Shown: positions 1 through 64,000 of the stretch, one piece after another
How positions within the stretch are numbered: position 1 is the first letter of the stretch
Layout of the letters: each line of letters begins with the position of its first letter
NCBI RefSeq assembly: GCF_001767295.1
Contig: NZ_CP014944.1
Location: forward strand, 2,232,001-2,296,000
Length of the DNA stretch: 64,000 nucleotides
From: Colwellia sp. PAMC 20917
GTDB lineage: Bacteria > Pseudomonadota > Gammaproteobacteria > Enterobacterales > Alteromonadaceae
Direction of reading: 5' to 3'
The notes under the pieces: generated by a model
Database searches by the model: none
Seen by the model: the letters and a program-made list of their open reading frames with translations, nothing else
Told to the model about the DNA's origin: nothing
Position numbers and translations under genes: made by a program

Positions 1-885
1 AAACCATGGGAAGTTATGCGGGAACGCTGGGTCTTGCCAACGCTTACATAACCAAGCCATATAATTAACAACACGCATGGTACGTAATGATTCTATCAAA
101 ATAAGTTGCTTGGGTTCAAATGAATAAAATTCTTCGTATCCCGAAAGCATAGTATCAAGTTGTAATAACCGTTGTTGGCGATCACCTGAAAGCATCATCC
201 ATAGGTCTTGAATAGCAGGTCCCATGCGACAATCATCTAAATCGACAAAATGTGGACCTTTATCTGTCCATAAAATATTACCAGCATGGCAATCACCGTG
301 TAAACGTATTTCATGGCTGGGTTGATATTGCTGCGCAGCAATATCAACCACTTGTTCTAAAATAGTAAAGAAAGCTTTGCTTAGGTAGTGTGGCACAAAA
401 CCAGAGTCTTTTATAATATCGGTGGCCTGAAAAAGCATTTCTTGCTTGTTATAGGTCGGGCGATGTTTAAAAGGTTTTGTCGCCGCGACGGCATGAATAC
501 GCCCTAAAAATCGCCCCATCCATTCAAGCTGATCTAAATTGTCTACTTCGAAAATACGTCCGCCCCGACAAGGGTAGATAGCAAAATGAAAACCTTGATG
601 AGAAAAAAGCGATTCACCACCAATTTTTAACGGCGCAACTAAGGGTAATTCATGTTTTGCTAACTCAAAAGAAAAGCTATGCTCTTCTCTAAGTTCAGCT
701 TCGGTCCAGCGTTGCGGTCGATAAAACTTGGTGACGTATTTTTTCTTATCTTCGTCATGAAATTGATAAACACGGTTTTCATAACTATTTAAAGCCAGCA
801 AGCCACTGTCAACAAAGAGGCCTGTACTTTCTAGGCCATCTAAGATCAAGTCGGGTGATAGGGTAGTAAAATCAAATACAGACAT
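1..885 (-). CDS. srkA: Stress response kinase A (SrkA/YihE), 3' end missing
   Basis: Cytoplasmic Ser/Thr kinase of the aminoglycoside phosphotransferase fold, known in E. coli to protect stressed cells. The first 295 codons are present, beginning MSVFDFTTLSPDLILDGLES; E. coli SrkA has 328 residues, so roughly the last 35 codons lie left of the window. The catalytic loop reads RLHGDCHAGNILW (Brenner motif HGDxHxxN) and the magnesium-binding part reads HFVDLDDC. The start ATG overlaps the ccoG stop (TAATG), so the two genes are translationally coupled. The frame is open to the window edge and was found by direct translation. The pairing with ccoG has no obvious functional reason. Confidence 0.93.
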   Translation of the reverse strand, partial: MSVFDFTTLSPDLILDGLESTGLFVDSGLLALNSYENRVYQFHDEDKKKYVTKFYRPQRWTEAELREEHSFSFELAKHELPLVAPLKIGGESLFSHQGFHFAIYPCRGGRIFEVDNLDQLEWMGRFLGRIHAVAATKPFKHRPTYNKQEMLFQATDIIKDSGFVPHYLSKAFFTILEQVVDIAAQQYQPSHEIRLHGDCHAGNILWTDKGPHFVDLDDCRMGPAIQDLWMMLSGDRQQRLLQLDTMLSGYEEFYSFEPKQLILIESLRTMRVVNYMAWLCKRWQDPAFPHNFPWF

Positions 886-2318
886 TAGCGTTTATTAAAA
901 AACCTACTTTCATGTTCAAGAGAAACATCATCTTCCTCTGAAACCAACTCAATAACAAATGAAATATCGGTCATATAACCTTTTAATTCATAGGGGTCTA
1001 CGGACAGACTCATTGGTAACGTATACACAGCGGCAGCTTTTACCATAACTTCTTGCTCGCCATGCCACTTAGTGTTTTCAATACCCTTAACAGACAAGCG
1101 ATAAACGTTATCAGTTTGCGATTTATTTAAGATTTTTAAGGTGTACACATTTTCTATATCACCGTTAAATTTTTCTTTGGCCAGTTCATTTCTATCGCGA
1201 ATAATGTCCATAGTGACTGGAGCGCGATTAACAATCTCTAAAACTAACAAGCTACACATTACCAACAGAACGATGGCATAACCTACTAATTTTGAACGAA
1301 TAAAATGAACTTTCTTACCTTGTAATTCATGCTCGGTGGTGTAACGTATTAGCCCTTTCGGGTAATTCATTTTGTCCATAACCCCGTCACATGCGTCAAC
1401 ACATGCACCACAGTTTATACATTCATATTGTAAGCCGTTACGAATATCTATACCGGTTGGACAGACCTGCACACAAAGGTTACAGTCAATACAGTCACCT
1501 AATTCTAATGATTCATGTGCTATTTTACGAGAGCGTGCACCACGACTTTCTCCGCGATTAAAGTCATATGAAACCGTTAAGGTATCTTTATCAAACATCG
1601 CTGATTGGAAACGTGCATAAGGACACATATGTAGACACATAATTTCACGCATCCAGCCAGCATTACCATAAGTACAAAAAGCAAAGAACCAAACAGTCGC
1701 CGCTAAAGCAAACGAGGCCTGAAAAGTAAAAAAGTCAATAAACACTTCATCAACCGGTGCAAAATAACCGACAAACGTTAGTGCCGTTAGTATCGAGAAA
1801 AATAACCAACAAGTATGTTTTAAGGCTTTACGCCAGAATTTGTCAAAATCAAGTTCGCGGCTGTCCAGTTTTTTACGCTGATTAGCGGTCCCTTCAATTT
1901 TTTCTTCAAACCAGATAAAAATAAAGGTCCAGACAGTTTGTGGGCATAAATATCCACACCAAACACGCCCTAAAAAGGTGGTAACAAAAAACAGTAAAAA
2001 AGCACTAAGAATACAGAGCCAAGCGAGTAAGGTTAAATCTTGTGGCCACAAAGTTAGCCCAAAGAGCGTGAAGCGTTGTTCTGCAATATCAAATAAAATG
2101 GCTTGATGATCGTTATATCGCAACCAAGGCAGTACTGCAAAAAGTGCTAAGAAAAAAAAGTTCATCCGCTGCCTAAGTAATTGGAAAATACCACTTACTT
2201 TGCGCACATAGATTTGATCACGAGGCTGGTAGGTTTCTACCTGATTGGGTTGATGTATTTTAATATTTTTAACGGGAATTTGTAGCTGCGCTTTTTTGAT
2301 CTTGTCTTCTGATTTCAC
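885..2318 (-). CDS. ccoG: Cytochrome cbb3 oxidase assembly protein CcoG (FixG/RdxA)
   Basis: Inner-membrane iron-sulfur protein that reduces copper during assembly of cbb3-type cytochrome c oxidase. Several membrane spans are followed by a ferredoxin-like part with two 4Fe-4S motifs (CIDCNLCVQVCP and CINCGACVDAC). The conserved CGYLCPQTVW and CLHMCPYARFQ cysteine motifs lie in the membrane region, and an extra-cytoplasmic Ig-like C-terminal domain ends the protein. The longest frame begins at TTG 2387, but GTG 2318 has AAGGA seven bases upstream and gives the usual start before QIPVKNI (477 aa), so it is preferred. The gene is away from ccoNOPQ and is cotranscribed with srkA. Confidence 0.93.
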   Translation of the reverse strand: MKSEDKIKKAQLQIPVKNIKIHQPNQVETYQPRDQIYVRKVSGIFQLLRQRMNFFFLALFAVLPWLRYNDHQAILFDIAEQRFTLFGLTLWPQDLTLLAWLCILSAFLLFFVTTFLGRVWCGYLCPQTVWTFIFIWFEEKIEGTANQRKKLDSRELDFDKFWRKALKHTCWLFFSILTALTFVGYFAPVDEVFIDFFTFQASFALAATVWFFAFCTYGNAGWMREIMCLHMCPYARFQSAMFDKDTLTVSYDFNRGESRGARSRKIAHESLELGDCIDCNLCVQVCPTGIDIRNGLQYECINCGACVDACDGVMDKMNYPKGLIRYTTEHELQGKKVHFIRSKLVGYAIVLLVMCSLLVLEIVNRAPVTMDIIRDRNELAKEKFNGDIENVYTLKILNKSQTDNVYRLSVKGIENTKWHGEQEVMVKAAAVYTLPMSLSVDPYELKGYMTDISFVIELVSEEDDVSLEHESRFFNKR

Positions 2319-2413
2319 GATAAATCCTTGATATACGAGAGCCTCAAGATTATAACGATATTTATCTAAAAATACGTTATAAAACAATTAATATTAGTGA
2401 ATAAGCCGAAAAT

Positions 2414-2433
2414 TGATTATTCTTATATAATCA
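2414..2433. promoter_or_regulatory. Inverted repeat in the divergent ccoG promoter region
   Basis: TGATTAT and ATAATCA are perfect arms separated by six bases, in the short gap between ccoG (leftward) and the 118-aa gene (rightward). The site could be an operator for one or both. It does not fit the FNR consensus TTGAT-N4-ATCAA, although FNR control of ccoG would be expected. The AT-rich arms could also be chance or promoter elements. Confidence 0.25.
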
Positions 2434-2452
2434 TTCAATTATATAAAGAATT

Positions 2453-2809
2453 ATGAAAAATTTATTGATCTTAATCGTCGCAGCGGCATTATTTTTACAC
2501 TTTTATCCTCAACCAGAAGTAGACGAGTGGTTTTCAGAACAGAAAAACGTCATTTCTAATGCCTTTTCAGAAGCTACAGATACCAAAGTAAGGTTGAAGG
2601 CCGATAAAATTTATACCGACTTAAAGAGTCAGCTTGTCAATTTTAGTCTTGAAGAACAACAATTTTTAAAAGATATAACCAGCGATAGAAAGTCGGTAAA
2701 AGCTTTTTTTACTGATTTTTGTAATGCCAAACAACAATCCCCACATTTGCACCGAGAAAACCAAGCGAAAGTTTGTAAAACAATTGCTCAGTATAGTTCG
2801 TTGTTATAG
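2453..2809 (+). CDS. Small membrane-anchored or secreted protein, unknown
   Basis: 118 residues with a hydrophobic N-terminus (MKNLLILIVAAALFLHFYP) that could be an uncleaved anchor or a signal peptide. A charged, mostly helical remainder carries two cysteines (in DFCNAK and KVCKT). No family is recognised. It is divergent from ccoG, and the inverted repeat in the 65-base gap might serve both. The N-terminal hydrophobic segment and the normal codon use support a real gene, but function is unknown. Confidence 0.7.
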   Translation: MKNLLILIVAAALFLHFYPQPEVDEWFSEQKNVISNAFSEATDTKVRLKADKIYTDLKSQLVNFSLEEQQFLKDITSDRKSVKAFFTDFCNAKQQSPHLHRENQAKVCKTIAQYSSLL

Positions 2810-2895
2810 GCAAATTTAAATATTAATAACCTATAAAAGATATAAAGCTGTTATCGCGCAGATCTACAACTTAGATGCGCGATAACCGTTTAATG

Positions 2896-4257
2896 CTAAG
2901 CAGAAAGACTGGCCAATAACTTAGAGAATGCTTGTTCGGACTCTTGCTCTAGGCGATGAACACCGACGTTAATCACCCAGTGGCCATTGACCATAACGTC
3001 GTTAATCATATTATGCTGACTTGCAAAAATCATACTGTCTAATAAGTGTTGGTCGTGGTGAGCAAACAAAGCCACTTTTTTGGCATTAAGTACCAGTAAA
3101 TCGGCTTGTTTACCTATCGCTAACTCACCGGTATTGCTATTTGTACTTTGAGCGCCGCCTAAGGCTGCTTGTTGCCACAAATTACGACCCACTGAAGGTT
3201 GATTTTCTGTTGCTAAAATAGCACGTTGTTGCTTAATTAAGCGTTGTGCGTATTCTAACCAGCGTAACTCTTCGATAGGATTCACTGAAATATGACTGTC
3301 AGAGCCAATGGCTAAGGTGCCATTTTCTGCTAAAAATTCACTGGTGGGGAAAATACCGTCACCTAGATTTGCTTCAGTGGTTGGGCAAATCCCTGCAACC
3401 GCTTTACTGGCAATAATTCCTTGGCGTTCTTGTTCATTGATATGTGTCGCATGAATTAAACACCATTGTGGGTCTAATGTGACATTATTTAATAACCATT
3501 CCACCGGACGTTGACCATAATGCGCTAAACAATCATTGACTTCTTTTTGCTGCTCAGCGATATGAATATGCACTGGCGCTTTATTATCTAAACTACGGAC
3601 ATGTTTTACCGCTTGCTCTAACGACGTTTTGTCAACCGCTCTTAATGAGTGAGGCGCAATGCCAACATTAGTATTTTGATAATGAGTACTTAAGGTAAAG
3701 CAGTCACTGACCAGTTGATTGAATTGTTCTACTGAATTAATAAAGCGCTTTTGGCCGTCATTTGCCGGTAAAGGACCAAAGCCGCTGAAACGATAAAGTA
3801 CCGGTAATAATGTTAAACCAATTCCCGATTCCTGACTGGCCTTAAAAATGGCTTTTGCCATGGCAGCAAGTTCATCATGGTTTTCACCATTAATTTCATG
3901 ATGTAAATAATGAAATTCTGCAACACGGGTATAACCCATTTTAAGCATTTCAATATAAAGCTGTCGGGCAATTATTTCGGCATCGTTTACCGTCAGTTGA
4001 TCGATAAACTTGTACATGATGCTGCGCCATGTCCAAAAACTGTCTTGCCCTTCACTACCTTGTTCACTGAAACCCGCAAAGGCACGTTGAAAAGCATGGG
4101 AGTGGCAATTAACCATACCAGGAATAACAACCCCTACTCGCTCAGCGCCGTCAATATGGCCTGATGCTATTGCGGTGATCACACCATTTTCTATGGTTAA
4201 TGTTTGCTGCGTATGCCAACCGCTGCTTAATAAAATACGTTCTGCAAATAACTTCAT
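2896..4257 (-). CDS. hutF: Formimidoylglutamate deiminase
   Basis: Hydrolyses N-formimidoyl-L-glutamate to N-formyl-L-glutamate and ammonia, the fourth step of the five-step histidine degradation route. It is a cytosolic amidohydrolase-superfamily zinc enzyme. Visible metal and substrate motifs are NCHSHAFQRAFAG near the N-terminus, HSLRAV and HIHIAEQ in the middle, and GSDSHIS near the end. The longest frame starts at GTG 4266, but ATG 4257 sits eight bases after AAAGG and gives MKLFAERI (453 aa), which fits the family. It lies downstream of hutG on the same strand with a 130-base gap, so the two probably form one operon. Formate and glutamate would follow from HutG. Confidence 0.95.
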   Translation of the reverse strand: MKLFAERILLSSGWHTQQTLTIENGVITAIASGHIDGAERVGVVIPGMVNCHSHAFQRAFAGFSEQGSEGQDSFWTWRSIMYKFIDQLTVNDAEIIARQLYIEMLKMGYTRVAEFHYLHHEINGENHDELAAMAKAIFKASQESGIGLTLLPVLYRFSGFGPLPANDGQKRFINSVEQFNQLVSDCFTLSTHYQNTNVGIAPHSLRAVDKTSLEQAVKHVRSLDNKAPVHIHIAEQQKEVNDCLAHYGQRPVEWLLNNVTLDPQWCLIHATHINEQERQGIIASKAVAGICPTTEANLGDGIFPTSEFLAENGTLAIGSDSHISVNPIEELRWLEYAQRLIKQQRAILATENQPSVGRNLWQQAALGGAQSTNSNTGELAIGKQADLLVLNAKKVALFAHHDQHLLDSMIFASQHNMINDVMVNGHWVINVGVHRLEQESEQAFSKLLASLSA

Positions 4258-4387
4258 CGAAAACACCTTTGCTAATTTTTGTTGTAAAACCCAATCTACA
4301 TTTACTGCGTTTGCCTATTCACTACTGACTAATGACTACGGCTGAATAAAACCGTTACCGCAACTCATTCACACGAGCACACCGACA

Positions 4388-5179
4388 CTAGGCTTTTTGT
4401 TGTGAAAACTTAATCAAGGTTTCTATTAACTGTTTAAGCTTAGGAATAACCTCACTTGCCAACGCTTCATTGTATTCTGGACTGGGTTCACTCATGTAAG
4501 TACGTTGTGAAAGCTCTAACTGCACCGCATGAATATTTTTTTGCGGTTGACCATACTCGCGGGTAATAAAGCCGCCTTTAAACCGCCCGTTAGTGATCAT
4601 GCTATAAGGTGAGTAATCAAGTTTTTGTAGTGCGGTGATTAATTCAGGCGCGCAGCTTTTACCATCAGCTGTACCAAAATTAAAATCCGGTAATTGGCCT
4701 TCAAAAAATCTCGGCACGGTCGACAAAATAGAATGAGCCTCTAGTAAAACGGCTTTACCAAATTCATTTTTCATGTCAGCTAGAGTGGTTTTTAATGCTT
4801 GATGATAAGGCTGCCAATACGTGGTTACCCGATGTAATATTTCATCTTTTTCTGGAGCTTGCCCTTCAAGGTAAAGTGGCGCAAGGTCAAATGAGGTCGT
4901 CGGACACAATTCAGTACTATTGGCACCAGGGTATAAATCAACACCTGCTGGATCTCGATTTAGGTCAATGACATAGCGGCTATATTTGGGCATAATAATA
5001 TATGCACCCAGCGCTTGAGCAAAGGCGTAAAGCTTGTCTTTATGCCAATCAGTATCAGCCACTTTTCTGCCTTGTTCAGTCATTTTATTGGCAATATATT
5101 CAGGTAAAGCCTCACCGTTATGCGGCATGCTGATAAGCAATGGAATTCGACCTTTTATTAACGTGTAAGAGTTAGACAT
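4388..5179 (-). CDS. hutG: N-formylglutamate deformylase
   Basis: Final step of the HutF branch of histidine use: N-formylglutamate plus water gives glutamate and formate. 263 residues of the N-formylglutamate amidohydrolase family. Conserved motifs include LISMPHNGEALP, the DTDWHKDKLY metal region, VIDLNRDP, and EAHSILSTVPRFFEG. The longest frame begins at TTG 5185; ATG 5179 has AAAAGG six bases upstream and is preferred. The gene is first in the hutG-hutF unit and lies directly behind a perfect HutC-type operator. hutH, hutU, hutI and hutC are not in this window. Confidence 0.95.
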   Translation of the reverse strand: MSNSYTLIKGRIPLLISMPHNGEALPEYIANKMTEQGRKVADTDWHKDKLYAFAQALGAYIIMPKYSRYVIDLNRDPAGVDLYPGANSTELCPTTSFDLAPLYLEGQAPEKDEILHRVTTYWQPYHQALKTTLADMKNEFGKAVLLEAHSILSTVPRFFEGQLPDFNFGTADGKSCAPELITALQKLDYSPYSMITNGRFKGGFITREYGQPQKNIHAVQLELSQRTYMSEPSPEYNEALASEVIPKLKQLIETLIKFSQQKA

Positions 5180-5193
5180 CTTCAACCTTTTAA

Positions 5194-5205
5194 TTGTATA
5201 TACAA
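5194..5205. promoter_or_regulatory. HutC-type operator palindrome
   Basis: TTGTATATACAA is a perfect 12-base palindrome ending 15 bases before the hutG start codon. Operators of the GntR-family repressor HutC in other proteobacteria are palindromes of the form TGTA-N2-TACA, so control by a distant hutC, relieved by urocanate, is a good inference. The whole 309-base gap 5180-5488 is non-coding and must also hold the promoter of the divergent sensor kinase; nothing else stands out in it. Confidence 0.65.
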
Positions 5206-5488
5206 CTTTAGGGGTAATTTATCATGCTGTTACTGTAGCAAGCAAATTTATTGCGCTGTGATACTGATCTTTTTAGTTGCTTTACTTGTTGGCCACTAAG
5301 GTTTATTTAATAAGTCCCCAGGTAGCAGTAGGTCGTATTAGCTAAAAAACATCTGATTTTCATTATATTAAATCAATCACTTATTTATTAAAATTTGCTG
5401 GTTTGCTACTTATAGCATAGAGTGTATTTATTAATATTTCACTTCTGCCTTTATAGATAAACGTAAATACAAACCTAATTTTTAAACC

Positions 5489-8400
5489 ATGGATGATGAC
5501 ATTATAAGCGATATAAAGAGTATGTTATGGCACTTGTCTACTTGGCTTAAACGCACATTATTGTGCAGTATTTTGTTAGTCACTTTTAGTGTCTATGCAG
5601 AGCAACTATCCAACAGTAAAGCGCCCCTTCGAATAGCTTTACCTGATAGATCGTCAATCAATGCAGCTTCTGGAGAGAAGTTTCAACTGCTGGTTAACTT
5701 TCTTAAAGAATATTGGCAAATTTGGGCAATAGATAATCAACGTGAAGTATCGTTTAGCTACATGCCAACAGAAAAGGCTTATCAATCGCTTGCTAATAAA
5801 AGTATTGATGTAGTCGCCGTTACTCGTTACCAGCAAAATCAAACAGGCGTATTTTTTAGTATTCCCTATGCTAAATTCAAACAAAAAGTGTTTCGTCGCA
5901 TTCAAAGTAATAAAAGTAACGGCCTGCAAATAGGTATCTACTCTGACGATCAGTCAACTTTAAATTTTCTTAGTCGTCATATTGAACACTATTATTATCA
6001 AGATATTGATAAGCTGCTTGGCGATTATCAAAAGTATGATGCCTTATATGCAACAAAACCCTGGTTACTTAATGAAAAGTTAAACGAATATAAGCTCAGT
6101 GGTGATTTTCATATTACTGAAGATGAAGCACCAGAAGCTTACTTTCGCTTTGCCGTGAATAAAAACAATAGAAGCTTGATGCATAAAATTAACGACGGCA
6201 TCCGCTCAGTGAGTCGACAACAAGCCGAGTTGTGGAATAACAAATATATTACCTTAAATGAAGGAAATATCTCGTTAACTTTTGGCAGCTATTTTACAAA
6301 TTTATCTGTTGCTGAAAAAGATTTTATTATTGACCATAATCAACTTTCCTTTCCCGTGGTGTCTGGAGGTTTTCCGCCCTACATTATTACTAAAAACTTT
6401 AATCACATTACCGAGCGAGGCTTCACCATTGATTTATTTACGCTTTCAACTGAGCGTACCGGTATTATCTATAAACCTGTTTATGTAAATAATATAGAGC
6501 AAATTTTTTCGTCTTTAGCACAGCAAAAAATTAATGTGTTGCCGTTGGTTGAGCGTAATAAAGACCGAGAGAAAAAGCTTATTTTTTCTGAGCCCTATTT
6601 GCAAGCCAGTTATAGTATGGTTTATCGCCATAATGACACGATAATAGATGGCTTAAGTGGCATAGGTGACAAAAAAGTTGCTGTGGTTAATAACTTTAAT
6701 GCCACCCAATTATTAATAGAAAAACTTCCTTTTGCGCACCTTAATTATTTTGACTCGATCAATGCGGCCATTACTTCAGTATCCTTGGGTGAATCTGATG
6801 TCTTTATTGGTGGCTCTCTCATTTCTTCTTACTTGGTTAAAGAAAATCAACTCTCTAATCTCACCAGCCAACCATTAATAAACTTTAATGATAATGCTCA
6901 GTTTTTTTTCGCGAGTCCCCACGGTAACGATATTGTTATTAGCTTACTTAATCGCACCATTAAAAGTGTTTCTGCCACAGATTACGAAAGACTTTATGCA
7001 AAGTGGAGTCAAACGGCTTTCCATGAAAATAATGCCGATAAACAAATTGCTAATGCCTATCGAAATGTCAGTTATTTGTTTGTCGCTATTATGCTTTTTG
7101 GGCTGATTATTTTTTGGATTTATTATCGACAGCTTAGGGTCAGAAAGCTTGCCCAACTAAAAATTGAATATGCATTATCAATTGCTGAGTCTGCAAAAAT
7201 AGAAGCTGAGAAATCAGCTCAAGCGAAAATTACTTTTCTTGCCCGGATGAGTCATGAAATTAGAACGCCAATGAACGGTGTATTAGGTATGGCAGAAGCC
7301 CTTGCTTTCACACCTTTAAATAAAGAACAAAATGATTTACTTGAAACATTACAAGGCTCGGCAACTAACTTACTCGCTTTACTCAATGATGTGCTCGACT
7401 TTTCAAAGATGGACGCCGGCAAACTGACTTTAGAGTCGGTGCCAGTGAATTTTAACTTACTTTGTAAAAATATTATTAGTGGCTTCAATCACATTGAACA
7501 CCACAAACCATTAGATATTAACTTTCAAATAGACAATAAAATAAGTCACTGCTATTTAACCGACCCGACACGCTTCACACAAGTGCTTAATAATTTGCTT
7601 AGTAACGCGATTAAGTTCACCGATAAAGGACAAATCGATTTAATTGTTACGGTTGTTAGCAGTGAGGTTATCAATAAAAATACCTACGACACACTTTATT
7701 TTGATGTAAAAGACACCGGCATGGGCATAGCGGAGGAAAAACAAACGTTCTTATTTACGCCATTTATTCAAGCCGATGACGACATTACGCGAAAATATGG
7801 TGGTACAGGTTTAGGGTTAAGTATTTGCCAAGAAATAATATCAGCGATGGGCAGCGAAATTAAGATTGATTCAACGCTAAACCAAGGGAGTTCTTTCCAT
7901 TTTAGCTTAAAGCTAAAGCAGTCAACTTTAGAAAGTTCCACCGATAATCGTCGCAGTAATACGCGTTTAATTAATGCCGCTGACGATAACCGTTTTCAAG
8001 ATCTACGTATTCTTATTGCCGAAGATAACCTAGTAAACGTTAAAGTGCTCTGTGCGCAACTTGCGCGTCTAAATATTAAAGCCGATATTGCTTACGACGG
8101 CCAAGAAGCTTTAGATTTACATGAAAAACAGGCTTATGACATTATTATATCTGATTGTCATATGCCAAATGTTGATGGTTTTGAACTCGCTCAAACGCTA
8201 ACAGCAAGCGAGCAAAGCCAACCGCTTTGGTTAATTGCTGTAACCGCAGATGCTTTAAGTGGCGCAGCAGAAAGGTGTATTGCTGCTGGTTTTAATGACT
8301 ATATGGCTAAACCTTGCCCACAGGAAGAAATAACCAACAAGCTCAACAATGCTTATCGACAGTTATTAAAGAAACAGCAGAAAAACGACTTAACCAAACA

Positions 8401-8743
8401 AAATTTCAGCCTTTTTGATTTAGACATGCTGCTTAAAAATAATGAGCACGACATTGAACTGAGTAAAAATGTTGGTCGACTTTTTATCGCCTCATGGCAA
8501 AAAGAAAAAAAGCAATGGTTAAGCGCCACCGAGAATTTTGATCATAAATATATACAAGCACTTGCTCACAAACTAAAAGGCAGTACACGGTATTTTTCTC
8601 ATCCTGAAATAGCTAAAACGCTCAATGAGGTTAGCCAGCAAGCCAGGGCTGGCAATAGTAAAGATATAAAGGCATCTGCTAGCCACCTTTATTTACAACT
8701 TGATATAATGACCGAAGAAATTAAACGTTGGTTATTGTCATAA
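5489..8743 (+). CDS. EvgS/BvgS-like hybrid sensor kinase with two Venus-flytrap domains
   Basis: Inner-membrane hybrid histidine kinase of about 1084 residues. The order is signal or anchor segment (about 18-37), a first SBP_bac_3-like periplasmic domain (about 45-255), a second (about 285-510), one membrane span (about 528-548), HisKA with SHEIRTPMNG (His 589), HATPase (NNLLSNAIKFT, DTGMG, GGTGLGLS), receiver (Asp 889 in SDCHMPN, Lys in MAKPCP), and C-terminal Hpt (LAHKLKGSTRYF, His 1027). All phosphorelay residues are present. ATG 5489 has no clear ribosome site; the internal ATG 5522 gives a cleaner signal peptide, so the start is unsure. No response regulator is adjacent, so the output partner is unknown. 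Ligands are probably amino acids or similar small solutes. Confidence 0.9.
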   Translation: MDDDIISDIKSMLWHLSTWLKRTLLCSILLVTFSVYAEQLSNSKAPLRIALPDRSSINAASGEKFQLLVNFLKEYWQIWAIDNQREVSFSYMPTEKAYQSLANKSIDVVAVTRYQQNQTGVFFSIPYAKFKQKVFRRIQSNKSNGLQIGIYSDDQSTLNFLSRHIEHYYYQDIDKLLGDYQKYDALYATKPWLLNEKLNEYKLSGDFHITEDEAPEAYFRFAVNKNNRSLMHKINDGIRSVSRQQAELWNNKYITLNEGNISLTFGSYFTNLSVAEKDFIIDHNQLSFPVVSGGFPPYIITKNFNHITERGFTIDLFTLSTERTGIIYKPVYVNNIEQIFSSLAQQKINVLPLVERNKDREKKLIFSEPYLQASYSMVYRHNDTIIDGLSGIGDKKVAVVNNFNATQLLIEKLPFAHLNYFDSINAAITSVSLGESDVFIGGSLISSYLVKENQLSNLTSQPLINFNDNAQFFFASPHGNDIVISLLNRTIKSVSATDYERLYAKWSQTAFHENNADKQIANAYRNVSYLFVAIMLFGLIIFWIYYRQLRVRKLAQLKIEYALSIAESAKIEAEKSAQAKITFLARMSHEIRTPMNGVLGMAEALAFTPLNKEQNDLLETLQGSATNLLALLNDVLDFSKMDAGKLTLESVPVNFNLLCKNIISGFNHIEHHKPLDINFQIDNKISHCYLTDPTRFTQVLNNLLSNAIKFTDKGQIDLIVTVVSSEVINKNTYDTLYFDVKDTGMGIAEEKQTFLFTPFIQADDDITRKYGGTGLGLSICQEIISAMGSEIKIDSTLNQGSSFHFSLKLKQSTLESSTDNRRSNTRLINAADDNRFQDLRILIAEDNLVNVKVLCAQLARLNIKADIAYDGQEALDLHEKQAYDIIISDCHMPNVDGFELAQTLTASEQSQPLWLIAVTADALSGAAERCIAAGFNDYMAKPCPQEEITNKLNNAYRQLLKKQQKNDLTKQNFSLFDLDMLLKNNEHDIELSKNVGRLFIASWQKEKKQWLSATENFDHKYIQALAHKLKGSTRYFSHPEIAKTLNEVSQQARAGNSKDIKASASHLYLQLDIMTEEIKRWLLS

Positions 8744-8761
8744 GTCAGTGATTCTTTAATC

Positions 8762-8784
8762 ATCAATCTAGATTGATTTTTTTA
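8762..8784 (+). terminator. Palindromic terminator after the sensor kinase
   Basis: ATCAATCTAGATTGAT is a perfect palindrome followed by TTTTTTATT, 18 bases after the kinase stop. A short stem with a U-tract fits a weak intrinsic terminator. Confidence 0.5.
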
Positions 8785-8897
8785 TTATTAATCGCTTTAA
8801 TCAATCATAGTGAATTGTTTTTATCACTTTATTAAATCAAATTATTCACCCATACTAATGCTAATTAATCGATTCAAATCAATCAAAGCGAGTGACT

Positions 8898-9626
8898 ATG
8901 TTTACCAATAAAGAAACACAGCAAGTTCCAAACACTACTTTTCCTATTATTACTGCCGATGGTTGGGCAAGTCGAAACAGTGATGAAATTTTTGCGAATA
9001 AAACCGTCATTGTTTTTTCATTACCAGGTGCATTTACACCAACTTGTTCGTCTTCACATTTACCAAGATACAATGAACTAGCGAAAAAATTTAACGCTAA
9101 TGGTGTTGATGAAATTGTTTGTATTTCTGTTAACGATACCTTTGTAATGAATGCTTGGGCACAAGACAAAGACGCAGCCAACATTAGTTTCATTCCTGAT
9201 GGCAATGGTGACTTTACTCAAGCGATGGGTTTATTAGTTGATAAAAAAGAAATTGGTTTTGGTAAGCGTAGCTGGCGCTATTCAATGCTAGTAAAAAATG
9301 GCGTTATAGAAAAAATGTTCATTGAACCTGATTTACCTGGCGACCCATTTGAAGTATCTGACGCCGATACCATGCTCAATTACATTAATCCTGAAGCTGT
9401 ACAGTCTCAAGAAATTACAATTTTTAGTAAGCCCGATTGTCCATTTTGTAAAAAGGCTAAAGCATTATTAACAAGCCAAGGTTTAAAGTTTGAAGAATTG
9501 ATCGTTGGTAGCGACGTAAATACTTCAATGTTCCGTGCTATTACTAACTCAGATACCGTACCACAAGTATTTATTGATGGTAAAAACATTGGTGGTAGTG
9601 AAGATTTAGCCGCTTACTTTGGTTAA
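8898..9626 (+). CDS. Peroxiredoxin-glutaredoxin hybrid peroxidase
   Basis: Cytosolic thiol peroxidase that reduces hydrogen peroxide and alkyl hydroperoxides using glutathione through its own glutaredoxin domain. Residues 1-160 are a Prx5-type peroxiredoxin with the peroxidatic cysteine in FTPTCSSSH (Cys 50). Residues 170-242 are glutaredoxin with CPFC (Cys 181, Cys 184), followed by the VPQVFIDG cis-proline loop. The length (242 aa) matches the Haemophilus and Vibrio PrxGrx family. The ATG at 8898, with GAG five bases upstream, is preferred to GTG 8892. It is a single gene ending in a strong terminator shared with the convergent chemoreceptor. OxyR control is common for this family, but no convincing site was seen. 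Confidence 0.95.
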   Translation: MFTNKETQQVPNTTFPIITADGWASRNSDEIFANKTVIVFSLPGAFTPTCSSSHLPRYNELAKKFNANGVDEIVCISVNDTFVMNAWAQDKDAANISFIPDGNGDFTQAMGLLVDKKEIGFGKRSWRYSMLVKNGVIEKMFIEPDLPGDPFEVSDADTMLNYINPEAVQSQEITIFSKPDCPFCKKAKALLTSQGLKFEELIVGSDVNTSMFRAITNSDTVPQVFIDGKNIGGSEDLAAYFG

Positions 9627-9672
9627 ACTTTATTATTAGCCAGCACACAACACTTATTGTTGGCGATACAAT

Positions 9673-9711
9673 AAAAAAAGCTAGATAACTCACATTATCT
9701 AGCTTTTTTTT
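9673..9711. terminator. Bidirectional intrinsic terminator
   Basis: AAAAAAAGCTAGATAA and TTATCTAGCTTTTTTT form a 16-base stem with a six-base loop, with an A-tract before and a T-tract after. It serves both the peroxidase gene and the convergent chemoreceptor gene. Confidence 0.92.
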
Positions 9712-9722
9712 ACACTTACTCG

Positions 9723-11603
9723 TTAGACTTTAAACTTACCCACTATATCATTTAAACCGGTGAATTCTTGTTGTAAACTGTCACAAGCTTGCTGCGTTTG
9801 CTGTAAATTTTGTACGCCTTGCTGATTTAAATCCATCAAATTTAATATATCTTCATCAATTGATCTGATCACATTAACTTGTTGTTGAGTAGCTTCAGTT
9901 ACTGCATGATTTTCATTATCAACCTGTTGTAACATATGAATAATTAATTGCATTTTTTCGTCGGCTACTTTGGCTTTTTGCACACTACTGGTACTATTTT
10001 TTTGACTTTCGTCCATAGAAATAACCACCGCGTCGGTGCCTGTTTCTAAGTTATCAATCATGGTTTCGATTTCAAGTGCCGCTTCTTGAGTGCGTTGTGC
10101 TAACTGTCTAACTTCATCAGCTACCACAGCAAAACCTCGACCCTGCTCCCCTGCTCGTGCCGCTTCAATAGCGGCATTTAACGCGAGTAAATTAGTTTGT
10201 GAACTAACCCCTTTGATAACATCTAAAATGCTGACTATATTTTTAGTTTCACTGCTTAATTTTTCGATTTCGCCGCTTGACTGTGTCATTATTTTCGACA
10301 AATGTTCAATTGACTGAATATTTTCATTGAGTGCCACCAGCCCTTCATTTGACTGCGCTTGCATGCCTGATGTTAAGTTAGAAGCAGTTAGTGCGTTAGT
10401 CGAAATTTCTTGTGAAGAGTTATTTAACTCGGTTACCGCTGTCGATACACTTTCACCACGATTAAGCTGTTGATCGGCCATATCAATACCGACTTGTGAA
10501 CTTTGTCGAACTTGGCCAATCTGCTGTTGTAAATTTGCCGCTGACTCTTTAACTCGTCGCATCGAATGATGCATAGTTTCTATAAAATCATTAAAATTTT
10601 CTGATAGTTCACCAAACTCATCGTGGCTCTCAACCGATAAACGTTGGGTTAAATCACCGTCGCCACGAGAAATACCTTTTATGGCAAGGTTTAAGGTATG
10701 AATAGGTTTCATTAAATAGCTAAACAATAAATGCATAAGAATAATCGTTGCAAGTAAGCTAGCTATAACCACAATAATGGCAATATTTCTCGAGTTCACC
10801 ATGGGTTGGTAAGCTTTTTCGCTGTCAAGAACGACACCTACATACCAATTAACCGAGTCAATGCCTTTAATGGGGATAAATGAAACTATGGTGTTATTAT
10901 TAATCTCATTTAAGTCACTCGAAAATGGTGGTGTTTGACCTAATAATTCACTCACCTCTTTATCGACATATTTCACATCAGGATGACTGAGAATCTTCCC
11001 TTTTGAAGTCATTAAATAGGCATAGCCTAAATCAAGAAAATCAATTTCATTTAGAATCGATGAAATCTCATCTAGAAAAATATCACCTCCTGCTGCACCA
11101 ACAAATTGTCCATTTTTCAAAATAGGCGCTACAGCAGTCAATACTTTTTGATCCGTCGTGGCATCTATATAAGTTTCAGTAAAAGAAGACTTACGTCCTT
11201 CTTTTGCAAGCAAATACCAAGGGCGCTGACGAATATCAAAACCTTCTGGGAGTTGTATCGTTAAATCATCAAGAATAAATTCGCCGGTACTGGCTAGTCC
11301 AACAAAGGTATTTTTCATCTTCCCGGCTTTTACTGCTTGCTGAACCGCATGAAAAATTTCTTCATGACTATTAATGTCAGTAATATTAAGCGCCACTGCA
11401 TCGATTATTTGTAGACGATTCGTTAACCAGTTCGCAATATTTCCAGAAACCGAACGGCCTATTTCATCGATGGCATTGTTAAGATTTTTTTGGGTGTGAT
11501 CTTTTAAGAATATATAATTAATTGATGTAGATACCGACAAGGCTATTAGTAATAATACCGTAGTCACCATAATAATTTTATGGGAAAATTTTAATTTAAT
11601 CAC
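9723..11603 (-). CDS. Methyl-accepting chemotaxis protein with dCache sensor
   Basis: Membrane chemoreceptor, 626 residues. A first span lies at about 10-30. A periplasmic double-Cache ligand domain follows (about 35-272, with [12 protein letters not shown] and [10 protein letters not shown] typical of dCache_1). A second span lies at about 274-297, then HAMP (about 298-350) and a cytoplasmic signalling hairpin with the highly conserved tip [19 protein letters not shown]. dCache receptors of this layout often sense amino acids, but the ligand cannot be read from sequence. It stands alone, convergent with the peroxidase gene. No CheB/CheR tether is seen at the C-terminus (ends VGKFKV). Confidence 0.93.
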
Positions 11604-11765
11604 TGATGATCTTCCTTACTTTATTAGCTAACTTCATGGCATTACCATAGCACTGGAAATATCTAGATCCAACTTCCCGTTGCATTTAATCTTTTGAAAG
11701 CAACTTCAAAATTAATCTGATAAAATAACGCTATATTTTTATTGATAGTATCGCTAATTACTCTT

Positions 11766-12011
11766 ATGAACAATCAACCTTTCAACCCATTACACGGCAT
11801 TACCTTAAAAGCACTTGTTACCGAACTTGTTGAATATTTTGGTTACCCGGCGCTTAGTCAACAAATAAAAATTAAATGCTTCACTGAAGATCCTAGTATC
11901 AATTCAACCTTAAAATTTTTACGTAAAACGCCATGGGCACGTGAAAAAGTTGAAGCACTTTTTATCAAGAATTATCATAAAGTGCATCAAGTAAATGATG
12001 AAAAAAAATAG
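11766..12011 (+). CDS. VF530 family DNA-binding protein (DUF2132)
   Basis: Small helical protein of 81 residues with the family pattern NPLHGITLKALVTELVEYFG and LKFLRKTPWAREKVEALF, matching VF530 of Vibrio fischeri (double-stranded DNA-binding in the family description). The start is the ATG at 11766; an in-frame TTG at 11742 only adds a poor leader. Its biological role is unknown. It stands between a chemoreceptor and purU without clear coupling. Confidence 0.88.
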   Translation: MNNQPFNPLHGITLKALVTELVEYFGYPALSQQIKIKCFTEDPSINSTLKFLRKTPWAREKVEALFIKNYHKVHQVNDEKK

Positions 12012-12100
12012 CGGTCAATAATATCGCAAGCTACTCATACTCAATAAAAATTTTAGCTTATAGCGCAATAAACTAATTGCTTGATTAAAAACCTGTCACA

Positions 12101-12132
12101 CTGACTCCACATTCATTATTTTTTGGAGTCAG
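12101..12132 (+). promoter_or_regulatory. Hairpin that buries the purU ribosome binding site
   Basis: CTGACTCCA (12101-12109) and TGGAGTCAG (12124-12132) are perfect nine-base arms with a 14-base loop. The second arm contains GGAG, the only Shine-Dalgarno candidate, and the purU ATG begins two bases later at 12135. No T-tract follows, so it is not a normal intrinsic terminator. The sequence directly supports a translation-blocking stem; a trigger that opens it is inference. Confidence 0.6.
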
Positions 12133-12134
12133 GT

Positions 12135-12995
12135 ATGAAACCCATTAATCACTATATTTTAACTTGGCAATGCCCTGATACTTCAGGAGTATTAGCAAAA
12201 GTTTCTCAGAGCCTTTATCAACACGGCGCTTTTATTACTGAAACCTCACAGTACAGCGACCCGTATACCTCGATTTTTTTCTCGCGTATCGCATTTGATG
12301 ACAGAAATTTAACCGTTTCAATTGCACAATTCCGTCAAGCCATAGCCGAATTAGCCCAACCGCTTGCAATGAACTTTCAATTAAGAGAACGTGATGATTT
12401 TCCAAATGTCGTTATCGCGGTATCTAAAGACGATCATTGTTTGGTGTCGTTATTAACCAAAGTGAAAGCCGGTGTTTTACCTATTAATGTTGCTGCTGTG
12501 GTTTCAAACCATCAGGACTGCCAAGCTTTAGTTGATTGGCATAAAATTCCTTTTCATCACTTACCTATTTCTTCTTCGACAAAAGCGCAACAAGAAAGTG
12601 AACTACAAGCCTTATTAATAAACTACAAAACAGACTTATTAGTGCTTGCGCGTTATATGCAAATTTTGTCTGATGATTTTTGTCAACAATGGCAAGGTCG
12701 AGCGATTAATATTCATCATTCTTTTTTACCGAGCTTTAAAGGCGCAAAACCTTACCATCAAGCCCACCAACGTGGTGTGAAAGTGATTGGCGCAACCGCC
12801 CACTATATCACTAGTGACTTAGATGAAGGACCTATTATTGTGCAAGAAGTAAAAGCCATTAACCATAGCCTGACGATAGAGCAGATGGTTCATAGTGGTC
12901 ACGACATTGAAGCAACAGCATTGTCTCATGCGGTTAGAATGCATGCCGAGCAACGTGTCTGTTTGAATCAGGGCAAAACAGTTATTTTACTTTAG
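12135..12995 (+). CDS. purU: Formyltetrahydrofolate deformylase
   Basis: Hydrolyses 10-formyltetrahydrofolate to formate and tetrahydrofolate, balancing one-carbon pools and feeding formate to PurT. An N-terminal ACT domain (about 1-85, ILTWQCPDTSGVLAKVSQ) is followed by a formyltransferase catalytic domain with INIHHSFLPSFKGAKPY and the TAHYITSDLDEGPII motif that holds the catalytic His and Asp. 286 residues, the usual length. ATG 12135 is preferred to TTG 12123, because that TTG overlaps the Shine-Dalgarno sequence. Translation may be controlled by the hairpin covering the GGAG. A strong terminator follows. Confidence 0.95.
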   Translation: MKPINHYILTWQCPDTSGVLAKVSQSLYQHGAFITETSQYSDPYTSIFFSRIAFDDRNLTVSIAQFRQAIAELAQPLAMNFQLRERDDFPNVVIAVSKDDHCLVSLLTKVKAGVLPINVAAVVSNHQDCQALVDWHKIPFHHLPISSSTKAQQESELQALLINYKTDLLVLARYMQILSDDFCQQWQGRAINIHHSFLPSFKGAKPYHQAHQRGVKVIGATAHYITSDLDEGPIIVQEVKAINHSLTIEQMVHSGHDIEATALSHAVRMHAEQRVCLNQGKTVILL

Positions 12996-13022
12996 CGGTT
13001 AATTTATAAGGTAAACATAACG

Positions 13023-13060
13023 AGTAAAGCCCCCAATACGCTGGGTGCTTTACTGTTTTC
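13023..13060 (+). terminator. Intrinsic terminator after purU
   Basis: AGTAAAGC-C-CCCA pairs with TGGG-T-GCTTTACT (one mismatch, six-base loop), followed by GTTTTC. A good stem with a short U-tract, 27 bases after the purU stop. Confidence 0.8.
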
Positions 13061-13119
13061 ATTCACTATTTCTGCTACATTAAGCCATAACCTTTTGTCT
13101 TAATTAGTTGTGTTTTCCG

Positions 13120-14937
13120 ATGATCCGCTACCAAATAACGCCTAAAAATCTAAACAGCCATTTATTTTTGGTTACGCTTTCTTTTGCCACACAAGTGGAT
13201 AAAACTTACCATTTATCGCTACCCGCTTGGTTACCGGGTAGCTATATGATCCGTGACTTCGCAAAAAATATTACTGAAATTAGCGCTTATAATAGTGACC
13301 CAACAGCAGCTCAAAATACTGAGACAATTGCGCTGAATAAAACCGACAAACAAACTTGGAAATTTACCGCAACAAGTGTCAATACTTCAATATGTTATCA
13401 AGTATTCGCTTTTGATTTATCGGTACGCACCGCTTACTTAGACAGTGAACGTGGCTTTTTTAATGGCAGCTCAACTTTTTTACAAGTGCAAGAATTGCCA
13501 GAAGAACGCTGTCAGTTAACGATTGCATTACCACAAGAATTAACAACTGAATCGTCGCCACAGTTAAATAGTTGGCGAGTTGCCACGGGCTTAACTCGCG
13601 CTAAAGGCACTGATAAATATCAGTTAGGTGATTATATTGCTAAAGACTATCAAGAACTTATCGATTGCCCTGTTGCCATTGGTCACTTTGATGCTTTTGA
13701 ATTTGTTGTCGAAGGTGTTACCCATCACTTAGTCTTTACTAGCCAACATTTTGGTGATCGGGAGCGCCTAAAACGAGATATAGCTAAGCTTTGCCAGCAT
13801 CATATTAACTTATTTGGCGAGGTCCCTTTTAAAGAGTACTGGTTTATTACCCATTTGTTAGGCAGCGGTTTTGGTGGGCTTGAACATAAAAACTCGACAA
13901 TTTTACAAGCCAGCCGCTTTGATTTACCCAACCCTAATAAACCTGATGAAACTTCTGAAAATTATCAAACTTTTCTCAGCTTATGTTCACACGAATACTT
14001 TCACGCTTGGAATGTATGCCGCATTAAACCGGAAGAGTTTATTCCCTACAACTTACAGCACGAAGTGCACACGAGACAATTGTGGGCCTATGAAGGTATC
14101 ACTTCTTATTATGATGATTTTTCATTGTTTCGCAGCGGATTGATCAGTTTTGAAGACTATTTACTGCAATTATCTAAGACAGCTACTCGAGTATACCGGG
14201 GCCAAGGGGAATTAAAACAAAGTATCAGCGACTCTAGTTTTGATACTTGGACCAAGTTTTATCAACAAGGTCCAGATGGCGTAAATAATATTGTTAGCTA
14301 TTACACTAAAGGCGCTTTAATTGCACTTTGGCTAGATTTAACCATTAGAGAAAAGTCAGCAGGTGTCTACAGCTTAGACACCTTAATGCGCGAATTATGG
14401 ATACATTTTGGTAGAACAAATATTGGTACCCGTGAGGAAGACTTTATAAACATTGCCAATATTCTCTGCAATGACGATATTACAGTGGCTTTTCAAGCCT
14501 TACTTAACAATGCTCAACGTATTGAGTTAGCACCGTTACTTAAGCAAGTAGGTATTGCCTTTACGGCTCAAAAGTTTCAGAAACTTAATAGCTTAGAGAC
14601 TACTGACAATAACGCCTATTCTCCTTATATCGGTGCACAATATAGCGCGTTACCTTCAGGCGTGAAGATTACTCAGGTTATTGAAAACTCTCCTGCAGCT
14701 GAAGCTGGCTTGGCAGTTAACGATATTTTACTTGCCGTAAATAATATAAAAGCCACTGAAAAATCGTTGCAGCAACTGGCTGATCATTTACCCGAAAATA
14801 CTGAGCTAACCTGCCACTATTTTCGTGATGATCAATTAATGACCGGTCACATTGTTTTTATTGATTCACCACTGGCCGCCATCGCTATTACAGAAGTGGA
14901 CAGCACGCTTAGCAAAAAATGGCGCTGTAAAAATTAA
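13120..14937 (+). CDS. M61 family metallopeptidase with PDZ domain
   Basis: Glycyl-aminopeptidase-like zinc peptidase of about 605 residues. A beta-rich N-terminal domain (PAWLPGSYMIRDFAKNI is typical) is followed by a thermolysin-like catalytic domain with CSHEYFHAW (HExxH, His 291 and His 295) and the third ligand in WAYEGIT (Glu 325). A C-terminal PDZ domain lies at about 500-590 (VIENSPAAEAGLAVNDILLAV). No signal peptide is visible, so it is probably cytosolic. The longest frame begins at TTG 13108; ATG 13120 is a more usual start, but neither has a clear ribosome site. The physiological substrate is unknown. Confidence 0.9.
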   Translation: MIRYQITPKNLNSHLFLVTLSFATQVDKTYHLSLPAWLPGSYMIRDFAKNITEISAYNSDPTAAQNTETIALNKTDKQTWKFTATSVNTSICYQVFAFDLSVRTAYLDSERGFFNGSSTFLQVQELPEERCQLTIALPQELTTESSPQLNSWRVATGLTRAKGTDKYQLGDYIAKDYQELIDCPVAIGHFDAFEFVVEGVTHHLVFTSQHFGDRERLKRDIAKLCQHHINLFGEVPFKEYWFITHLLGSGFGGLEHKNSTILQASRFDLPNPNKPDETSENYQTFLSLCSHEYFHAWNVCRIKPEEFIPYNLQHEVHTRQLWAYEGITSYYDDFSLFRSGLISFEDYLLQLSKTATRVYRGQGELKQSISDSSFDTWTKFYQQGPDGVNNIVSYYTKGALIALWLDLTIREKSAGVYSLDTLMRELWIHFGRTNIGTREEDFINIANILCNDDITVAFQALLNNAQRIELAPLLKQVGIAFTAQKFQKLNSLETTDNNAYSPYIGAQYSALPSGVKITQVIENSPAAEAGLAVNDILLAVNNIKATEKSLQQLADHLPENTELTCHYFRDDQLMTGHIVFIDSPLAAIAITEVDSTLSKKWRCKN

Positions 14938-15063
14938 CTGTAAATTTTTTGCCACAAAAAAGTCAAACGCTAGTGTAATTAAAAACCCACAAACTAGTAA
15001 CAAAAGTTACTTTGTGCAAAAATAACCTTATTGCTTTCAAAACTAGAATATAAAGGGTTTAAA

Positions 15064-15588
15064 ATGATCAAAATGAAACGAATTCACCACGTCGCTTATC
15101 GTTGTACTGATGCAAAAGTTACTGTTGATTGGTACAAAGAACATTTGAACATGGAGCTAACGGTAGCCATTGCTGAAAATGAGGTACCGTCGACTAAGGC
15201 ACCAGACCCTTATATGCACATATTTCTAGATGCGGGCATGGGTAATGTTTTAGCCTTTTTTGAAATTCCTAATTCTCCAACCATGGGCCGAGATGAAAAC
15301 ACACCAACATGGGTACAGCACATCGCATTAGAAGTTGAAGATGTTGATGCACTTGTCGCCGCAAAAGAAGAGTTACAAAGTAAAGGTGTTGATGTATTAG
15401 GCCCAGTTCATCATGGTGTATTTAAATCAATTTATTTCTTTGACCCGAGTGGTCACCGCTTAGAATTAGCAGCGAATACCGGTACAGTTGAACAAATGAA
15501 AGAATTAAAAAGGGTTGCTCCTTTAATGATTGAAGAGTGGGCTGTTACTAAAGTTGCACCAAAACACGCGGCCTGGTTACACGAATAA
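15064..15588 (+). CDS. VOC (glyoxalase/extradiol dioxygenase) family protein
   Basis: 174 residues forming one vicinal-oxygen-chelate module. Likely metal ligands are His in RIHHVAYRC, His in WVQHIALEV and Glu in HRLELAANTG. Members include glyoxalase I, methylmalonyl-CoA epimerase and ring-cleaving dioxygenases; the exact reaction is not decided by the sequence. AAAGGG lies seven bases before ATG 15064, which is preferred to the TTG 33 bases upstream. It is monocistronic and followed by a terminator. Confidence 0.82.
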   Translation: MIKMKRIHHVAYRCTDAKVTVDWYKEHLNMELTVAIAENEVPSTKAPDPYMHIFLDAGMGNVLAFFEIPNSPTMGRDENTPTWVQHIALEVEDVDALVAAKEELQSKGVDVLGPVHHGVFKSIYFFDPSGHRLELAANTGTVEQMKELKRVAPLMIEEWAVTKVAPKHAAWLHE

Positions 15589-15631
15589 AACTATTTGCCC
15601 CTCGTTAATGGTCAAACAATATCCAATAAAT

Positions 15632-15666
15632 AAAACTAAGCTATTATTTCTATTTAGCTTAGTTTA
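15632..15666 (+). terminator. Hairpin terminator after the VOC gene
   Basis: AAACTAAGCTA and TTAGCTTAGTTTA form a long A/T-rich stem, 44 bases after the VOC stop. The T-tract is short, so strength is uncertain. Confidence 0.55.
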
Positions 15667-15799
15667 TTGCGAACACGGTATTACCTAAACTCACAACAAA
15701 TTTCTCGCATAAATTAGACAAAATAGGACATTAGTACATAAAACGAAGGATTTCGTATATAAAGCGAGCGTAACAATGTACTCCATTTGTGATTATTCA

Positions 15800-15805
15800 T
15801 GTAAG
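15800..15805 (+). promoter_or_regulatory. Possible UvrY/GacA half-site upstream of the Csr RNA
   Basis: TGTAAG matches the left half of the GacA/UvrY consensus TGTAAG-N6-CTTACA; the right half is poor (TTAACCA). It lies about 160 bases before the likely RNA start, the distance at which this regulator usually acts on csrB/rsmZ genes. The rest of 15667-15928 is AT-rich and holds no gene. Confidence 0.3.
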
Positions 15806-15928
15806 ACATTAACCATAGAGAAAGCATATTTTTACCATTCATTAACTTTTAATCGAATAAATAGACATTAAAAACAACAGGTTAACCTTTTGCGCCCCGT
15901 AAATTGTAAATAAATGTATATTTATAAC

Positions 15929-15956
15929 TTGCGACATTTATAAACTAAGGTAAAGT
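15929..15956 (+). promoter_or_regulatory. Candidate promoter of the Csr RNA
   Basis: TTGCGA (15929-15934), a 16-base spacer and TAAAGT (15951-15956) form a moderate sigma-70 promoter. It would place the RNA start near 15962, just before the 5' hairpin GCTAC-TTT-GTAGC. Confidence 0.4.
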
Positions 15957-15961
15957 ATTGT

Positions 15962-16268
15962 CCAGCTACTTTGTAGCCAAATAACAATATGGATTGAATT
16001 GCATGGAAAGCCTTAACCTTCTCTTATGAGAGGTTACTTTAAAAGAATACGGATGATTAAGTTAATATCAGGATGATTGTTAATATTTAGGTCAATAGAC
16101 CGATAAGGACAACCCAATAAAGTGTCAGGATGACCGATAAAAAAAGAACCGAGTATTTAACGCAACATAAAAAATAATAATACGTTAAAGCTTATAAACG
16201 GAATTGCTAATAGGTTAGGATAACCACTTAAAGTTTGATGAAAACGATGACTTGTTCATCGTTTTTTT
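15962..16268 (+). ncRNA. csrC: CsrB/CsrC-family RNA that sequesters CsrA
   Basis: About 307 bases without a reading frame, carrying eight GGA triplets at 15991, 16005, 16051, 16071, 16107, 16128, 16200 and 16218. Three lie in the loops of perfect small hairpins: ATC-AGGAT-GAT (16067-16077), GTC-AGGAT-GAC (16124-16134) and GGTT-AGGAT-AACC (16213-16225), the classic CsrA-binding form. It ends in a strong terminator, AACGATGA-CTTGT-TCATCGTT plus a T-tract (16243-16268). It precedes yihI, exactly where csrC sits in E. coli. Known family role: binding many CsrA dimers and so relieving repression of carbon storage and motility genes. The 5' end is estimated. Confidence 0.9.
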
Positions 16269-16359
16269 ATGCCAGAAAATTAATCATGAAAAACACTATC
16301 GCTGTTTCCTACAATATAACGTAAAATAGAACCATTGAATTTAAAAACGAAATTATTTT

Positions 16360-16944
16360 ATGTCTCGTACCAAAAAATCTAGAAAGCAAGGCAATGGTCC
16401 TATCGGCGCAGTAAAAGATGATAAGAAAAAAGCCCTAGTTCCTGTTGATAGAAAACCAAAGAAGAAAACAGGAAAGCAAGCCGGCAACCGACAAAAAGAA
16501 GCTTTTGATGCAGGTAAAGAATCTCACTTACCTTCAGAAAAGAAAGATCCGCGTATTGGTAGTAAAAAACCAATAGATCTTGGCGGACCGGTAACAGCGG
16601 CGGTACAACCTTTTAAAGCCAAAAACAAAGTAAAAGCAGATAACTCTCCAATTGCTGCTATTCGTGTTGTTGAAGTTGATACCTCATTGCAACAAGAGCT
16701 CTTCGCTATTGAAGAAGATAGCCGCTTGCAAAGTATCCTTGCCCAGCAAGATGAAGATATTTCGCTAAGTAACGAAGATGTTGATTATTTCAATGAAAAA
16801 ATGGAACGTCATCAACAACTACGTGAAATACTCGGCATAGAAGATGAAGACGACGACGAATCACCTGAAACGGCAAACAAAGCAAAATCTGGTGATGATC
16901 TTTGGGATAAATTTGACAACAGCGACCTGTCAAAGTTCGAATAA
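16360..16944 (+). CDS. yihI: Der GTPase-activating protein YihI
   Basis: Modulates the ribosome-assembly GTPase Der (EngA) in the cytosol. 194 residues: a very basic disordered N-terminus (MSRTKKSRKQGNGPIGA), the conserved DPRIGSKKPIDLGG motif, and an acidic C-terminal helical domain (LQSILAQQDEDISLSNEDVDYF). The length and layout match YihI. It is followed by the DUF2489 gene after nine bases, and then by hemN, the same order as in enteric bacteria apart from the insertion of DUF2489. Confidence 0.93.
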   Translation: MSRTKKSRKQGNGPIGAVKDDKKKALVPVDRKPKKKTGKQAGNRQKEAFDAGKESHLPSEKKDPRIGSKKPIDLGGPVTAAVQPFKAKNKVKADNSPIAAIRVVEVDTSLQQELFAIEEDSRLQSILAQQDEDISLSNEDVDYFNEKMERHQQLREILGIEDEDDDESPETANKAKSGDDLWDKFDNSDLSKFE

Positions 16945-16953
16945 GGCTTTATC

Positions 16954-17445
16954 ATGTTTTCAACCCCTTGGATTTATGTAGTAGTTGGCGGAGTAATTAT
17001 TATTGCTGCGCTTGTTTTTTATGCGGTGAAATTATTAAGCCAGCTAAAGGCGCAAACGGCTAAAATAAAACAAGCGGAGCAAGATAAAAAAATTGCCTTA
17101 GCAAAGCACGATAGTAAGATCCTTAGTAGTGTCGTGATTATTGCCCACGCAATGAAAGAAGAGCAATGTGATATCGCTGAGGGTTGTTGGCGATTGAGTG
17201 TATTGCTCGATTCTTTAAAGTTGAGTAGTGGTTTGTCAGCAGAGTTTCCTGCAGTCTTTGAACTTTATGATAAAATTAAACATATGCCTATTCTTGATGC
17301 AAGAAAGAAACTTGCCAAAAATGAGCGTATGAAACTTGATTTTGAACGTATGAAAGCAGAGAGCGATTTATCCGCACAGATAAAAATTGACGTTACCTCT
17401 TTGCATCAATATGCCCAAGAACGTATGAGTGCCCTAGCAAGTTAA
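16954..17445 (+). CDS. DUF2489 membrane-anchored protein
   Basis: 163 residues with one N-terminal membrane span (about 6-28, WIYVVVGGVIIIAALVFYAV) and a cytoplasmic, mostly helical DUF2489 domain (IIAHAMKEEQCDIAEGCWRL is characteristic). Function is not known in any organism. It is tightly linked to yihI (nine-base gap), so the two are likely co-transcribed. Confidence 0.85.
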   Translation: MFSTPWIYVVVGGVIIIAALVFYAVKLLSQLKAQTAKIKQAEQDKKIALAKHDSKILSSVVIIAHAMKEEQCDIAEGCWRLSVLLDSLKLSSGLSAEFPAVFELYDKIKHMPILDARKKLAKNERMKLDFERMKAESDLSAQIKIDVTSLHQYAQERMSALAS

Positions 17446-17472
17446 TTTTTTTCCCAAGTTAATAACGCTTTA

Positions 17473-17486
17473 TTGCGCTCGATCAA
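17473..17486. promoter_or_regulatory. Possible FNR box before hemN
   Basis: TTGCGCTCGATCAA matches eight of ten defined bases of TTGAT-N4-ATCAA and lies 113 bases before the hemN start. hemN is FNR-controlled in several proteobacteria. The mismatched left half makes this weak. Confidence 0.25.
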
Positions 17487-17598
17487 TATCGTTAATGTTT
17501 GCATTGTTAAACTGTTACTTAGCATATACCCGTTACCATTCAACCTATATTTTGATTGATAACGCGTATATAAGTAATGGCTAACTCGGTAACCAACC

Positions 17599-18969
17599 AT
17601 GCAAGCAAATCAATTTTTTGACCCTAAATTACTGTCTAAATATAATACCAGTGGACCTAGATATACCTCTTATCCAACGGCATTAGAATTTCATAATGAA
17701 TTTTCTCAACAAGATTTCATTCAAGCAGTGAAAGATTCACCCAACCGTGAATTGTCCTTGTATGTACATATTCCCTTTTGCCATAGCCTTTGCTACTACT
17801 GTGGCTGTAATAAAGTTATTACCCGCCACCGTAACAAAGCCGATACCTATTTAGAATTTTTGGCGGAAGAAATTAGTTCACGAGCTGAATTTTTTACTGA
17901 CTACACCGTTAAACAACTCCATTGGGGTGGCGGCACACCCAGCTTTTTAACCCATACCCAAATCACAAAATTAGTCTCTTTATTAAAAGAAAAATTCACT
18001 TTTGCTGAACATGTAGAAATGAGTATAGAAATTGATCCGCGTGAAATTGAAATGAACCTTGCTGAACACCTCTTTGATTTAGGTTTTAATCGTCTAAGTA
18101 TTGGCGTACAAGACATTGACAAAAAAGTACAAGAAACAATTAATCGTGTGCAATCAACCGAATTTATTAGCGACTTTATTGCCCATGCAAAGGCAGTGGG
18201 CTTCAAATCAATTAATATCGACTTGATCTATGGTTTGCCTCACCAGACGATAGAAACCTTTACAAAAACGCTTAACAAAGCTCATGAGATGGATGTCGAC
18301 CGTATTTCATTGTTTAGCTATGCACATATTCCAAACCGATTTGCTGCCCAACGTAAATTACGTGACGAATGGTTACCCAGCGTGCAAGAAAAATTTGCCT
18401 TAATGAAACTTGCCATCGAAAAGCTTTGTGACTTTGGCTACGATTTCATTGGTATGGATCACTTTGCTAAACCTAATGACGAACTTGCTATTGCACAAAA
18501 AGAGGGCTCCCTGCACCGTAATTTCCAAGGTTATACCACTAAGGGTGGTTGTGACTTATTAGGATTAGGTGTTTCTTCTATTAGTAATATCGGTACTTCT
18601 TTCAGTCAAAATATTAAAGAATTGCAAGCCTATTATAAAGCGATAGATACTAGAAAAAACGCGCAAGTGAAAGGGGTTAGTTTATTAACAGATGACGTGA
18701 TCCGTGGCGAAGTTATTCGTGAATTAATGTGTAATTTATATATTGATAAACAACAGATCAGTAAAAAGTACGACATTGATTTTGAAGAATATTTTGCTGA
18801 AGATTTACCTCTACTGAAAACATTTATCAGTGATGGTTTGGTTGAAAATACGGCTGATTTTATTAAAGTAGATCAGAAAGCACGCTTGTTGATTCGTAAT
18901 ATTTGTATGAGTTTTGATGCTTATATGAAACAGCACGTTAACCAACAGCGCTTCTCGCGGGTAATTTAA
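17599..18969 (+). CDS. hemN: Oxygen-independent coproporphyrinogen III oxidase
   Basis: Radical SAM enzyme that converts coproporphyrinogen III to protoporphyrinogen IX without oxygen, needed for haem synthesis at low oxygen. 456 residues, with the cluster motif CHSLCYYC (Cys 61, 65, 68), the following CGCNKV typical of true HemN, GGGTPSFL, and the HemN_C domain at the end. It starts MQANQFFDPKLLSKYNTSGPRYTSYPT as in the family. It follows yihI-DUF2489 after a 150-base gap with a possible FNR site and shares a bidirectional terminator with the DUF1285 gene. Confidence 0.96.
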   Translation: MQANQFFDPKLLSKYNTSGPRYTSYPTALEFHNEFSQQDFIQAVKDSPNRELSLYVHIPFCHSLCYYCGCNKVITRHRNKADTYLEFLAEEISSRAEFFTDYTVKQLHWGGGTPSFLTHTQITKLVSLLKEKFTFAEHVEMSIEIDPREIEMNLAEHLFDLGFNRLSIGVQDIDKKVQETINRVQSTEFISDFIAHAKAVGFKSINIDLIYGLPHQTIETFTKTLNKAHEMDVDRISLFSYAHIPNRFAAQRKLRDEWLPSVQEKFALMKLAIEKLCDFGYDFIGMDHFAKPNDELAIAQKEGSLHRNFQGYTTKGGCDLLGLGVSSISNIGTSFSQNIKELQAYYKAIDTRKNAQVKGVSLLTDDVIRGEVIRELMCNLYIDKQQISKKYDIDFEEYFAEDLPLLKTFISDGLVENTADFIKVDQKARLLIRNICMSFDAYMKQHVNQQRFSRVI

Positions 18970-18976
18970 GCAAAAG

Positions 18977-19015
18977 TCTCACCTTTATAAACAATAAGTA
19001 ATTATAAAGGTGAGA
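18977..19015. terminator. Bidirectional terminator between hemN and DUF1285
   Basis: TCTCACCTTTATAA and TTATAAAGGTGAGA are perfect 14-base arms with an 11-base loop, placed between two convergent genes and ending three bases before the DUF1285 stop codon. Confidence 0.88.
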
Positions 19016-19018
19016 AAT

Positions 19019-19576
19019 TTAATCAATTTTTCCTAAACTAAACTTGTGGTCAGCACTTGAAAAAATTAATTCAATGCCTTTTTCTGTAACCTCTTCTTGT
19101 GCTAAATCGGCCCATTGGTAATAAACATTACGGTGAACTTTTGCCAATAAATTACGACGCACTAATACATATAATTCGCCGTTAGCATTCATCGTTAACG
19201 GATGAGTTTCATCAAGCACGAATTCGTCATCTACATTGGTACTAACCGTCATTATTGATTTGTTATCATCTTGCCAAGCCCATTGTGTTAATACAAAAGG
19301 AGCGTCTTCAACAATAATCTTAACTTTTTCAGCGGGGGTCACTAAAAAGTACTCGTCGCGATCACCTGTGACTTCTCTTAATAAAACCGAAGCAAAAAGT
19401 TTAACTAACGATAACCGTTTAAATATTGTGCCGCCATAAAACCAGTCGCCATTACCTTTGACCTGTAGATCAATTTCGCCACAATACGGTGGGTTCCATG
19501 ATTCTATCGGCGGTAATTTTTTAGTATTACCTGGTGTTAACTTATTTAATTGTTCAGAAATTTTGTCTAGAGACAT
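19019..19576 (-). CDS. DUF1285 domain protein
   Basis: 185 residues, with PPIESWNPPYCGEIDLQVKGNG and WFYGGTIFKRLSLVKLFASVL, clear signatures of the DUF1285 family, which has a known fold but no proven function. No signal peptide is seen, so it is cytosolic. It is convergent with hemN and ends beside a shared terminator. It is a core gene, not part of the neighbouring island. Confidence 0.88.
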   Translation of the reverse strand: MSLDKISEQLNKLTPGNTKKLPPIESWNPPYCGEIDLQVKGNGDWFYGGTIFKRLSLVKLFASVLLREVTGDRDEYFLVTPAEKVKIIVEDAPFVLTQWAWQDDNKSIMTVSTNVDDEFVLDETHPLTMNANGELYVLVRRNLLAKVHRNVYYQWADLAQEEVTEKGIELIFSSADHKFSLGKID

Positions 19577-19740
19577 TTATACCGCCAAATTATCCGCTGG
19601 ATAGTAATTTTAAGACCTAAGGTAAAAATACAGTATGAGGAGACATTAGTAAAACGGCATCTAAAATTAACTTAATAATTAGCAAAAAATACAGTTAAGC
19701 AAAATGATGCGCATAAAACGCTTAAAAGCAAAAATTTTCC

Positions 19741-19770
19741 TTGTCAATCTGCTTAAAAATACAATATACT
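19741..19770 (+). promoter_or_regulatory. Promoter of tRNA-His
   Basis: TTGTCA (19741-19746), an 18-base spacer and TATACT (19765-19770), followed by a GC-rich discriminator (CTTCGCGCC) typical of growth-rate-controlled stable RNA promoters. The tRNA starts 40 bases downstream. The remaining bases back to 19577 hold no gene. Confidence 0.75.
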
Positions 19771-19809
19771 CTTCGCGCCTTATCACTGGGCGCTTCAAGT
19801 AATATCAGT

Positions 19810-19886
19810 GGTGGCTATAGCTCAGTTGGTAGAGCCCCGGATTGTGATTCCGGTTGTCGAGGGTTCAAGTCCCTTTAGCCACCCCA
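19810..19886 (+). tRNA. tRNA-His (anticodon GTG)
   Basis: Complete cloverleaf. G-1 at 19810 pairs with C at 19883 (histidine identity). The acceptor stem is GTGGCTA/TAGCCAC, the D arm AGCTCAGTTGGTAGAGC, the anticodon GTG at 19844-19846 in a CCGGA/TCCGG stem, and the T arm GAGGGTTCAAGTCCCTT; CCA is encoded (19884-19886). The 3' half is the attachment site of the island that follows. Confidence 0.97.
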
Positions 19887-19950
19887 TTCTTTCCTTAGTA
19901 AATTCAGCAAGTTAAAACATTATAATAGCTATATCATTTCTATTTCATTA

Positions 19951-20066
19951 AGTGCTCCTGTCCATATTCTGTGAGTATTTGAAGCTAATTAGGTCTAATT
20001 ACTTACACAACTATCCAACTTCCAGCTCATATCCTCAACATCGACCGGAACTGATTAACTTTGCCT
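19951..20066 (+). repeat. Island left-end repeat, copy 1
   Basis: Starts AGTGCTCCTGT and ends CTGATTAACTTTGCCT; roughly 80-85% identical by eye to 27486-27600. Each copy lies shortly after a tRNA-His 3' end, as expected of the attachment-proximal end of related elements. The whole stretch 19887-20395 has no convincing gene. Confidence 0.8.
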
Positions 20067-20395
20067 GTTTAAGGAATTTACTGTCTATTTCCTGTGCTAT
20101 TTACTGAAAATTGAAAATATCGTTTCTAACTAAGACGTCTCGAAAGTGCGCATTGCTGACTTTAGTGATAAATATTTTGCAATATATTTTCTAATGAATA
20201 ATCCACGCCATTTACTTTAACGTGTCCATAATGTGTTATGCATTTCTTATCATACAGAATTAACTATTACTTAATAAAGGCAATAATCTTTAGTTTCTAA
20301 AAATGTTTCAATTCCATATATATTTGTGTATATTCCTTCCTGAATTACCTTAGTATTTAATTTGCTAAGTTTTTAGTTAATGTGAAAGGATTCAT

Positions 20396-20536
20396 ATGAA
20401 AGAACAACTCAACCTATTATTACAAAAATATGCAGGGTTATTATCTGCTATACCCCCATGTGATATTCGAAACTCTTTTGAAAATCCTGTCCAAAAAACT
20501 AAACACCTAAGTAGCTTTAATATTTTCTTAACCTGA
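20396..20536 (+). CDS. Possible 46-aa protein or truncated gene start
   Basis: ATG 20396 has AAAGGA five to six bases upstream and opens a 46-codon frame beginning MKEQLNLLLQKYAGLLSAIP and ending in TGA at 20536. The good ribosome site suggests a translated start, but the short frame ending in low-complexity sequence suggests the remains of a longer gene. No family is recognised. The 208 bases between it and the BIG2 gene hold nothing clear. Confidence 0.4.
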   Translation: MKEQLNLLLQKYAGLLSAIPPCDIRNSFENPVQKTKHLSSFNIFLT

Positions 20537-20744
20537 TATATTCCTAAATAATCTCTTATAAATGGTCAGAACTCTGATTGTATTGGGATTGCTGGTTATT
20601 ATCAAAATGGACTGAGATAACACTTAATTTACATATTGATTTATTCAGAAAAAAAGTTAGCAATATACCCCTGTGTAAGAAAATGGAATCGATGTTCACG
20701 TAAACATGGACATTAAAATAAAAATAAAAAATGGAGTTTAAATA

Positions 20745-23273
20745 ATGAAAATAATAAATATTTTCTTCTTTTCTTTTGTTCTACTGTTAACCGGTTGTGG
20801 TGGTAGTGGTGATAAAGTATCCCTAAGTAAACTTGAAATCAGTACTAATACCCAATTACTCGATTATCAAGAGACAACCCAACTCAGTGTACTAGCTATT
20901 AACTCAGATGATAGCTTGGAAAGCCTTATTTCAGGTGTAACTTTTTCATCGACTAATAATGATATTTTATCTATTTCAAATACTGGCTTAATAACCGCTA
21001 TATCGGAAGGCGAAGCATCAGTCACTGCCAGCTATCAAGGTAAAGAAAGCTCTATTTCTATCGATGTTACCTATTCAATAATCAATAGTGAAATTAGAAT
21101 AGATCCAGAACCTGATAATATGATTGAGGGTACTAATTACCAATCCAATTTATGGGTAATAAAAACTGATGGTCTTTCATACTTAATAAATGAGGATGTC
21201 TTATGGTTAAGTAGTGATGAGACGTTAGCAGAAATTTCTAGTGAAGGTTTACTGGCGTTGCTTAACTCTGGTGATGTATATATTGAAGCTACCTTTGGTG
21301 ATATAAATATTCAGCGCCTTGTTAGTATTCAAGCAAAGGAAATAAGCGAGATTGCTATTGAACTTTCACCAGCACAAGTTGCTTTAGGTTACCAATCAAA
21401 TGCCATAGTAACTGTCATATATAATAATGGTAGCTCTGAGAATTTAACTACAAGTGCAACACTTTCTAGTGGTGACTCATCTGTAGCGACTATCAATGAA
21501 GATGGAGTTGTTTCTTCATTGGCTGTTGGTGTAACAGTTTTAAATGCCGAATTTAGTGGTTTTACTAGTAGTGTAAATTTTGAAGTAACCGATGCCGTTA
21601 TAACTCAGTTATTATTTAATATTGTACAAAATTCTATGCCTGTTGGTATGACTCCTTTATATGTTGTTAAACAACAATTTTCAGATGGTTCATTAATTGA
21701 TATTACTCTTGAGCATCAGATTTATACTTTATCTTCGGAAGATTTAAATTTTGCTTCTATTGATAATTATGTAATTACGACTGTTAGTCCCGGAAGTGTA
21801 AACTTGACAGTAACTGCTGGAAATCTACAAACATCAACTCTTTTAACAATATCGGAAGCCGTTGTAACAGATATTGCGCTTTCAACGAATACTTTGTCTT
21901 TAGCCTTGGGGTTATCTGGTGAAGTATCGACAACAGCTACACTCTCTTCAGGTAGTCAAATATCAATTGATCCAGTGTACTCTTCTTCCGATGAAACTGT
22001 TTTGATAGTTAATCAAACTGGTTTAATTACTGCTTCTGGAATTGGGCAAGCGATAGTAACAGCCCAATATAATAATATACAGGACACTATTACTATTGAT
22101 GTTAATCCCGCAGCTCTGGCCTCTTTAAATGTTAGTTTTGAAATACTAACTCTACCAATAGGTCGAAAAACACAGGCAAGTGCGACTGGCAATTTTACTG
22201 ATGGAACAAGCTCTAATATTACACAAGATGTTAGCTGGAGTAGCTCTACTCCTAATTTATTGTCGGTAAGTAATACTGTTAAAGGGGAGGTTACGGCTAT
22301 TATTGGTAGTAGTATCGACGTATCTTCTCCAGTTACTGTTCTTATAACTGCTTCATTAAACGGAATTGAGAATAATGCTGGGCTTGATGTGGTTTCAGCA
22401 GTTGTTGATGCCTTAAGCGTAGATGCAGGATCAAGCCTTGCATCATTAGGCAATCAATTACAGTTAACAGCTACTGCAACTTATTCAAATTTAGAAGATA
22501 TCGATGTTTCTAATGATGCTATATGGTTATCAAGTGATGAAACCGTAGCAACAGTTAGTAGTAATGGTTTGTTATCAACAATAGCAGAAGGAGTAATATC
22601 TGTTTCTGCAACTTTTGATGGATATGTTCAATCTTTTGAAGTAACTGTTGGTCCAGCAACGTTAGATTCTGTCACCATAAGCACAACTAGTTTGTCTATT
22701 TACAAAGGACGAGTAAAACAGCTTAACGCTATAGGGACCATGAGTGATGGTAGCGAAATAACAGTTACAAAACTAGGTTTTTGGAGTGTTGATAATAGCA
22801 ACTTAGCTACCGTATCAAATGATAGTGGCAGTGAAGGTGTTTTTACTGCTATTGAAGATGGAAATGTCAATATTACCTTCACTCCACATGAACAATCGTT
22901 ACCTCCGACAGGAATCTTTCAAAGTATTAAACCAATTAGCGAAATGACTAACGAATTTAGTAAATCAGTTAGTTCCTCTATGTCGGTAATAAATGGTGTT
23001 GTACAAAATGGTTCTAAAATATCATTAACTATTACAAACAATACAGGCGAAACGGTTAGTTTACTTAAGTTTAAAGTAGATGATGCCAATGGAGAGAAAG
23101 TATCAACAAGTGATGCAAGTTTACTAAGTGATGGCTCCCTCACCAGTGGCGAAAGCGTTGGTCTGACTTACACTGTTAATTACCTAGGAGCAACAAAACC
23201 AATTACGCTAACTTATGAGGTAGAAGATCCTGTAACTAACGAAACATTTAATGTTTCAAGTACAATAAACTAA
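20745..23273 (+). CDS. BIG2 (bacterial Ig-like) repeat lipoprotein
   Basis: 842-residue predicted lipoprotein: signal peptide with lipobox LLLTGCGG (Cys about 18), then about eight tandem Ig-like group 2 domains of 80-90 residues. Each ends with the pattern V.....G.I.AIS.G.A.VTA.Y.G, for example SNTGLITAISEGEASVTASY and SSNGLLSTIAEGVISVSATF. A different C-terminal domain (about 735-842) lacks that pattern. Probably exposed at the cell surface; adhesion or matrix binding is typical for such proteins but not shown. GGAG lies nine bases before the ATG. Codon use is rich in TCT/AGT Ser and ACT Thr, unlike the core genes. At 2.5 kb it is far larger than a usual integron cassette. Confidence 0.88.
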   Translation: MKIINIFFFSFVLLLTGCGGSGDKVSLSKLEISTNTQLLDYQETTQLSVLAINSDDSLESLISGVTFSSTNNDILSISNTGLITAISEGEASVTASYQGKESSISIDVTYSIINSEIRIDPEPDNMIEGTNYQSNLWVIKTDGLSYLINEDVLWLSSDETLAEISSEGLLALLNSGDVYIEATFGDINIQRLVSIQAKEISEIAIELSPAQVALGYQSNAIVTVIYNNGSSENLTTSATLSSGDSSVATINEDGVVSSLAVGVTVLNAEFSGFTSSVNFEVTDAVITQLLFNIVQNSMPVGMTPLYVVKQQFSDGSLIDITLEHQIYTLSSEDLNFASIDNYVITTVSPGSVNLTVTAGNLQTSTLLTISEAVVTDIALSTNTLSLALGLSGEVSTTATLSSGSQISIDPVYSSSDETVLIVNQTGLITASGIGQAIVTAQYNNIQDTITIDVNPAALASLNVSFEILTLPIGRKTQASATGNFTDGTSSNITQDVSWSSSTPNLLSVSNTVKGEVTAIIGSSIDVSSPVTVLITASLNGIENNAGLDVVSAVVDALSVDAGSSLASLGNQLQLTATATYSNLEDIDVSNDAIWLSSDETVATVSSNGLLSTIAEGVISVSATFDGYVQSFEVTVGPATLDSVTISTTSLSIYKGRVKQLNAIGTMSDGSEITVTKLGFWSVDNSNLATVSNDSGSEGVFTAIEDGNVNITFTPHEQSLPPTGIFQSIKPISEMTNEFSKSVSSSMSVINGVVQNGSKISLTITNNTGETVSLLKFKVDDANGEKVSTSDASLLSDGSLTSGESVGLTYTVNYLGATKPITLTYEVEDPVTNETFNVSSTIN

Positions 23274-23655
23274 CAGCCTGTAAGTTTTTGTAATTTTGTA
23301 TAGTAAAGCCTCTCTTCCTTTTAGGGAGGCTTATAACAACAATAAATATATAGCTGATTACTTTTCTATGAAATTAGATATAATCAAAACCAACAACCAA
23401 TTGTGAATAGACATTACAAATGAGATTATCTCAACAAGCCTGTCCACTGAAATCACACATCCATGAGATGATGTTTTCGAACTAAATCGATTTTTAGTCA
23501 TCGAGTTGAGATTCGCTTATAAGTTGTCGAGACAGAAAGATATTAATGATCACTTTGTGCGCAAACCGGAAATTAGCTTAAAAATTTTTCCCATATTTTT
23601 TCCATATATTTTCTAATAAATTATTCGAGTCATATTACTGAAAGGTAACTATAAG

Positions 23656-23771
23656 AATATTTTATATGTCGCCACTTATTCAAATTAATATTTTTAGAAA
23701 TAAGTACTTAAACTGTAGGTTTGTGCTTGTTTTTATTGGTTTTTGTGGTAACTTTAGCGACATATAATATT
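23656..23771. repeat. Long inverted repeat in the gene-free stretch
   Basis: AATATTTTATATGTCGC (23656-23672) and GCGACATATAATATT (23757-23771) pair except for two extra bases, with 84 bases between. It lies in the 713-base stretch 23274-23986 that has no credible gene (only a 33-codon frame from ATG 23667, without a ribosome site). It could be a small MITE-like insertion or a worn cassette end. Just after the BIG2 stop, CCTCTCTTCCTTTTAGGGAGGC (23311-23332) could be a weak terminator. Confidence 0.4.
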
Positions 23772-23986
23772 TTGTACTTTTGGTTACACAGTTTTCGCCT
23801 AAATGGATTTAGTGCACATAGCTCAACTCCCTCTAGGTTTTATAAATTCTGCTTATGTTTTCGCTAAGTCAGTTTTGTATAAACGGCTCAAATTCACGGT
23901 TAGCAGTAAAGTGGCGATAAGGTTTTAATTTTACTCACTCCACACTATCAGCTTTAACACTTTTGACCATTTCAGTGTTTTCCATT

Positions 23987-24085
23987 ACGCAACATATCAA
24001 GTCAATTAAACGAGACATAGCAGTTGGCTAGTTTCGCTACACATTTTAGCCAACTATCACTTAGTCGCTTAATGTGGCGTTAGGT
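23987..24085 (+). repeat. attC site 1 of integron cassette array
   Basis: The right core GTTAGGT (24079-24085) matches GTTRRRY exactly. The left core ACGCAAC (23987-23993) differs from RYYYAAC in one base. The centre has perfect arms TAGTTGGCTA/TAGCCAACTA, and GCTTAATGTGGCGTTAGG resembles the usual attC 3' half. 99 bases long, marking the upstream edge of the DUF4282 cassette. (attC1 arms: AGTTGGCTA 24022-24030.). Confidence 0.75.
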
Positions 24086-24155
24086 TTTTAACAACTCCGC
24101 TAGCCTAGCGTATATTTATATCGGAGTTATTTATAATAATAAAAAGGATTTACCC

Positions 24156-24404
24156 ATGAAAGATGTGTTTTTTTTCGACTCAATGTTAACCCCTAAAATC
24201 ATTACTTTTGTTTACTGGCTTATGCTTTTAGGCTCTTTAGTTTCAGGTTTAGGAACAATGTTCACTCAATATGGCGGCGGTGTTTTAGCTGGTTTAGGTA
24301 TAATTGTTGGGGGCGCTATTGGTTCAAGAATTTGGTGTGAGCTACTGATTGTTTTATTCAAAATTCATGAAAACTTGCAAAAAATAGCTAACAAATCAGA
24401 ATAA
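24156..24404 (+). CDS. DUF4282 small membrane protein (cassette gene)
   Basis: 82 residues with the DUF4282 pattern: FFDSMLTPKIITFVYWL at the start, a glycine-rich second span, and GSRIWCELLIVLFKIHENL near the end. Two membrane spans are likely. AAGGA lies eight bases before the ATG. The gene sits alone between attC1 and attC2, in the layout of a one-gene integron cassette. Function of the family is unknown; a homologous chromosomal gene may exist elsewhere. Confidence 0.85.
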   Translation: MKDVFFFDSMLTPKIITFVYWLMLLGSLVSGLGTMFTQYGGGVLAGLGIIVGGAIGSRIWCELLIVLFKIHENLQKIANKSE

Positions 24405-24406
24405 AA

Positions 24407-24507
24407 GCCTACAAGTCATTCAAGCAGGACTTTTAACAGTTGGTTAGGTTCCGCTTCACCTCACATTTTAACCAATAATTAAAAGCCTCTTAATGGGGCG
24501 GTTGTGC
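24407..24507 (+). repeat. attC site 2
   Basis: Follows the DUF4282 stop by two bases. Left core GCCTACA (24407-24413, one shift from GCCTAAC), then TCATTCAAGCAGGAC. Central arms are TTGGTTA/TAACCAA, with outer arms GGACTTTTAA/TTAAAAGCC. CTTAATGGGGCG follows, then right core GTTGTGC (24501-24507, six of seven). Length 101 bases. Confidence 0.8.
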
Positions 24508-24562
24508 TTTGCCGATAGAATACTTAACCTGCTTACGAATATTAACCTGATAAAGGCACTAC

Positions 24563-25171
24563 ATGCTTAGAGTTATAACGATTGAGAAAGGTCAAAATGC
24601 CGATGTATCAGGCATTTTAACAGGTGATCTTTTATTAAAATATGATGGTATTACTACAAATAATAAAGATGATTTACTTGAGCTAATTTCCAGAGCAAAT
24701 GAACGTATCTTAACAAAAAAGATAACGGTTGAAATTAATAGGGAAGATATATTAATTGTTATGAAGGTACGCTCAGGTAAGTTAGGACTAACGCTTAAAC
24801 CTGAGAATGTCGAAATTAACCAGCAAGTTAATGGTAACGATTCTCTAGATAAAGCAAATTCAACTATTAGACTAGCAAATCAAAGAGTTTCAGAGTTGAA
24901 ACATCAGATAAAAGAGAGGGATATGAATATCTTACACCTTCAAACTGAGAACATTAGACTTAAAGGTGAGGTGAAAGCTGATTTCTTAGGGTTCTCTGAT
25001 TTTTCTGATCATGCAATTTTTGGCGTATCTGAACTTTCTAGTTTTGATGCTATTAAGAAAAATTACAAAAAACTTTCAATGGTCTATCATCCTGACAGAG
25101 GCGGAGATCCCCATATGATGAAACTTATCAACTCTACTTTTGAACGATTAAAGTCTGATAATAGCGTATAA
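24563..25171 (+). CDS. PDZ-like, coiled-coil and J-domain protein (cassette gene)
   Basis: 202 residues. Residues 1-85 look like a PDZ fold (ITIEKGQNADVSGILTGDLL, LLKYDGITTNN). Residues about 98-140 form a coiled coil (LANQRVSELKHQIKERDMN). Residues about 150-202 form a C-terminal J domain with the HPD tripeptide in MVYHPDRGGD, the residues that stimulate Hsp70 ATPase. No signal peptide or span, so it is cytosolic. AAAGG lies seven bases before the ATG. It is the only gene between attC2 and attC3. Inference: a client-binding module that recruits DnaK. I do not know a named family with this order. Confidence 0.85.
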   Translation: MLRVITIEKGQNADVSGILTGDLLLKYDGITTNNKDDLLELISRANERILTKKITVEINREDILIVMKVRSGKLGLTLKPENVEINQQVNGNDSLDKANSTIRLANQRVSELKHQIKERDMNILHLQTENIRLKGEVKADFLGFSDFSDHAIFGVSELSSFDAIKKNYKKLSMVYHPDRGGDPHMMKLINSTFERLKSDNSV

Positions 25172-25262
25172 CAAGATACTAAGGTTGCAATAGAGAATTT
25201 GTTTAGGCTCTTACCTCGCCAATTTTAACAAACTGTATTTAGCCTCTTACGTGGCGTTGGTA
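25166..25262 (+). repeat. attC site 3
   Basis: The left core GTATAAC (25166-25172, six of seven) overlaps the stop codon of the J-domain gene. Central arms TTTGTT/AACAAA are followed by GCCTCTTACGTGGC and the right core GTTGGTA (25256-25262). The final GGCGTTGGTATGAT is almost the same as in attC4, supporting a shared origin. Confidence 0.7.
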
Positions 25263-25277
25263 TGATTAAAGGAAGTT

Positions 25278-25850
25278 ATGAGTTTATTTTACAAATTAAA
25301 ATCTAAAGCTGTAATAAACAGAAAGCATGAGGAACATTTATATGCTTTAGTCGCATCTGAAATGGCTGATGGTATTCGTAACTCCGCTCTATGGCTAAAA
25401 GCCATAGAAGCAGCTAATGGAAATAGTGAAAAACAAATTTCAGAATATATAAAGTTCAGAGTGCAATCATTAAAAGATGATATTCATATTGTTAACAGCG
25501 TCTCAGTTGAAGAACCTGTACAGTTAGAAAAGGCGTGTTGGAAAGATATTGATGATGTAGAAGATTTAGTGATGATGATAGAAGATGGTGCTTCAAAATT
25601 AGATATTTCAAATTCGTTATCAGGTAAGCCTGACAGCGAAGTCGAATTATTAATAAACCAATTTGATGCCTGTGAACAATATCCACTTCATGTTGCTGTA
25701 AAAAATAAAAGAGCCGATATAGTTGAATGGTTACTTGAATTAGGTGCGCAACAAAATAGCGTAAATGATTGGGGGAAAACCCCTATTGATATAGCTATTA
25801 AGCAAGAGAATAATGAGATAATAAAGATAATCGAGTCATATATCACTTAA
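25278..25850 (+). CDS. Ankyrin repeat protein (cassette gene)
   Basis: 190 residues. The N-terminal 120 residues are helical with no recognised domain. The C-terminal part has two ankyrin repeats (YPLHVAVKNKRADIVEWLLE, GAQQNSVNDWGKTPIDIAIK). AAAGGAAGTT precedes the ATG. No signal peptide. The stop codon overlaps attC4, the tight packing usual for cassette genes. Partner proteins are unknown; an immunity or inhibitor role, known for some ankyrin proteins, would be speculation. Confidence 0.8.
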   Translation: MSLFYKLKSKAVINRKHEEHLYALVASEMADGIRNSALWLKAIEAANGNSEKQISEYIKFRVQSLKDDIHIVNSVSVEEPVQLEKACWKDIDDVEDLVMMIEDGASKLDISNSLSGKPDSEVELLINQFDACEQYPLHVAVKNKRADIVEWLLELGAQQNSVNDWGKTPIDIAIKQENNEIIKIIESYIT

Positions 25851-25947
25851 CACATAAGCACTTCAAGCGGGATTGTACAGTTTGCTCGGTTTCGTTGAGC
25901 TACACATTTTAGCAAACAATTATCAGCTCTTTAAATGGGCGTTGGTA
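25845..25947 (+). repeat. attC site 4
   Basis: The best of the four: left core ACTTAAC (25845-25851) fits RYYYAAC perfectly, then CACTTCAAGCGGGATTGTAC. Central arms TTTGCT/AGCAAA surround a 28-base loop region, followed by AGCTCTTTAAATGGGC and right core GTTGGTA (25941-25947). Length 103 bases. Confidence 0.82.
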
Positions 25948-26074
25948 TGATACAAAAACTAATGTAAGTTCCATTCTATTAATTGGACGCTAATGTCATC
26001 AGTGTGGCATAAGTGATCGTTACGAATGTAAAAAAAAGGAGAATTAAAATTTTTATAAAACATAACGTCCAAAC

Positions 26075-26121
26075 GCCCAACATGCCCATTTAAAAGAATT
26101 GGCTAACAAATAAAGTTAACC
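26075..26121 (-). repeat. Worn attC-like site in reverse orientation
   Basis: Read on the minus strand it ends TTTTAAATGGGCATGTTGGGC, with right core GTTGGGC (perfect GTTRRRY), preceded by GTTAGCCAATT as in attC sites. The left core GGTTAAC fits six of seven. It follows the minus-strand 44-aa gene, as an attC should follow its cassette gene. Shorter and less symmetrical than sites 1-4, so uncertain. Confidence 0.4.
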
Positions 26122-26137
26122 TGCATTTTTTATTTAA

Positions 26138-26272
26138 TTAATCATCCAAGATAAAACCAACAATACCACCGATGGCTGCACCAATTACTATGCCTTGTGG
26201 GCCCAATCGTGCGCCTATCAATGCACCAGTCGTTGCCCCTTTCATAGCGCTATCTGAAAAGTTGTTACTCAT
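26138..26272 (-). CDS. 44-aa glycine-zipper membrane peptide
   Basis: A complete minus-strand frame from ATG 26272 to TAA 26138, encoding MSNNFSDSAMKGATTGALIG followed by a glycine-rich hydrophobic stretch and ending FILDD. Glycines every three to four residues (GALIGARLG, GIVIGAAIGGIVG) mark a glycine zipper, typical of helix-packing membrane peptides. AGGGA lies nine bases upstream of the ATG. It would be the gene of an inverted cassette. A type I toxin-like peptide or a small membrane protein are both possible. Confidence 0.6.
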   Translation of the reverse strand: MSNNFSDSAMKGATTGALIGARLGPQGIVIGAAIGGIVGFILDD

Positions 26273-26303
26273 TAATTATTTCCCTTAGTTTTTTGTAGTT
26301 CAT

Positions 26304-26336
26304 ACTGACAGCCAAATATTTAATTCGTCTGTCAGT
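26304..26336. promoter_or_regulatory. Perfect inverted repeat upstream of the 44-aa gene
   Basis: ACTGACAG and CTGTCAGT with a 17-base AT-rich spacer, about 30 bases upstream of the 44-aa gene on the minus strand. It could be an operator or the stem of a transcript. The stretch 26337-26637 has no gene; it includes GGGCATGACCCCGTTGGGC (ending 26528), which looks like a stray attC right end. Confidence 0.35.
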
Positions 26337-26637
26337 GAAGTGTGTTTTAGGTAAGTAAGTCATTACACTTTAAATTTAATGGCGTAATGTCCACTGAGTT
26401 TTGATGGTGTATTTGCTTTAGCTAGCCCCTGTTTATAAAAGGGTTATTTGCTCCAAATAAGGAGAGTCAAAATTCATAACTACCATAATTATTTTAAATT
26501 TAACGATAAGGGCATGACCCCGTTGGGCGTTCCGTTCTAAATAATTTTTTTACAGCTTTTATTACCAAGCTTACATGGATAAATATTAACAGGTGCTATA
26601 AACTGGTGTTAATAAACATAGTTATTGGGATATTCGA

Positions 26638-26904
26638 ATGCAACCAAAATTCTCAGAAGATGTCGTGCCCTTATCGGATCTTAAAATTAATCCAGGTAAG
26701 ATAGTTAATCATGCTAAAGATTCTCATAGACCAATACTAGTCACTAGCCGTGGACGAGGTATTGCTGTAGTTCAAGGCTTAGACGACTATGAAAAAAGTA
26801 TCGAAGAGCTTGCTTTCATAAAAGCTGTTGCCAAAGGCATGCTTGATATTAAAGAAGGAAATAAATCGGATATCAGTGATGTAAAAGCAAGGTTAGGTTT
26901 GTAG
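26638..26904 (+). CDS. Phd/YefM-type antitoxin
   Basis: 88 residues. The N-terminal DNA-binding fold of the Phd/YefM family is visible (VVPLSDLKINPGKIVNHAKD, RPILVTSRGRGIAVVQGLDD), and the C-terminal tail is the expected toxin-wrapping part. It neutralises the toxin encoded two bases downstream and normally represses its own operon. It lies at the right end of the island, where such pairs help keep the DNA in the population. Confidence 0.9.
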   Translation: MQPKFSEDVVPLSDLKINPGKIVNHAKDSHRPILVTSRGRGIAVVQGLDDYEKSIEELAFIKAVAKGMLDIKEGNKSDISDVKARLGL

Positions 26905-26906
26905 TT

Positions 26907-27203
26907 GTGAAAATTGAATTTGCAGAATCTGCTATTTGTGATCTAGAAGATATCAAGACATATTATGATGAGCAGCATGTTCAAGATGTTGGTAATAATT
27001 TTATTTTAGACATAATAAGCCATATAGAACAATTACCCGACAATCCAAAAATTGGCAGAAAAGTTCCTGAATTTTGCATGTCATCAATTAGAGAATTAAT
27101 TCACCCGCCTTTTCGTATTGTGTATGTATTAAATGAAATAAGCATTCAAATTATTAGAGTCTGGCGAAGCGAAAGATTAATGCATTTACCGTTGAATTAT
27201 TGA
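26907..27203 (+). CDS. ParE/RelE-family toxin
   Basis: 98 residues with the ParE/RelE pattern: FAESAICDLEDIKTYYDEQ at the N-terminus, LPDNPKIGRKVPEF and IRELIHPPFRIVYVLN in the middle, and the closing IIRVWRSERL. It starts at GTG, two bases after the antitoxin stop, so translation is coupled. ParE members poison DNA gyrase and RelE members cleave mRNA; this one looks closer to ParE, but the target is not settled by sequence. The frame is full length. Confidence 0.9.
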   Translation: MKIEFAESAICDLEDIKTYYDEQHVQDVGNNFILDIISHIEQLPDNPKIGRKVPEFCMSSIRELIHPPFRIVYVLNEISIQIIRVWRSERLMHLPLNY

Positions 27204-27289
27204 GTGAAAAATAATGCTCTGGTATCGATCTGTGAGTATGTAACGGCAATAAATCACGTTAAACTAAGTAAATCTTATACCGACAACTT

Positions 27290-27336
27290 GATTGTGATTC
27301 CAGTTGTCGAAGGTTCAAGTCCCTTTAGCCACCCCA
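27290..27336 (+). repeat. Copy of tRNA-His 3' part (island attachment site)
   Basis: 45 of 47 bases equal tRNA-His 19840-19886, from the anticodon stem to CCA. The 5' half of the tRNA is absent, so it is not a gene. The core is flanked by perfect arms CGACAACT (27281-27288) and AGTTGTCG (27302-27309), as for an integrase site with the crossover in the anticodon loop. Confidence 0.85.
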
Positions 27337-27342
27337 CTCTTT

Positions 27343-27423
27343 ATAAGTTTATCTCAAATAGAACACATCCATCAGTGATTCCATTTTCGCTTACCGTGGG
27401 TTCAAGTCCCTTTAGCCACCCCA
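27343..27423 (+). repeat. Island right-end repeat with tRNA tail, copy 1
   Basis: ATAAGTTTATCTCAAA, then CATCAGTGATTCCATTTTCG and CTTACCGTG, followed by 26 bases identical to the tRNA-His 3' end (27398-27423). Copies 2 and 3 lie at 28842 and 28960. The reading frame that runs across 27204-27437 only translates these repeats. Confidence 0.8.
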
Positions 27424-27485
27424 TTCTTACCCTTTAGATTCAAAGCCTATGGGTAATCATCTACTATAATTAGCACTTTCTGATG

Positions 27486-27600
27486 AGTGCTCCTGTGTAT
27501 ATTCTGTAAATATTTGAAACCATTACGTCTAATTACTTACACCATTATCAAACTTCTAGCTCATATTCTCAACATCGACCAGAACTGATTAACTTTGCCT
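27486..27600 (+). repeat. Island left-end repeat, copy 2
   Basis: About 80-85% identical by eye to 19951-20066 and placed at a similar distance after a tRNA tail (63 bases here). It marks the start of a second, related element. Confidence 0.8.
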
Positions 27601-27757
27601 TGTAAAGTACAATTATTGACTAGGAGAAAAAGCGTAAAAAGAGCAGCTGCATATTCCTTTTGCTCTGAATAAGTCAGTCAATTATCTAACACTTTGTAGT
27701 AATATTTAATCTTGATTAACGATAGAGAGGAGTAATTTGTTAATCGATAAGAATTAG

Positions 27758-27871
27758 AATTTTCAAAGTGCATTTGATGCCATCAATAGTGTTTATTATC
27801 CCAGTGGAGTACAAAGTGGACCTCAGCGTAATAGACAGATTGAAGTTTGGGGGCGATTAGTAGGTATGTAG
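27758..27871 (+). pseudogene. Possible 3' remnant of a lost gene
   Basis: A 37-codon open stretch without its own start, bounded by TAG upstream and TAG at 27869. The peptide (FDAINSVYYPSGVQSGPQRN, then RQIEVWGRLVGM) has protein-like composition. No family is assigned. Otherwise 27601-28085 holds no gene. Confidence 0.25.
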
Positions 27872-28085
27872 TTGCAACTATCAATAAATAGCCAGACCAT
27901 AACCTGTTAGCTGTTTATAGCTCAGTCACACAATTACCTATATTCATTAAACATGTAACCTAATATTACTTGACCACTGCAAATGTTTTGTCTATATTTA
28001 TTTGGTATAAATTATAAGTTAAGTAATTGAAAAGTTATTAAATAAATATTTATTAACGTACTTTAAAACTCACAAGGAAAGATAA

Positions 28086-28352
28086 ATGAGTGACGTAATT
28101 CAGCAAGCAAGACTACAGAACACCATGAAAAACCCTATTGTCGCATTAGTTTTAGGTTTTTTTATTCCAGGGGCAGGTCAAATGTATGCAGGAAATGTAA
28201 TGTGGGGAGTTATTAATCTCATCCTAGTTATAGTACTTGCAGTAACCATTATCGCCTCACCTTTAGCTTTCATTATATGGTTAGTGTCAATGTTTCTTGG
28301 CTATAAAGGAGTAAAATCTTTTAATGTCAAGGTTTTGGATAACGCTGAATAG
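28086..28352 (+). CDS. TM2-domain-like small membrane protein
   Basis: 88 residues with two membrane spans: NPIVALVLGFFIPGAGQMYAG is the TM2 signature (hydrophobic, proline-glycine turn, G..Y.G), then GVINLILVIVLAVTIIASPL, and a possible third hydrophobic stretch (FIIWLVSMFLGY). AAGGA lies seven bases before the ATG. Its role is unknown. It is the only clear gene of the second element. Confidence 0.78.
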   Translation: MSDVIQQARLQNTMKNPIVALVLGFFIPGAGQMYAGNVMWGVINLILVIVLAVTIIASPLAFIIWLVSMFLGYKGVKSFNVKVLDNAE

Positions 28353-28463
28353 ATAAGGAAATAACACACTATTTTAAGACAGACTAGCCTTCTTGATACA
28401 CGATTGTTAGTAATTTAAGATTTAGGGCTAATAAAGCGTTAGTTATTAATAAAATAGGTTTTT

Positions 28464-28500
28464 AAATGACACTTTCGGGTGTCATTTCTGCTTTTTATTT
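28464..28500 (+). terminator. Terminator after the TM2-like gene
   Basis: AAATGACAC and GTGTCATTT with loop TTTCGG, followed by CTGCTTTTTATTT. A strong stem and U-tract, 112 bases after the stop. It overlaps the end of the minus-strand 101-codon frame. Confidence 0.75.
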
Positions 28501-28787
28501 ATAATCTTTATAACGTTAATTAAGTTTATCGAAACTAAAGATTGGTACGGATATCGCGCGTTTAGTTTTGATAATGCCTGCATATCACCTGAAACCACAT
28601 AATCATAGTAACCCATAGAGCGCATTTTATGAGCCTGGCGATGTTTTAATGTCATGTTTTCGAAGCGTAATAACTCACTAGCATTATCACGAAATAAGCA
28701 GTAAAAGTCACTGCCATCTAGTCGCATGGTTAAATTTTGTCGATAACGTGGTGATAAAAGTGATACAGAATTAGATATGGAGCACAT
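28482..28787 (-). CDS. Hypothetical protein, 101 aa
   Basis: Frame from ATG 28787 to a stop at 28482, rich in Arg, Leu and Tyr (SVSLLSPRYRQNLTMRLDGS, HKMRSMGYYDYVVSGD). No domain, span or signal is recognised and there is no clear ribosome site. Its end overlaps the terminator of the opposite gene. It could be a real island gene or the remains of one. Confidence 0.4.
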   Translation of the reverse strand: MCSISNSVSLLSPRYRQNLTMRLDGSDFYCLFRDNASELLRFENMTLKHRQAHKMRSMGYYDYVVSGDMQALSKLNARYPYQSLVSINLINVIKIINKKQK

Positions 28788-28841
28788 AACAGGAACAATG
28801 AGCTACCTTATGTCACATACTTCTGGTGTTGCTGTAACATT

Positions 28842-28924
28842 ATAAGTTTATCTCAAAGAGAACACACATCCATCAGTGGTTCCATTTTCGTTTATCGTCA
28901 ATTAAACTCCCTTTAGCCACCCCA
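28842..28924 (+). repeat. Island right-end repeat with tRNA tail, copy 2
   Basis: TATAAGTTTATCTCAAA, CATCAGTGGTTCCATTTTCG, then a shortened tRNA tail CTCCCTTTAGCCACCCCA (28907-28924). It closes the second element. Confidence 0.75.
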
Positions 28925-28959
28925 TTTGTATAAACACACCTCTAAAATATTAAATAAAG

Positions 28960-29006
28960 CCATCAGTGATACGATTTTCGCTTACCGTGGCTTCAAGTCC
29001 GTTTAG
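28960..29006 (+). repeat. Island right-end repeat, degenerate copy 3
   Basis: CCATCAGTGAT, GATTTTCGCTTACCGTGG, CTTCAAGTCCGTTTAG: same order as copy 1, but the tRNA tail is broken after TTTAG. The 340-base stretch 28788-29127 has only these repeats and the marR promoter region. Confidence 0.65.
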
Positions 29007-29127
29007 TTATAGGACTTTATAAATTTCTCTTTAAAACCATCTAATAACGCCTATTTAGGTAATTTATCTAGGTGTTGCTGATTTTTTTGATTAAACTAAT
29101 AGTAATTAAAGTAAGAAGCACACTGTA

Positions 29128-29631
29128 ATGGAAAAACATCAACAATTATTAATTGCCTTAAGGAAAGTCATCAGGGCAATTGATTTACATTCAAAACACC
29201 TTAATAAAACTTCGGGTTTAACCAGTCCACAATTATTAATTATGCTAGAAATAGATAAAGTTTCTGGTATAAATTCAAGCCAAGTAGCCAAAAATGTTAA
29301 TTTAAGTGCAGCTACTGTGACCAATATTTTGGATAGGCTAGAGAATAAAGGCCTAGTTTCAAGAATACGTAGTACCCAAGATAAACGTAGAGTGAGCTTA
29401 TATTTAACCGAGGATGGTAAAGCACTTTTACTCAATGCTCCCCAAGCTTTGCAAGAGCATTTTATTGATAAATTTTCGAATTTAGCGCAATGGGAGCAAT
29501 CACAGTTGCTTTCATCTATGGAACGATTAGCTGGAATGATGGATGCAAATGAAATAGATGCGGCTCCGTTATTAGAGCTTGATGCGATGAGCGCCAGTAG
29601 CAGTAGTAAGGCTGACGCATCTAATAAGTAA
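29128..29631 (+). CDS. MarR family transcriptional regulator
   Basis: 167 residues with a winged helix-turn-helix: recognition region GINSSQVAKNVNLSAATVTN, ILDRLENKGLVSRIRS and the wing DKRRVSLYLTEDGKALL. It acts as a dimeric DNA-binding protein. It is convergent with the BCCT transporter gene; regulation of osmolyte uptake is possible, but the pairing is only positional. The C-terminus ends in a serine-rich tail (SASSSSKADASNK). Confidence 0.92.
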   Translation: MEKHQQLLIALRKVIRAIDLHSKHLNKTSGLTSPQLLIMLEIDKVSGINSSQVAKNVNLSAATVTNILDRLENKGLVSRIRSTQDKRRVSLYLTEDGKALLLNAPQALQEHFIDKFSNLAQWEQSQLLSSMERLAGMMDANEIDAAPLLELDAMSASSSSKADASNK

Positions 29632-29633
29632 AT

Positions 29634-29657
29634 ACAGCTCGGTTTAACCCGAGCTGT
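29634..29657. terminator. Bidirectional terminator between marR and the BCCT gene
   Basis: ACAGCTCGG and CCGAGCTGT, perfect nine-base arms with a six-base loop, placed between two convergent genes. Confidence 0.8.
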
Positions 29658-29663
29658 TCTCTA

Positions 29664-31619
29664 TTAGCGTAACAAATGTAAGAAATGCAAATGCTTGTGG
29701 TATTGATCAATAATATTATTGATCACTGCCGTTTTCGACCAGCCCATAATGTCATAGTCTTGCCCACCTTCGCCCAAGTGAACTTCAGCACGATAATAAC
29801 TTTGCTCATCTTCCGCTTCATTGGCTTCAATAACATAGTCAGGTTGAGAGTACTTACGAGCTAACACCCGATAAACAAACTCTTGTGCTTCTCCATGATC
29901 AACAATTAACGTCAACCCATCGTCATGTGAGATTTCAACATTGATTTGATTGGCTTGTAGCTCTTTAGCGACGGAATCAAATGCTGGAACGACTGTCTGC
30001 GTAACAAACTTACTGACATTAGCTTTGTTGGGGAAATCGACAACATTCTTTAAGCGCATTTGCCAACTATCACTATTTTCATTACCTGAGTATGGTATTG
30101 CTGTGATTAGCTGACTATCCTGCTTAAAAGCTTCAACCCTTAACGATTTAATCAAGCCTGCAATGGCGAGCAATAATACGATAGTAAAAGGTAGAGCACT
30201 GGCAATAGTCATGGTTTGGAGGGCATTAAGACCACCAGCCAATAATAATATTGCTGCAACGATACCAATACCTACCGCCCAATAAACACGTTGCCATAGC
30301 GGCGTATCATTTTTGCCATGCGAGCAAAGCATATCAACGACCATAGCGCCTGAATCACAGGAGGTGACAAAAAATATCACAATCATTAAGACACTAAAGA
30401 ATGACAACACCGAAGATAATGGGAAGTTTTCAAGAAAGACAAATAAGGCAACGGATGAGTCTTTACTGACCATCTCACCTAATTCGACAATGCCTTGATT
30501 ATAAACCAAATCAATCGCACTATTACCAAAAATAGTCATCCAAAATAAAGTGAATACCGTGGGTATTAACATAACGCCGATAATGAATTCTCTGATAGTA
30601 CGGCCACGTGAAATTCTGGCAATAAACAAACCCACAAAAGGTGCCCACGCCAACCACCAACCCCAATAGAATATTGTCCAGCCACCTATCCAGTCAGTCT
30701 TTTTGTAAGCGAATAAATTAAAGGTGTTATGAACAATATCGGCTAAATAATCACCAATATTTTGTAAATAGGCTTGTAATAAAAAGACTGTTGGACCGAG
30801 TACAAAAATCAAAAATAACAAGATTACCGCTAAAACCATGTTGGTTTCAGAGAGTATTTTAATGCCCTTATCTAGCCCTGTGGCCACAGATATAACCGCA
30901 AGTGACGTGATACCAAACATAATAATTATTTGATTAGTGACTGAGACTTCAATACCGAACAAATAACCAAAACCCGCATTAACTTGTGAGGCACCTAAGC
31001 CCAGCGAAGTAGCGACACCAAAGACCGTACTCACCACAGCAAAAATGTCGACCAAATGTCCTGGCCATTTATATATTCTGTCCCCAATCAAAGGATATAG
31101 CGCAGAGCGTAACGTTAATGGTAAATTATGACGATAACTAAAATAGGCTAATACTAAGGCAACAATCGCATAGATAGCCCAGGCATGAAGTCCCCAATGA
31201 AAAAATGTCATTTTCATTGCTTCTTGCACGGCTTCAACCGTACCTGTTTCTGCTGTTGGTGGTGACAAATAGTGCATTAAGGGTTCTGCGACACCAAAAA
31301 ACATTAAGCCAATGCCCATTCCAGCAGCAAAGAGCATCGACAACCAAGAGACTAAGGTGTAATCAGGTGTTGAATGATCTGGACCTAAGCGAATATCGCC
31401 ATAACGAGAAACGCCTAAAAAGATAACAAAAAAGAAGATGAATGCGACTGTCAGTACATAGAACCAACTACCATTTTCAATAATACTCGTTTGAATAAGT
31501 GTGAATAAACTTTGCGCCTGTTGAGGTAGTGCAGCGGTAAAAACTAACAAGGCAATAATAATAGCGGAGGCACTGCCAAATACCTTCTTGTTTAATTGAC
31601 TCTTAACGGTTGTAGGCAA
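29664..31619 (-). CDS. BCCT family transporter (betaine/choline/carnitine type)
   Basis: Sodium- or proton-coupled symporter for quaternary ammonium osmolytes in the inner membrane. 651 residues: twelve spans in the first 500, with the family signature GWTIFYWGWWLAWAPFVGLF and the glycine-rich GMGIGLMFFGVAEP. A 150-residue cytoplasmic C-terminal domain of the BetT type may sense osmotic state (QEFVYRVLARKYSQPDYVIE). It starts at TTG with GGGGA upstream. Choline or glycine betaine is most likely; the glycine-betaine-type binding protein at 40.3 kb points to the same diet. Confidence 0.93.
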   Translation of the reverse strand: MPTTVKSQLNKKVFGSASAIIIALLVFTAALPQQAQSLFTLIQTSIIENGSWFYVLTVAFIFFFVIFLGVSRYGDIRLGPDHSTPDYTLVSWLSMLFAAGMGIGLMFFGVAEPLMHYLSPPTAETGTVEAVQEAMKMTFFHWGLHAWAIYAIVALVLAYFSYRHNLPLTLRSALYPLIGDRIYKWPGHLVDIFAVVSTVFGVATSLGLGASQVNAGFGYLFGIEVSVTNQIIIMFGITSLAVISVATGLDKGIKILSETNMVLAVILLFLIFVLGPTVFLLQAYLQNIGDYLADIVHNTFNLFAYKKTDWIGGWTIFYWGWWLAWAPFVGLFIARISRGRTIREFIIGVMLIPTVFTLFWMTIFGNSAIDLVYNQGIVELGEMVSKDSSVALFVFLENFPLSSVLSFFSVLMIVIFFVTSCDSGAMVVDMLCSHGKNDTPLWQRVYWAVGIGIVAAILLLAGGLNALQTMTIASALPFTIVLLLAIAGLIKSLRVEAFKQDSQLITAIPYSGNENSDSWQMRLKNVVDFPNKANVSKFVTQTVVPAFDSVAKELQANQINVEISHDDGLTLIVDHGEAQEFVYRVLARKYSQPDYVIEANEAEDEQSYYRAEVHLGEGGQDYDIMGWSKTAVINNIIDQYHKHLHFLHLLR

Positions 31620-31874
31620 ATTCTTCCCCTGATTTTAATTAGTATTGATATTATATCGACTTAAGCCATGCTGTAAACAATTCTGTATACAACACAAGAA
31701 AATTTAAAGACGAACAAATGCCCTATTAGAAACACAAATACACCAACTAATATATAAAGATTTGTAAAAATTATCTATAAGTCCTATTTTTTGTTAAGCT
31801 ATGCGTGAATAAATATAGTTAGAACTCTAATAATATCAACTCAAAACATAATCAAATACCAAGGGATACTTAAT

Positions 31875-34529
31875 ATGAAATTCACTAAGTTGCATTATGC
31901 TGTGCTTACAGCACTAGCTGCATCGAGCGCTCTCTCTGCTGAGGAAGTCACAAAGCAACAAAAAGCAACGATAGAAGTTATTGAAGTTACTGCAACTAAA
32001 CGCACTGAATCTATTCAAGATGTTCCTGTTACCGTTACCGCCTTAACGGGTGCTAGTTTAGAAAAACTTGGGGTGTCAAATTTTGACGAATATGTAGAAT
32101 TTTTACCTAATGTTGTTTTTCAGGGCACGGGCCCTGGACAGAATGAAATATATATCCGTGGCGCAGCTACCGCACAAACAAACATATCTGTTTCGTCAGT
32201 ACAGGCATTGCAACCGTCAGTTGCTTTTTACTTAGACGAACAACCCGTTTCTATGCAAGGACGTAACTTAGATGTTTACGCGACTGATGTTGAACGTATA
32301 GAAGTTTTACCTGGGCCACAAGGCACACTTTTTGGTGCTAGCTCGCAATCGGGCACAGTTCGCTTGATTACCAAAAAACCAAACCATGATGGTTTTTCTG
32401 CCGGTTTTGATACCAGCACAAGTACCACGAAAGGTGGTGATTTAAGTAATTCTGTTGAAGCTTATTTCAATATGTCTTTAACGGATTCACTTGCTGTTCG
32501 TGTTGCTACTTACAATGATCACCAAGGCGGTTGGATAGATAATATTCGCAATGTCCCTGGTCAAGGTGGTTACAACGGTAGTGCCGTAGTTATTGATAGA
32601 ATTTCAGCTAATTTTGCTAAATTAGCTGATCCAGAAAACACTCCAACTACCGCACCACAAAACGATGCTTTAGTAGAAGACGACTTTAACACTGCCAATT
32701 ATGCTGGTGCACGTTTTGGTGCCTCATACTTGATCAATGACGAATGGAACCTTTTAGTTCAACACACTCAACAGTCTCTCGATACTGAAGGTGTGTTTTC
32801 TTATGATCCAAATCTTGAAGGTCAAACATCAACAAACCGTTTTGTACCAGAAAATAACAATGATGATTTTGGTTTAACCACCTGGACATTAGAAGGTCGC
32901 CTTGAGCAACTTGATATTGTCTATACCGGTGGTTACTTAGACAGAGATATTAATTCAACGATTGATTACACCGGTTATACCAATGGTGGTCAATTCTCGG
33001 CTTATTATGTTTGTAACTATGCAAGTGCACCTGAAGCGCAAGAGTGTCTTGACCCAACTAAGTATTACAAAGAAGAGACAAGTACTTCTCGTATGACTCA
33101 TGAGCTACGTTTCAATACGCCTGCTGATAAAAACTGGCGTGTTACGGCTGGTGTTTTTTATGACACGCAAGAAGTATCATCAGTGGGTCAATTTAAAATA
33201 GCCAATACTGAACTTTTTCCTGATTTACAAAGAACACTTGTTGGTAGTGAAGGTATTAACAGTAATGGTGGGCCTTTCCCTGCTGAAGTCAGTTTTGTTA
33301 ATGATGTTACCCACACGATAGATCAAGTGGCCGTATTTGGTCAGCTAGCTTATGACATAACCGACACAGTTACTGCAAGTTTTGGTGCACGTTGGTATCA
33401 AATTGATGACATTTATAAAGGGTCGACAACAACCGCTGATGTAAGTGGTCGTTTACGTGCCTTTGGTGACGGAAGTGACACTGCCTTAAACGAATTTTTT
33501 GGTGAAGAAGAAGCAACTGCCATTAAAGAGGCTATTGCCAGCGGTCAGTTAGAAACAAGTTTACTTGACAATAGTGGTAAATTAACCGTAGATGATACGA
33601 TTATCAAAGCCTCTGTTGATTGGAAAGTAACGGACGATGTGATGGTCTTTGCCTCATATTCAGAAGGTTTTAGACCGCCGGTTACTAACCGTGTAGGTGG
33701 TGGTGCTGCTGCAAACCAGGAAGGCGCTTTTGAAGGTTTCCGTATACCTGTATACTCAACTACCGATAGCTTAGACAACATTGAAGTTGGTTTTAAATCA
33801 ACCTTGTTTGACCAATCATTACGCTTTAATGCCACAGCATATTATTCAAAAATATCTGATCTACAGACCTCACGCTATGACCCAACCAATATCAGTTTCT
33901 TAGTATTTACTGATAACGTAGGTGATGCAGAGATCAAAGGTATTGATGGTGATTTTAGTTGGGTAGTGACTGACAACTTAGTTATCTCGGGCGCGTTCAG
34001 CTTAATTGATACTGAATTAACATCAGTTAATGATGTACTTGACGGCATTGCACCAAGTGTTGGTAGTAGATTACCTTATTCAGCTAAATTTTCAGGCAAC
34101 CTACAAGCAGAATATTACTATAATATCTCTGGCGATTTAACCGGTTATATTAACGGTTCAATTAGTTATACCGGCGAAAGACTTGCGGGTATGGCGATGG
34201 ATGCTTACATGGTCGAAGATGCGACTAATTTAGTTTATGGCACAGGTTCAGGTTTAAGTATTCAAAAAGAAGCTGATGTTTATAAAGGTGTTAACTATCA
34301 AAGTAGTAACGGAGAAACCTTTGCCGGTGGTCGTTACATCCAAGATAGTTACGTTTTGGCCAACTTAAGCTTTGGTGTGACTAACGACGAATGGAAAGCA
34401 GAAGTTTTTATCGATAACTTAACTGATAAAAGTGCCATTCTATACGTAGATACACAACAATATACGCCAAAAGTTGTTTCTAACAGACCTCGTACTGTAG
34501 GTTTTAGATTCTCGTATGATTTTTATTAA
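31875..34529 (+). CDS. TonB-dependent outer-membrane receptor
   Basis: 884 residues. Signal peptide 1-21 (LTALAASSALSA), a TonB-box-like IEVIEVTATKRTES, plug domain (VPVTVTALTGASLEKLG, PGPQGTLFGASSQSGTVRLI), then a beta-barrel ending in the aromatic FRFSYDFY. This TIGR-style family is common in Alteromonadales for complex organic nutrients rather than siderophores. Its own terminator follows, then a TPR-sulfotransferase gene, a pairing often seen in these bacteria. No Fur site was seen in the 255-base upstream gap. Confidence 0.93.
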   Translation: MKFTKLHYAVLTALAASSALSAEEVTKQQKATIEVIEVTATKRTESIQDVPVTVTALTGASLEKLGVSNFDEYVEFLPNVVFQGTGPGQNEIYIRGAATAQTNISVSSVQALQPSVAFYLDEQPVSMQGRNLDVYATDVERIEVLPGPQGTLFGASSQSGTVRLITKKPNHDGFSAGFDTSTSTTKGGDLSNSVEAYFNMSLTDSLAVRVATYNDHQGGWIDNIRNVPGQGGYNGSAVVIDRISANFAKLADPENTPTTAPQNDALVEDDFNTANYAGARFGASYLINDEWNLLVQHTQQSLDTEGVFSYDPNLEGQTSTNRFVPENNNDDFGLTTWTLEGRLEQLDIVYTGGYLDRDINSTIDYTGYTNGGQFSAYYVCNYASAPEAQECLDPTKYYKEETSTSRMTHELRFNTPADKNWRVTAGVFYDTQEVSSVGQFKIANTELFPDLQRTLVGSEGINSNGGPFPAEVSFVNDVTHTIDQVAVFGQLAYDITDTVTASFGARWYQIDDIYKGSTTTADVSGRLRAFGDGSDTALNEFFGEEEATAIKEAIASGQLETSLLDNSGKLTVDDTIIKASVDWKVTDDVMVFASYSEGFRPPVTNRVGGGAAANQEGAFEGFRIPVYSTTDSLDNIEVGFKSTLFDQSLRFNATAYYSKISDLQTSRYDPTNISFLVFTDNVGDAEIKGIDGDFSWVVTDNLVISGAFSLIDTELTSVNDVLDGIAPSVGSRLPYSAKFSGNLQAEYYYNISGDLTGYINGSISYTGERLAGMAMDAYMVEDATNLVYGTGSGLSIQKEADVYKGVNYQSSNGETFAGGRYIQDSYVLANLSFGVTNDEWKAEVFIDNLTDKSAILYVDTQQYTPKVVSNRPRTVGFRFSYDFY

Positions 34530-34566
34530 GCGTTAATGTTAATTAACTTTTAACTAAAAACTAAAT

Positions 34567-34600
34567 AAAGCCGCTTGAACTTTGTATCAAGCGGCTTTTT
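34567..34600 (+). terminator. Strong intrinsic terminator after the receptor gene
   Basis: AAAGCCGCTTGA and TCAAGCGGCTTTTT with an eight-base loop and U-tract. Confidence 0.92.
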
Positions 34601-34659
34601 ATTGATAGAGTATCTCATCAGAGCAAGACCACTTGTTAACCTGCCTTGGAGCAAAATCG

Positions 34660-36669
34660 TTGAACAACAAAACTGTCCCCCCGATTGAAACACACTTAAA
34701 GTCGATTCAAACCTTAATTCAAACGGCAAAATTTAACGAAGCGATTTCACAAAGTAAAGCACTGCAACAACAAGTTACCGAACAGCAAGACCACATTGAA
34801 TTATGGTATTTAATGGCTATCGCCCAGCGCTATAGCAAAGAATTTACCCAAGCACTCACCAGTATTAGCGCGTTACTTAAACTTGATGCCCTGCACAGCC
34901 GAGCAAATCAAGAACAAGGTTATACGCACTTGGCCTTAAACAAGGTTAAGCAAGCTAAATTATCCTTTGAAAAAGCCGTGCAACTTAATCCAAGTTTAGT
35001 GGGTAGTTGGCATGAGCTGATTCAACTTTATCGACAAGACGGCCAACAAGAACACGTGCAAAAGGCTGCTAATCATCTTGAAAAATTGAAAAAACTACCA
35101 CCGGCTTTACTGGCGGTTACCGAATTAATGTATGAAGGGAAATTATTAAAGGCTGAGCAAATTTGTCGACATTTTTTACAGAATAACAAACGTCATGTCG
35201 ATGGCATGTGTCTACTTGCTGAAATAGGTATGGAGCTAAAAGTTTATGACGATGCTGAATTTTTACTGGCTAGCGCCCTTGAATTAGCCCCTGATCATAT
35301 TCATGCACGCTCTCAATATCTAAACCTTCTTATCCGTTTAGGAAAATATAAAGCCGCAGAGCAGCAGGTTGAAATATTACTACTGACACAACCAGACAAT
35401 CTTAGCTATAAGATAGCCAAAGCCAATACATTGACCGGCTTAGGTAAAATAGAACAAGCTATTACTTTGTTTGAGCAAGCCATCAGACAAGATAACAAGA
35501 TCCCCGGTTTCTATTTACAACTTGGTCATGCGCTAAAAGCTCAAGGCGATATCAAAAAAGCGGTTGCTGCTTACCAAAAAGCTTATCAATTAAACCCCAG
35601 CTACGGTGATGCATTTTGGAGTTTAGCCAATACGAAAACCTACCGCTTTAGTGATGAAGAAATCACCAAAATGCAACACCAGCGCACGGATGAGAATTTG
35701 GCGATAACCGACAAAGTGCAATTACATTTTGCTACCGGTAAAGCCTTTGAAGACAGAGAAGACTATCAGCAAGCCTTTGAAGCTTATCAGCAAGGTAATG
35801 AATTACAGCATGCTAGCAATGGCTTTGACATTAATAAAATAGAACAACAAGTCGCTGAACAAATAAAATACTGTACTCGCGAGTTATTTGAAGTTCGTCG
35901 CAATTTAGGCCTTAACTCACCTGATCCTATTTTTATTGTTGGTTTGCCCCGTGCAGGTTCAACCCTGCTTGAACAAATACTGGCTTCACACAGCCAAGTT
36001 GATGGGACTATGGAACTGCACAATATTTTAGGCTTAGCGTCGAGGTTACGTGGGCGCGAGAATAATAAAAATGATCAGGAAAGTCATAAAGAAAGCCAAT
36101 ACCCCAAAAATTTAGCTGAAATTAATCCGACATATTTTAAACGCTTCGGTCAACAGTTTATTGATGAAACACGTGTCTATCGTGAACAGGCACCACTTTT
36201 TATTGATAAAATGCCTAACAACTTTTTACACATAGGTTTGATTAAATTAATACTGCCAAACGCGAAAATTATTGACGCAAGACGCCAACCAATGGCTTGT
36301 TGCTTTAGTGGTTTTAAGCAATTATTTGCCGAAGGACAAGATTTTAGTTACCGCCTTGAAGACATTGGTCGTTACTACCAGGCTTATCTGAAATTAATGG
36401 CTCATTGGCAGCAAGTACTGCCAGGATTTGTTTTAACGGTTAATCACGAAGATGTTGTTGATGACTTAGAAAAGCAGGTCAGAAGAATACTTGATTTTTG
36501 TGGCTTAAGCTTTGAACAATCGTGTGTTGATTTTCATAAAACCAAACGCACCATTAAAACCCCAAGCTCTGAGCAAGTCCGTCAGCCAATTTACAAAAGT
36601 GCTACCGAGCAATGGCGTCACTTTGAACCTTACTTAGCGCCATTAAAAAAAGTATTAAACATCGAATAA
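34660..36669 (+). CDS. TPR-repeat sulfotransferase
   Basis: About 669 residues. The first 400 hold about nine TPR units (AKLSFEKAVQLNPSLVGSWH, AVAAYQKAYQLNPSYGDAFW). The C-terminal 250 are a Sulfotransfer_3-like domain with the PAPS-binding loop FIVGLPRAGSTLLEQ and the 3'-phosphate region near MPNNFLHIGLIKLILPNAKI. Start: TTG 34660 has GGAG eight bases upstream; the frame also extends to TTG 34633. No signal peptide. Resembles the protein-tyrosine-sulfotransferase-like class; the acceptor is unknown. It lies behind a TonB receptor, separated by a terminator. Confidence 0.88.
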   Translation: MNNKTVPPIETHLKSIQTLIQTAKFNEAISQSKALQQQVTEQQDHIELWYLMAIAQRYSKEFTQALTSISALLKLDALHSRANQEQGYTHLALNKVKQAKLSFEKAVQLNPSLVGSWHELIQLYRQDGQQEHVQKAANHLEKLKKLPPALLAVTELMYEGKLLKAEQICRHFLQNNKRHVDGMCLLAEIGMELKVYDDAEFLLASALELAPDHIHARSQYLNLLIRLGKYKAAEQQVEILLLTQPDNLSYKIAKANTLTGLGKIEQAITLFEQAIRQDNKIPGFYLQLGHALKAQGDIKKAVAAYQKAYQLNPSYGDAFWSLANTKTYRFSDEEITKMQHQRTDENLAITDKVQLHFATGKAFEDREDYQQAFEAYQQGNELQHASNGFDINKIEQQVAEQIKYCTRELFEVRRNLGLNSPDPIFIVGLPRAGSTLLEQILASHSQVDGTMELHNILGLASRLRGRENNKNDQESHKESQYPKNLAEINPTYFKRFGQQFIDETRVYREQAPLFIDKMPNNFLHIGLIKLILPNAKIIDARRQPMACCFSGFKQLFAEGQDFSYRLEDIGRYYQAYLKLMAHWQQVLPGFVLTVNHEDVVDDLEKQVRRILDFCGLSFEQSCVDFHKTKRTIKTPSSEQVRQPIYKSATEQWRHFEPYLAPLKKVLNIE

Positions 36670-36787
36670 CCTGTTGTTATTAAGAGATTAGTAAATATTT
36701 AAAACCATTATACAAACTGTTATAGTGAACAAATAAACAGCGAAATAACACCTTCGCTAAAAAAGGATTTTGTGAGAACAAGCTAAA

Positions 36788-37825
36788 ATGAACCACTTTG
36801 ATAACGAAAAATTTCATCAACCTCATGTCATTTCATTATTTGCATTAGTGGGTATGTCGATAACGGCTGTTATGGGGATTGTTGGTCTTTTTAACAAAAA
36901 TTTTGTTTTAGCGATATCGTTATTCATCGCCAGCTTTATTTATTTCATCGGTTATTACGCCTACAAAAAATTTAACAATGTTAAATTAAGCTCCGCAATT
37001 ATTCTATATTCTTTATATATATTAATGTTTTATCTTATATATACTGGTGGCGTTGAGAATACAGGTCCATTATGGGTGTTTATTGTTGCTCCTGTTTCAG
37101 TATTTGTTCATGGCCTAAAACGTGGCCTGATAGATCTGATGTTCTTTGTAATAATATCTATCGGGATCATGAGTATACCAGCGGAAATTATTTCTCATGC
37201 TGCCTACAGTACTGAATTTAAATTACGCTTGTTATACTCTTTTTTAACCGTGACTTTTCTTTCTGCTCTATATGAATATTCAAGAGATCAATCTTATCAG
37301 CACACCTTAAAATTAAGTGAAAAATATCAACGCTTGGCGCATTTAGATCCCCTAACCCAATTATCTAATCGCCGTGCTGCGCTTACTCTTTTAAAACGAG
37401 AACAAGCACGTGTCATTCGAAGTAAAGAATCTTTATCTATTATTTTATGTGACATTGACCACTTTAAAAAAATTAATGATAAGTACGGTCATAATGCGGG
37501 TGATGCAGTATTAATTGAGTTAGCAAAAATATTTACCAATGGTATGAGGGAGCAAGATTGTATTGCTCGTTGGGGTGGAGAAGAGTTTTTATTTATTTTA
37601 CCGCAAACCCAAGCTGAAAGTGCCCATGTTTTAGCAGAAAAAATCCAAGAAAAACTCCAACACCATATCGTTCATTATGAAGGCCATGATATTAATGTCA
37701 GGATGAGTATGGGCATTGAGCAATTCAAAGACAACCAAACCATTGATGAAATGATAAATTGTGCCGATAAGCAGCTTTACCAAGCGAAAAATGCTGGCAG
37801 AAATCAAATTTTTCCAAAATTTTAA
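36788..37825 (+). CDS. Membrane diguanylate cyclase
   Basis: 345 residues: five to six membrane spans in 20-165, then a GGDEF domain from about 185. The active site reads RWGGEEFLF (GGEEF form, about residue 263), with DHFKKINDKYGHNAGD upstream, so it should make cyclic di-GMP from two GTP. No RxxD inhibition site was identified before GGEEF. The membrane part is not a recognised sensor domain. It is transcribed alone, toward the kinase gene on the other strand. Confidence 0.92.
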   Translation: MNHFDNEKFHQPHVISLFALVGMSITAVMGIVGLFNKNFVLAISLFIASFIYFIGYYAYKKFNNVKLSSAIILYSLYILMFYLIYTGGVENTGPLWVFIVAPVSVFVHGLKRGLIDLMFFVIISIGIMSIPAEIISHAAYSTEFKLRLLYSFLTVTFLSALYEYSRDQSYQHTLKLSEKYQRLAHLDPLTQLSNRRAALTLLKREQARVIRSKESLSIILCDIDHFKKINDKYGHNAGDAVLIELAKIFTNGMREQDCIARWGGEEFLFILPQTQAESAHVLAEKIQEKLQHHIVHYEGHDINVRMSMGIEQFKDNQTIDEMINCADKQLYQAKNAGRNQIFPKF

Positions 37826-37900
37826 ATTTACTATCTTATCGCAAGGTAATCAAAGGATTATAGCGCCAGATCAGCATAGCTTAAAGTCGGAATATGCCCA

Positions 37901-40306
37901 TCATACAATGTATTTAGTACAAGCCTCGTAAAGCTCTTGTAGTTGTACAGGTTTGCTTAGCACGCGGTCAAAGCCTATCTCTTTATATAACTCAACATCT
38001 TCACTCATAACATTTGCCGTTATCGCAACAATTGGAATATTAGAGCTTGCTCTAATAATTTTACAGGCTTCAACGCCATCCATTACCGGCATTTGAATAT
38101 CCATAAAGATAACCTTAGGATGATGAGTTTTAAACAGTTCAATACATTCAGCGCCATTTTTCGCCATTAATATATTGGCACTGGTTGGCGCCATTAACTT
38201 ATTAAATATGGTGCGATTAATGGCCGTATCCTCAGCAAGTAGAATAGTGATGTTATTTAATTGCGGTGTCGCCAAAAGTGCTTTTTCTTTCAATATTTTC
38301 TGTTTATTCGTTCGAGTCAAAGGTAAAGAAATAACGAAGCAACTCCCTTCACCTAGCTTGCTTTGCACCTCTATATTACCCCCCATCATTTTAGCTAAAT
38401 TCAAAGCGATATTAACACCTAAACCTGTGCCACCATATTTTCTGGTCGTCGACTTATCTGCTTGTTCAAAACGGTCAAAAATACTGTTCAATGCATATTC
38501 AGACATGCCTATGCCTGTGTCGATCACCTTAATAACGACTTCTTGTGAGCCACTAATATTAATATTTACACTGCCATGATGAGTAAACTTAAGTGCATTA
38601 GAGATAATATTAATCAAGACCTGTTTTACTCTCGTTACATCACCTAGCCAATATTGATGAAAATGATCATCATAATTCAATGCTAATGTGATTGAATTTT
38701 CGACCGCTATGGGTTTAAATTCATTATAAAGATTGTTGAGCAGTTCCTTTAAATCAAAAGAATTGGCCTCAAATTCTATTTTGCCGGCCTCAATTTTAGA
38801 AAAATCCAAAATATCATTCAAAATGGTTAACAAGCTTTTACAAGATGACAATCCGGTTAAAATAATTTCATGCGACTCTTCATTATCGACAGAGTTTTGT
38901 AAAATCTGCAGCGAGCCAAAGATACCGTTCATTGGAGTACGTATTTCGTGACTCATGTTTGCTAGAAACTGTGATTTATAATTACTTACCCTTTCTAATT
39001 CTGACGCTTTTTGTTCAATTTCTTGATATGAACGTTCAAGTTCCAAGGTACGTTTTTTTACTTGAAACTCCAAATATTGTTGATTATCAAGCTGAGTAAA
39101 AATTAGCACCAAAAGTTGAGTCAAGGTTTCTATATATGAGTGATCAGCCAAAGATAGTGGAGTTTCTTTTAATAAGCCTAGAGTGATAACACCCAATACT
39201 TGGTTTTTTGACATAAAGGGGACAACAAGCTCAGACGACATCTCATTTTTCACCATAAAGGCCTTTGCTGCTAACGCTTGATATTTTACAGGCAGTTGAT
39301 CAGTGGTATCTTCACTACATTTAATAAAATGAAGTAATGAATGGCCTTTTACCACTTCAGCGCTTAATTGATAATTTACATGAGTAAATTCATTGGCACT
39401 TTTAGTGATCCGATTCAAATAAGTAATTGTTAACTGACTAGATTGCAAGGTGTCGACACCTTTATGTAAGAACTGTACATACTGCTTAAATAACGCTTCT
39501 TTGTCATTTACCTGCATCATTTCTTGGGCACTTAACAGTAATTGTTCCAGATAATTATTTGCATGATTAAGTGCAAAGGCACTTGCTTTGATCTCTTGAA
39601 GGGAACCGTTAAGGCGTAAAGCCATATGATTAAAACTATCGGCAAGTACATGTAATTCATTTCGTTTAGGAGAGTCTATTTTTAACTTAAAGTCATCTAA
39701 ATCATCAACATTTAATTTTTCTACGGCATGGCTAAATTCTTCAATGGGTTTAATTAACATGGGTCTTACTAACCAAAGAAATATCCCCCAAAGCGCCAGT
39801 GTTTTAATAATTGAGTTAATAATTATTAGCGTAAAGCCGGTACTTAACTTACTCAGTATGACATCTCTATCTGAATAGAATACACCAACACCCACCAATG
39901 AATTTTCATCTTCACGACGATATTCAATATCAAAATAATGATCGATTAAAAAATCAACCGCAATGATTTCGTTAGCGGCAAGATGAACATCACTTTTTCG
40001 TTGAGCAATAATATTATTATTTGTATCAAATATTTGCACCGATGTTATCGAAGGCAGTTTAATAACGCCATCGATTATGGTATTTATGCGGTCTTCGTCA
40101 AGATCCCACAGAGCATCAGATAAAGGCTTTTCGTAAGTCGATTGATAAAGCGCGAGATCATTTTTAATCATTTGTTTTACATTAAAATATTCTATTGTCA
40201 TATGCGTCAAAGTGACAAGAATCGCGACAATAATATAAATAGAAAAAACACCACGCAGTAGAGTAAAACCAATGGAATTATTAATTGAAATTTTATTTTT
40301 TTTCAC
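37901..40306 (-). CDS. Hybrid histidine kinase partnered with a binding protein
   Basis: 801 residues. Span 1 (about 13-34), a periplasmic region of about 125 residues, span 2 (about 160-185), HAMP, a GAF-like region (about 250-400) and a coiled coil. HisKA carries NMSHEIRTPMNG (His 453), HATPase carries NIISNALKFTHHG, DTGIGMS and GGTGLGVN, and the receiver has FMDIQMPVMDG (Asp 736) and LSKPVQ. No Hpt domain. GTG start with AGG upstream, five bases after the stop of the OpuAC-like binding protein gene. The tight pair suggests that the binding protein delivers the signal to the periplasmic domain, as TorT does for TorS. Confidence 0.9.
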   Translation of the reverse strand: MKKNKISINNSIGFTLLRGVFSIYIIVAILVTLTHMTIEYFNVKQMIKNDLALYQSTYEKPLSDALWDLDEDRINTIIDGVIKLPSITSVQIFDTNNNIIAQRKSDVHLAANEIIAVDFLIDHYFDIEYRREDENSLVGVGVFYSDRDVILSKLSTGFTLIIINSIIKTLALWGIFLWLVRPMLIKPIEEFSHAVEKLNVDDLDDFKLKIDSPKRNELHVLADSFNHMALRLNGSLQEIKASAFALNHANNYLEQLLLSAQEMMQVNDKEALFKQYVQFLHKGVDTLQSSQLTITYLNRITKSANEFTHVNYQLSAEVVKGHSLLHFIKCSEDTTDQLPVKYQALAAKAFMVKNEMSSELVVPFMSKNQVLGVITLGLLKETPLSLADHSYIETLTQLLVLIFTQLDNQQYLEFQVKKRTLELERSYQEIEQKASELERVSNYKSQFLANMSHEIRTPMNGIFGSLQILQNSVDNEESHEIILTGLSSCKSLLTILNDILDFSKIEAGKIEFEANSFDLKELLNNLYNEFKPIAVENSITLALNYDDHFHQYWLGDVTRVKQVLINIISNALKFTHHGSVNINISGSQEVVIKVIDTGIGMSEYALNSIFDRFEQADKSTTRKYGGTGLGVNIALNLAKMMGGNIEVQSKLGEGSCFVISLPLTRTNKQKILKEKALLATPQLNNITILLAEDTAINRTIFNKLMAPTSANILMAKNGAECIELFKTHHPKVIFMDIQMPVMDGVEACKIIRASSNIPIVAITANVMSEDVELYKEIGFDRVLSKPVQLQELYEACTKYIV

Positions 40307-40311
40307 TCGAG

Positions 40312-41295
40312 TTAACCTGTTTTTTTATTTGTTATTTGGCACGACGGTGAAATCCAAGACTGCCAAAGCTGTTGATTGTCTGCCAGCCATTGTGTTGCCG
40401 CTTGTTGATAGGTCGATTTGTTTACATCTACTTCGTACGCCAACTTAGCTAACATTGCGTTGCTAAAGTTAATTTTAGTGAGTGTTTCAAATGCGCACGG
40501 CCATTTTATTGGCATTTCATGCCAAGCGACTTTTTTTAACCAACCATCGGTAGGATTTCCGCAATCGTGCAAAAAATTCTTATTTTCGCCCCATTCAGGT
40601 TTTGTTTCACAGTCAGGATGGTAACGTGGAAACTCAACAAATTGACCTTTATATTTTGCTTCAATCCAATTAGGTGTCCAATTAAATAACACTATGGGTT
40701 GCTTATTGCGTATCGCTTTATCGAGTACTTCCCAAAGCTCATCACTATTGTTAGCAGTAACTACTTTAAAATTAAGGTCTAGTGCTCTTATTTTCGCCCC
40801 ATCGGGTTTCTCCCAAGGTCCTCCAAGGTAGCGTCCCCTCGGTGAGGTTTCTTTAGTTTCAAATAAGTGCGCACAACTATTTAGCGCCCGCCAAGAGGGT
40901 AAACCCGGACAGAGGTCTAGCACATAATCAGGGAACCACCATTCTTCACGCGTTGTCGCATCATGAGAACCTGCATCGATAATGCCACCTTCATCTATCA
41001 TGCGGGTATACATTTTCTCCATGGTGCCTTGCCACACTTCCATTTGTACATGCGCTAAACCACGTTGCAGTGCCCCCCATTGAGCACCTGTGGTTTTTTT
41101 TGAAAAAATAACAGAGTAGCCCATGCCCTCAAATAATTCGCCTGCAATATGAGATAAAACCAACTGACTTGTCCAATCGTTTAAGACAATTTTTATCGGT
41201 TCGTCATTACGAAGGGTCTGCGCTTGTGAGGAAGTAAACGTCAGTAGGTTAAAAATAATAAATAACAACAGTATGAATTTTTTCTTGCAATACAT
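40312..41295 (-). CDS. Glycine-betaine-type (OpuAC) periplasmic binding protein
   Basis: 327 residues: a signal peptide (MYCKKKFILLLFIIFNLLTF, cut near SQA), then an OpuAC fold with IKIVLNDWTSQLVLSHIAGE and aromatic residues (VEVWQGTM, FNWTPNW) fit for a quaternary-amine box. The longest frame begins 13 codons earlier inside a CAAAA repeat; ATG 41295 has AGGG five bases upstream and is preferred. No ABC permease or ATPase is adjacent; the next gene is a hybrid kinase, so it probably serves sensing, not uptake. Ligand: betaine, choline, carnitine or TMAO-like compounds. Confidence 0.88.
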   Translation of the reverse strand: MYCKKKFILLLFIIFNLLTFTSSQAQTLRNDEPIKIVLNDWTSQLVLSHIAGELFEGMGYSVIFSKKTTGAQWGALQRGLAHVQMEVWQGTMEKMYTRMIDEGGIIDAGSHDATTREEWWFPDYVLDLCPGLPSWRALNSCAHLFETKETSPRGRYLGGPWEKPDGAKIRALDLNFKVVTANNSDELWEVLDKAIRNKQPIVLFNWTPNWIEAKYKGQFVEFPRYHPDCETKPEWGENKNFLHDCGNPTDGWLKKVAWHEMPIKWPCAFETLTKINFSNAMLAKLAYEVDVNKSTYQQAATQWLADNQQLWQSWISPSCQITNKKTG

Positions 41296-41308
41296 GTGAG
41301 CCCTAGAG

Positions 41309-41331
41309 TTTTGTTTTGTTTTGTTTTGTTT
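41309..41331 (+). repeat. TTTTG simple-sequence repeat in the 5' leader of the binding protein gene
   Basis: Four TTTTG units plus TTT, ending 14 bases before the ATG on the minus strand and directly upstream of its Shine-Dalgarno sequence. Five-base units can change number by slippage; they lie outside the preferred coding frame but inside the longer alternative one. The rest of 41332-41521 is the divergent promoter region. Confidence 0.75.
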
Positions 41332-41521
41332 CAATATTGCATTAACTATAGACAGGTTTTCGATAAATTATAGGTAATAATTATGTGAAAACCTTACTTT
41401 TAGCACTGATAACAACACAATCGGTCTTTGGTCGTAGATATTTGATTGTTTACCGATTTTACTTTTGTGTAATAGGCCATATCAGGCTAATCTAGGATCA
41501 CACAAAAATAGGATAGTACTT

Positions 41522-41989
41522 ATGAAACAGTCGATGATAATCAACGGAAAAGCCCATGAAATTACGGTAGATGGTGATATGCCACTTTTATGGTTTCTTC
41601 GAGACAACTTGGAGTTCACTGGCACCAAATTCGGCTGTGGTAGTGGTTTGTGTGGTGCTTGTACCGTTCACGTTGATGGCCAAGCCATACGTTCATGTAT
41701 TACTCCCGTAAGTACCTTGGTTGATAAAAAAATCACCACCATTGAAGGACTATCCGAAAAGGGTGACCATCCGTTACAAAAAGCTTGGTTAAATAATAAT
41801 GTTCCCCAATGTGGATATTGTCAGGCCGGACAAATTATGAATGCGGCGAGCTTGTTAGCGGTTAATGCTTCCCCCACTGATGCTGAAATTGATACGGCAA
41901 TGCAAGGTAACATTTGTCGTTGCGGTACCTACCAACGCATTAAAAAAGCCATCGTTGAAGCTGCTGACACGTTAAGTAAGGAGGTTTAG
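41522..41989 (+). CDS. Isoquinoline 1-oxidoreductase-like small subunit, 2Fe-2S protein
   Basis: 155 residues with a plant-type ferredoxin cluster ([14 protein letters not shown]; Cys 39, 44, 47, with another Cys near 59) and a second 2Fe-2S helical domain ([23 protein letters not shown]). It passes electrons from the molybdenum subunit encoded one base downstream. AGGAT lies eight bases before ATG 41522, preferred to the frame start at 41465. Family of IorA; the substrate may be an N-heterocycle or an aldehyde. Confidence 0.92.
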
Positions 41990-41990
41990 T

Positions 41991-44168
41991 ATGACCATTT
42001 CAAACGTAAGCCGTCGTAATTTTTTAAAAACAGCCGGTTTAGCCACCGGTGGTTTAGTGATAAGTGTTGCTTTACCGATGAATGCCTTAGCAGAAAAGGG
42101 CATTATCAAAGACAGTGGTGGTGAACTTAACGCTTTTATTCACCTGGCTGAAAATGGCGATACTATTATCTATTGTGGCCGCTGCGAAATGGGCCAAGGA
42201 ATTAGTACAGCCCTGCCTTCTGCTGTCGCTGATGAAATGGAAGCTGATTGGCAGCGTGTTACGGTAAAACAAGGTGACGCCGACGAAAAATATGGTCCGC
42301 AAGCAACAGGTGGCTCAGCGAGTATCCGCGTAATGTACCAGCCTATGCGTGAAGCTGGGGCGACAGCAAAAGCAATGTTAATTGCCGCAGCGGCAAAAGT
42401 GTGGAAAACCTCTCCTGAAAACTGCTTTGCCCAAGCACATTTTGTTATTAATAAAACCAATCAACAAAAACTCGCTTATGGTGAATTAGCAAGTATTGCC
42501 GCCAATATGCCAATACCTGAAAAACCTGTGCTTAAAAAGAAAAGTGACTTTAATTACATAGGTAAAGAATTACCTCGTCATGATCAGGCAGCAGTGGTGG
42601 TCGGTAAACGTATTTATGGTGTCGACACTAAACTACCCGGCTTAAAATATGCGGCCATGATCCATTGCCCTGTTTTAGGTGGCGCCTTGAAAAGCCTTGA
42701 GAAAACCGAGGCTTTAAAAATGAAAGGTGTTATTGACGTTATCGAAATTCCACGTTTTAATATCCCGTTTGGTTCTATTGGCGGTGTTGCCGTAGTAGCT
42801 GACAATAGCTGGACGGCACAACAAGCGGTGAAAAAGTTAAAAATAACTTGGGATTTAGGCGAAAATGCTATTTACGACACCAAAGAATATAAACAGCAAC
42901 TGGTTAAAAATGTTGAAAAACCAGCAACGTTAGCTGCTGAACGTGGTGATATTGAAAAAGCGTTTGGCGCAGCAAAACATAAGATGTCAGCCACTTATAC
43001 CGGAGGACATCTTTCACATGCACCGATGGAGCCTAATGCGAGTGTCGTATGGGTACAAAAAGACTCCTGTGAAGTATGGGCGTCAACACAAAGCCCTGCC
43101 GATATTCAAAAAGTATTAGGGCAATACTTAACACGCGAGCCAAAAGATATCGTGGTGCATGTAGCAATGGCCGGTGGTGCTTTTGGTCGTAAATTTAAGT
43201 GTGACTACGTTCATGAAGCCGCTGTTATTTCAGAAAAGACTGGCGTGCCAATTCAGCTGACGTGGACCCGCGAAGAAGATATGCGTACGGGCTATTATCA
43301 CTCGATAAATGCCCAACATATTGAAGCATCTATGGACGACCAAGGAAACGTAACGGGTTGGTTACATCGCGCCGCCTTTCCGTCAATATCAACCTTATTT
43401 GACCCTTCGTTGGTTAGAACACCGGCGAATAGTTTAGAAGATATTACTAATCATTTATTTGGTATTGAGAATTGTCGTATCGAATCAGGTGATGCCAAAG
43501 CTCATACGCGTATTGGTTGGTACCGGGCAGTTTATGCTATTTTCTATGGCTTTGCTTTTAGTACCTTTGCCGACGAATTAGCGTACAAAGCAAATAAAGA
43601 TCCTTTGTCTTTTGTTAATCAAATTTTTGATAACAATAATAATAAAGAACAGCAAGCAAACGTCAAACGAGCTAAAGATATTCTCGCCATTGCTGCTGAG
43701 AAATCAGGCTGGGAGAACCGTAAATCACTACCAAAAGGACAAGCTATTGGTTTAGCGGTGCATTATAGTTTTCAAAGTTTTGTTGCCATGGCAGTACATG
43801 TTGAAGTCAACGGTGATGATATTAAAGTATTAAATGTAGACTGTGCGATAGATTGTGGCCAAGTACTTAACCTTGATGGCGCAACCGCGCAAATGGAAGG
43901 TGCCGTTGTTATGGGCATGTCATTAGCATTAAGCACTGAGATAACCTTTAGAGAAGGTGCTGTGGTTAATTCAAATTTTCATGATTACCCCGTGATGCGT
44001 ATTACCGATATGCCAAATGTTAGGGTTCATATTCCTGATTCAGATGAAAGCCCAACAGGATTAGGCGAACCCGGTGTTGCTCCTTTTGCACCCGCATTAA
44101 GCAATGCTGTCTTTGCCGCTTCAGGTAAGCGCTATAGAGATTTACCTTTTAAACCGATGTCAGTGTAA
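41991..44168 (+). CDS. Isoquinoline 1-oxidoreductase-like molybdenum subunit
   Basis: 725 residues. It begins with a twin-arginine signal (SRRNFLKTAGLATGGLV, Arg 8-9), so the folded complex is exported together with its small subunit. Domains of the xanthine dehydrogenase family follow, binding the molybdopterin cytosine dinucleotide cofactor (GGAFGRKFKCDYVHEA, GLGEPGVAPFAPALSNAVF near the end with the catalytic Glu). Located one base after the 2Fe-2S gene and before xdhC-like and mocA-like genes, a complete maturation set. The actual substrate is not decided; single-FAD-free IorAB-type enzymes usually pass electrons to cytochromes. Confidence 0.92.
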   Translation: MTISNVSRRNFLKTAGLATGGLVISVALPMNALAEKGIIKDSGGELNAFIHLAENGDTIIYCGRCEMGQGISTALPSAVADEMEADWQRVTVKQGDADEKYGPQATGGSASIRVMYQPMREAGATAKAMLIAAAAKVWKTSPENCFAQAHFVINKTNQQKLAYGELASIAANMPIPEKPVLKKKSDFNYIGKELPRHDQAAVVVGKRIYGVDTKLPGLKYAAMIHCPVLGGALKSLEKTEALKMKGVIDVIEIPRFNIPFGSIGGVAVVADNSWTAQQAVKKLKITWDLGENAIYDTKEYKQQLVKNVEKPATLAAERGDIEKAFGAAKHKMSATYTGGHLSHAPMEPNASVVWVQKDSCEVWASTQSPADIQKVLGQYLTREPKDIVVHVAMAGGAFGRKFKCDYVHEAAVISEKTGVPIQLTWTREEDMRTGYYHSINAQHIEASMDDQGNVTGWLHRAAFPSISTLFDPSLVRTPANSLEDITNHLFGIENCRIESGDAKAHTRIGWYRAVYAIFYGFAFSTFADELAYKANKDPLSFVNQIFDNNNNKEQQANVKRAKDILAIAAEKSGWENRKSLPKGQAIGLAVHYSFQSFVAMAVHVEVNGDDIKVLNVDCAIDCGQVLNLDGATAQMEGAVVMGMSLALSTEITFREGAVVNSNFHDYPVMRITDMPNVRVHIPDSDESPTGLGEPGVAPFAPALSNAVFAASGKRYRDLPFKPMSV

Positions 44169-44258
44169 GGATTAAATGAACGTTTTATTGTTAATTTTTT
44201 TATATTGTTGTAGCAATTTCGAGCAACAACACGTATTGCTCAGCAAGGACTTTTTCCT

Positions 44259-45281
44259 ATGAGCAATCATTTATCGCACTTATTAGCGCAATGGTACCCG
44301 CATCGAGATAACGCTGATTGGGTACTTGCTACTATTTACCAGACCGAAGGCCCGTGTTACCGAAAACCCGGAGCTATGATGTTATTTAGTAGCCAAGGTG
44401 ATCAATTAGGTATGCTTAGTGGTGGCTGTTTAGAGTCAGATATCGGTGTTAATGCCAGAAAAGTTATGCAAACGAACAAGTCAATGTTGGTTTGCTATGA
44501 TGGAACAGACGAAGATGATATGTCTTTTCATCTGGGTATTGGTTGTGGCGGCACGATTTATATAATGTTACAGCAAGTCAATAACGCTAATGACTATTTA
44601 TCATTGGCGCAAGTCTACGATGCACTTAAGCATCGTATTTCTGGCTACCTTTATCAAAGTATTGTCAAGCAAGGCAATGATGCGCAAGCTTATTTTGAAG
44701 CGGCAAAAGTCACGAATATAGCGGCAACAGCGACATTAATTTCCTCCCCCTTAAATAACGATGACAAAACAAACTGGTTAGCAACGCCGATTGTACCCGA
44801 GCCTCACCTGCTAGTTGTTGGCGGAGGTATTGACGCGCGTCCACTGGTCAATATGGCTGAACAGCTAGGTTGGAAAGTATCGTTGTGGGATCCACGTCCC
44901 GCCAATGCTCGAAAAGAATATTTTTCAAATGTTAGCCATATTATAAAAGGCGAAGCCGAAGTACTGACCACCTTTGCTGCAGAAAAAGATGTTAACGCCG
45001 CCATATTAATGAGCCATAACGTCTCGATTGACGCACAAGCTCTAAAAGCTTTAGCTAACACCAATATTCAATACTTAGCTTTGCTTGGTCCAAACAATAG
45101 AAAGCAGCAAGTTATTACTCAGGCTGAAGTTGTCGAGCAATCCTTATCGTTTACATTCGCCGGCCCTGCGGGTCTTGAAATCGGTGGAACTTTGCCTGAG
45201 AGTATAGCCTTGTCGATACTTGCCGAATGCCATGCCAGCCTATTTAACAAAAGTGCTCAGTCAATTAGCCATGTACTTTAG
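44259..45281 (+). CDS. XdhC family molybdoenzyme maturation factor
   Basis: 340 residues: an N-terminal XdhC/CoxI domain (MLSGGCLESDIGVNAR) and a C-terminal Rossmann-like domain (LLVVGGGIDARPLVNMAEQL, GPAGLEIGGTLPESIALSIL). Known XdhC proteins bind the molybdenum cofactor, promote its sulfuration and insert it into the apoenzyme. It follows the large subunit after 90 bases, with AAGGA before the ATG, and precedes the nucleotidyltransferase that makes the cofactor form used here. Confidence 0.92.
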   Translation: MSNHLSHLLAQWYPHRDNADWVLATIYQTEGPCYRKPGAMMLFSSQGDQLGMLSGGCLESDIGVNARKVMQTNKSMLVCYDGTDEDDMSFHLGIGCGGTIYIMLQQVNNANDYLSLAQVYDALKHRISGYLYQSIVKQGNDAQAYFEAAKVTNIAATATLISSPLNNDDKTNWLATPIVPEPHLLVVGGGIDARPLVNMAEQLGWKVSLWDPRPANARKEYFSNVSHIIKGEAEVLTTFAAEKDVNAAILMSHNVSIDAQALKALANTNIQYLALLGPNNRKQQVITQAEVVEQSLSFTFAGPAGLEIGGTLPESIALSILAECHASLFNKSAQSISHVL

Positions 45282-45305
45282 TCGCCGCCATCGAACAATA
45301 ACACC

Positions 45306-45950
45306 ATGAAACACCCTGATTATAACTTGAAAATAGTGCTACTGGCGGCAGGTAAAAGTGAACGTTTTAACGGCATTAAGGTACTCGCAAAAGTACAACG
45401 ACAAGAAACATCAATCACTTTACTCGAACATGCTTTACAACAACTTTCTTTGGCACTTAAGACACTGAATATCAGTAACAAAAATATTCGTGTCGCCACA
45501 GGGCGTTATCATCAACAAATAAGCGAATTATTAGACGACCCCGGCCTCTTAGATTATTGCGAAGCCGCTCATTTAGGCTTAGGACATACTATTGCGCAGT
45601 CAGTGAATAATCTACTCAATGACCATAAGTGTATTAGCCATATAATGATAACTCTGGCTGACCAAGTTGCCTTGAATGCCGATGATTATAGCCTATTGAT
45701 AAAACAGTCTTTGGCTTTACCAGACAAATTAGTTTGTGCAAAAGCAGGAGAAGAGTTAATGCCCCCCGCTATATTTCCTTGCACTTATTTTACTGAATTA
45801 GCTCAGTTAAAAGGTGATAAAGGTGCTAAAGCTATTTTATATAACAATAAGGATAAGCTAGAAACTGTCAGTATTGCCCACGCTGAAAAAGATATAGACA
45901 CCCAGCAAGACCTACTTGACTGGCATAACAATAATGATGGCATTTTATGA
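45306..45950 (+). CDS. MocA-like molybdenum cofactor cytidylyltransferase
   Basis: 214 residues of the MobA-like NTP transferase fold: LLAAGKSERFNGIKVLAKV is the nucleotide-binding loop, ITLADQVALNADDY the metal site and PPAIFPCTYF a conserved end motif. It should join CTP to molybdopterin to give the cytosine dinucleotide form needed by the upstream oxidoreductase. 24 bases after xdhC-like, last gene of the operon. The 212 bases that follow hold no gene. Confidence 0.88.
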   Translation: MKHPDYNLKIVLLAAGKSERFNGIKVLAKVQRQETSITLLEHALQQLSLALKTLNISNKNIRVATGRYHQQISELLDDPGLLDYCEAAHLGLGHTIAQSVNNLLNDHKCISHIMITLADQVALNADDYSLLIKQSLALPDKLVCAKAGEELMPPAIFPCTYFTELAQLKGDKGAKAILYNNKDKLETVSIAHAEKDIDTQQDLLDWHNNNDGIL

Positions 45951-46162
45951 CAGTATACTCACTGAAGATTTATCAATCATCGGCTTTGACAATGTTATTT
46001 TCACCTTCTATTTGTAGCCAAAACTAACGACAATTAATAACCCTGTCAATGAAGTGGAAAGCATGTCAGCAAAACTAGTACTCAAGAGTGTTTTTCAAAG
46101 AGAAAGCGTCGACATACAAGATGTATTCGCCCCCTAATTTAGTTGTCAATAATGCGTTAATT

Positions 46163-46570
46163 CTATTGCCGGTTAGGCTCAAAGCTATCATATTCTGGCA
46201 GGTTTACCTTTAAGTCTTCCCAGTTTGCTTTTGAAGTGACAAAATTATGCGAGCTGGGTCTTTCTATAATATCAGAATCAACTATACCTAAACGAAGTCT
46301 CAGCCTTGTTGGGTCTTGCTCATTTGAACTAAAAACAGGCGAACCACATTTTGAACAAAAGTGACGATTTCTACCTGGCTTGAAGGCAAAGGTTGTTAAA
46401 AAAGCTTCACCTGAAGTGATCTCAAAATCAGCGGTATTAATAAAACCATTGGTAGCAAAAGCCGACCCGCTATTCTTTCGACATAATGAACAATGGCAGT
46501 GAATAATATCACTTATTGCCCCACTAATTTTAAGGTTTATCGTGCCACACAAACACTGACCTAAATACAT
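46163..46570 (-). CDS. GFA/CENP-V family zinc protein
   Basis: 135 residues with the conserved cysteine pattern of the glutathione-dependent formaldehyde-activating fold: GQCLCGTINLKI, IIHCHCSLCRKNSGSAFATN, HFCSKCGSPVFS. Two zinc sites are likely. Most members are not proven Gfa enzymes, so no reaction is claimed. ATG 46570 has GGGG eight bases upstream; the frame also opens at GTG 46579. It stands alone. Confidence 0.88.
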   Translation of the reverse strand: MYLGQCLCGTINLKISGAISDIIHCHCSLCRKNSGSAFATNGFINTADFEITSGEAFLTTFAFKPGRNRHFCSKCGSPVFSSNEQDPTRLRLRLGIVDSDIIERPSSHNFVTSKANWEDLKVNLPEYDSFEPNRQ

Positions 46571-46579
46571 ATAATCCAC

Positions 46580-46923
46580 CCCTTTGGTTTATCTTTATAA
46601 GACACAGCATTAGCCTTGAGTCTCAGTAATCGTTATAGATTCTATCAATAACTTGTCATTATTATCATCTAAAAAAAGCGATATAGATAAATAGGCAGTT
46701 TTATCCCAAACCCAGTAATTATCTGCTTATTATTACCGACATAAACCATAGATAGGGTTCACCTCCTCATAAATAAAACGGCTACAAATAGCGCTTTATT
46801 CATCGTGCTTTGTTAATAGATAAAGATGCCCTAATAAAAAAGCACTTAACCTTATCGGCTATTTATATTAAAATTGTTAGCTTAAGCAGCGATTGTCTGC
46901 ACGTTTTATGCTTTAGGATTTTA
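46580..46923. other. Gene-free stretch before cti
   Basis: 344 bases between the divergent GFA and cti genes. It must hold both promoters. An in-frame extension of cti back to 46810 has no ribosome site and would hide the lipoprotein signal, so it is not coding. No repeat, RNA or clear operator was seen. Confidence 0.6.
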
Positions 46924-49257
46924 ATGCGTTTTTTTAAATTATTACTACTTTTCATCTTTATTTCAGGTTGTGCAACGATCACTTATGTTGAGCTTGATGA
47001 CCGTTACGGCTTTTCAAACCCAATTCATCGCAGCAATGTTACGACTATAACGCCACAACAAAGCGAGCTGTTTCATAATCAAGTGCGACCAATTTTAGAA
47101 AATCGCTGTATTGTTTGTCATGGCTGTTACGATGCACCTTGCCAATTAAAAATGGAATCTATTGCCGGTATTGAACGAGGCGCCAATAAAACTGTTGTTT
47201 ATGATGGAGCCCGTTTACAAGCGATCCCGGTAACTAATATCCAAGGTAATCCTAAAACAATTGACCAATGGCGTAGTGAAGAGTTTTATCCTGTTTTAAA
47301 TGAACGCCAGCAATCACCACAAGCCAACTTAGCCAGCAGCTTGATGTATCAAATGCTACAGCTAAAGCGTAATAATCCATTACCTGACGAGGTGATTTTA
47401 TCAAAAGCCTTTGATGTTAGTCTAAACCGCCAGCAAGAATGCCCCACCATAGATGAATTCAAACATTATCAAGAAAATAACCCTTTAGGTGGCATGCCTT
47501 ACGCTTTACCTAATTTACCTGATGATGAATACCAACAATTAACGCTATGGTTAGCTGAAGGTGCAAAAATGCCTGCGGCTACTGCACCAAATGCGACTGA
47601 GCTTGTTATGGTTGAAAAATGGGAGACTTTTTTAAATGGCGACTCTAAAAAAGAACAGCTCGTTGGCCGATACCTATACGAACACTTATATTTAGCCAAT
47701 TTATATTTTGACGCTAGCCAGCAAAGCTTTTTTAATATCGTTCGTTCAAAAACACCACCCACACAAGCGGTGCAAATTATTACCACTCGTCGCCCGTTTG
47801 AAGACCCTAACGTTGAGCGCGTTTATTACCGTTTACAGAAAAAACAAGCAACAGTTTTAGCAAAACGTCATATGCCTTACCGTTTTGATTTAGCGAAACT
47901 TACTCGCTATAAAGCGTTGTTTTTTAGCCCCGATTACACGGTAGAGGAACTCCCTGGCTATAAACTAAAATACGCATCAAACCCTTTTATTACCTTTCAG
48001 GCACTGCCTCTTGAATCTCGTTATCGCTTTTTGCTTGATGAAGCGCAATTTTCAATTATGAATTTCATTAAAGGACCCGTTTGCCGAGGTCAAATTGCCC
48101 TGAATGTTATTGAAGACCAATTCTGGGTGGCCTTTGAGAACCCAGAGAATATTGATATGTTTGGCATAAACAAATTTTTAGTTGAACACAGCAAACTCTT
48201 ACAGTTTCCAGCCGCAACCAGCAGCAGCGTATTATCGATTCTAGATTGGCGCGAATATGCCAGTCGACAAAAAGAATATGTCGCAGCAAAAAAAGCCTTT
48301 ATTGACAGCCTTGATTTGCGAGCTGGCAATATTGACCTTGATTTAATTTGGAGTGGTGAAAATAATCCTAACGCTGCACTGACTATTTTCCGGCATTTTG
48401 ACAGTGCTTCAGTGGTTAAAGGTTTTGTTGGCAAGCCCCCCAAATCTGCTTGGGTGATTGGTTATCCACTACTTGAGCGCATCCACTACTTATTAGTTGC
48501 TGGATTTGATGTTTATGGCGATGTTGGTCATCAATTAAAAACCCGTTTATATATGGACTTTTTACGTATGGAGGGTGAATCAGCTTTTTTAATGTTATTG
48601 CCCCAGAAAGTTCGAAAAGAGACCCACGACTTATGGTATCGCGAGACAAGCTCAGATGTTAATGACTATAATTTTTTAGCTAACTTTGCTGATCTGCCCG
48701 ATTCGGGGATTGAATACCAAACTGACCAACCCCAAGCAGAGTTATACCAACTGCTCAAGGAGCATACCGCAACAACACACAATAATAGTCATCAATTAAC
48801 GTCGTCAATTAATGACTATAAATTCAAACGCTTGGAAAATTTAACCGGTGAAAGTGTTTCTTTACTACCAGAAGTCAGTTTTGTTGTCGTAAATGATAGC
48901 AACACAAGTCAGGTATTTACCCTGTTGAGAAATTCTGCTCATAGTAATGTAGCTCATTTGTTTGCAGAGAAAAAACGTCGGCTACAAGCAGAAGATACGA
49001 TCACCGTAGCCAGAGGCGCCATAGGGACTTACCCAAAAGCGTTTTTTAATATTAGTCAGCAAGAAGTGGCTGAATTTATTGTTGCTATAGAAAATATGAA
49101 AACAAAAGATGATTACTTTAATTTGAAAAGTCGTTATGCGATCAGACGTACCAATACAGACTTTTGGACGTTTTCCGACAAACTGCATCAGCAACTAAAC
49201 AATGATCAAGGTATTGAGTTTGGTTTATTAGATTACAATCGTTTGGAAAATAAGTAA
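46924..49257 (+). CDS. cti: Fatty acid cis/trans isomerase
   Basis: Periplasmic c-type haem enzyme that turns cis double bonds of membrane phospholipid acyl chains to trans, stiffening the membrane quickly under solvent or heat stress. 777 residues: a lipoprotein-like signal (FKLLLLFIFISGCATI) and a haem motif CIVCH at Cys 62 to His 66, followed by CQLKMESIAGIERGANK, typical of Cti. ATG 46924 with AGGA five bases upstream is preferred. Known from Pseudomonas and Vibrio; its presence in a cold-adapted lineage fits membrane control. The gene stands alone with a terminator. Confidence 0.93.
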   Translation: MRFFKLLLLFIFISGCATITYVELDDRYGFSNPIHRSNVTTITPQQSELFHNQVRPILENRCIVCHGCYDAPCQLKMESIAGIERGANKTVVYDGARLQAIPVTNIQGNPKTIDQWRSEEFYPVLNERQQSPQANLASSLMYQMLQLKRNNPLPDEVILSKAFDVSLNRQQECPTIDEFKHYQENNPLGGMPYALPNLPDDEYQQLTLWLAEGAKMPAATAPNATELVMVEKWETFLNGDSKKEQLVGRYLYEHLYLANLYFDASQQSFFNIVRSKTPPTQAVQIITTRRPFEDPNVERVYYRLQKKQATVLAKRHMPYRFDLAKLTRYKALFFSPDYTVEELPGYKLKYASNPFITFQALPLESRYRFLLDEAQFSIMNFIKGPVCRGQIALNVIEDQFWVAFENPENIDMFGINKFLVEHSKLLQFPAATSSSVLSILDWREYASRQKEYVAAKKAFIDSLDLRAGNIDLDLIWSGENNPNAALTIFRHFDSASVVKGFVGKPPKSAWVIGYPLLERIHYLLVAGFDVYGDVGHQLKTRLYMDFLRMEGESAFLMLLPQKVRKETHDLWYRETSSDVNDYNFLANFADLPDSGIEYQTDQPQAELYQLLKEHTATTHNNSHQLTSSINDYKFKRLENLTGESVSLLPEVSFVVVNDSNTSQVFTLLRNSAHSNVAHLFAEKKRRLQAEDTITVARGAIGTYPKAFFNISQQEVAEFIVAIENMKTKDDYFNLKSRYAIRRTNTDFWTFSDKLHQQLNNDQGIEFGLLDYNRLENK

Positions 49258-49284
49258 TAGCACTGAAAAAAAGGCAAAAAAAAG

Positions 49285-49311
49285 GCGTTTCTTGAAACCA
49301 AGAAACGCTTT
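49285..49311 (+). terminator. Intrinsic terminator after cti
   Basis: GCGTTTCTTG and CAAGAAACGC with loop AAAC, an A-tract before and TTTATA after, 28 bases past the stop. Confidence 0.88.
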
Positions 49312-49407
49312 ATAAAAACATAAACACTAAGGGAAATAAACTCTCGTATAATAAGAGCACCTATTGCCCGATAAGTTCAAATTAATTTAAATAAATAAAT
49401 TAATTAT

Positions 49408-50115
49408 TTATTCTAACGTGAAATCGAAAATAATTTCATAGCCCTCTTCACTATATATTCCACGACGATAACGCCATTTTGAGAGCGCTTTTCTAGCAGA
49501 GATATTAAGCTCCCGATTAACACTCGACTCGACAGTGCTAATATTTAAAACTTCACCTTGTGGCGAAATACTATAAGCCAGCTTTACGGTCCCTGATTGT
49601 CGGGTTCTAATGGCGTCAACCGAATATTTTGGTTGTTCTTGATAGAGTGGCACCAAAGATAACGTTGGTGGCTTGATATCCGCTGTCACTGAAACAGTGA
49701 CAACATCAATAGGCAGTGAAAGAATTAATGTCTCTGGTCTATTATTCGCTCCAAGGGCAATTTCATTCTCAGACTGAGCAGGAACAACATAAGGTTGTTT
49801 CGGTGCTAATGGCGGTATAACAACCGCAATAAATTCATCTTCTGGGGTTATTTCTTGATATTCAACGACACTCAGCTCTGTTGGCGATTTTGGCGCTGTT
49901 TGGAGGTTCGCTTGCTTAGAAAAATGACTTATCACGGCTAAAATACTAAATGAAGCCACTCCTCCTAAAAATAATAGGCTCAATAACTGTATCAGCGTAT
50001 ATCGCGATTTTTTACTTTTTTGCAAAGCTGACAAATGAATTTCTGGTGCAATGACTTGTTGCTTTCTTTGTTGATAAAGTGAGGCGATCTCTTCATCACA
50101 GGATGGGTGTTTCAT
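49408..50115 (-). CDS. TonB C-terminal-domain protein in anti-sigma position
   Basis: 235 residues: a cytoplasmic N-terminus of about 40 residues (MKHPSCDEEIASLYQQRKQQ), one membrane span (about 42-64, IQLLSLLFLGGVASFSILAV), a periplasmic linker and a TonB C-terminal domain (SGTVKLAYSISPQGEVLNIS, ARKALSKWRYRRG). Its ATG overlaps the sigma factor stop (ATGA), the place normally held by an anti-sigma factor. The span in the middle of the N-terminal part, not at the very start, also fits an anti-sigma layout. Inference: it may link the periplasm to the sigma factor. It may also simply be an energy transducer. Confidence 0.82.
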   Translation of the reverse strand: MKHPSCDEEIASLYQQRKQQVIAPEIHLSALQKSKKSRYTLIQLLSLLFLGGVASFSILAVISHFSKQANLQTAPKSPTELSVVEYQEITPEDEFIAVVIPPLAPKQPYVVPAQSENEIALGANNRPETLILSLPIDVVTVSVTADIKPPTLSLVPLYQEQPKYSVDAIRTRQSGTVKLAYSISPQGEVLNISTVESSVNRELNISARKALSKWRYRRGIYSEEGYEIIFDFTLE

Positions 50116-50708
50116 GATTTATCTTCCAATAAATTTTTAATATAAGTTCTGGCATAACGCAAACGGCTTTTAATCGTTTCAAAGCTTTCACCGGTTAATT
50201 CGGCAATTTGTTCAAGTGAAAAACCTTCTTGTTGAAAAATAAAAGCTTCTCGCTGGTAAAAAGGCAATAAGGTAATTGCTCGATTAAAAAGGGCTAATCT
50301 ATCAATATACTCAAATTGTTGCTCCAGTGAGTGATTATTGGTCTGCGACAATAGTTGTATATCTGTGGCCGCACCCTGCTCATCAAGGGATTGTGTTTGC
50401 CAACGGTTTTGCCTTCTTAATTCATCAATTAAGGTATTTCTAGCAATGGTAAACAACCAGCTTTTAACATTGCTGTGTGCTGGATGGCTCGCTTTAATGT
50501 TCATCACCTTTAACCACATCGACTGAATAATATCTTCAGCGGTTTCTTTATCAGACTGGCTCAATAGATAATGATAAATTGGCTGATTAAATTGCTTAAC
50601 CAGCAAAGTAAAATATTTATCTTTGCTGGTGCCAATATAACGCGTTATTAATATTTCAGGGCTGATAGTTGGATTAAACCAACCCTTAACCATAGAAGGT
50701 AACTTCAA
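50112..50708 (-). CDS. ECF-type RNA polymerase sigma factor
   Basis: About 198 residues with region 2 (YHYLLSQSDKETAEDIIQSM, WLFTIARNTLIDELRR) and region 4 (LPFYQREAFIFQQEGFSLEQ, LTGESFETIKSRLRYARTYI); no regions 1 or 3, as in group IV sigma factors. Start TTG 50708 has GGA upstream; ATG 50693 is an alternative. It is the middle gene of a three-gene unit with TonB-like proteins on both sides (nine-base gap and four-base overlap). The target promoters are unknown. Confidence 0.93.
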   Translation of the reverse strand: MKLPSMVKGWFNPTISPEILITRYIGTSKDKYFTLLVKQFNQPIYHYLLSQSDKETAEDIIQSMWLKVMNIKASHPAHSNVKSWLFTIARNTLIDELRRQNRWQTQSLDEQGAATDIQLLSQTNNHSLEQQFEYIDRLALFNRAITLLPFYQREAFIFQQEGFSLEQIAELTGESFETIKSRLRYARTYIKNLLEDKS

Positions 50709-50717
50709 AGGCGCATC

Positions 50718-51326
50718 CTAACTTTGTTGGTCCATAGAAAAATCTAATTGTACGGTACGACCTTTTTGATAGACCGCTGCTCCATCAACCGATTTTGCCT
50801 GATATTTCCATTTTCTTAAAGCATGTCTAGCCGCTTTATCAAAAATACGTTTTGGCTGAGCGTCAATTACTGAGATATTAACAACTTTACCGACTTCATT
50901 AATATCAAAAGCTAATTGCACCCAGCCTTCAGTTCCTTTTCTCATCGCTTCTATTGGGTATTTAGGATTAACACGTACGATGGGGCGAGCCTCATTATTA
51001 TTCATCCCTTGGTATTGCTTAAAGCCAGTACTACCTCCCGTCATTGAGATTGGAGCTGATTGGTAGGATAAATTGTGCGTGCCACTTGCAACATCAATCG
51101 TCACAACATTTCTTGGCATAGGCTCTGGTGGTGCTGGTGGTTCTAGCTTTACCTTATCGGTTTTAATAACTTTTGAATCTTCAGGTAATTGTGCCACTTC
51201 AACAATAACATCGGTTAATGGCTTAGTAATATTGACACTGTCGTTACTGATTAAATACGCCATAAAAGCAAATAAACTAAAAGTAATAATAACTGCCAAG
51301 CTGATATAAGATAATAATTTAGCCAT
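50718..51326 (-). CDS. TonB-family energy transducer
   Basis: 202 residues: an N-terminal membrane span (about 4-25, YISLAVIITFSLFAFMAYLI), a short proline-rich stretch (LEPPAPPEPMPRN), a spacer and the TonB C-terminal domain (VRVNPKYPIEAMRKGTEGWV, AARHALRKWKYQAK). It would pass proton-motive energy to outer-membrane receptors, but no exbB/exbD lies here. ATG 51326 with AAGGA six bases upstream is preferred to TTG 51347. First gene of the sigma factor operon. Confidence 0.9.
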   Translation of the reverse strand: MAKLLSYISLAVIITFSLFAFMAYLISNDSVNITKPLTDVIVEVAQLPEDSKVIKTDKVKLEPPAPPEPMPRNVVTIDVASGTHNLSYQSAPISMTGGSTGFKQYQGMNNNEARPIVRVNPKYPIEAMRKGTEGWVQLAFDINEVGKVVNISVIDAQPKRIFDKAARHALRKWKYQAKSVDGAAVYQKGRTVQLDFSMDQQS

Positions 51327-51613
51327 AGTAATTCCTTTATTTAACAAACAAAAAACAGATATAAGCGCTAAAATTGCGACTTATACAGGTAAAACGCTTG
51401 GAAGAAGTAAAAGGGGTTAAATTATTTTTAACTAAAGGGATATTTATAAATAGCCCGGTGATTACTCATCATTAACTATATTTTAAAATGAGGGGGGTTG
51501 GTTCTATAAAAATAACATTAGCTACTGTTCAAAACAGAAATAAAGAGTATAGTTAATGAGCGCTTAACGTTCTTTTATCACCCAGGGCGCTTTATTTAAG
51601 ACAAGGAGCAGTT

Positions 51614-53056
51614 ATGATGAATTCAAATATTTTCTTAGTAAATCTACCCGATCAGGTCTCTAAAAGTTTGCTACCCGTATTACAGGGCGAAAATTTAGGA
51701 CATGTCGAATCATTCATAGCTGATGACCTCACCCAACCTCTTAAAGTCGCTATAACAAACACTGATTATCTCATTCTTTATATTGAAAAGATTGATGAAG
51801 AGAGTATTACCAGACTTAAATTAAAACAAAATGTCCCCACTTTATTGATCACCCGTTCTCTTAATTTTGAAATGGAAAGAACCGCTAAAGAACATTACAT
51901 TGATATGGTGGTCAATGAAAATGATAGCGAATTAAGCTCTCTTATTTATGGTTTTATTAGACAACACGATATTTATCGTTTTCAACACGCACTGGTTGTG
52001 GATGACTCAAGAGTTGATAGCCGTATTGTTGCCAATATTTTGAGCAGTGAGTTTATTCATAACGACACTGAGCTCAATAGCGAACAAGTGATAGAGCGCT
52101 TAAGATTAACACCCGCAATTAATATTCTGATACTTGATTATGAAATGCCCTCTAAAAATGGCTGTGAATTAATGCAAGAAATAAAGGAAACTTTTGTGGA
52201 TCGATCTTTTATTTTTATTGGTTTAACCGGCAATAGAAATGGTGCGATTAAATTTTTAGCCAATGGTGCTGATGATGTTTTTATTAAGCCAATCGATAAT
52301 GAACTCTTTACCTTAACGCTTAGAAGACTGATCTTTAATGCGCATAAAATGAATAAAGATCAATGCACTCTCAACGACTATAAAAAAATCATTAATAATA
52401 TGACTAAGGAAATTTCTGACCCTATTTACGTATTAACAACGGTGAATGATTGTTTATTAGAGGGAAAAGTCAGTAAGGCACAATACCAAAATTTTAAAGA
52501 ACTTAGCCAGTTATCCAAAGAAAAATTAACCCGTACTTTTGACAGTTTTTTAAATTATTTTACCATTTCTAACTATATGCAAAGCTCTGCTTTAAAGTCA
52601 TCTTCGTTGCAATCAATGATAGCAACACAACTATACCTCGAATCAAGCAGAGATAAATTACGTAATATTATCGTAAAAAAATCGTTTGATGACGATATTA
52701 AAAACTTATGTGTTCCAGAGAAGATTGGTCAAGTTATCAATCAATTGACTCATGATGCCGTGATGCGGTCACAAAACGGTGGTGAGCTTAAAATTCGACT
52801 TTATACAAAAAATGAGGATATTGTTTTTGAAGTAGAAGACGCCTCACCTTTAGATAAAGCCACTCCGCTGACATCTGTAGAAATAGAAAAATCCCCTGAA
52901 GGTATGATCCAAACACCTATTTTAAATCAATTACTTTGCCAAAAAATTATCGATGAATACGATGGTTCTATAGGGGTTCATCATGAAAATAGTGGCGACG
53001 TCCATTTTTTTAAAATCCCCAAAAAGACATTTTATTTAGGTGAAATATATCATTAG
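51614..53056 (+). CDS. Double receiver protein with pseudokinase end
   Basis: 480 residues, cytosolic. 1-115: receiver-like fold without a phosphorylation Asp. About 123-245: full receiver (VVDDSRVDSRIV, LILDYEMPSKNG with Asp 175, VFIKPID). About 255-475: resembles a kinase dimerisation helix pair and HATPase fold, but the His motif is replaced by MTKEISDPIYVLTT, the N-box Asn is lost (LTHDAVMRSQNGG) and the GxGLG loop is missing. It probably takes a phosphate from a separate kinase and signals by binding. AAGGAG lies before the ATG. It is alone, facing the PAS gene. Confidence 0.8.
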   Translation: MMNSNIFLVNLPDQVSKSLLPVLQGENLGHVESFIADDLTQPLKVAITNTDYLILYIEKIDEESITRLKLKQNVPTLLITRSLNFEMERTAKEHYIDMVVNENDSELSSLIYGFIRQHDIYRFQHALVVDDSRVDSRIVANILSSEFIHNDTELNSEQVIERLRLTPAINILILDYEMPSKNGCELMQEIKETFVDRSFIFIGLTGNRNGAIKFLANGADDVFIKPIDNELFTLTLRRLIFNAHKMNKDQCTLNDYKKIINNMTKEISDPIYVLTTVNDCLLEGKVSKAQYQNFKELSQLSKEKLTRTFDSFLNYFTISNYMQSSALKSSSLQSMIATQLYLESSRDKLRNIIVKKSFDDDIKNLCVPEKIGQVINQLTHDAVMRSQNGGELKIRLYTKNEDIVFEVEDASPLDKATPLTSVEIEKSPEGMIQTPILNQLLCQKIIDEYDGSIGVHHENSGDVHFFKIPKKTFYLGEIYH

Positions 53057-53091
53057 CTTATAGCTTTATTGGTTAATCTTCTGGCTAGTAA

Positions 53092-53475
53092 TTAATTAAT
53101 TTCTTCAAATGCGACTACATAATAGCCGTCCATTAGCGCGCTTTTCAATTCGGTATAAACTTTAAATCGCTTAACGCCATGGCGCTTGGTCTGAATATTT
53201 ACGGTCACCATAACAAAGCTATCTTTTTCAGCATCTATTGATTCCATACTCAGTTCCCATAAGCTTTCAACGACCTTCTGATAATGGGGATCTGGATAGG
53301 CTTTTTGCCACCAGTGATTCTTATCTGGTATATCGGCTAAATCCCAACCAATAATGTTAGTAAAGCTTTGGTTCAAATAAACAATAGTATGATTTAGCGC
53401 TTCTTCATTAAGCTCAACAACCAAAATAGGCAGTGGTAACATATCAAAAAATGTTGTTGGAATTGGCTTAGACAA
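53092..53475 (-). CDS. Single PAS-domain protein
   Basis: 127 residues, almost only a PAS fold (DMLPLPILVVELNEEALNHT, VYLNQSFTNIIGWDLADIPD, WWQKAYPDPHYQKVV), with no effector domain. TTG start with AGAGG seven bases upstream. It may act as a sensor part for a partner; the receiver-pseudokinase protein 35 bases away on the other strand is the nearest candidate, but the link is only positional. A ligand is not evident. Confidence 0.78.
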   Translation of the reverse strand: MSKPIPTTFFDMLPLPILVVELNEEALNHTIVYLNQSFTNIIGWDLADIPDKNHWWQKAYPDPHYQKVVESLWELSMESIDAEKDSFVMVTVNIQTKRHGVKRFKVYTELKSALMDGYYVVAFEEIN

Positions 53476-53506
53476 AGCAGTACCTCTAACCTAAAAGGTT
53501 ATAAAA

Positions 53507-54505
53507 TTAATGAACAGGAAAATGCCACAGTTCTATAACGCCATCACTATTACTGGCATTAATAAACTTGATAGTTTTAACATCTTTGATAGTTTCGCTA
53601 TCCCCATCATTCATTGCGACACTTAATACCGATGCTCGGCCATTTTCCATTGTTGACTGCCACTGAGCGAGTAATGCGCCATCGGCCACTCGCCATAACT
53701 GTAATACTTGCCTGGGTGAGCCAGTTAAAAACAGTTGTTTGTCAGCAGAAAAAACAGAGTCATTCACTTCCATAAATTTTAAGTAAGTATCTAATTCAGC
53801 AATGAGCTGACCTGTTGCTAGGTTCCAAAATTTGCGTTCTTTAACCGCGTCAATACTAAAGCCAACCAAACCGTCGCTACTGATATCAACATGATTAACT
53901 CGACTGGCATGACTAAATTCAAAAAGGGTTTTACCCGTTGAAGTATTCCATAACTGGGCCACTTTATCACTTGAACCGGTAAAAGCAATTTGACCGTTTT
54001 CAGACAGGCTCACCGCGTTTATATCTAAACGATGTTTTTGAAAAGTAGTGACCTTATTCGCTTTGGTATCAATAACACTGGCTTTACCGCTACGAAATCC
54101 TAATAACAGTAACTGACCATTTTTAGACACCGACATATCATTAATTATATTATCTGCGACTTGCCACTCACCGACTATTTCAAGATTATCAATTGTATAT
54201 TGCTTTACAGACACACGATTAGAAAGATATAAGAACTGATTATTATTACTGATATAAGCGATTTCAATATGTTGTGCATGATCAGCGGGAAGGCAATTAG
54301 GTAATATTGATTGGTGATTGTTTTGCCAAAGACAGACACCATTACCATTAACAACCGCCGTTAACTTACCATCATCTGAAAGGGCTGTGGTTGCTATCGC
54401 TGATTTACTGTAACTGCTTTTGCTAACCGCTGCAGAATTATAGACGTCTTGTTGACTACAGGCTGATGCAAATAAAGACAGCATCAGTAATATCAATATT
54501 TTCAT
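53507..54505 (-). CDS. WD40-repeat lipoprotein
   Basis: 332 residues: lipoprotein signal (MKILILLMLSLFASACSQQ, lipid Cys 16) and about six WD40-like blades, clearest in LSENGQIAFTGSSDKVAQLW and FSADKQLFLTGSPRQVLQLW. It would form a beta-propeller for protein contacts, anchored in the periplasm. Not BamB-like in sequence. It ends 31 bases before the PAS gene, so the two may be co-transcribed. Function unknown. Confidence 0.85.
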   Translation of the reverse strand: MKILILLMLSLFASACSQQDVYNSAAVSKSSYSKSAIATTALSDDGKLTAVVNGNGVCLWQNNHQSILPNCLPADHAQHIEIAYISNNNQFLYLSNRVSVKQYTIDNLEIVGEWQVADNIINDMSVSKNGQLLLLGFRSGKASVIDTKANKVTTFQKHRLDINAVSLSENGQIAFTGSSDKVAQLWNTSTGKTLFEFSHASRVNHVDISSDGLVGFSIDAVKERKFWNLATGQLIAELDTYLKFMEVNDSVFSADKQLFLTGSPRQVLQLWRVADGALLAQWQSTMENGRASVLSVAMNDGDSETIKDVKTIKFINASNSDGVIELWHFPVH

Positions 54506-54678
54506 TGTCTAATCATTTTATTTCATCTGTATGTACAACTACTATCGCACATCTTTAAGAAAAAGCGGATAATTTTTGTTCGCTGGCGATCAAGGGTATA
54601 TGGCAACATTAGCAATCATTAAGATATGGCCATAATAATTGGCAGACCACAGACTCACTGTCATTTCGACAAACAAAG

Positions 54679-55164
54679 TTATATTAGTAACCCGTCATCT
54701 ATCGGAAAATAATCATCCGCCGCGTTAATTAATGAATTAGCGGTTAAAGCGGATACACCATAAACATGTGTGGTTACTCCATAACGCTCTTTAACTTTAC
54801 GAAGTAGTAAATCAAAGTCGCCATCGCCAGATAATAATATAACGGTATCAACATCGCAGGCACTTTCCATGACATCAATGGTAATACCGACGTCCCAGTC
54901 ACCTTTGGCAGAGCCATCTCGACGTTGAATAAAAGGCTTAAGCTTTACCTCAAAGCCAATATGTTTTAACGCTTTTTGAAATTTATGTTGGGCATCATCA
55001 CTGCGTTGAATGGCATAGGCATTGGCGATAACAATATCGCCTTGCTCACTAATTTGTTGCCAAAACTTTCGGTAGTTAAACTGCCTTTGAAAGCTATCAC
55101 GGGTGGTATAGTAAATATTTTGTACATCTACAAATATAGCTATTTTGTTCAGTTGGCTTGTCAT
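54679..55164 (-). CDS. NYN domain protein (LabA/DUF88 type)
   Basis: 161 residues of the PIN-like NYN nuclease fold: IAIFVDVQNIYYTTRD at the start, WDVGITIDVMESACDVDTVI and LLSGDGDFDLLLRKVKERYG. The acidic residues of the metal site (Asp in FVDVQN, DVGI and DGDFD) are present, so RNA cleavage is plausible. No signal peptide. GAG lies six bases before the ATG. The gene is divergent from plsB. Targets are unknown in this family. Confidence 0.9.
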   Translation of the reverse strand: MTSQLNKIAIFVDVQNIYYTTRDSFQRQFNYRKFWQQISEQGDIVIANAYAIQRSDDAQHKFQKALKHIGFEVKLKPFIQRRDGSAKGDWDVGITIDVMESACDVDTVILLSGDGDFDLLLRKVKERYGVTTHVYGVSALTANSLINAADDYFPIDDGLLI

Positions 55165-55290
55165 TTATTACTCGATGATAAAAGAAGGATGTTGGTGATG
55201 GCCACCATTACCAAAAACCATAGGCAACATGCTACAATAAAGCTACTATTAAAAACATGTCTAAAAGTATAATAATTCAGAGAAAACTCG

Positions 55291-57732
55291 ATGTCAGCCA
55301 TACGTTCATTATTCTATTTCTTATTACGTTTCCCGATAAAATTGCTTGTTCGCAGTAAGATTGTTCCTGACAACTATTTAGAGTCAGAAGAAGTAAAACT
55401 TGAACAGCCACAGTTTTATGTTATTCGTCATCAATCTGCCAGTGATCTACTTGCCCTACGAAAAGCCTGTAAAACCTTAAAATTACCCGATCCACTAAGC
55501 CTGGTAACCATTAATGGGCAAAGTTTTTCACGTTTATTGTGCTTAGAAAAACCTACACCGCTGTTTCGTTGGCGAAAAGCAGGTCATACCGAAGCGATTA
55601 CCCAAGGCTTCGAATTATTAAAGCAGCACAGCATCGACGAAAAGTTAGATGCTCAGCTAATACCTGCTCATGTTATTTGGGGTAGAACACCAACCAAAGA
55701 ACATAATAATGCCAATATTGGTACTGTTTTAGCGGATCAAGAATCACCTTCGTGGTTACGAAAATTTTTTATTGTATTATTTTTAGGGCGTAATTCTATT
55801 GTCCGATTTAGTGAAGCGATTTCTTTTCGTTTTATGGCAGACAAGCATGGTACAACGCAAGCAAGTGCACAAAAGTTAATGCGTATTGCTCGTTTTCACT
55901 TTTACCGCCAAACGATTGCAGTAACGGGCCCAAGGTTAATGCACCGTCAACAAATGTTTGCGACACTGCTTGCTAATCCATCGATAAAACGCTTAATCAG
56001 CGACGAAGCCAAAAGCAAAGCAATTAGTGAAGAGCAAGTGAAAAAGCAAGCCCTTGCCATCATGGATGAAATTGCCGGTGATTACCGTGACTCTATGGTT
56101 CGTTTAGGCGCGCGTATTTTAACTTGGCTGTGGAGTCGCTTATACAGCGGTATAAACATCAATAATGCAAAAGTGCTGCGCGATCTCGCTCAAGAAGGCC
56201 ATGAAATTATTTATGTGCCTTGTCACCGAAGCCACATGGACTATTTACTACTTACCTATGTCATTTTCCAAGAAGGCTTAGTGACTCCTAGAATAGCCGC
56301 TGGTATTAATTTAAATTTTTGGCCAGCAGGCCCTATCTTCCGCAAAGCCGGGGCGTTTTTTATTCGTCGTAGCTTTAAAGGCAATCGCTTATATTCCACC
56401 ATCTTTCGCGAGTATTTAGGCTTATTATTTGAACGTGGCTACTCGGTAAAATATTATTCTGAAGGCGGACGCAGTAGAACTGGCCGTTTACTACCCCCTA
56501 AAACGGGTATGCTTGCCATGACGATACAAAGCTTGCTTCGTGGCATTGACCGTCCGCTAACCTTAGTGCCGGTTTATTTAGGTTACGAGCATGTCATGGA
56601 AGTCGGCACTTACCATAAAGAATTAAGTGGTAGCCAGAAGAAAAATGAATCTATCTTTGGTGTTATTAAAGCGATTAAAAATTTACGAAATTATGGAAAA
56701 GGTTACGTGAATTTTGGTGAACCTATCAATATTAACCAGTTCTTAAATAAACAGGTCCCTAACTGGAAAGACGATATCGACCCTATTGATCCACAAAAGC
56801 CAACATGGTTAACACCAAGTGTTAATATTCTGGCTGATCAAGTAATGACACATATCAATCAAAGCGCCGCCATTAACGGTACAGCTTTAGTCGCACTTAT
56901 TCTGCATGCTTGTAATAATAAAGCACTCGCTAAAACAGAATTAATAAGCCAGCTTGATTTATTTTTAAACTTACAGCGCAATGCGCCTTATAGTCAGCAA
57001 TTGACCATCCCCAGTGAAGATGGCCAGCAACTGCTTGAAGAGGTTATCTCTCTTAATAAAGTCACGGTTAATCAAGACAGTTACGGCGACATTATTTCAT
57101 TATCTGAAACCGCCATTTTAGAAATGCGTTATTACCGTAATAATATTTTACATAGCTATATATTACCTGCGCTCATTTGCCGGATATTGGAACGCCATAG
57201 CAAAATAGATATCGACACTTTATTAGAACAGGTGCAACGGATCATCAGTTTAGTGAAAATTGATTTATTTTTATGGCAAAGCGAAAGTGATGTTGTGGAA
57301 CAAACAGAGCAAATAATAAAATTTTTAATGGCCGAAGGTCTTATTCGAAAAAGTAAAAGTGGCTTTTTAAGCGTAGTAAATGACGTTGAACTGACCAGTA
57401 ATATTCGCTTAATCGGCGAATGTATTAATGAAACCGTACAACGTTTTACCATTATCTGTTCATTAACACATCGTTTATCACCCATTAGTAAAAATGACCT
57501 TGAAGACAAAGTTGTTGCTATTGCTAAGCGCTTATCGGTATTAAATGATATTAATGCTCCTGAGTTTATTGATAAAAAAGCCCAGGGAATTTTAATTAAA
57601 GCCATGATTGAGCAAGGCTATATTAATAAAGATGAAAACGACCAGCTCGTTGACAGCAGTACTTTAGGGTTGTTGAAGTCGTCGGTCACTCAGCTGATAG
57701 ATATTGAAGTTTTACAGAGTATTATTCGTTAA
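55291..57732 (+). CDS. plsB: Glycerol-3-phosphate acyltransferase PlsB
   Basis: First step of phospholipid synthesis at the inner membrane: acyl-ACP or acyl-CoA plus sn-glycerol-3-phosphate gives lysophosphatidic acid. 813 residues, the usual length. Acyltransferase blocks: VPCHRSHMDYLLL (HX4D, His 312 and Asp 317), GAFFIRRSF, YYSEGGRSRTGRL and LVPVYLGYEHVME. Amphipathic N-terminus (FLLRFPIKLLVRS). Not in an operon; a hairpin follows before ubiA. Confidence 0.96.
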   Translation: MSAIRSLFYFLLRFPIKLLVRSKIVPDNYLESEEVKLEQPQFYVIRHQSASDLLALRKACKTLKLPDPLSLVTINGQSFSRLLCLEKPTPLFRWRKAGHTEAITQGFELLKQHSIDEKLDAQLIPAHVIWGRTPTKEHNNANIGTVLADQESPSWLRKFFIVLFLGRNSIVRFSEAISFRFMADKHGTTQASAQKLMRIARFHFYRQTIAVTGPRLMHRQQMFATLLANPSIKRLISDEAKSKAISEEQVKKQALAIMDEIAGDYRDSMVRLGARILTWLWSRLYSGININNAKVLRDLAQEGHEIIYVPCHRSHMDYLLLTYVIFQEGLVTPRIAAGINLNFWPAGPIFRKAGAFFIRRSFKGNRLYSTIFREYLGLLFERGYSVKYYSEGGRSRTGRLLPPKTGMLAMTIQSLLRGIDRPLTLVPVYLGYEHVMEVGTYHKELSGSQKKNESIFGVIKAIKNLRNYGKGYVNFGEPININQFLNKQVPNWKDDIDPIDPQKPTWLTPSVNILADQVMTHINQSAAINGTALVALILHACNNKALAKTELISQLDLFLNLQRNAPYSQQLTIPSEDGQQLLEEVISLNKVTVNQDSYGDIISLSETAILEMRYYRNNILHSYILPALICRILERHSKIDIDTLLEQVQRIISLVKIDLFLWQSESDVVEQTEQIIKFLMAEGLIRKSKSGFLSVVNDVELTSNIRLIGECINETVQRFTIICSLTHRLSPISKNDLEDKVVAIAKRLSVLNDINAPEFIDKKAQGILIKAMIEQGYINKDENDQLVDSSTLGLLKSSVTQLIDIEVLQSIIR

Positions 57733-57759
57733 CTCTTGCGCGAATAAAACGAGCTATAT

Positions 57760-57787
57760 CGTCATCCTGAACGATTATCAGGATGAC
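57760..57787. repeat. Intergenic palindrome between plsB and ubiA
   Basis: CGTCATCCTGA and TCAGGATGACG, perfect 11-base arms with a six-base loop, between convergent genes. No T-tract follows, so it looks more like a repetitive extragenic palindrome than a standard terminator, although it may still slow transcription. Confidence 0.6.
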
Positions 57788-57836
57788 GCACCACAAGCAT
57801 AATGTTGGACCTCATGATTATACGGAGCCGTAGTGA

Positions 57837-58700
57837 CTAGAGGTACTCTATTGATATGCCAATAAAAATCACTAAACCTACAAAATGATTATTCAAAAAA
57901 GCTTGAAAGCATTTATCACGCTCTCTATTGACAATTAAAATTTGTTGATAACAAAAAAATCCGGCTGCAACCACAATACTCAGTTGATAAGGCCAACCAA
58001 AAGCAAGCATTTCACCCACACTCATTAACAAAGCTAGTGTGGCCAGTTGAAGAAATAGAATAATACGTTTGTCATGGCGACCAAATAGAATCGCCGTTGA
58101 TTTTATGCCAATTTTTAAATCGTCGTCGCGGTCAACCATCGCATACATAGTATCGTAAGCTACCGTCCATAATAAGTTAGCGCTAAAAAGTAGCCAAGCA
58201 ACTGTGGGGATTTCACCCATACCTTCGGCAAACGCCATAATCATCCCCCAGCTAAACGCTGCACCTAATACCACTTGGGGTAACTGGGTATAGCGTTTCA
58301 TAAAAGGGTAACTTGCTGCCAGTAACACCGCAATCACTGACAATTGAATGGTGAACCAACTTAAGGTTAAAACTAAGCCAAGCGCGATGCCAATCAACAA
58401 CCCAAATAACGATAACGCATCGTTTGGCGTTAATATACCGGTAACTAATGGCCTATGCTGGGTACGTTTTACTTGTCCGTCTACTTTACGATCTGCCCAG
58501 TCATTAATCACACACCCTGCGCTGCGCATAACAAAAACACCTAAGGTAAATACAGCTAGCCAATGTAAGGGTGGAAAACCATCGCCCGCTATCCATAACG
58601 CCCAATATGTTGGCCATAATAGCAAGTAGGTACCGATCGGCTTGTCGGCGCGAGTAATTGTTACAATGCCTTGCCACTTATCTGCAAAAGAATTTGTCAT
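57837..58700 (-). CDS. ubiA: 4-hydroxybenzoate octaprenyltransferase
   Basis: Inner-membrane prenyltransferase joining the polyprenyl tail to 4-hydroxybenzoate in ubiquinone synthesis. 287 residues with about nine spans and both Asp-rich motifs: [16 protein letters not shown] (NDxxDxxxD) and [16 protein letters not shown] (DxxxD). It begins with [20 protein letters not shown], typical of UbiA. Downstream of ubiC, 37 bases apart on the same strand, so the product of UbiC feeds straight into this enzyme. Confidence 0.96.
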
Positions 58701-58737
58701 ATATTATCCTGAAGATTTGTTATTTCTTTTTTATTTA

Positions 58738-59346
58738 TCATAATTGATCAGTTTGATCAGTTTGATCAGTTTGATTAGTTTGATTAGTGTGATAAGCGAA
58801 GGCATTCGGTAAAAAAATTTCAGCAACTAATAAAGGTTTATCATGCAGCATAAACGTTGAACGCCGTCCCCAGAGCTCAGTTTTAACCGGTAATTTAAGA
58901 TGTCGCGCTAGTGCTGATACGGTAGTGGTTGGAGAAAAAGACGAGATTTCAATGCATTTACGGGTTAACTCTTTTTTGCTAAACAGCACCTGTCCTAACG
59001 ATTGATTACCTAAGTGTGCTAACTGCTGCTCTTCACCGGTTAAGCTTTTTAAAGGCAGTAAACTGCGGGCAAAGACTTGTGGCACATTGTCGCAATATAA
59101 TATCACCTCACGTACTAACACTTGTTCACCTACATTAATGTCTGCCGTTGCTTCTTCTCTTGTGCAAGGCTGAATTTTTTGCCCTAAGACTTCAACACGA
59201 AAATGTTGGCAACATTGACTTAATCGAGCAGTCAACGAGCTTGGGTCGAGTAACCAACTTAATAGCGTTTCATTAAGCGATACTCCTAAAGGAGACTGCC
59301 ATGCTGTATCGATAGTAATGGGAAATAATGGATGCGACTGGGTCAT
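58738..59346 (-). CDS. ubiC: Chorismate lyase UbiC with repeat tail
   Basis: Splits chorismate into 4-hydroxybenzoate and pyruvate, the first committed step to ubiquinone. 202 residues against 165 in E. coli. Conserved parts include [27 protein letters not shown] and [20 protein letters not shown], which hold the Arg and Glu residues of the active site. The last 17 residues are a run of TNQ/TDQ triplets encoded by a nine-base tandem repeat and lie outside the enzyme fold. First gene of the ubiC-ubiA pair. Confidence 0.93.
58744..58788 (+). repeat. Nine-base tandem repeat in the ubiC 3' end
   Basis: Three TTGATCAGT units and two TTGATTAGT units in a row, in frame, giving Thr-Asp-Gln and Thr-Asn-Gln triplets on the minus strand. 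Unit gain or loss keeps the ubiC frame. Confidence 0.95.
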
Positions 59347-59370
59347 AACAACTAATTAATAACTATTTTA

Positions 59371-59408
59371 TTAAACAATAACCTGCATATCATATCAGTA
59401 TTGTTTAA
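59371..59408. promoter_or_regulatory. Inverted repeat in the ubiC/fliL-like gap
   Basis: TTAAACAAT and ATTGTTTAA, perfect nine-base arms with 20 bases between, shortly upstream of ubiC on the minus strand. It could be an operator. The rest of the 308-base gap 59347-59654 shows nothing else. Confidence 0.35.
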
Positions 59409-59654
59409 TTTATGCCGCTGGTAATTTGGTACACCTTGCCGACCAAATTCAAGTGGTGATTTCAAAGGTAGACGAGCTCGCATCAATAGGCCACACGAAA
59501 TAAGTTAGCCTATCAAATGGGTTATCCTTGAGGGGGTTTTAGCGCTTAGTGTTATAAAAATAAATAAAGCGAACAAATTTGCTAATAAAAGCTAATGATT
59601 CATTGTAATATAGTCGATAGTCTTTTCAATTCTCCAGTTAAATAGAGCGGCAAA

Positions 59655-60047
59655 ATGAAAAATACCTTATTAATATTAGCGACATTATTGTCGTTCTCTT
59701 TTCCTTTATCTTCAGCAAAAGCGGCGGACTATGCTTACTTTGGTTTTGAACCCGCTATTATCACTAACTATGTAGCGGTAAAAAAGAAACTCGGCTATGT
59801 TCGTCTCACCGTTGAATTGATGATTGAAGATTCGGCAAATTATGAAACGGTTGAGCATCATGCACCGTTATTACGCGATGCTATTATTGCTATTATTGGT
59901 CAGCAACCTGAAGCAAAAGTAAAATCGATTAATGGTCGCCACGAAATCCAGCGTTTATGTGAAGAAAAAGTGAAGAGTCTTTTGACACAAGAAACAGGTC
60001 AACCGCTAATTAAAAAATTGTTATTTACGCAGTGGTTAGACAACTAA
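59655..60047 (+). CDS. FliL-like periplasmic protein
   Basis: 130 residues: a signal peptide (ILATLLSFSFPLSSAKA) and a FliL-type domain (YFGFEPAIITNYVAVKKKLG, LRDAIIAIIGQQPEAKVKSI, IQRLCEEKVKSLL). True FliL is an anchored flagellar motor protein; this copy has a cleavable-looking signal and lies beside ubiC, away from flagellar genes, as in related bacteria. A motor role is therefore unproven. A strong terminator follows. Confidence 0.85.
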   Translation: MKNTLLILATLLSFSFPLSSAKAADYAYFGFEPAIITNYVAVKKKLGYVRLTVELMIEDSANYETVEHHAPLLRDAIIAIIGQQPEAKVKSINGRHEIQRLCEEKVKSLLTQETGQPLIKKLLFTQWLDN

Positions 60048-60065
60048 CAGTAAATTAAAAGATCC

Positions 60066-60099
60066 CCGTAGGTTGGTAAAACTCAACCTACGGTTTTTT
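60066..60099 (+). terminator. Intrinsic terminator after the FliL-like gene
   Basis: CCGTAGGTTG and CAACCTACGG with an eight-base loop, then TTTTTT. Confidence 0.93.
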
Positions 60100-60105
60100 A
60101 ATAAA

Positions 60106-60790
60106 GACCTAATGCCTTTTCATCAATAACACCTTGACTGCTGCTAACAAGCAGCCACTAACAAACAGCCGCTGACTAAGCCTAATCTGAATAAGCGCGC
60201 AGTATTTGCCGTATTAACCGGTAAAACATCAGCGTAGACTAGAACCTAGCCCTGTTGCTATAGACCTAATGCCTTTTCATTAATAACACGTTGACTGCTG
60301 CTAACAAACAGCCGCTGACTAAGCCTAATCTGAATAAGCGCGCAGTATTTGCCGTATTAACCGGTAAAACATCAGCGTAGACTAGAACCTAGCCCTGTTG
60401 CTATAGACCTAATGCCTTTTCATTAATAACACGTTGACTGCTGCTAACAAACAGCCACTTACTAATCCTAACTCGAATAAGCGCGCAGTATTTGCCATCA
60501 TATTAACCGGCAAAACATTAACCTAGCCCTGTTGATACAGGTCTAATGCCTTTTCATCAACAACACCTTGACTGCCGCTAACAAACAGCCGCTGAATAAG
60601 CGCGCAGTATTTGCCGTATTAACCGGTAAAACATCAGCGTAGACTAGAACCTAGCCCTGTTGCTATAGACCTAATGCCTTTTCATTAATAACACGTTGAC
60701 TGCTGCTAACAAACAGCCACTGACTAATCCTAATAAGTGCGCAGTATTTGCCATATTAACCGGTAAAACATCAGCGTAGCCCAGTAAAAG
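60106..60790 (-). repeat. Tandem copies of the glpG 3' end
   Basis: Five direct units, starting at 60106, 60263, 60406, 60540 and 60668 (lengths about 157, 143, 134, 128 and 120 bases). The last is the true glpG end; the other four lie beyond its stop. On the minus strand each unit encodes the last membrane helix (YADVLPVN.ANTA.L...SGC and LLAAVNVLLMKRH plus stop). Three of the four extra units keep this frame open; the first (60106) is shifted by an internal duplication. All four have Arg where glpG has its catalytic His. They have no start codon of their own. Confidence 0.92.
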
Positions 60791-61543
60791 CCAAAACAGT
60801 AAAAAGCCAATAATGGGCTTAGAGATCATTAAACCTTTTTCAGGTGCTAGCCAGCCATACCACCAAACATAACCCACTAAGCCATAAACCACACCAGACA
60901 GGCCGCCAAAGTTAGGACCTGAAACCATAAACTGCCCGAGATTAGAGACCAGTGCGGTGATCAAAAATAAATTAATTAACGCCCCCTTCCCTAAAGTCCG
61001 TTCAACACTGCCACCTAATTGCCACCACCACATAGTATTAAAGACAATATGTAACCATGAAAAATGAAACAGGGCGGGCCCTAAAAGACGTAATGGAGAA
61101 TCAAAAAAGGCCTCGATCGTTAACTTAGGATAGAAATGTAATAATTCAAAAGTCGGTCGAGCGAAACCCAACAAGCTCGCGATAAAAACTAACCAGCACA
61201 AAGCAAAAACAGTTAAGGTTACCACACCGGCATGAGCCAAAAATTGCTGTTTAAAGCTTGTTATTAATGATGGAGAGTTGTCCTGAACTTGTGAAACTTG
61301 TCCGCTTTGCCATGCAGCTTGTTGATATTTTTCTTGGTAAGGATCGGCAATAAATTCAGCAAAAATTTCTTTTGCTTGGTCTATTTTATTGCTTGCACAG
61401 TAAATAACATAGTCACTATCATACTTTTGTACTTTAGCATCGATATCTAAACTGGTTAAATAATTCGCAAACAACAAGGCAATGTTATGTTGTTTAACTT
61501 GTACTAACGGACTTAGCTCATCCGCTGAATTATATTCCGACAT
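60671..61543 (-). CDS. glpG: Rhomboid protease GlpG
   Basis: Intramembrane serine protease of the inner membrane. 290 residues: a cytoplasmic N-terminal domain (about 15-95), then six spans with WLHIVFNTMWWWQLGG, FGGLSGVVYGLVGY (catalytic Ser 216) and MANTAHLLGLVSG (catalytic His 269). The Ser-His distance of 53 equals that of E. coli GlpG (201 and 254). ATG 61543 is preferred to TTG 61552. It follows glpE by 13 bases, as in the E. coli glpEG unit. Its 3' end has been copied in tandem downstream. Confidence 0.95.
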   Translation of the reverse strand: MSEYNSADELSPLVQVKQHNIALLFANYLTSLDIDAKVQKYDSDYVIYCASNKIDQAKEIFAEFIADPYQEKYQQAAWQSGQVSQVQDNSPSLITSFKQQFLAHAGVVTLTVFALCWLVFIASLLGFARPTFELLHFYPKLTIEAFFDSPLRLLGPALFHFSWLHIVFNTMWWWQLGGSVERTLGKGALINLFLITALVSNLGQFMVSGPNFGGLSGVVYGLVGYVWWYGWLAPEKGLMISKPIIGFLLFWLLLGYADVLPVNMANTAHLLGLVSGCLLAAVNVLLMKRH

Positions 61544-61556
61544 TATGCTCAACTAT

Positions 61557-61886
61557 TTAGTGTTCTATATCTTGTGGAAAACGTAATTGCCAATCGGTAA
61601 AGCCGCCATCGAGTGAATAAACATCACTGAAGTCTTGGCTAATAAGAAACTGTGCCGCTTGTTGGCTAGAAATACCGTGATAACAGCAAACAACAACGGG
61701 GGCATCTAAGTCGGCTTCACGAATGAAGTCGGCAAAGTTTTCATTACTCAAATGAATAGCACCAGGAATATGATTTGCTTGAAAAGAAGCCGCGTCACGA
61801 ATATCAACAATGACATGAGTTTTATCAGTTAAACTCTCGTGTAAGGTGGCCAGTTGCATGTGTTTGAAATTGGTTTGTTCAGTCAT
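61557..61886 (-). CDS. glpE: Thiosulfate sulfurtransferase GlpE
   Basis: Single-domain rhodanese of 109 residues, cytosolic, moving sulfur from thiosulfate to cyanide or thioredoxin-like acceptors. The active loop is [18 protein letters not shown] with the catalytic Cys in [27 protein letters not shown] is the usual first motif. AGGGA lies before the ATG. In an operon with glpG, without glpR here. Confidence 0.93.
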
Positions 61887-62099
61887 TTTTTATTTCCCTA
61901 AAAATTTACGCCATTAATGTAGCATAATTTTACATCTAGACGTTACCATTCAAAACTCAGCAAAATACATATTGATTGCGAATAGTGATAAGACAACAAA
62001 TATATTCTTTGTTGTTTACCATTTAAAGCATGTGCACTTATCGGTAACATAGACAATTAATAGCTTTATCGCTAACAACAATTTAATACAGGAAAACCC

Positions 62100-62711
62100 A
62101 TGGGCTTTAAAATAGCAAATAATTCAATTCTCCGTTCAGATGATTACGCAGAGTTAGTACGTGGAAAAACCTATCCCTTTGAAAGAAAGGGCCATCAGCA
62201 TCTTGCTGACAATGTTCCTCTATGGTTAACAGGTACTGACTGGACTGCTCGAGCAGAAATAAGCGTTGTAAGTCAGGCTATTGAAAATAATAATATTAAA
62301 GGGATATTTCGTGTTGACTACCTTTACCAAAAAGATGAGCAACAAATACTCACAAATACTTTTATTCGCATGTATGCAGGACTCAATGATCCGGCTATCT
62401 ATTTACTCTCATCAAATGCTGAATATCAACAAGCACTAAGTGCAGGTAAGCTAACGCGTGATTCGTTAACCAGCGAAGGCTTTATTCATGCGACACCAAA
62501 AAGTCAATTAAACCGTCTTGCCAATAAATATTATAAAGACAAAGAGCAGCCACTTATTTTGATTGTTGATAAAGAGTTAGTTATACCAGAAATAAAGTGG
62601 GAACCTGCAAGTGGTGGCTTATACCCTCATATATATGGCCCCTTAAACATCAATGCGGTTACTCGGGTTGAAAAAATATCACTGAATGAGGATGGAAATT
62701 TTTACCTCTAA
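62100..62711 (+). CDS. DUF952 domain protein with extra N-terminal domain
   Basis: 203 residues. The C-terminal half is DUF952 (IYLLSSNAEYQQALSAGKLT, SEGFIHATPKSQLNRLANKY, GGLYPHIYGPLNINAVTRV). The first 95 residues are a separate domain (RGKTYPFERKGHQHLADNVP, LWLTGTDWTARAEI) that I cannot name. No signal peptide. AGGA lies before the ATG. DUF952 proteins are enzyme-like but uncharacterised. Monocistronic, convergent with the aminotransferase gene. Confidence 0.83.
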   Translation: MGFKIANNSILRSDDYAELVRGKTYPFERKGHQHLADNVPLWLTGTDWTARAEISVVSQAIENNNIKGIFRVDYLYQKDEQQILTNTFIRMYAGLNDPAIYLLSSNAEYQQALSAGKLTRDSLTSEGFIHATPKSQLNRLANKYYKDKEQPLILIVDKELVIPEIKWEPASGGLYPHIYGPLNINAVTRVEKISLNEDGNFYL

Positions 62712-62760
62712 AGATAGCCGCTTACTCGCATTATCAATTGGCTAGATAACCAAAAACAAT

Positions 62761-62800
62761 AAAGCCAAAACACCGAGATGTTTTGGCTTTAATTCTTTTT
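62761..62800. terminator. Bidirectional terminator before the aminotransferase
   Basis: AAAGCCAAAAC and GTTTTGGCTTT, perfect 11-base arms with an eight-base loop, followed by AATTCTTTTTT; between two convergent genes. Confidence 0.9.
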
Positions 62801-62832
62801 TAAGCGTTAAAGTGGTTAACTAATCTTAGCGC

Positions 62833-64000
62833 TTAAAGAACTTTCGCGATAGATTTTGCTAAGTAATCAACATTACTATTCGCAATACCCGCAATACTCA
62901 TACGGCTTGAACCGACCATATAAATACTATATTCATCTTGTAACTGTTGCACTTGTTCAGGGGTTATACCTAAGAATGAAAACATTCCCATTTGACGGGT
63001 AATAAAGCTAAAATCACGAGTGACACCGTTTTCGACTAACTTATCAACCAAGAGTTGACGGTTACCATTAATACGGTCTCGCATTTCTTTTAATTCTACA
63101 TGCCACTGGGTACGTAGTTCATCAGAACTTAAGATTGTTTCAACCAATGCGGCACCATGCGCTGGTGGCATAGAATAAATAACACGGATCACATAAAGTA
63201 ATACGGACTGTGCAACATCAACTGCGGTAGATGTTTCGCCAATAATAGTACAAGCGCCAATACGTTCGCGGTATAAACCAAAGTTTTTCGAACATGAACT
63301 ACAAACAATCATTTCTTTCGCGTGTTCAGCCATTAAACGCAAACCATAGGCATCTTCGTCTAAACCAACACCAAAACCTTGGTATGCCATATCGATAAGG
63401 GGTAAAAAACCAATGTCTTTAGCCACTTCAACAACTTGTTGCCACTGCTCATTGTTTAAATCCATACCACTGGGATTATGACAACACGCATGTAACAACA
63501 CAGCATCATCGCTGCTGACTTCTTTTAATGCCGCTAACATGCCATCAAAATCAAGCGTTTTGTTTTCGTGGTCATAATACGGATAGGTTTTAACGGTTAA
63601 ACCAGCGGCTTCAAACAAACCGGTATGATTTGCCCATGTAGGGTTACTCACCCAAATAGTGGCGCCCGCTTTACAAGACTTAATAAATTCAGCCGCAACA
63701 CGTAATGCCCCAGTTCCACCAGGAGTAGAAACCGTACGAGCTCTATTTTCGAGCAGCACTTTATGGTGACCGAAAATTAATTTGCTCATCTCTTCATTGA
63801 ATACAGGTGAGCCGGTAGGACCAATGTAAACTTTGGTATCTTCGTGATCGTTACGATATTTTTCCGCTGCTTTCACACAGTCTAAAATCGCTGTATGACC
63901 TGCTTCATTTTTATAAACGCCCACACCCAAATCAATTTTATGTGGGTTTGAATCTTCACGATATTTAGCCAACAAGCCTAAAATAGGATCGGCTGGCAAA
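62833..64000 (-). CDS. Aspartate/aromatic aminotransferase, 5' end missing
   Basis: PLP-dependent class I aminotransferase (AspC/TyrB group) that moves amino groups between aspartate or aromatic amino acids and 2-oxoglutarate. 388 codons are present. Family members begin about seven residues before PADPILGLL, so the start lies right of the window; the TTG at 63999 is not the true start. Visible: CCHNPSGMDL (Asn binding PLP), IDMAYQGFGVGLDEDAYG (Asp, Tyr), VCSSCSKNFGLYRERIG (Schiff-base Lys) and SRMSIAGI (carboxylate-binding Arg). AspC versus TyrB cannot be decided by eye. Confidence 0.94.
   Translation of the reverse strand, partial: LPADPILGLLAKYREDSNPHKIDLGVGVYKNEAGHTAILDCVKAAEKYRNDHEDTKVYIGPTGSPVFNEEMSKLIFGHHKVLLENRARTVSTPGGTGALRVAAEFIKSCKAGATIWVSNPTWANHTGLFEAAGLTVKTYPYYDHENKTLDFDGMLAALKEVSSDDAVLLHACCHNPSGMDLNNEQWQQVVEVAKDIGFLPLIDMAYQGFGVGLDEDAYGLRLMAEHAKEMIVCSSCSKNFGLYRERIGACTIIGETSTAVDVAQSVLLYVIRVIYSMPPAHGAALVETILSSDELRTQWHVELKEMRDRINGNRQLLVDKLVENGVTRDFSFITRQMGMFSFLGITPEQVQQLQDEYSIYMVGSSRMSIAGIANSNVDYLAKSIAKVL

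Follow-up and report, generated by a model that had tools for sequence, protein, structure and literature searches.

A cluster of four attC sites on the chromosome of Colwellia sp. PAMC 20917 is, in our judgement, probably a decayed integron platform without an integrase, belonging to a family found across Colwellia and its close relatives, whose members are likely intI-loss derivatives that would be filled with cassettes in trans. The DNA analyzed, here called the window, is a stretch of 64,000 nucleotides corresponding to positions 2232001-2296000 of the complete 4.68-Mb chromosome. A previous inspection of this DNA (the sequence-only reading) had taken the array for gene cassettes without an integrase, the layout known as a CALIN. 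This is formally right, no intI being near, but the genome does encode an IntI and the array possesses conserved ends as well as a remnant of an attI site; because of these outer ends and this remnant we consider it an integrase-less integron unit and not a stray attC cluster (Table 1).

Table 1. Features of the array and its surroundings, numbered from the first letter of the window.
Feature	Position	Strand	Evidence and remarks
Second left end with attI-like stretch	20146..20232	+	Other-genome profile, E 3e-15; upstream of 842-aa Ig-like gene
Left end of unit (GTGCGC...ATTAGC...CCATATATTTTCTAAT...)	23557..23654	+	nhmmer, other-genome profile, E 5.3e-14; alignment
Putative degenerate attI remnant	23636..23665	+	Aligned to attI consensus; among the best of 25,582 window positions
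First cassette	23666..23991	+	Flanked by attI remnant and attC site 1; no clear gene, all ORFs short; inferred borders
attC site 1	23992..24087	+	R1, 57.4 bits
DUF4282 membrane protein gene, 82 aa, cassette	24156..24404	+	Pfam PF14110, E 1.2e-15
attC site 2	24406..24508	+	R1, 84.7 bits; R'' box complements own cassette start, rank 1 of 47
PDZ-like and J-domain protein gene, 202 aa, cassette	24563..25171	+	Pfam DnaJ, E 3.3e-8
attC site 3	25166..25264	+	R1, 36.7 bits; weakest of the four
Ankyrin-repeat protein gene, 190 aa, cassette	25278..25850	+	Pfam Ank_5, E 1.1e-10
attC site 4	25849..25949	+	R1, 61.6 bits
Right end of unit	25949..26023	+	nhmmer, other-genome profile, E 1.5e-9; directly past crossover point of site 4

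attC sites and gene cassettes of the window

The four repeats, proposed as attC-like sites in the sequence-only reading, are confirmed as genuine integron recombination sites. All of them lie on the plus strand inside 2 kb and were matched at 36.7-84.7 bits by R1, a covariance model trained on 11 attC sites of the same genome, all of them outside the window, compared with 20 bits for the next best match in the 64 kb. R1 also picks up the VCR-type sites that flank a DUF4282 gene on both sides in an integron of Vibrio sp. HDW18, and thus behaves as a general attC model. When the sites were folded singly as DNA, sites 1 and 2 beat their shuffled versions while sites 3 and 4 did not; site 4 shares 88% identity with one attC of the intI array. 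An Rfam scan of the window gave the tRNA only.

The alternation of sites with single plus-strand genes was borne out as well, three genes standing between the four sites in the order site 1, DUF4282 gene, site 2, PDZ and J-domain gene, site 3, ankyrin gene, site 4; the two stop codons said to overlap left cores are those of the last two genes, which overlap sites 3 and 4, respectively. The gene flanked by attC sites in Vibrio sp. HDW18 is a homologue of the DUF4282 gene of the window and a cassette there. In the 202-aa protein the PDZ_6 match reaches 24.5 bits, slightly below the Pfam cut-off, and no full-length homologue of this protein was found in 99 related genomes. A search for defence genes among the cassette genes returned nothing except a generic ankyrin match. 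The first cassette of the window would be decayed or ORF-less.

Genome-wide, the 5' start of a cassette matches the R'' box in the attC that follows it with a mean of 12.6, vs 9.0 +/- 0.33 for shuffled partners (47 neighbouring pairs; 0 of 300 shuffles as good). The three window genes differ in this respect: the DUF4282 cassette ranks 1 among the 47, the ankyrin cassette 19 and the PDZ and J-domain cassette 23, and the unremarkable ranks of the last two fit decay or later rejoining. Core mismatches at sites 2 and 3 had been taken as a sign of age; site 3 is indeed weak, but site 2 scores best of the four, and decay was overstated there.

Conserved ends and the attI site

The stretch behind the last attC is common to several arrays, and R2, a sequence model of this right end, matches mostly at array ends, both here and in relatives; in the window it gives 64.6 bits at 25944-26022, the window being one of its six training sequences. 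The end profiles used with nhmmer were trained on other genomes only, with reversed sequence as control. At E<1e-3 they recovered nine left and ten right ends in the examined regions of this genome and 0 in reversed sequence. The left end, of the form GTGCGC...GACATTAGC...CCATATATTTTCTAATGAAT, and the right end stand on their proper sides and strand in the window, and at least four units (this one and those at 2873-2875, 3723-3725 and 4280-4283 kb) are bounded correctly by both; within the examined regions, one or both ends are missing from about half of the arrays of this genome. A second left end lies further upstream in the window, with no attC behind it before 23992. The 842-aa gene behind that end (20146-23273 together) encodes a lipoprotein-like product with bacterial Ig-like (Big_2) domains.

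An exact pattern of the right end occurs in 52 copies in public species genomes, nearly all of them in Colwellia or Alteromonadaceae records, and 30 of the 52 abut an attC, a proportion to be read knowing that the pattern covers the last three attC bases, which favours attC-abutting copies, and not the other hundred. Neither the left module in plasmids nor the exact right-end pattern in viral contigs was found, and the attI pattern described below occurs in one virus-labelled contig (L265).

Compared as inverted repeats, the left and right ends show a moderate likeness, agreeing at 18 of 22 consensus positions, which 9 of 1000 shuffles equalled. Three other identities were tried for these sequences and rejected: for the right end, a 3' attI half shared with integrons of other genera (a single weak match among 29 intI loci) or a cassette 5' start (no R'' box matches), and for the left side, inverted right-end copies, where the test with the right-end profile was not significant at the window and the left end proved to be a motif of its own. 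The left-end consensus starts with (G)GTGCGCATT, which we take to resemble one arm of the chromosomal dif site; Xer recombination might conceivably move the units.

Behind the left ends stands the sequence ATTACTGAGAAGTCTCCATAATAAGCTG^TT, which in this genome also separates intI from the cassettes behind it (L010:16599). Sister units are laid out as left end, attI, cassettes and right end. In other loci there are 45 fuzzy matches to the attI pattern, part of which are palindromic sister copies upstream of attI; 35 of the 45 lie within 600 bases behind a left end, and reversed controls gave 0. The attI and the left ends were studied mostly in loci chosen by the right-end pattern. If this sequence is an attI, the first cassette has to begin at G^TT and to match the first attC at its R'' box; the 28 cases average 17.6, vs 10.8 +/- 0.57 when partners were shuffled (0 of 1000 as good). 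In the longer units the control region of intI can be aligned with the stretch from left end to attI, a stretch that measures about 66, 160-180 or 275 bases in many integrase-less units. No empty unit, with left end, attI and right end and no cassette (...CATAATAAGCTG^TTATCGATACAAAATCTAATCC...), was seen in the loci examined.

As for the window itself, the best complement of the R'' box of site 1 lands on the putative attI remnant. This attI is too degenerate to prove its identity alone; its counterparts in sister units are intact.

A distant integrase and the origin of the units

The absence of an integron integrase noted by the sequence-only reading holds, no TIGR02249 match being present in the window, and the genome search that it proposed for intI and additional arrays turned up both. 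The nearest full-length integron integrase, 2.0 Mb away, is an IntI without internal stops encoded at 4265343-4266284 (TIGR02249, 415 bits; cut-off 265) with a cassette array behind it, and R1 finds about 70 attC-like sites in some 20 places on the chromosome, counts that rest on model searches. Among 99 genomes searched, 65 have an intI above cut-off. Another genome of the genus (G005) has at least 67 attC matches and no IntI match at E 1e-60; attC arrays may outlive the integrase there.

Two Colwellia loci, L211 and L229, carry a truncated intI whose 3' end runs straight into a left end; the truncated genes show 76 and 85% identity, respectively, with the IntI of this genome. This arrangement suggests that an integron bounded in the same way gave rise to the integrase-less units by deletion. 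The unit at 2873-2875 kb, beside tuf, is absent at the same place in one relative (G004), and another (G001) has a unit there in the opposite orientation. Neither a transposase nor a clean target duplication was found for the units, and the one empty site seen lies in a repeat-rich terminator region, where its borders are not sharp.

The plan of such a platform would be a conserved left end, an attI, cassettes with their attC sites, and a right end beginning at the crossover point, most likely derived from an integron with the same ends by losing intI. It is known that the partners recombined by IntI are either a folded bottom-strand attC and a double-stranded attI or a pair of attC sites (PMC11023631), and a review-style statement holds that a functional IntI can mobilise CALINs in trans (PMC12444791). 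IntI made from the single locus at 4.265 Mb would accordingly pair folded attC sites with the attI of a unit, or with another attC, and one IntI together with many attI-bearing units could insert, excise and exchange cassettes at any unit; we infer this action in trans, as well as the mode in which the units spread. In the window copy a good attI and two of the cassette matches are gone, and with regard to insertion this copy is therefore probably a fossil: new insertion at its attI would be off, and excision of single cassettes might persist. A farther-reaching proposal, which we hold tentatively and at slightly less than an even chance, is that the units are non-autonomous mobile elements, bearing attI and lacking an integrase, which multiplied over the chromosome and are served in trans by one IntI as a distributed network of docking sites.

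Degradation of integrons, off-target insertion and rearrangement have been put forward as sources of CALINs (PMC9024848, PMC8618304), and three alternatives of these kinds were weighed against the platform reading. The first, which we regard as unlikely for the window, is that the distant IntI put cassettes singly into non-classical attG sites, leaving a CALIN with arbitrary flanks. An intact IntI gene and similar attC sites are available in the genome, some arrays here show no conserved ends, and such insertion is described for E. coli (Loot et al. 2024, cited in PMC12444791); however, attG insertion predicts neither the two conserved ends and attI remnant of the window nor the attI found at the predicted spot in sister units. 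More improbable still is that one large chromosomal integron was split into these arrays by rearrangements between insertion sequences: rearrangement is one proposed origin of CALINs (PMC8618304) and IS91-like and other many-copy elements do lie inside arrays, but a broken-off piece can keep no more than one of the original ends, at odds with the units bounded on both sides, and attI occurs many times. Least probable of all is that every unit descends from a complete integron through loss of intI at its own locus, none of the derivatives having multiplied, as the truncated intI at the left end of two loci could indicate, since the few shared spacings between left end and attI fit the copying of deleted forms better than many separate deletions.

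The platform reading also sets the units apart from the systems that they resemble. A CALIN has at least two attC sites with cassettes and no intI near (IntegronFinder, PMC9024848), and CALINs are about equal in number to complete integrons (PMC9024848); they are defined by absence, however, whereas a Colwellia unit possesses fixed ends together with an attI, or attI remnant, of its own. From a complete integron the window array differs by having no adjoining intI. IntI, attI, cognate attC sites and an orientation that mostly follows replication are shared with sedentary chromosomal integrons such as that of Vibrio cholerae, although here one intI locus goes with many platforms scattered on the chromosome. 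MITE-flanked and Tn402-like class 1 integrons contain intI and occur in mobile contexts. The Colwellia units, in contrast, are without intI, exist in many chromosomal copies and have ends that are only weakly inverted repeats, their transposition being hypothetical; the likeness is that of an integron forming a unit between end sequences (for MITE-flanked integrons, Gillings et al. 2009, reference in PMC8618304). With attG insertions (Loot et al. 2024) the units share the presence of cassettes outside the intI locus. Neither attI nor conserved flanks are expected in attG insertions; both are present in Colwellia units, the attI as a putative remnant in the window.

The open-access literature searched on Colwellia integrons, attI in CALINs and MITE-like integrons reports no such units, which is weak evidence of novelty. 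Dedicated integrase-less platforms would add a further origin of CALINs beside off-target insertion, intI loss and rearrangement. If they exist as proposed, surveys based only on attC and intI overlook them, and a genome may offer far more than one docking site for cassettes.

tRNA-His context and neighbouring elements

The array had also been described as nested in a tRNA-His element. Duplicated 3' ends of the tRNA-His do flank the region: the tRNA gene occupies 19811-19886, partial copies of its 3' end are found at 27276-27338 and 27363-27425, on the far side of the region, and another at 28864-28926. The tRNA does not define the unit, however, because the locus is variable in relatives and units of the same type lie at other places. 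The stretch from tRNA-His to the MarR/BCCT genes differs between relatives: G001 has ABC-transporter and efflux-type genes and no attC there, and in G004 the DUF1285 and BCCT genes are about 80 kb apart. The tRNA-His site of the window array is a variable hotspot. As to an integrase of the element's own next to the tRNA, the window has no tyrosine recombinase of the TIGR02249 type, and none was detected among the subset of its proteins that was scanned. An 86-base repeat (19988-20073 and 27522-27607) is 88% identical between its two copies; together with the tRNA-His 3'-end copies (19811-29016) it represents what is left of elements that targeted the tRNA in tandem.

By hand count, 16 of 20 attC clusters of the genome are co-oriented with replication (binomial P 0.006; dnaA at 2.425 Mb, terminus assumed opposite), the window unit being among the minority that run against it. 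Three near-identical attC sites at 1179871, 2920903 and 3872979 of G000:C1 are each followed by the same gene start, which presumably belongs to mscL, and by a right end about 1.1 kb downstream; this is a duplicated unit.

Other elements were observed in or beside the arrays. One set of observations comes from L010:16599-18990, L012 (attC at 3916, 6858, 8771, 10708 and 14976), L069:3037, L070:3514, L077:6033 and 9120, and L080:7570: an IS91-family transposase is paired with a Xer-like tyrosine recombinase beside attI and attC sites, eight identical copies of a sequence starting ACTCCCCACGTCAAG come immediately behind the crossover box of an attC, and the same GAGCGGCTTCGTTC end precedes four attC sites. 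These may be insertion sequences for which attC is the target or which move as cassettes. Near the intI array and a MerR-type regulator, a class D beta-lactamase-like gene (L011:8390-9172) scores 222 bits against an NCBIfam cut-off of 250, slightly below it. In the window, a gene pair for a Phd/YefM antitoxin and a ParE toxin occupies 26638-27203, between the array and the tRNA-His repeat.

Follow-up and report, generated by a model that had tools for sequence, protein, structure and literature searches.

The rhomboid protease gene glpG of Colwellia sp. PAMC 20917 is followed behind its stop codon by four head-to-tail copies of its own 3' part, each about 100-130 nt long and separated by short spacers, that continue up to a hairpin terminator. 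The sister species Colwellia hornerae has six such tail copies behind its glpG. It is very likely that the array is a tandem duplication of ancestral origin that has been tolerated, whose copies have been kept alike by unequal recombination and whose size has been changing since.

In the window, by which we mean the whole 64,000-nucleotide stretch analysed here, glpG is intact as judged by its open reading frame and Pfam domains (60671-61552, minus strand). The start is listed as TTG, with an in-frame ATG three codons later, and the product of 293 aa contains the Rhomboid (E 8.3e-25) and Rhomboid_N (E 1.1e-10) domains. The translation includes both GGLSG and NTAHLLGL. With its Rhomboid domain, the Ser in GxSG, and the His in the last helix the protein is a rhomboid protease of the GlpG type, the roles of the two residues being those known for GlpG. 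Reading of the sequence places the His of NTAHLLGL at codon 272 (CAC, 60737-60739, minus strand), and from the known GlpG mechanism we take it to be the catalytic one. A spacer (60643-60670, minus strand, by sequence reading) separates the glpG stop from the first copy. The hairpin (60066-60093, not assigned to a strand; z -3.16) lies between the array and a convergent fliL-like gene (59655-60047, plus strand; Pfam FliL E 3.4e-15), and the two share it as terminator; it resembles a terminator on the plus strand, where it has a T run, and does so less on the minus strand.

The four tandem copies of the glpG 3' end that a preliminary description had reported are borne out by direct reading and by repeat finders (TRF: score 854, period 143, 4.6 copies). 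All are on the minus strand, and we number them from W1, nearest to glpG (60543-60642), over W2 (60409-60529) and W3 (60266-60380) to W4, the farthest (60109-60237), their terminal stop codons being at 60543-60545, 60409-60411, 60266-60268, and 60109-60111, respectively. It had also been described correctly that Arg replaces the catalytic His in every copy (CGC for CAC; Arg codons at 60600-60602 in W1, 60481-60483 in W2, 60338-60340 in W3, and 60195-60197 in W4) and that three of the four keep the frame and the MKRH-stop, namely W1 to W3, while the frame of W4 is broken by an internal duplication of 14 nt. W4 continues into the terminator as the unduplicated glpG of Colwellia sp. MB3u-41 does. 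The claim that the copies are closer to one another than to glpG holds for W1, W3, and W4 (94-96% mutual identity, 82-88% to glpG) but not for W2, which is the copy closest to the gene (90.3%, and 81-85% to the other copies). The array sequence has a single location in the 4.68-Mb genome.

The locus was compared in relatives, as had been proposed. Of 40 whole genomes searched with glpG (the own genome, five others of the genus, and 34 further ones), two had pieces of the glpG 3' end in addition to the gene itself, namely the own genome and that of C. hornerae ACAM 607. In addition, the DNA behind glpG was searched at 110 loci (L042-L121, n=80; L002-L031, n=30) for matches to the final 200 nt of the respective gene. 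For L042-L121 up to 2.5 kb behind glpG was read, with shorter stretches of 497 nt at L089, 632 nt at L099, and 1491 nt at L055; for L002-L031 the stretch was about 1.5 kb. Tail matches were obtained at L002, the own locus with its four copies, and at L003 and L042, which both represent C. hornerae with its six; the other 107 loci do not contain tail copies within the stretch read behind the gene. In the same 200-nt search the array is absent from MB3u-41, DT_21, and the 77 other glpG loci of the set L042-L121. MB3u-41 is the closest species without the array (89% protein identity), and its glpG goes straight into the terminator. All six C. hornerae copies (H1-H6) retain the His and have a TGA four codons further on. 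The change in copy number that had been anticipated is thus seen as four versus six copies, which is minisatellite-like variation between two species.

The array seems to be older than the two species. At one site beside the His codon six extra bases are found in all six C. hornerae copies and in three of the four window copies, W1 having a deletion over this site, and the insertion is missing from glpG of both species and from both outgroup genes. Because this insertion is common to copies of both species, the array should predate their split. The simplest reading of these sequences is that one ancestral tail copy had acquired the insertion by the time the species separated, and that the differing lesions came later.

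The columns were compared one by one for the glpG genes of both species, their ten copies, and two outgroup genes. The block of codons 259-276, with His-272 and the insertion site in it, contains seven sites at which the genes agree against the copies and two species-wise, homogenised sites, compared to none and eight, respectively, in codons 277-294. The contrast between these blocks (Fisher p 0.0023) is indicative, as the classes were set post hoc and the sites are linked and not independent. In both species the last about 17 codons of glpG resemble the copies of the own species, which supports the recombination or gene conversion that had been suggested earlier. A deletion of 1 nt is common to C. 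hornerae glpG and H1-H5 but not H6, and turns the end of the C. hornerae GlpG from MKRH into MKGTRS. Similarly, window glpG shares one change with W2 and W3 that W1, W4, all C. hornerae copies, and both outgroups do not have. In the last block the glpG genes of the two species differ in 12 of 24 columns, whereas each of the 16 preceding blocks of 54 columns has 2-11 differences. The block with the His and the insertion site does not show a trace of exchange except possibly at codon 264, where C. hornerae glpG and H1 have a common state. From the species-wise likeness of tail and copies it follows that in each species the end of glpG changes in concert with the copies, with the catalytic block standing outside. 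Judged from these sequence patterns, an exchange between gene and copies is supported, in whichever direction it runs.

For the origin and upkeep of the array we infer an order of events in which recombination would be the mechanism, selection would decide what persists, and the array itself would be without function. A tandem duplication of about 130-140 bp would have happened in the ancestor shared by C. hornerae and the window Colwellia, one of its ends lying within glpG and the other in the gap ahead of the terminator. The full glpG would have stayed whole and a promoterless tail copy would have been placed behind it, and thus the duplication could be tolerated by selection. Unequal recombination or slippage would then have let the array grow and shrink, to four copies here and six in C. 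hornerae. The exchange that homogenises the copies within a species would also reach the last about 17 codons of glpG, and exchanges carrying the catalytic block into the gene were presumably purged by selection. An unstable by-product had been one of the two options considered in the preliminary description, and the exchange traces together with the differing copy number speak for it. It might be held against a by-product that the array has persisted beyond the split of the species, with as many as seven tail copies if that of the gene is counted, and so perhaps for longer than a useless duplication should, and that the frame is still intact in three of the four window copies. A derivation of the spacer from the first arm of the terminator was considered because it is suggestive by eye, and was rejected: one of eight comparisons clearly beat the shuffles (38/5000), the rest giving 234-3932/5000.

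The other option was that the array is a reservoir for switching glpG off. In that case sequence donated by the copies would turn glpG into an inactive form and later restore it, like in a phase-variation switch. The gene and the array do trade sequence, and any of the copies would inactivate or alter the last helix, by the Arg in all four window copies and by the TGA in all six of C. hornerae. However, the inactivating lesion is not the same in the two species (Arg versus a retained His with a TGA behind it), the exchange traces end 3' of the catalytic block, and glpG does not have an inactive, copy-type His region in either of the array-bearing species, each represented by one genome. Also, the copies are near-uniform within each species and do not form a varied repertoire. 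Because the lesion differs between the species and the exchange stops short of the catalytic block we reject the switch, to which we give very little probability. Based on one genome per species the array is probably not a switch, and rare or reversible switching might occur in populations. A function at the RNA level seems unlikely as well, although somewhat easier to imagine. The array sits between glpG and its terminator, is probably transcribed, and has been retained in two species, and it could therefore be a long 3' untranslated region or a source of small RNAs that sets the stability of the glpG mRNA or insulates fliL. However, the units fold no better than shuffled sequences (z -1.07 to +0.30 for six of the ten units), none of 28 pairs in the alignment fold has compensatory changes on both sides, Rfam does not give a match up to E 1, and the next relatives live without the array. 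The conserved fold with compensatory changes that distinguishes a structured RNA element was looked for in the units and not found. Small proteins from the copies were also considered and discarded, given that the open reading frame at 60409-60513 (minus strand, W2) needs a TTG start that W1, W3, and W4 lack and that the C. hornerae copies carry the TGA.

The least probable explanation, which we regard as extremely remote, is that the array is an artefact of assembly or arose separately by duplication in each of the two species. The C. hornerae assembly looks like a short-read assembly according to its NODE name, and its copy number may therefore be off. In contrast, the window genome is a single contig, and the two separate assemblies contain units that differ in sequence but have one insertion in common and related spacers. 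An assembly error, which the preliminary description had named as a possible refutation, is unlikely because the array recurs in the independent assembly of the sister species.

Tandem arrays with a period of at least 40 were counted at 20 places of 20 kb each outside the window, the open reading frames of the whole survey being mechanically derived. The window genome contains 15 arrays in these 400 kb, all of them mostly non-coding and with periods of 48-378. Mostly non-coding arrays in the other genomes, which were sampled with 184-400 kb each and include two MAGs, number two in 400 kb (G018), zero in 200 kb (G017), three in 200 kb (G012), zero in 200 kb (G005), two in 184 kb (G004), and six in 306 kb (MB3u-41). 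C. hornerae has nine in 322 kb, a density inflated by contig ends, as its sample starts at contig starts and five of the nine arrays are at most 600 nt away from one. A constant unit size with a mode near 136-149 seemed likely at first but the wider sample gave the broad spread of 48-378. Loss of SbcD or MutS as the cause of the repeat richness was dismissed, both being found in all six genomes of the genus.

An earlier survey of gene tails covered the glpG neighbourhoods and the window only (844 open reading frames). Further repeated gene tails, which support the by-product reading by pointing to a like process at other loci, are present at L131 and L132 in the own genome, L189 and L190 in MB3u-41, and L204 in G012. 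At L131:800-1119 the last 45 nt of a gene for 483 aa are repeated together with downstream DNA, with two extra copies in the own genome and one in C. hornerae. At L132:4313-4639 the tail of an ABC-transporter-like ATPase gene forms a tandem repeat that also includes an inverted-repeat-like element; for the repeat inside this array the own genome gave a count of 120 matches and the sister species many, and a big complex intergenic tandem array at L128:13233-14748 matches the same dispersed family. By whole-genome matching, the glpG array is not part of such a dispersed repeat family. In C. hornerae, a tandem duplication of 148 bp (L042:6949-7241, 97% alike) spans the end of ubiC and the start of ubiA, and MB3u-41 has a spaced repeat of 149 bp at the ubiC/ubiA junction. 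In the window the last codons of ubiC, the chorismate lyase gene, are formed by a 9-bp repeat with 5.6 copies, TTGATCAGT (58744-58793), 1.3 kb from the glpG array. It is conceivable, though rather doubtful, that this Colwellia branch has an unusually active copying of gene ends behind genes at many loci, and that such arrays feed changes back and become engines of C-terminal change, as the C. hornerae GlpG might have gone from MKRH to MKGTRS in step with its array.

The glpG array would illustrate clearly how a partial duplication in nature can persist by leaving the gene whole and can age as an array across a species split. Since the exchange with glpG stops at the border of the catalytic block, the locus offers a small system in which to examine how far unequal recombination and selection reach in bacteria, and it cautions that arrays of partial copies are not always switches. 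Searches of the open-access PMC literature did not list a publication about the glpG array or about arrays of gene tails in Colwellia. The rtT repeats behind tyrT of Escherichia coli also consist of a gene's 3' end in tandem with a spacer, and the glpG array resembles them in repeating gene end and spacer behind the gene, but there the gene encodes a tRNA and here a protein. Silent cassettes as in pilE/pilS and vlsE supply a surface protein gene with a large variety of functional alleles. Like these, the glpG copies are partial, promoterless, and recombine with the expressed gene; unlike these, they are near-identical and inactivating instead of a varied functional repertoire, and the exchanged part is confined to the last few codons, about 17. 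With head-to-tail units mostly outside genes, the array belongs to the bacterial intergenic tandem repeats. Those with changing copy number are well known, for example the MIRU-VNTR of Mycobacterium tuberculosis, and some VNTR loci affect the expression of neighbouring genes, such as the repeats upstream of fpg1 (PMC2734929). In both kinds of array the tandem units are intergenic, measure from tens to roughly a hundred bases, and change in copy number, but the glpG array is built from the 3' end of the gene beside it and trades sequence with that gene, and its difference in copy number is known between two species and not within a population. Subirana and Messeguer described bacterial tandem repeats of constant size, with units of 20-21 or 52 nt, and according to their paper (PMC8161180) some lineages are rich in non-coding tandem arrays and their relatives poor, which is similar here. 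In contrast to the constant size given there, the 15 non-coding arrays of the own genome have periods of 48-378 nt. Tandem intergenic repeats are therefore already known, and it is the gene exchanging sequence with copies of its own tail that is the noteworthy feature here.
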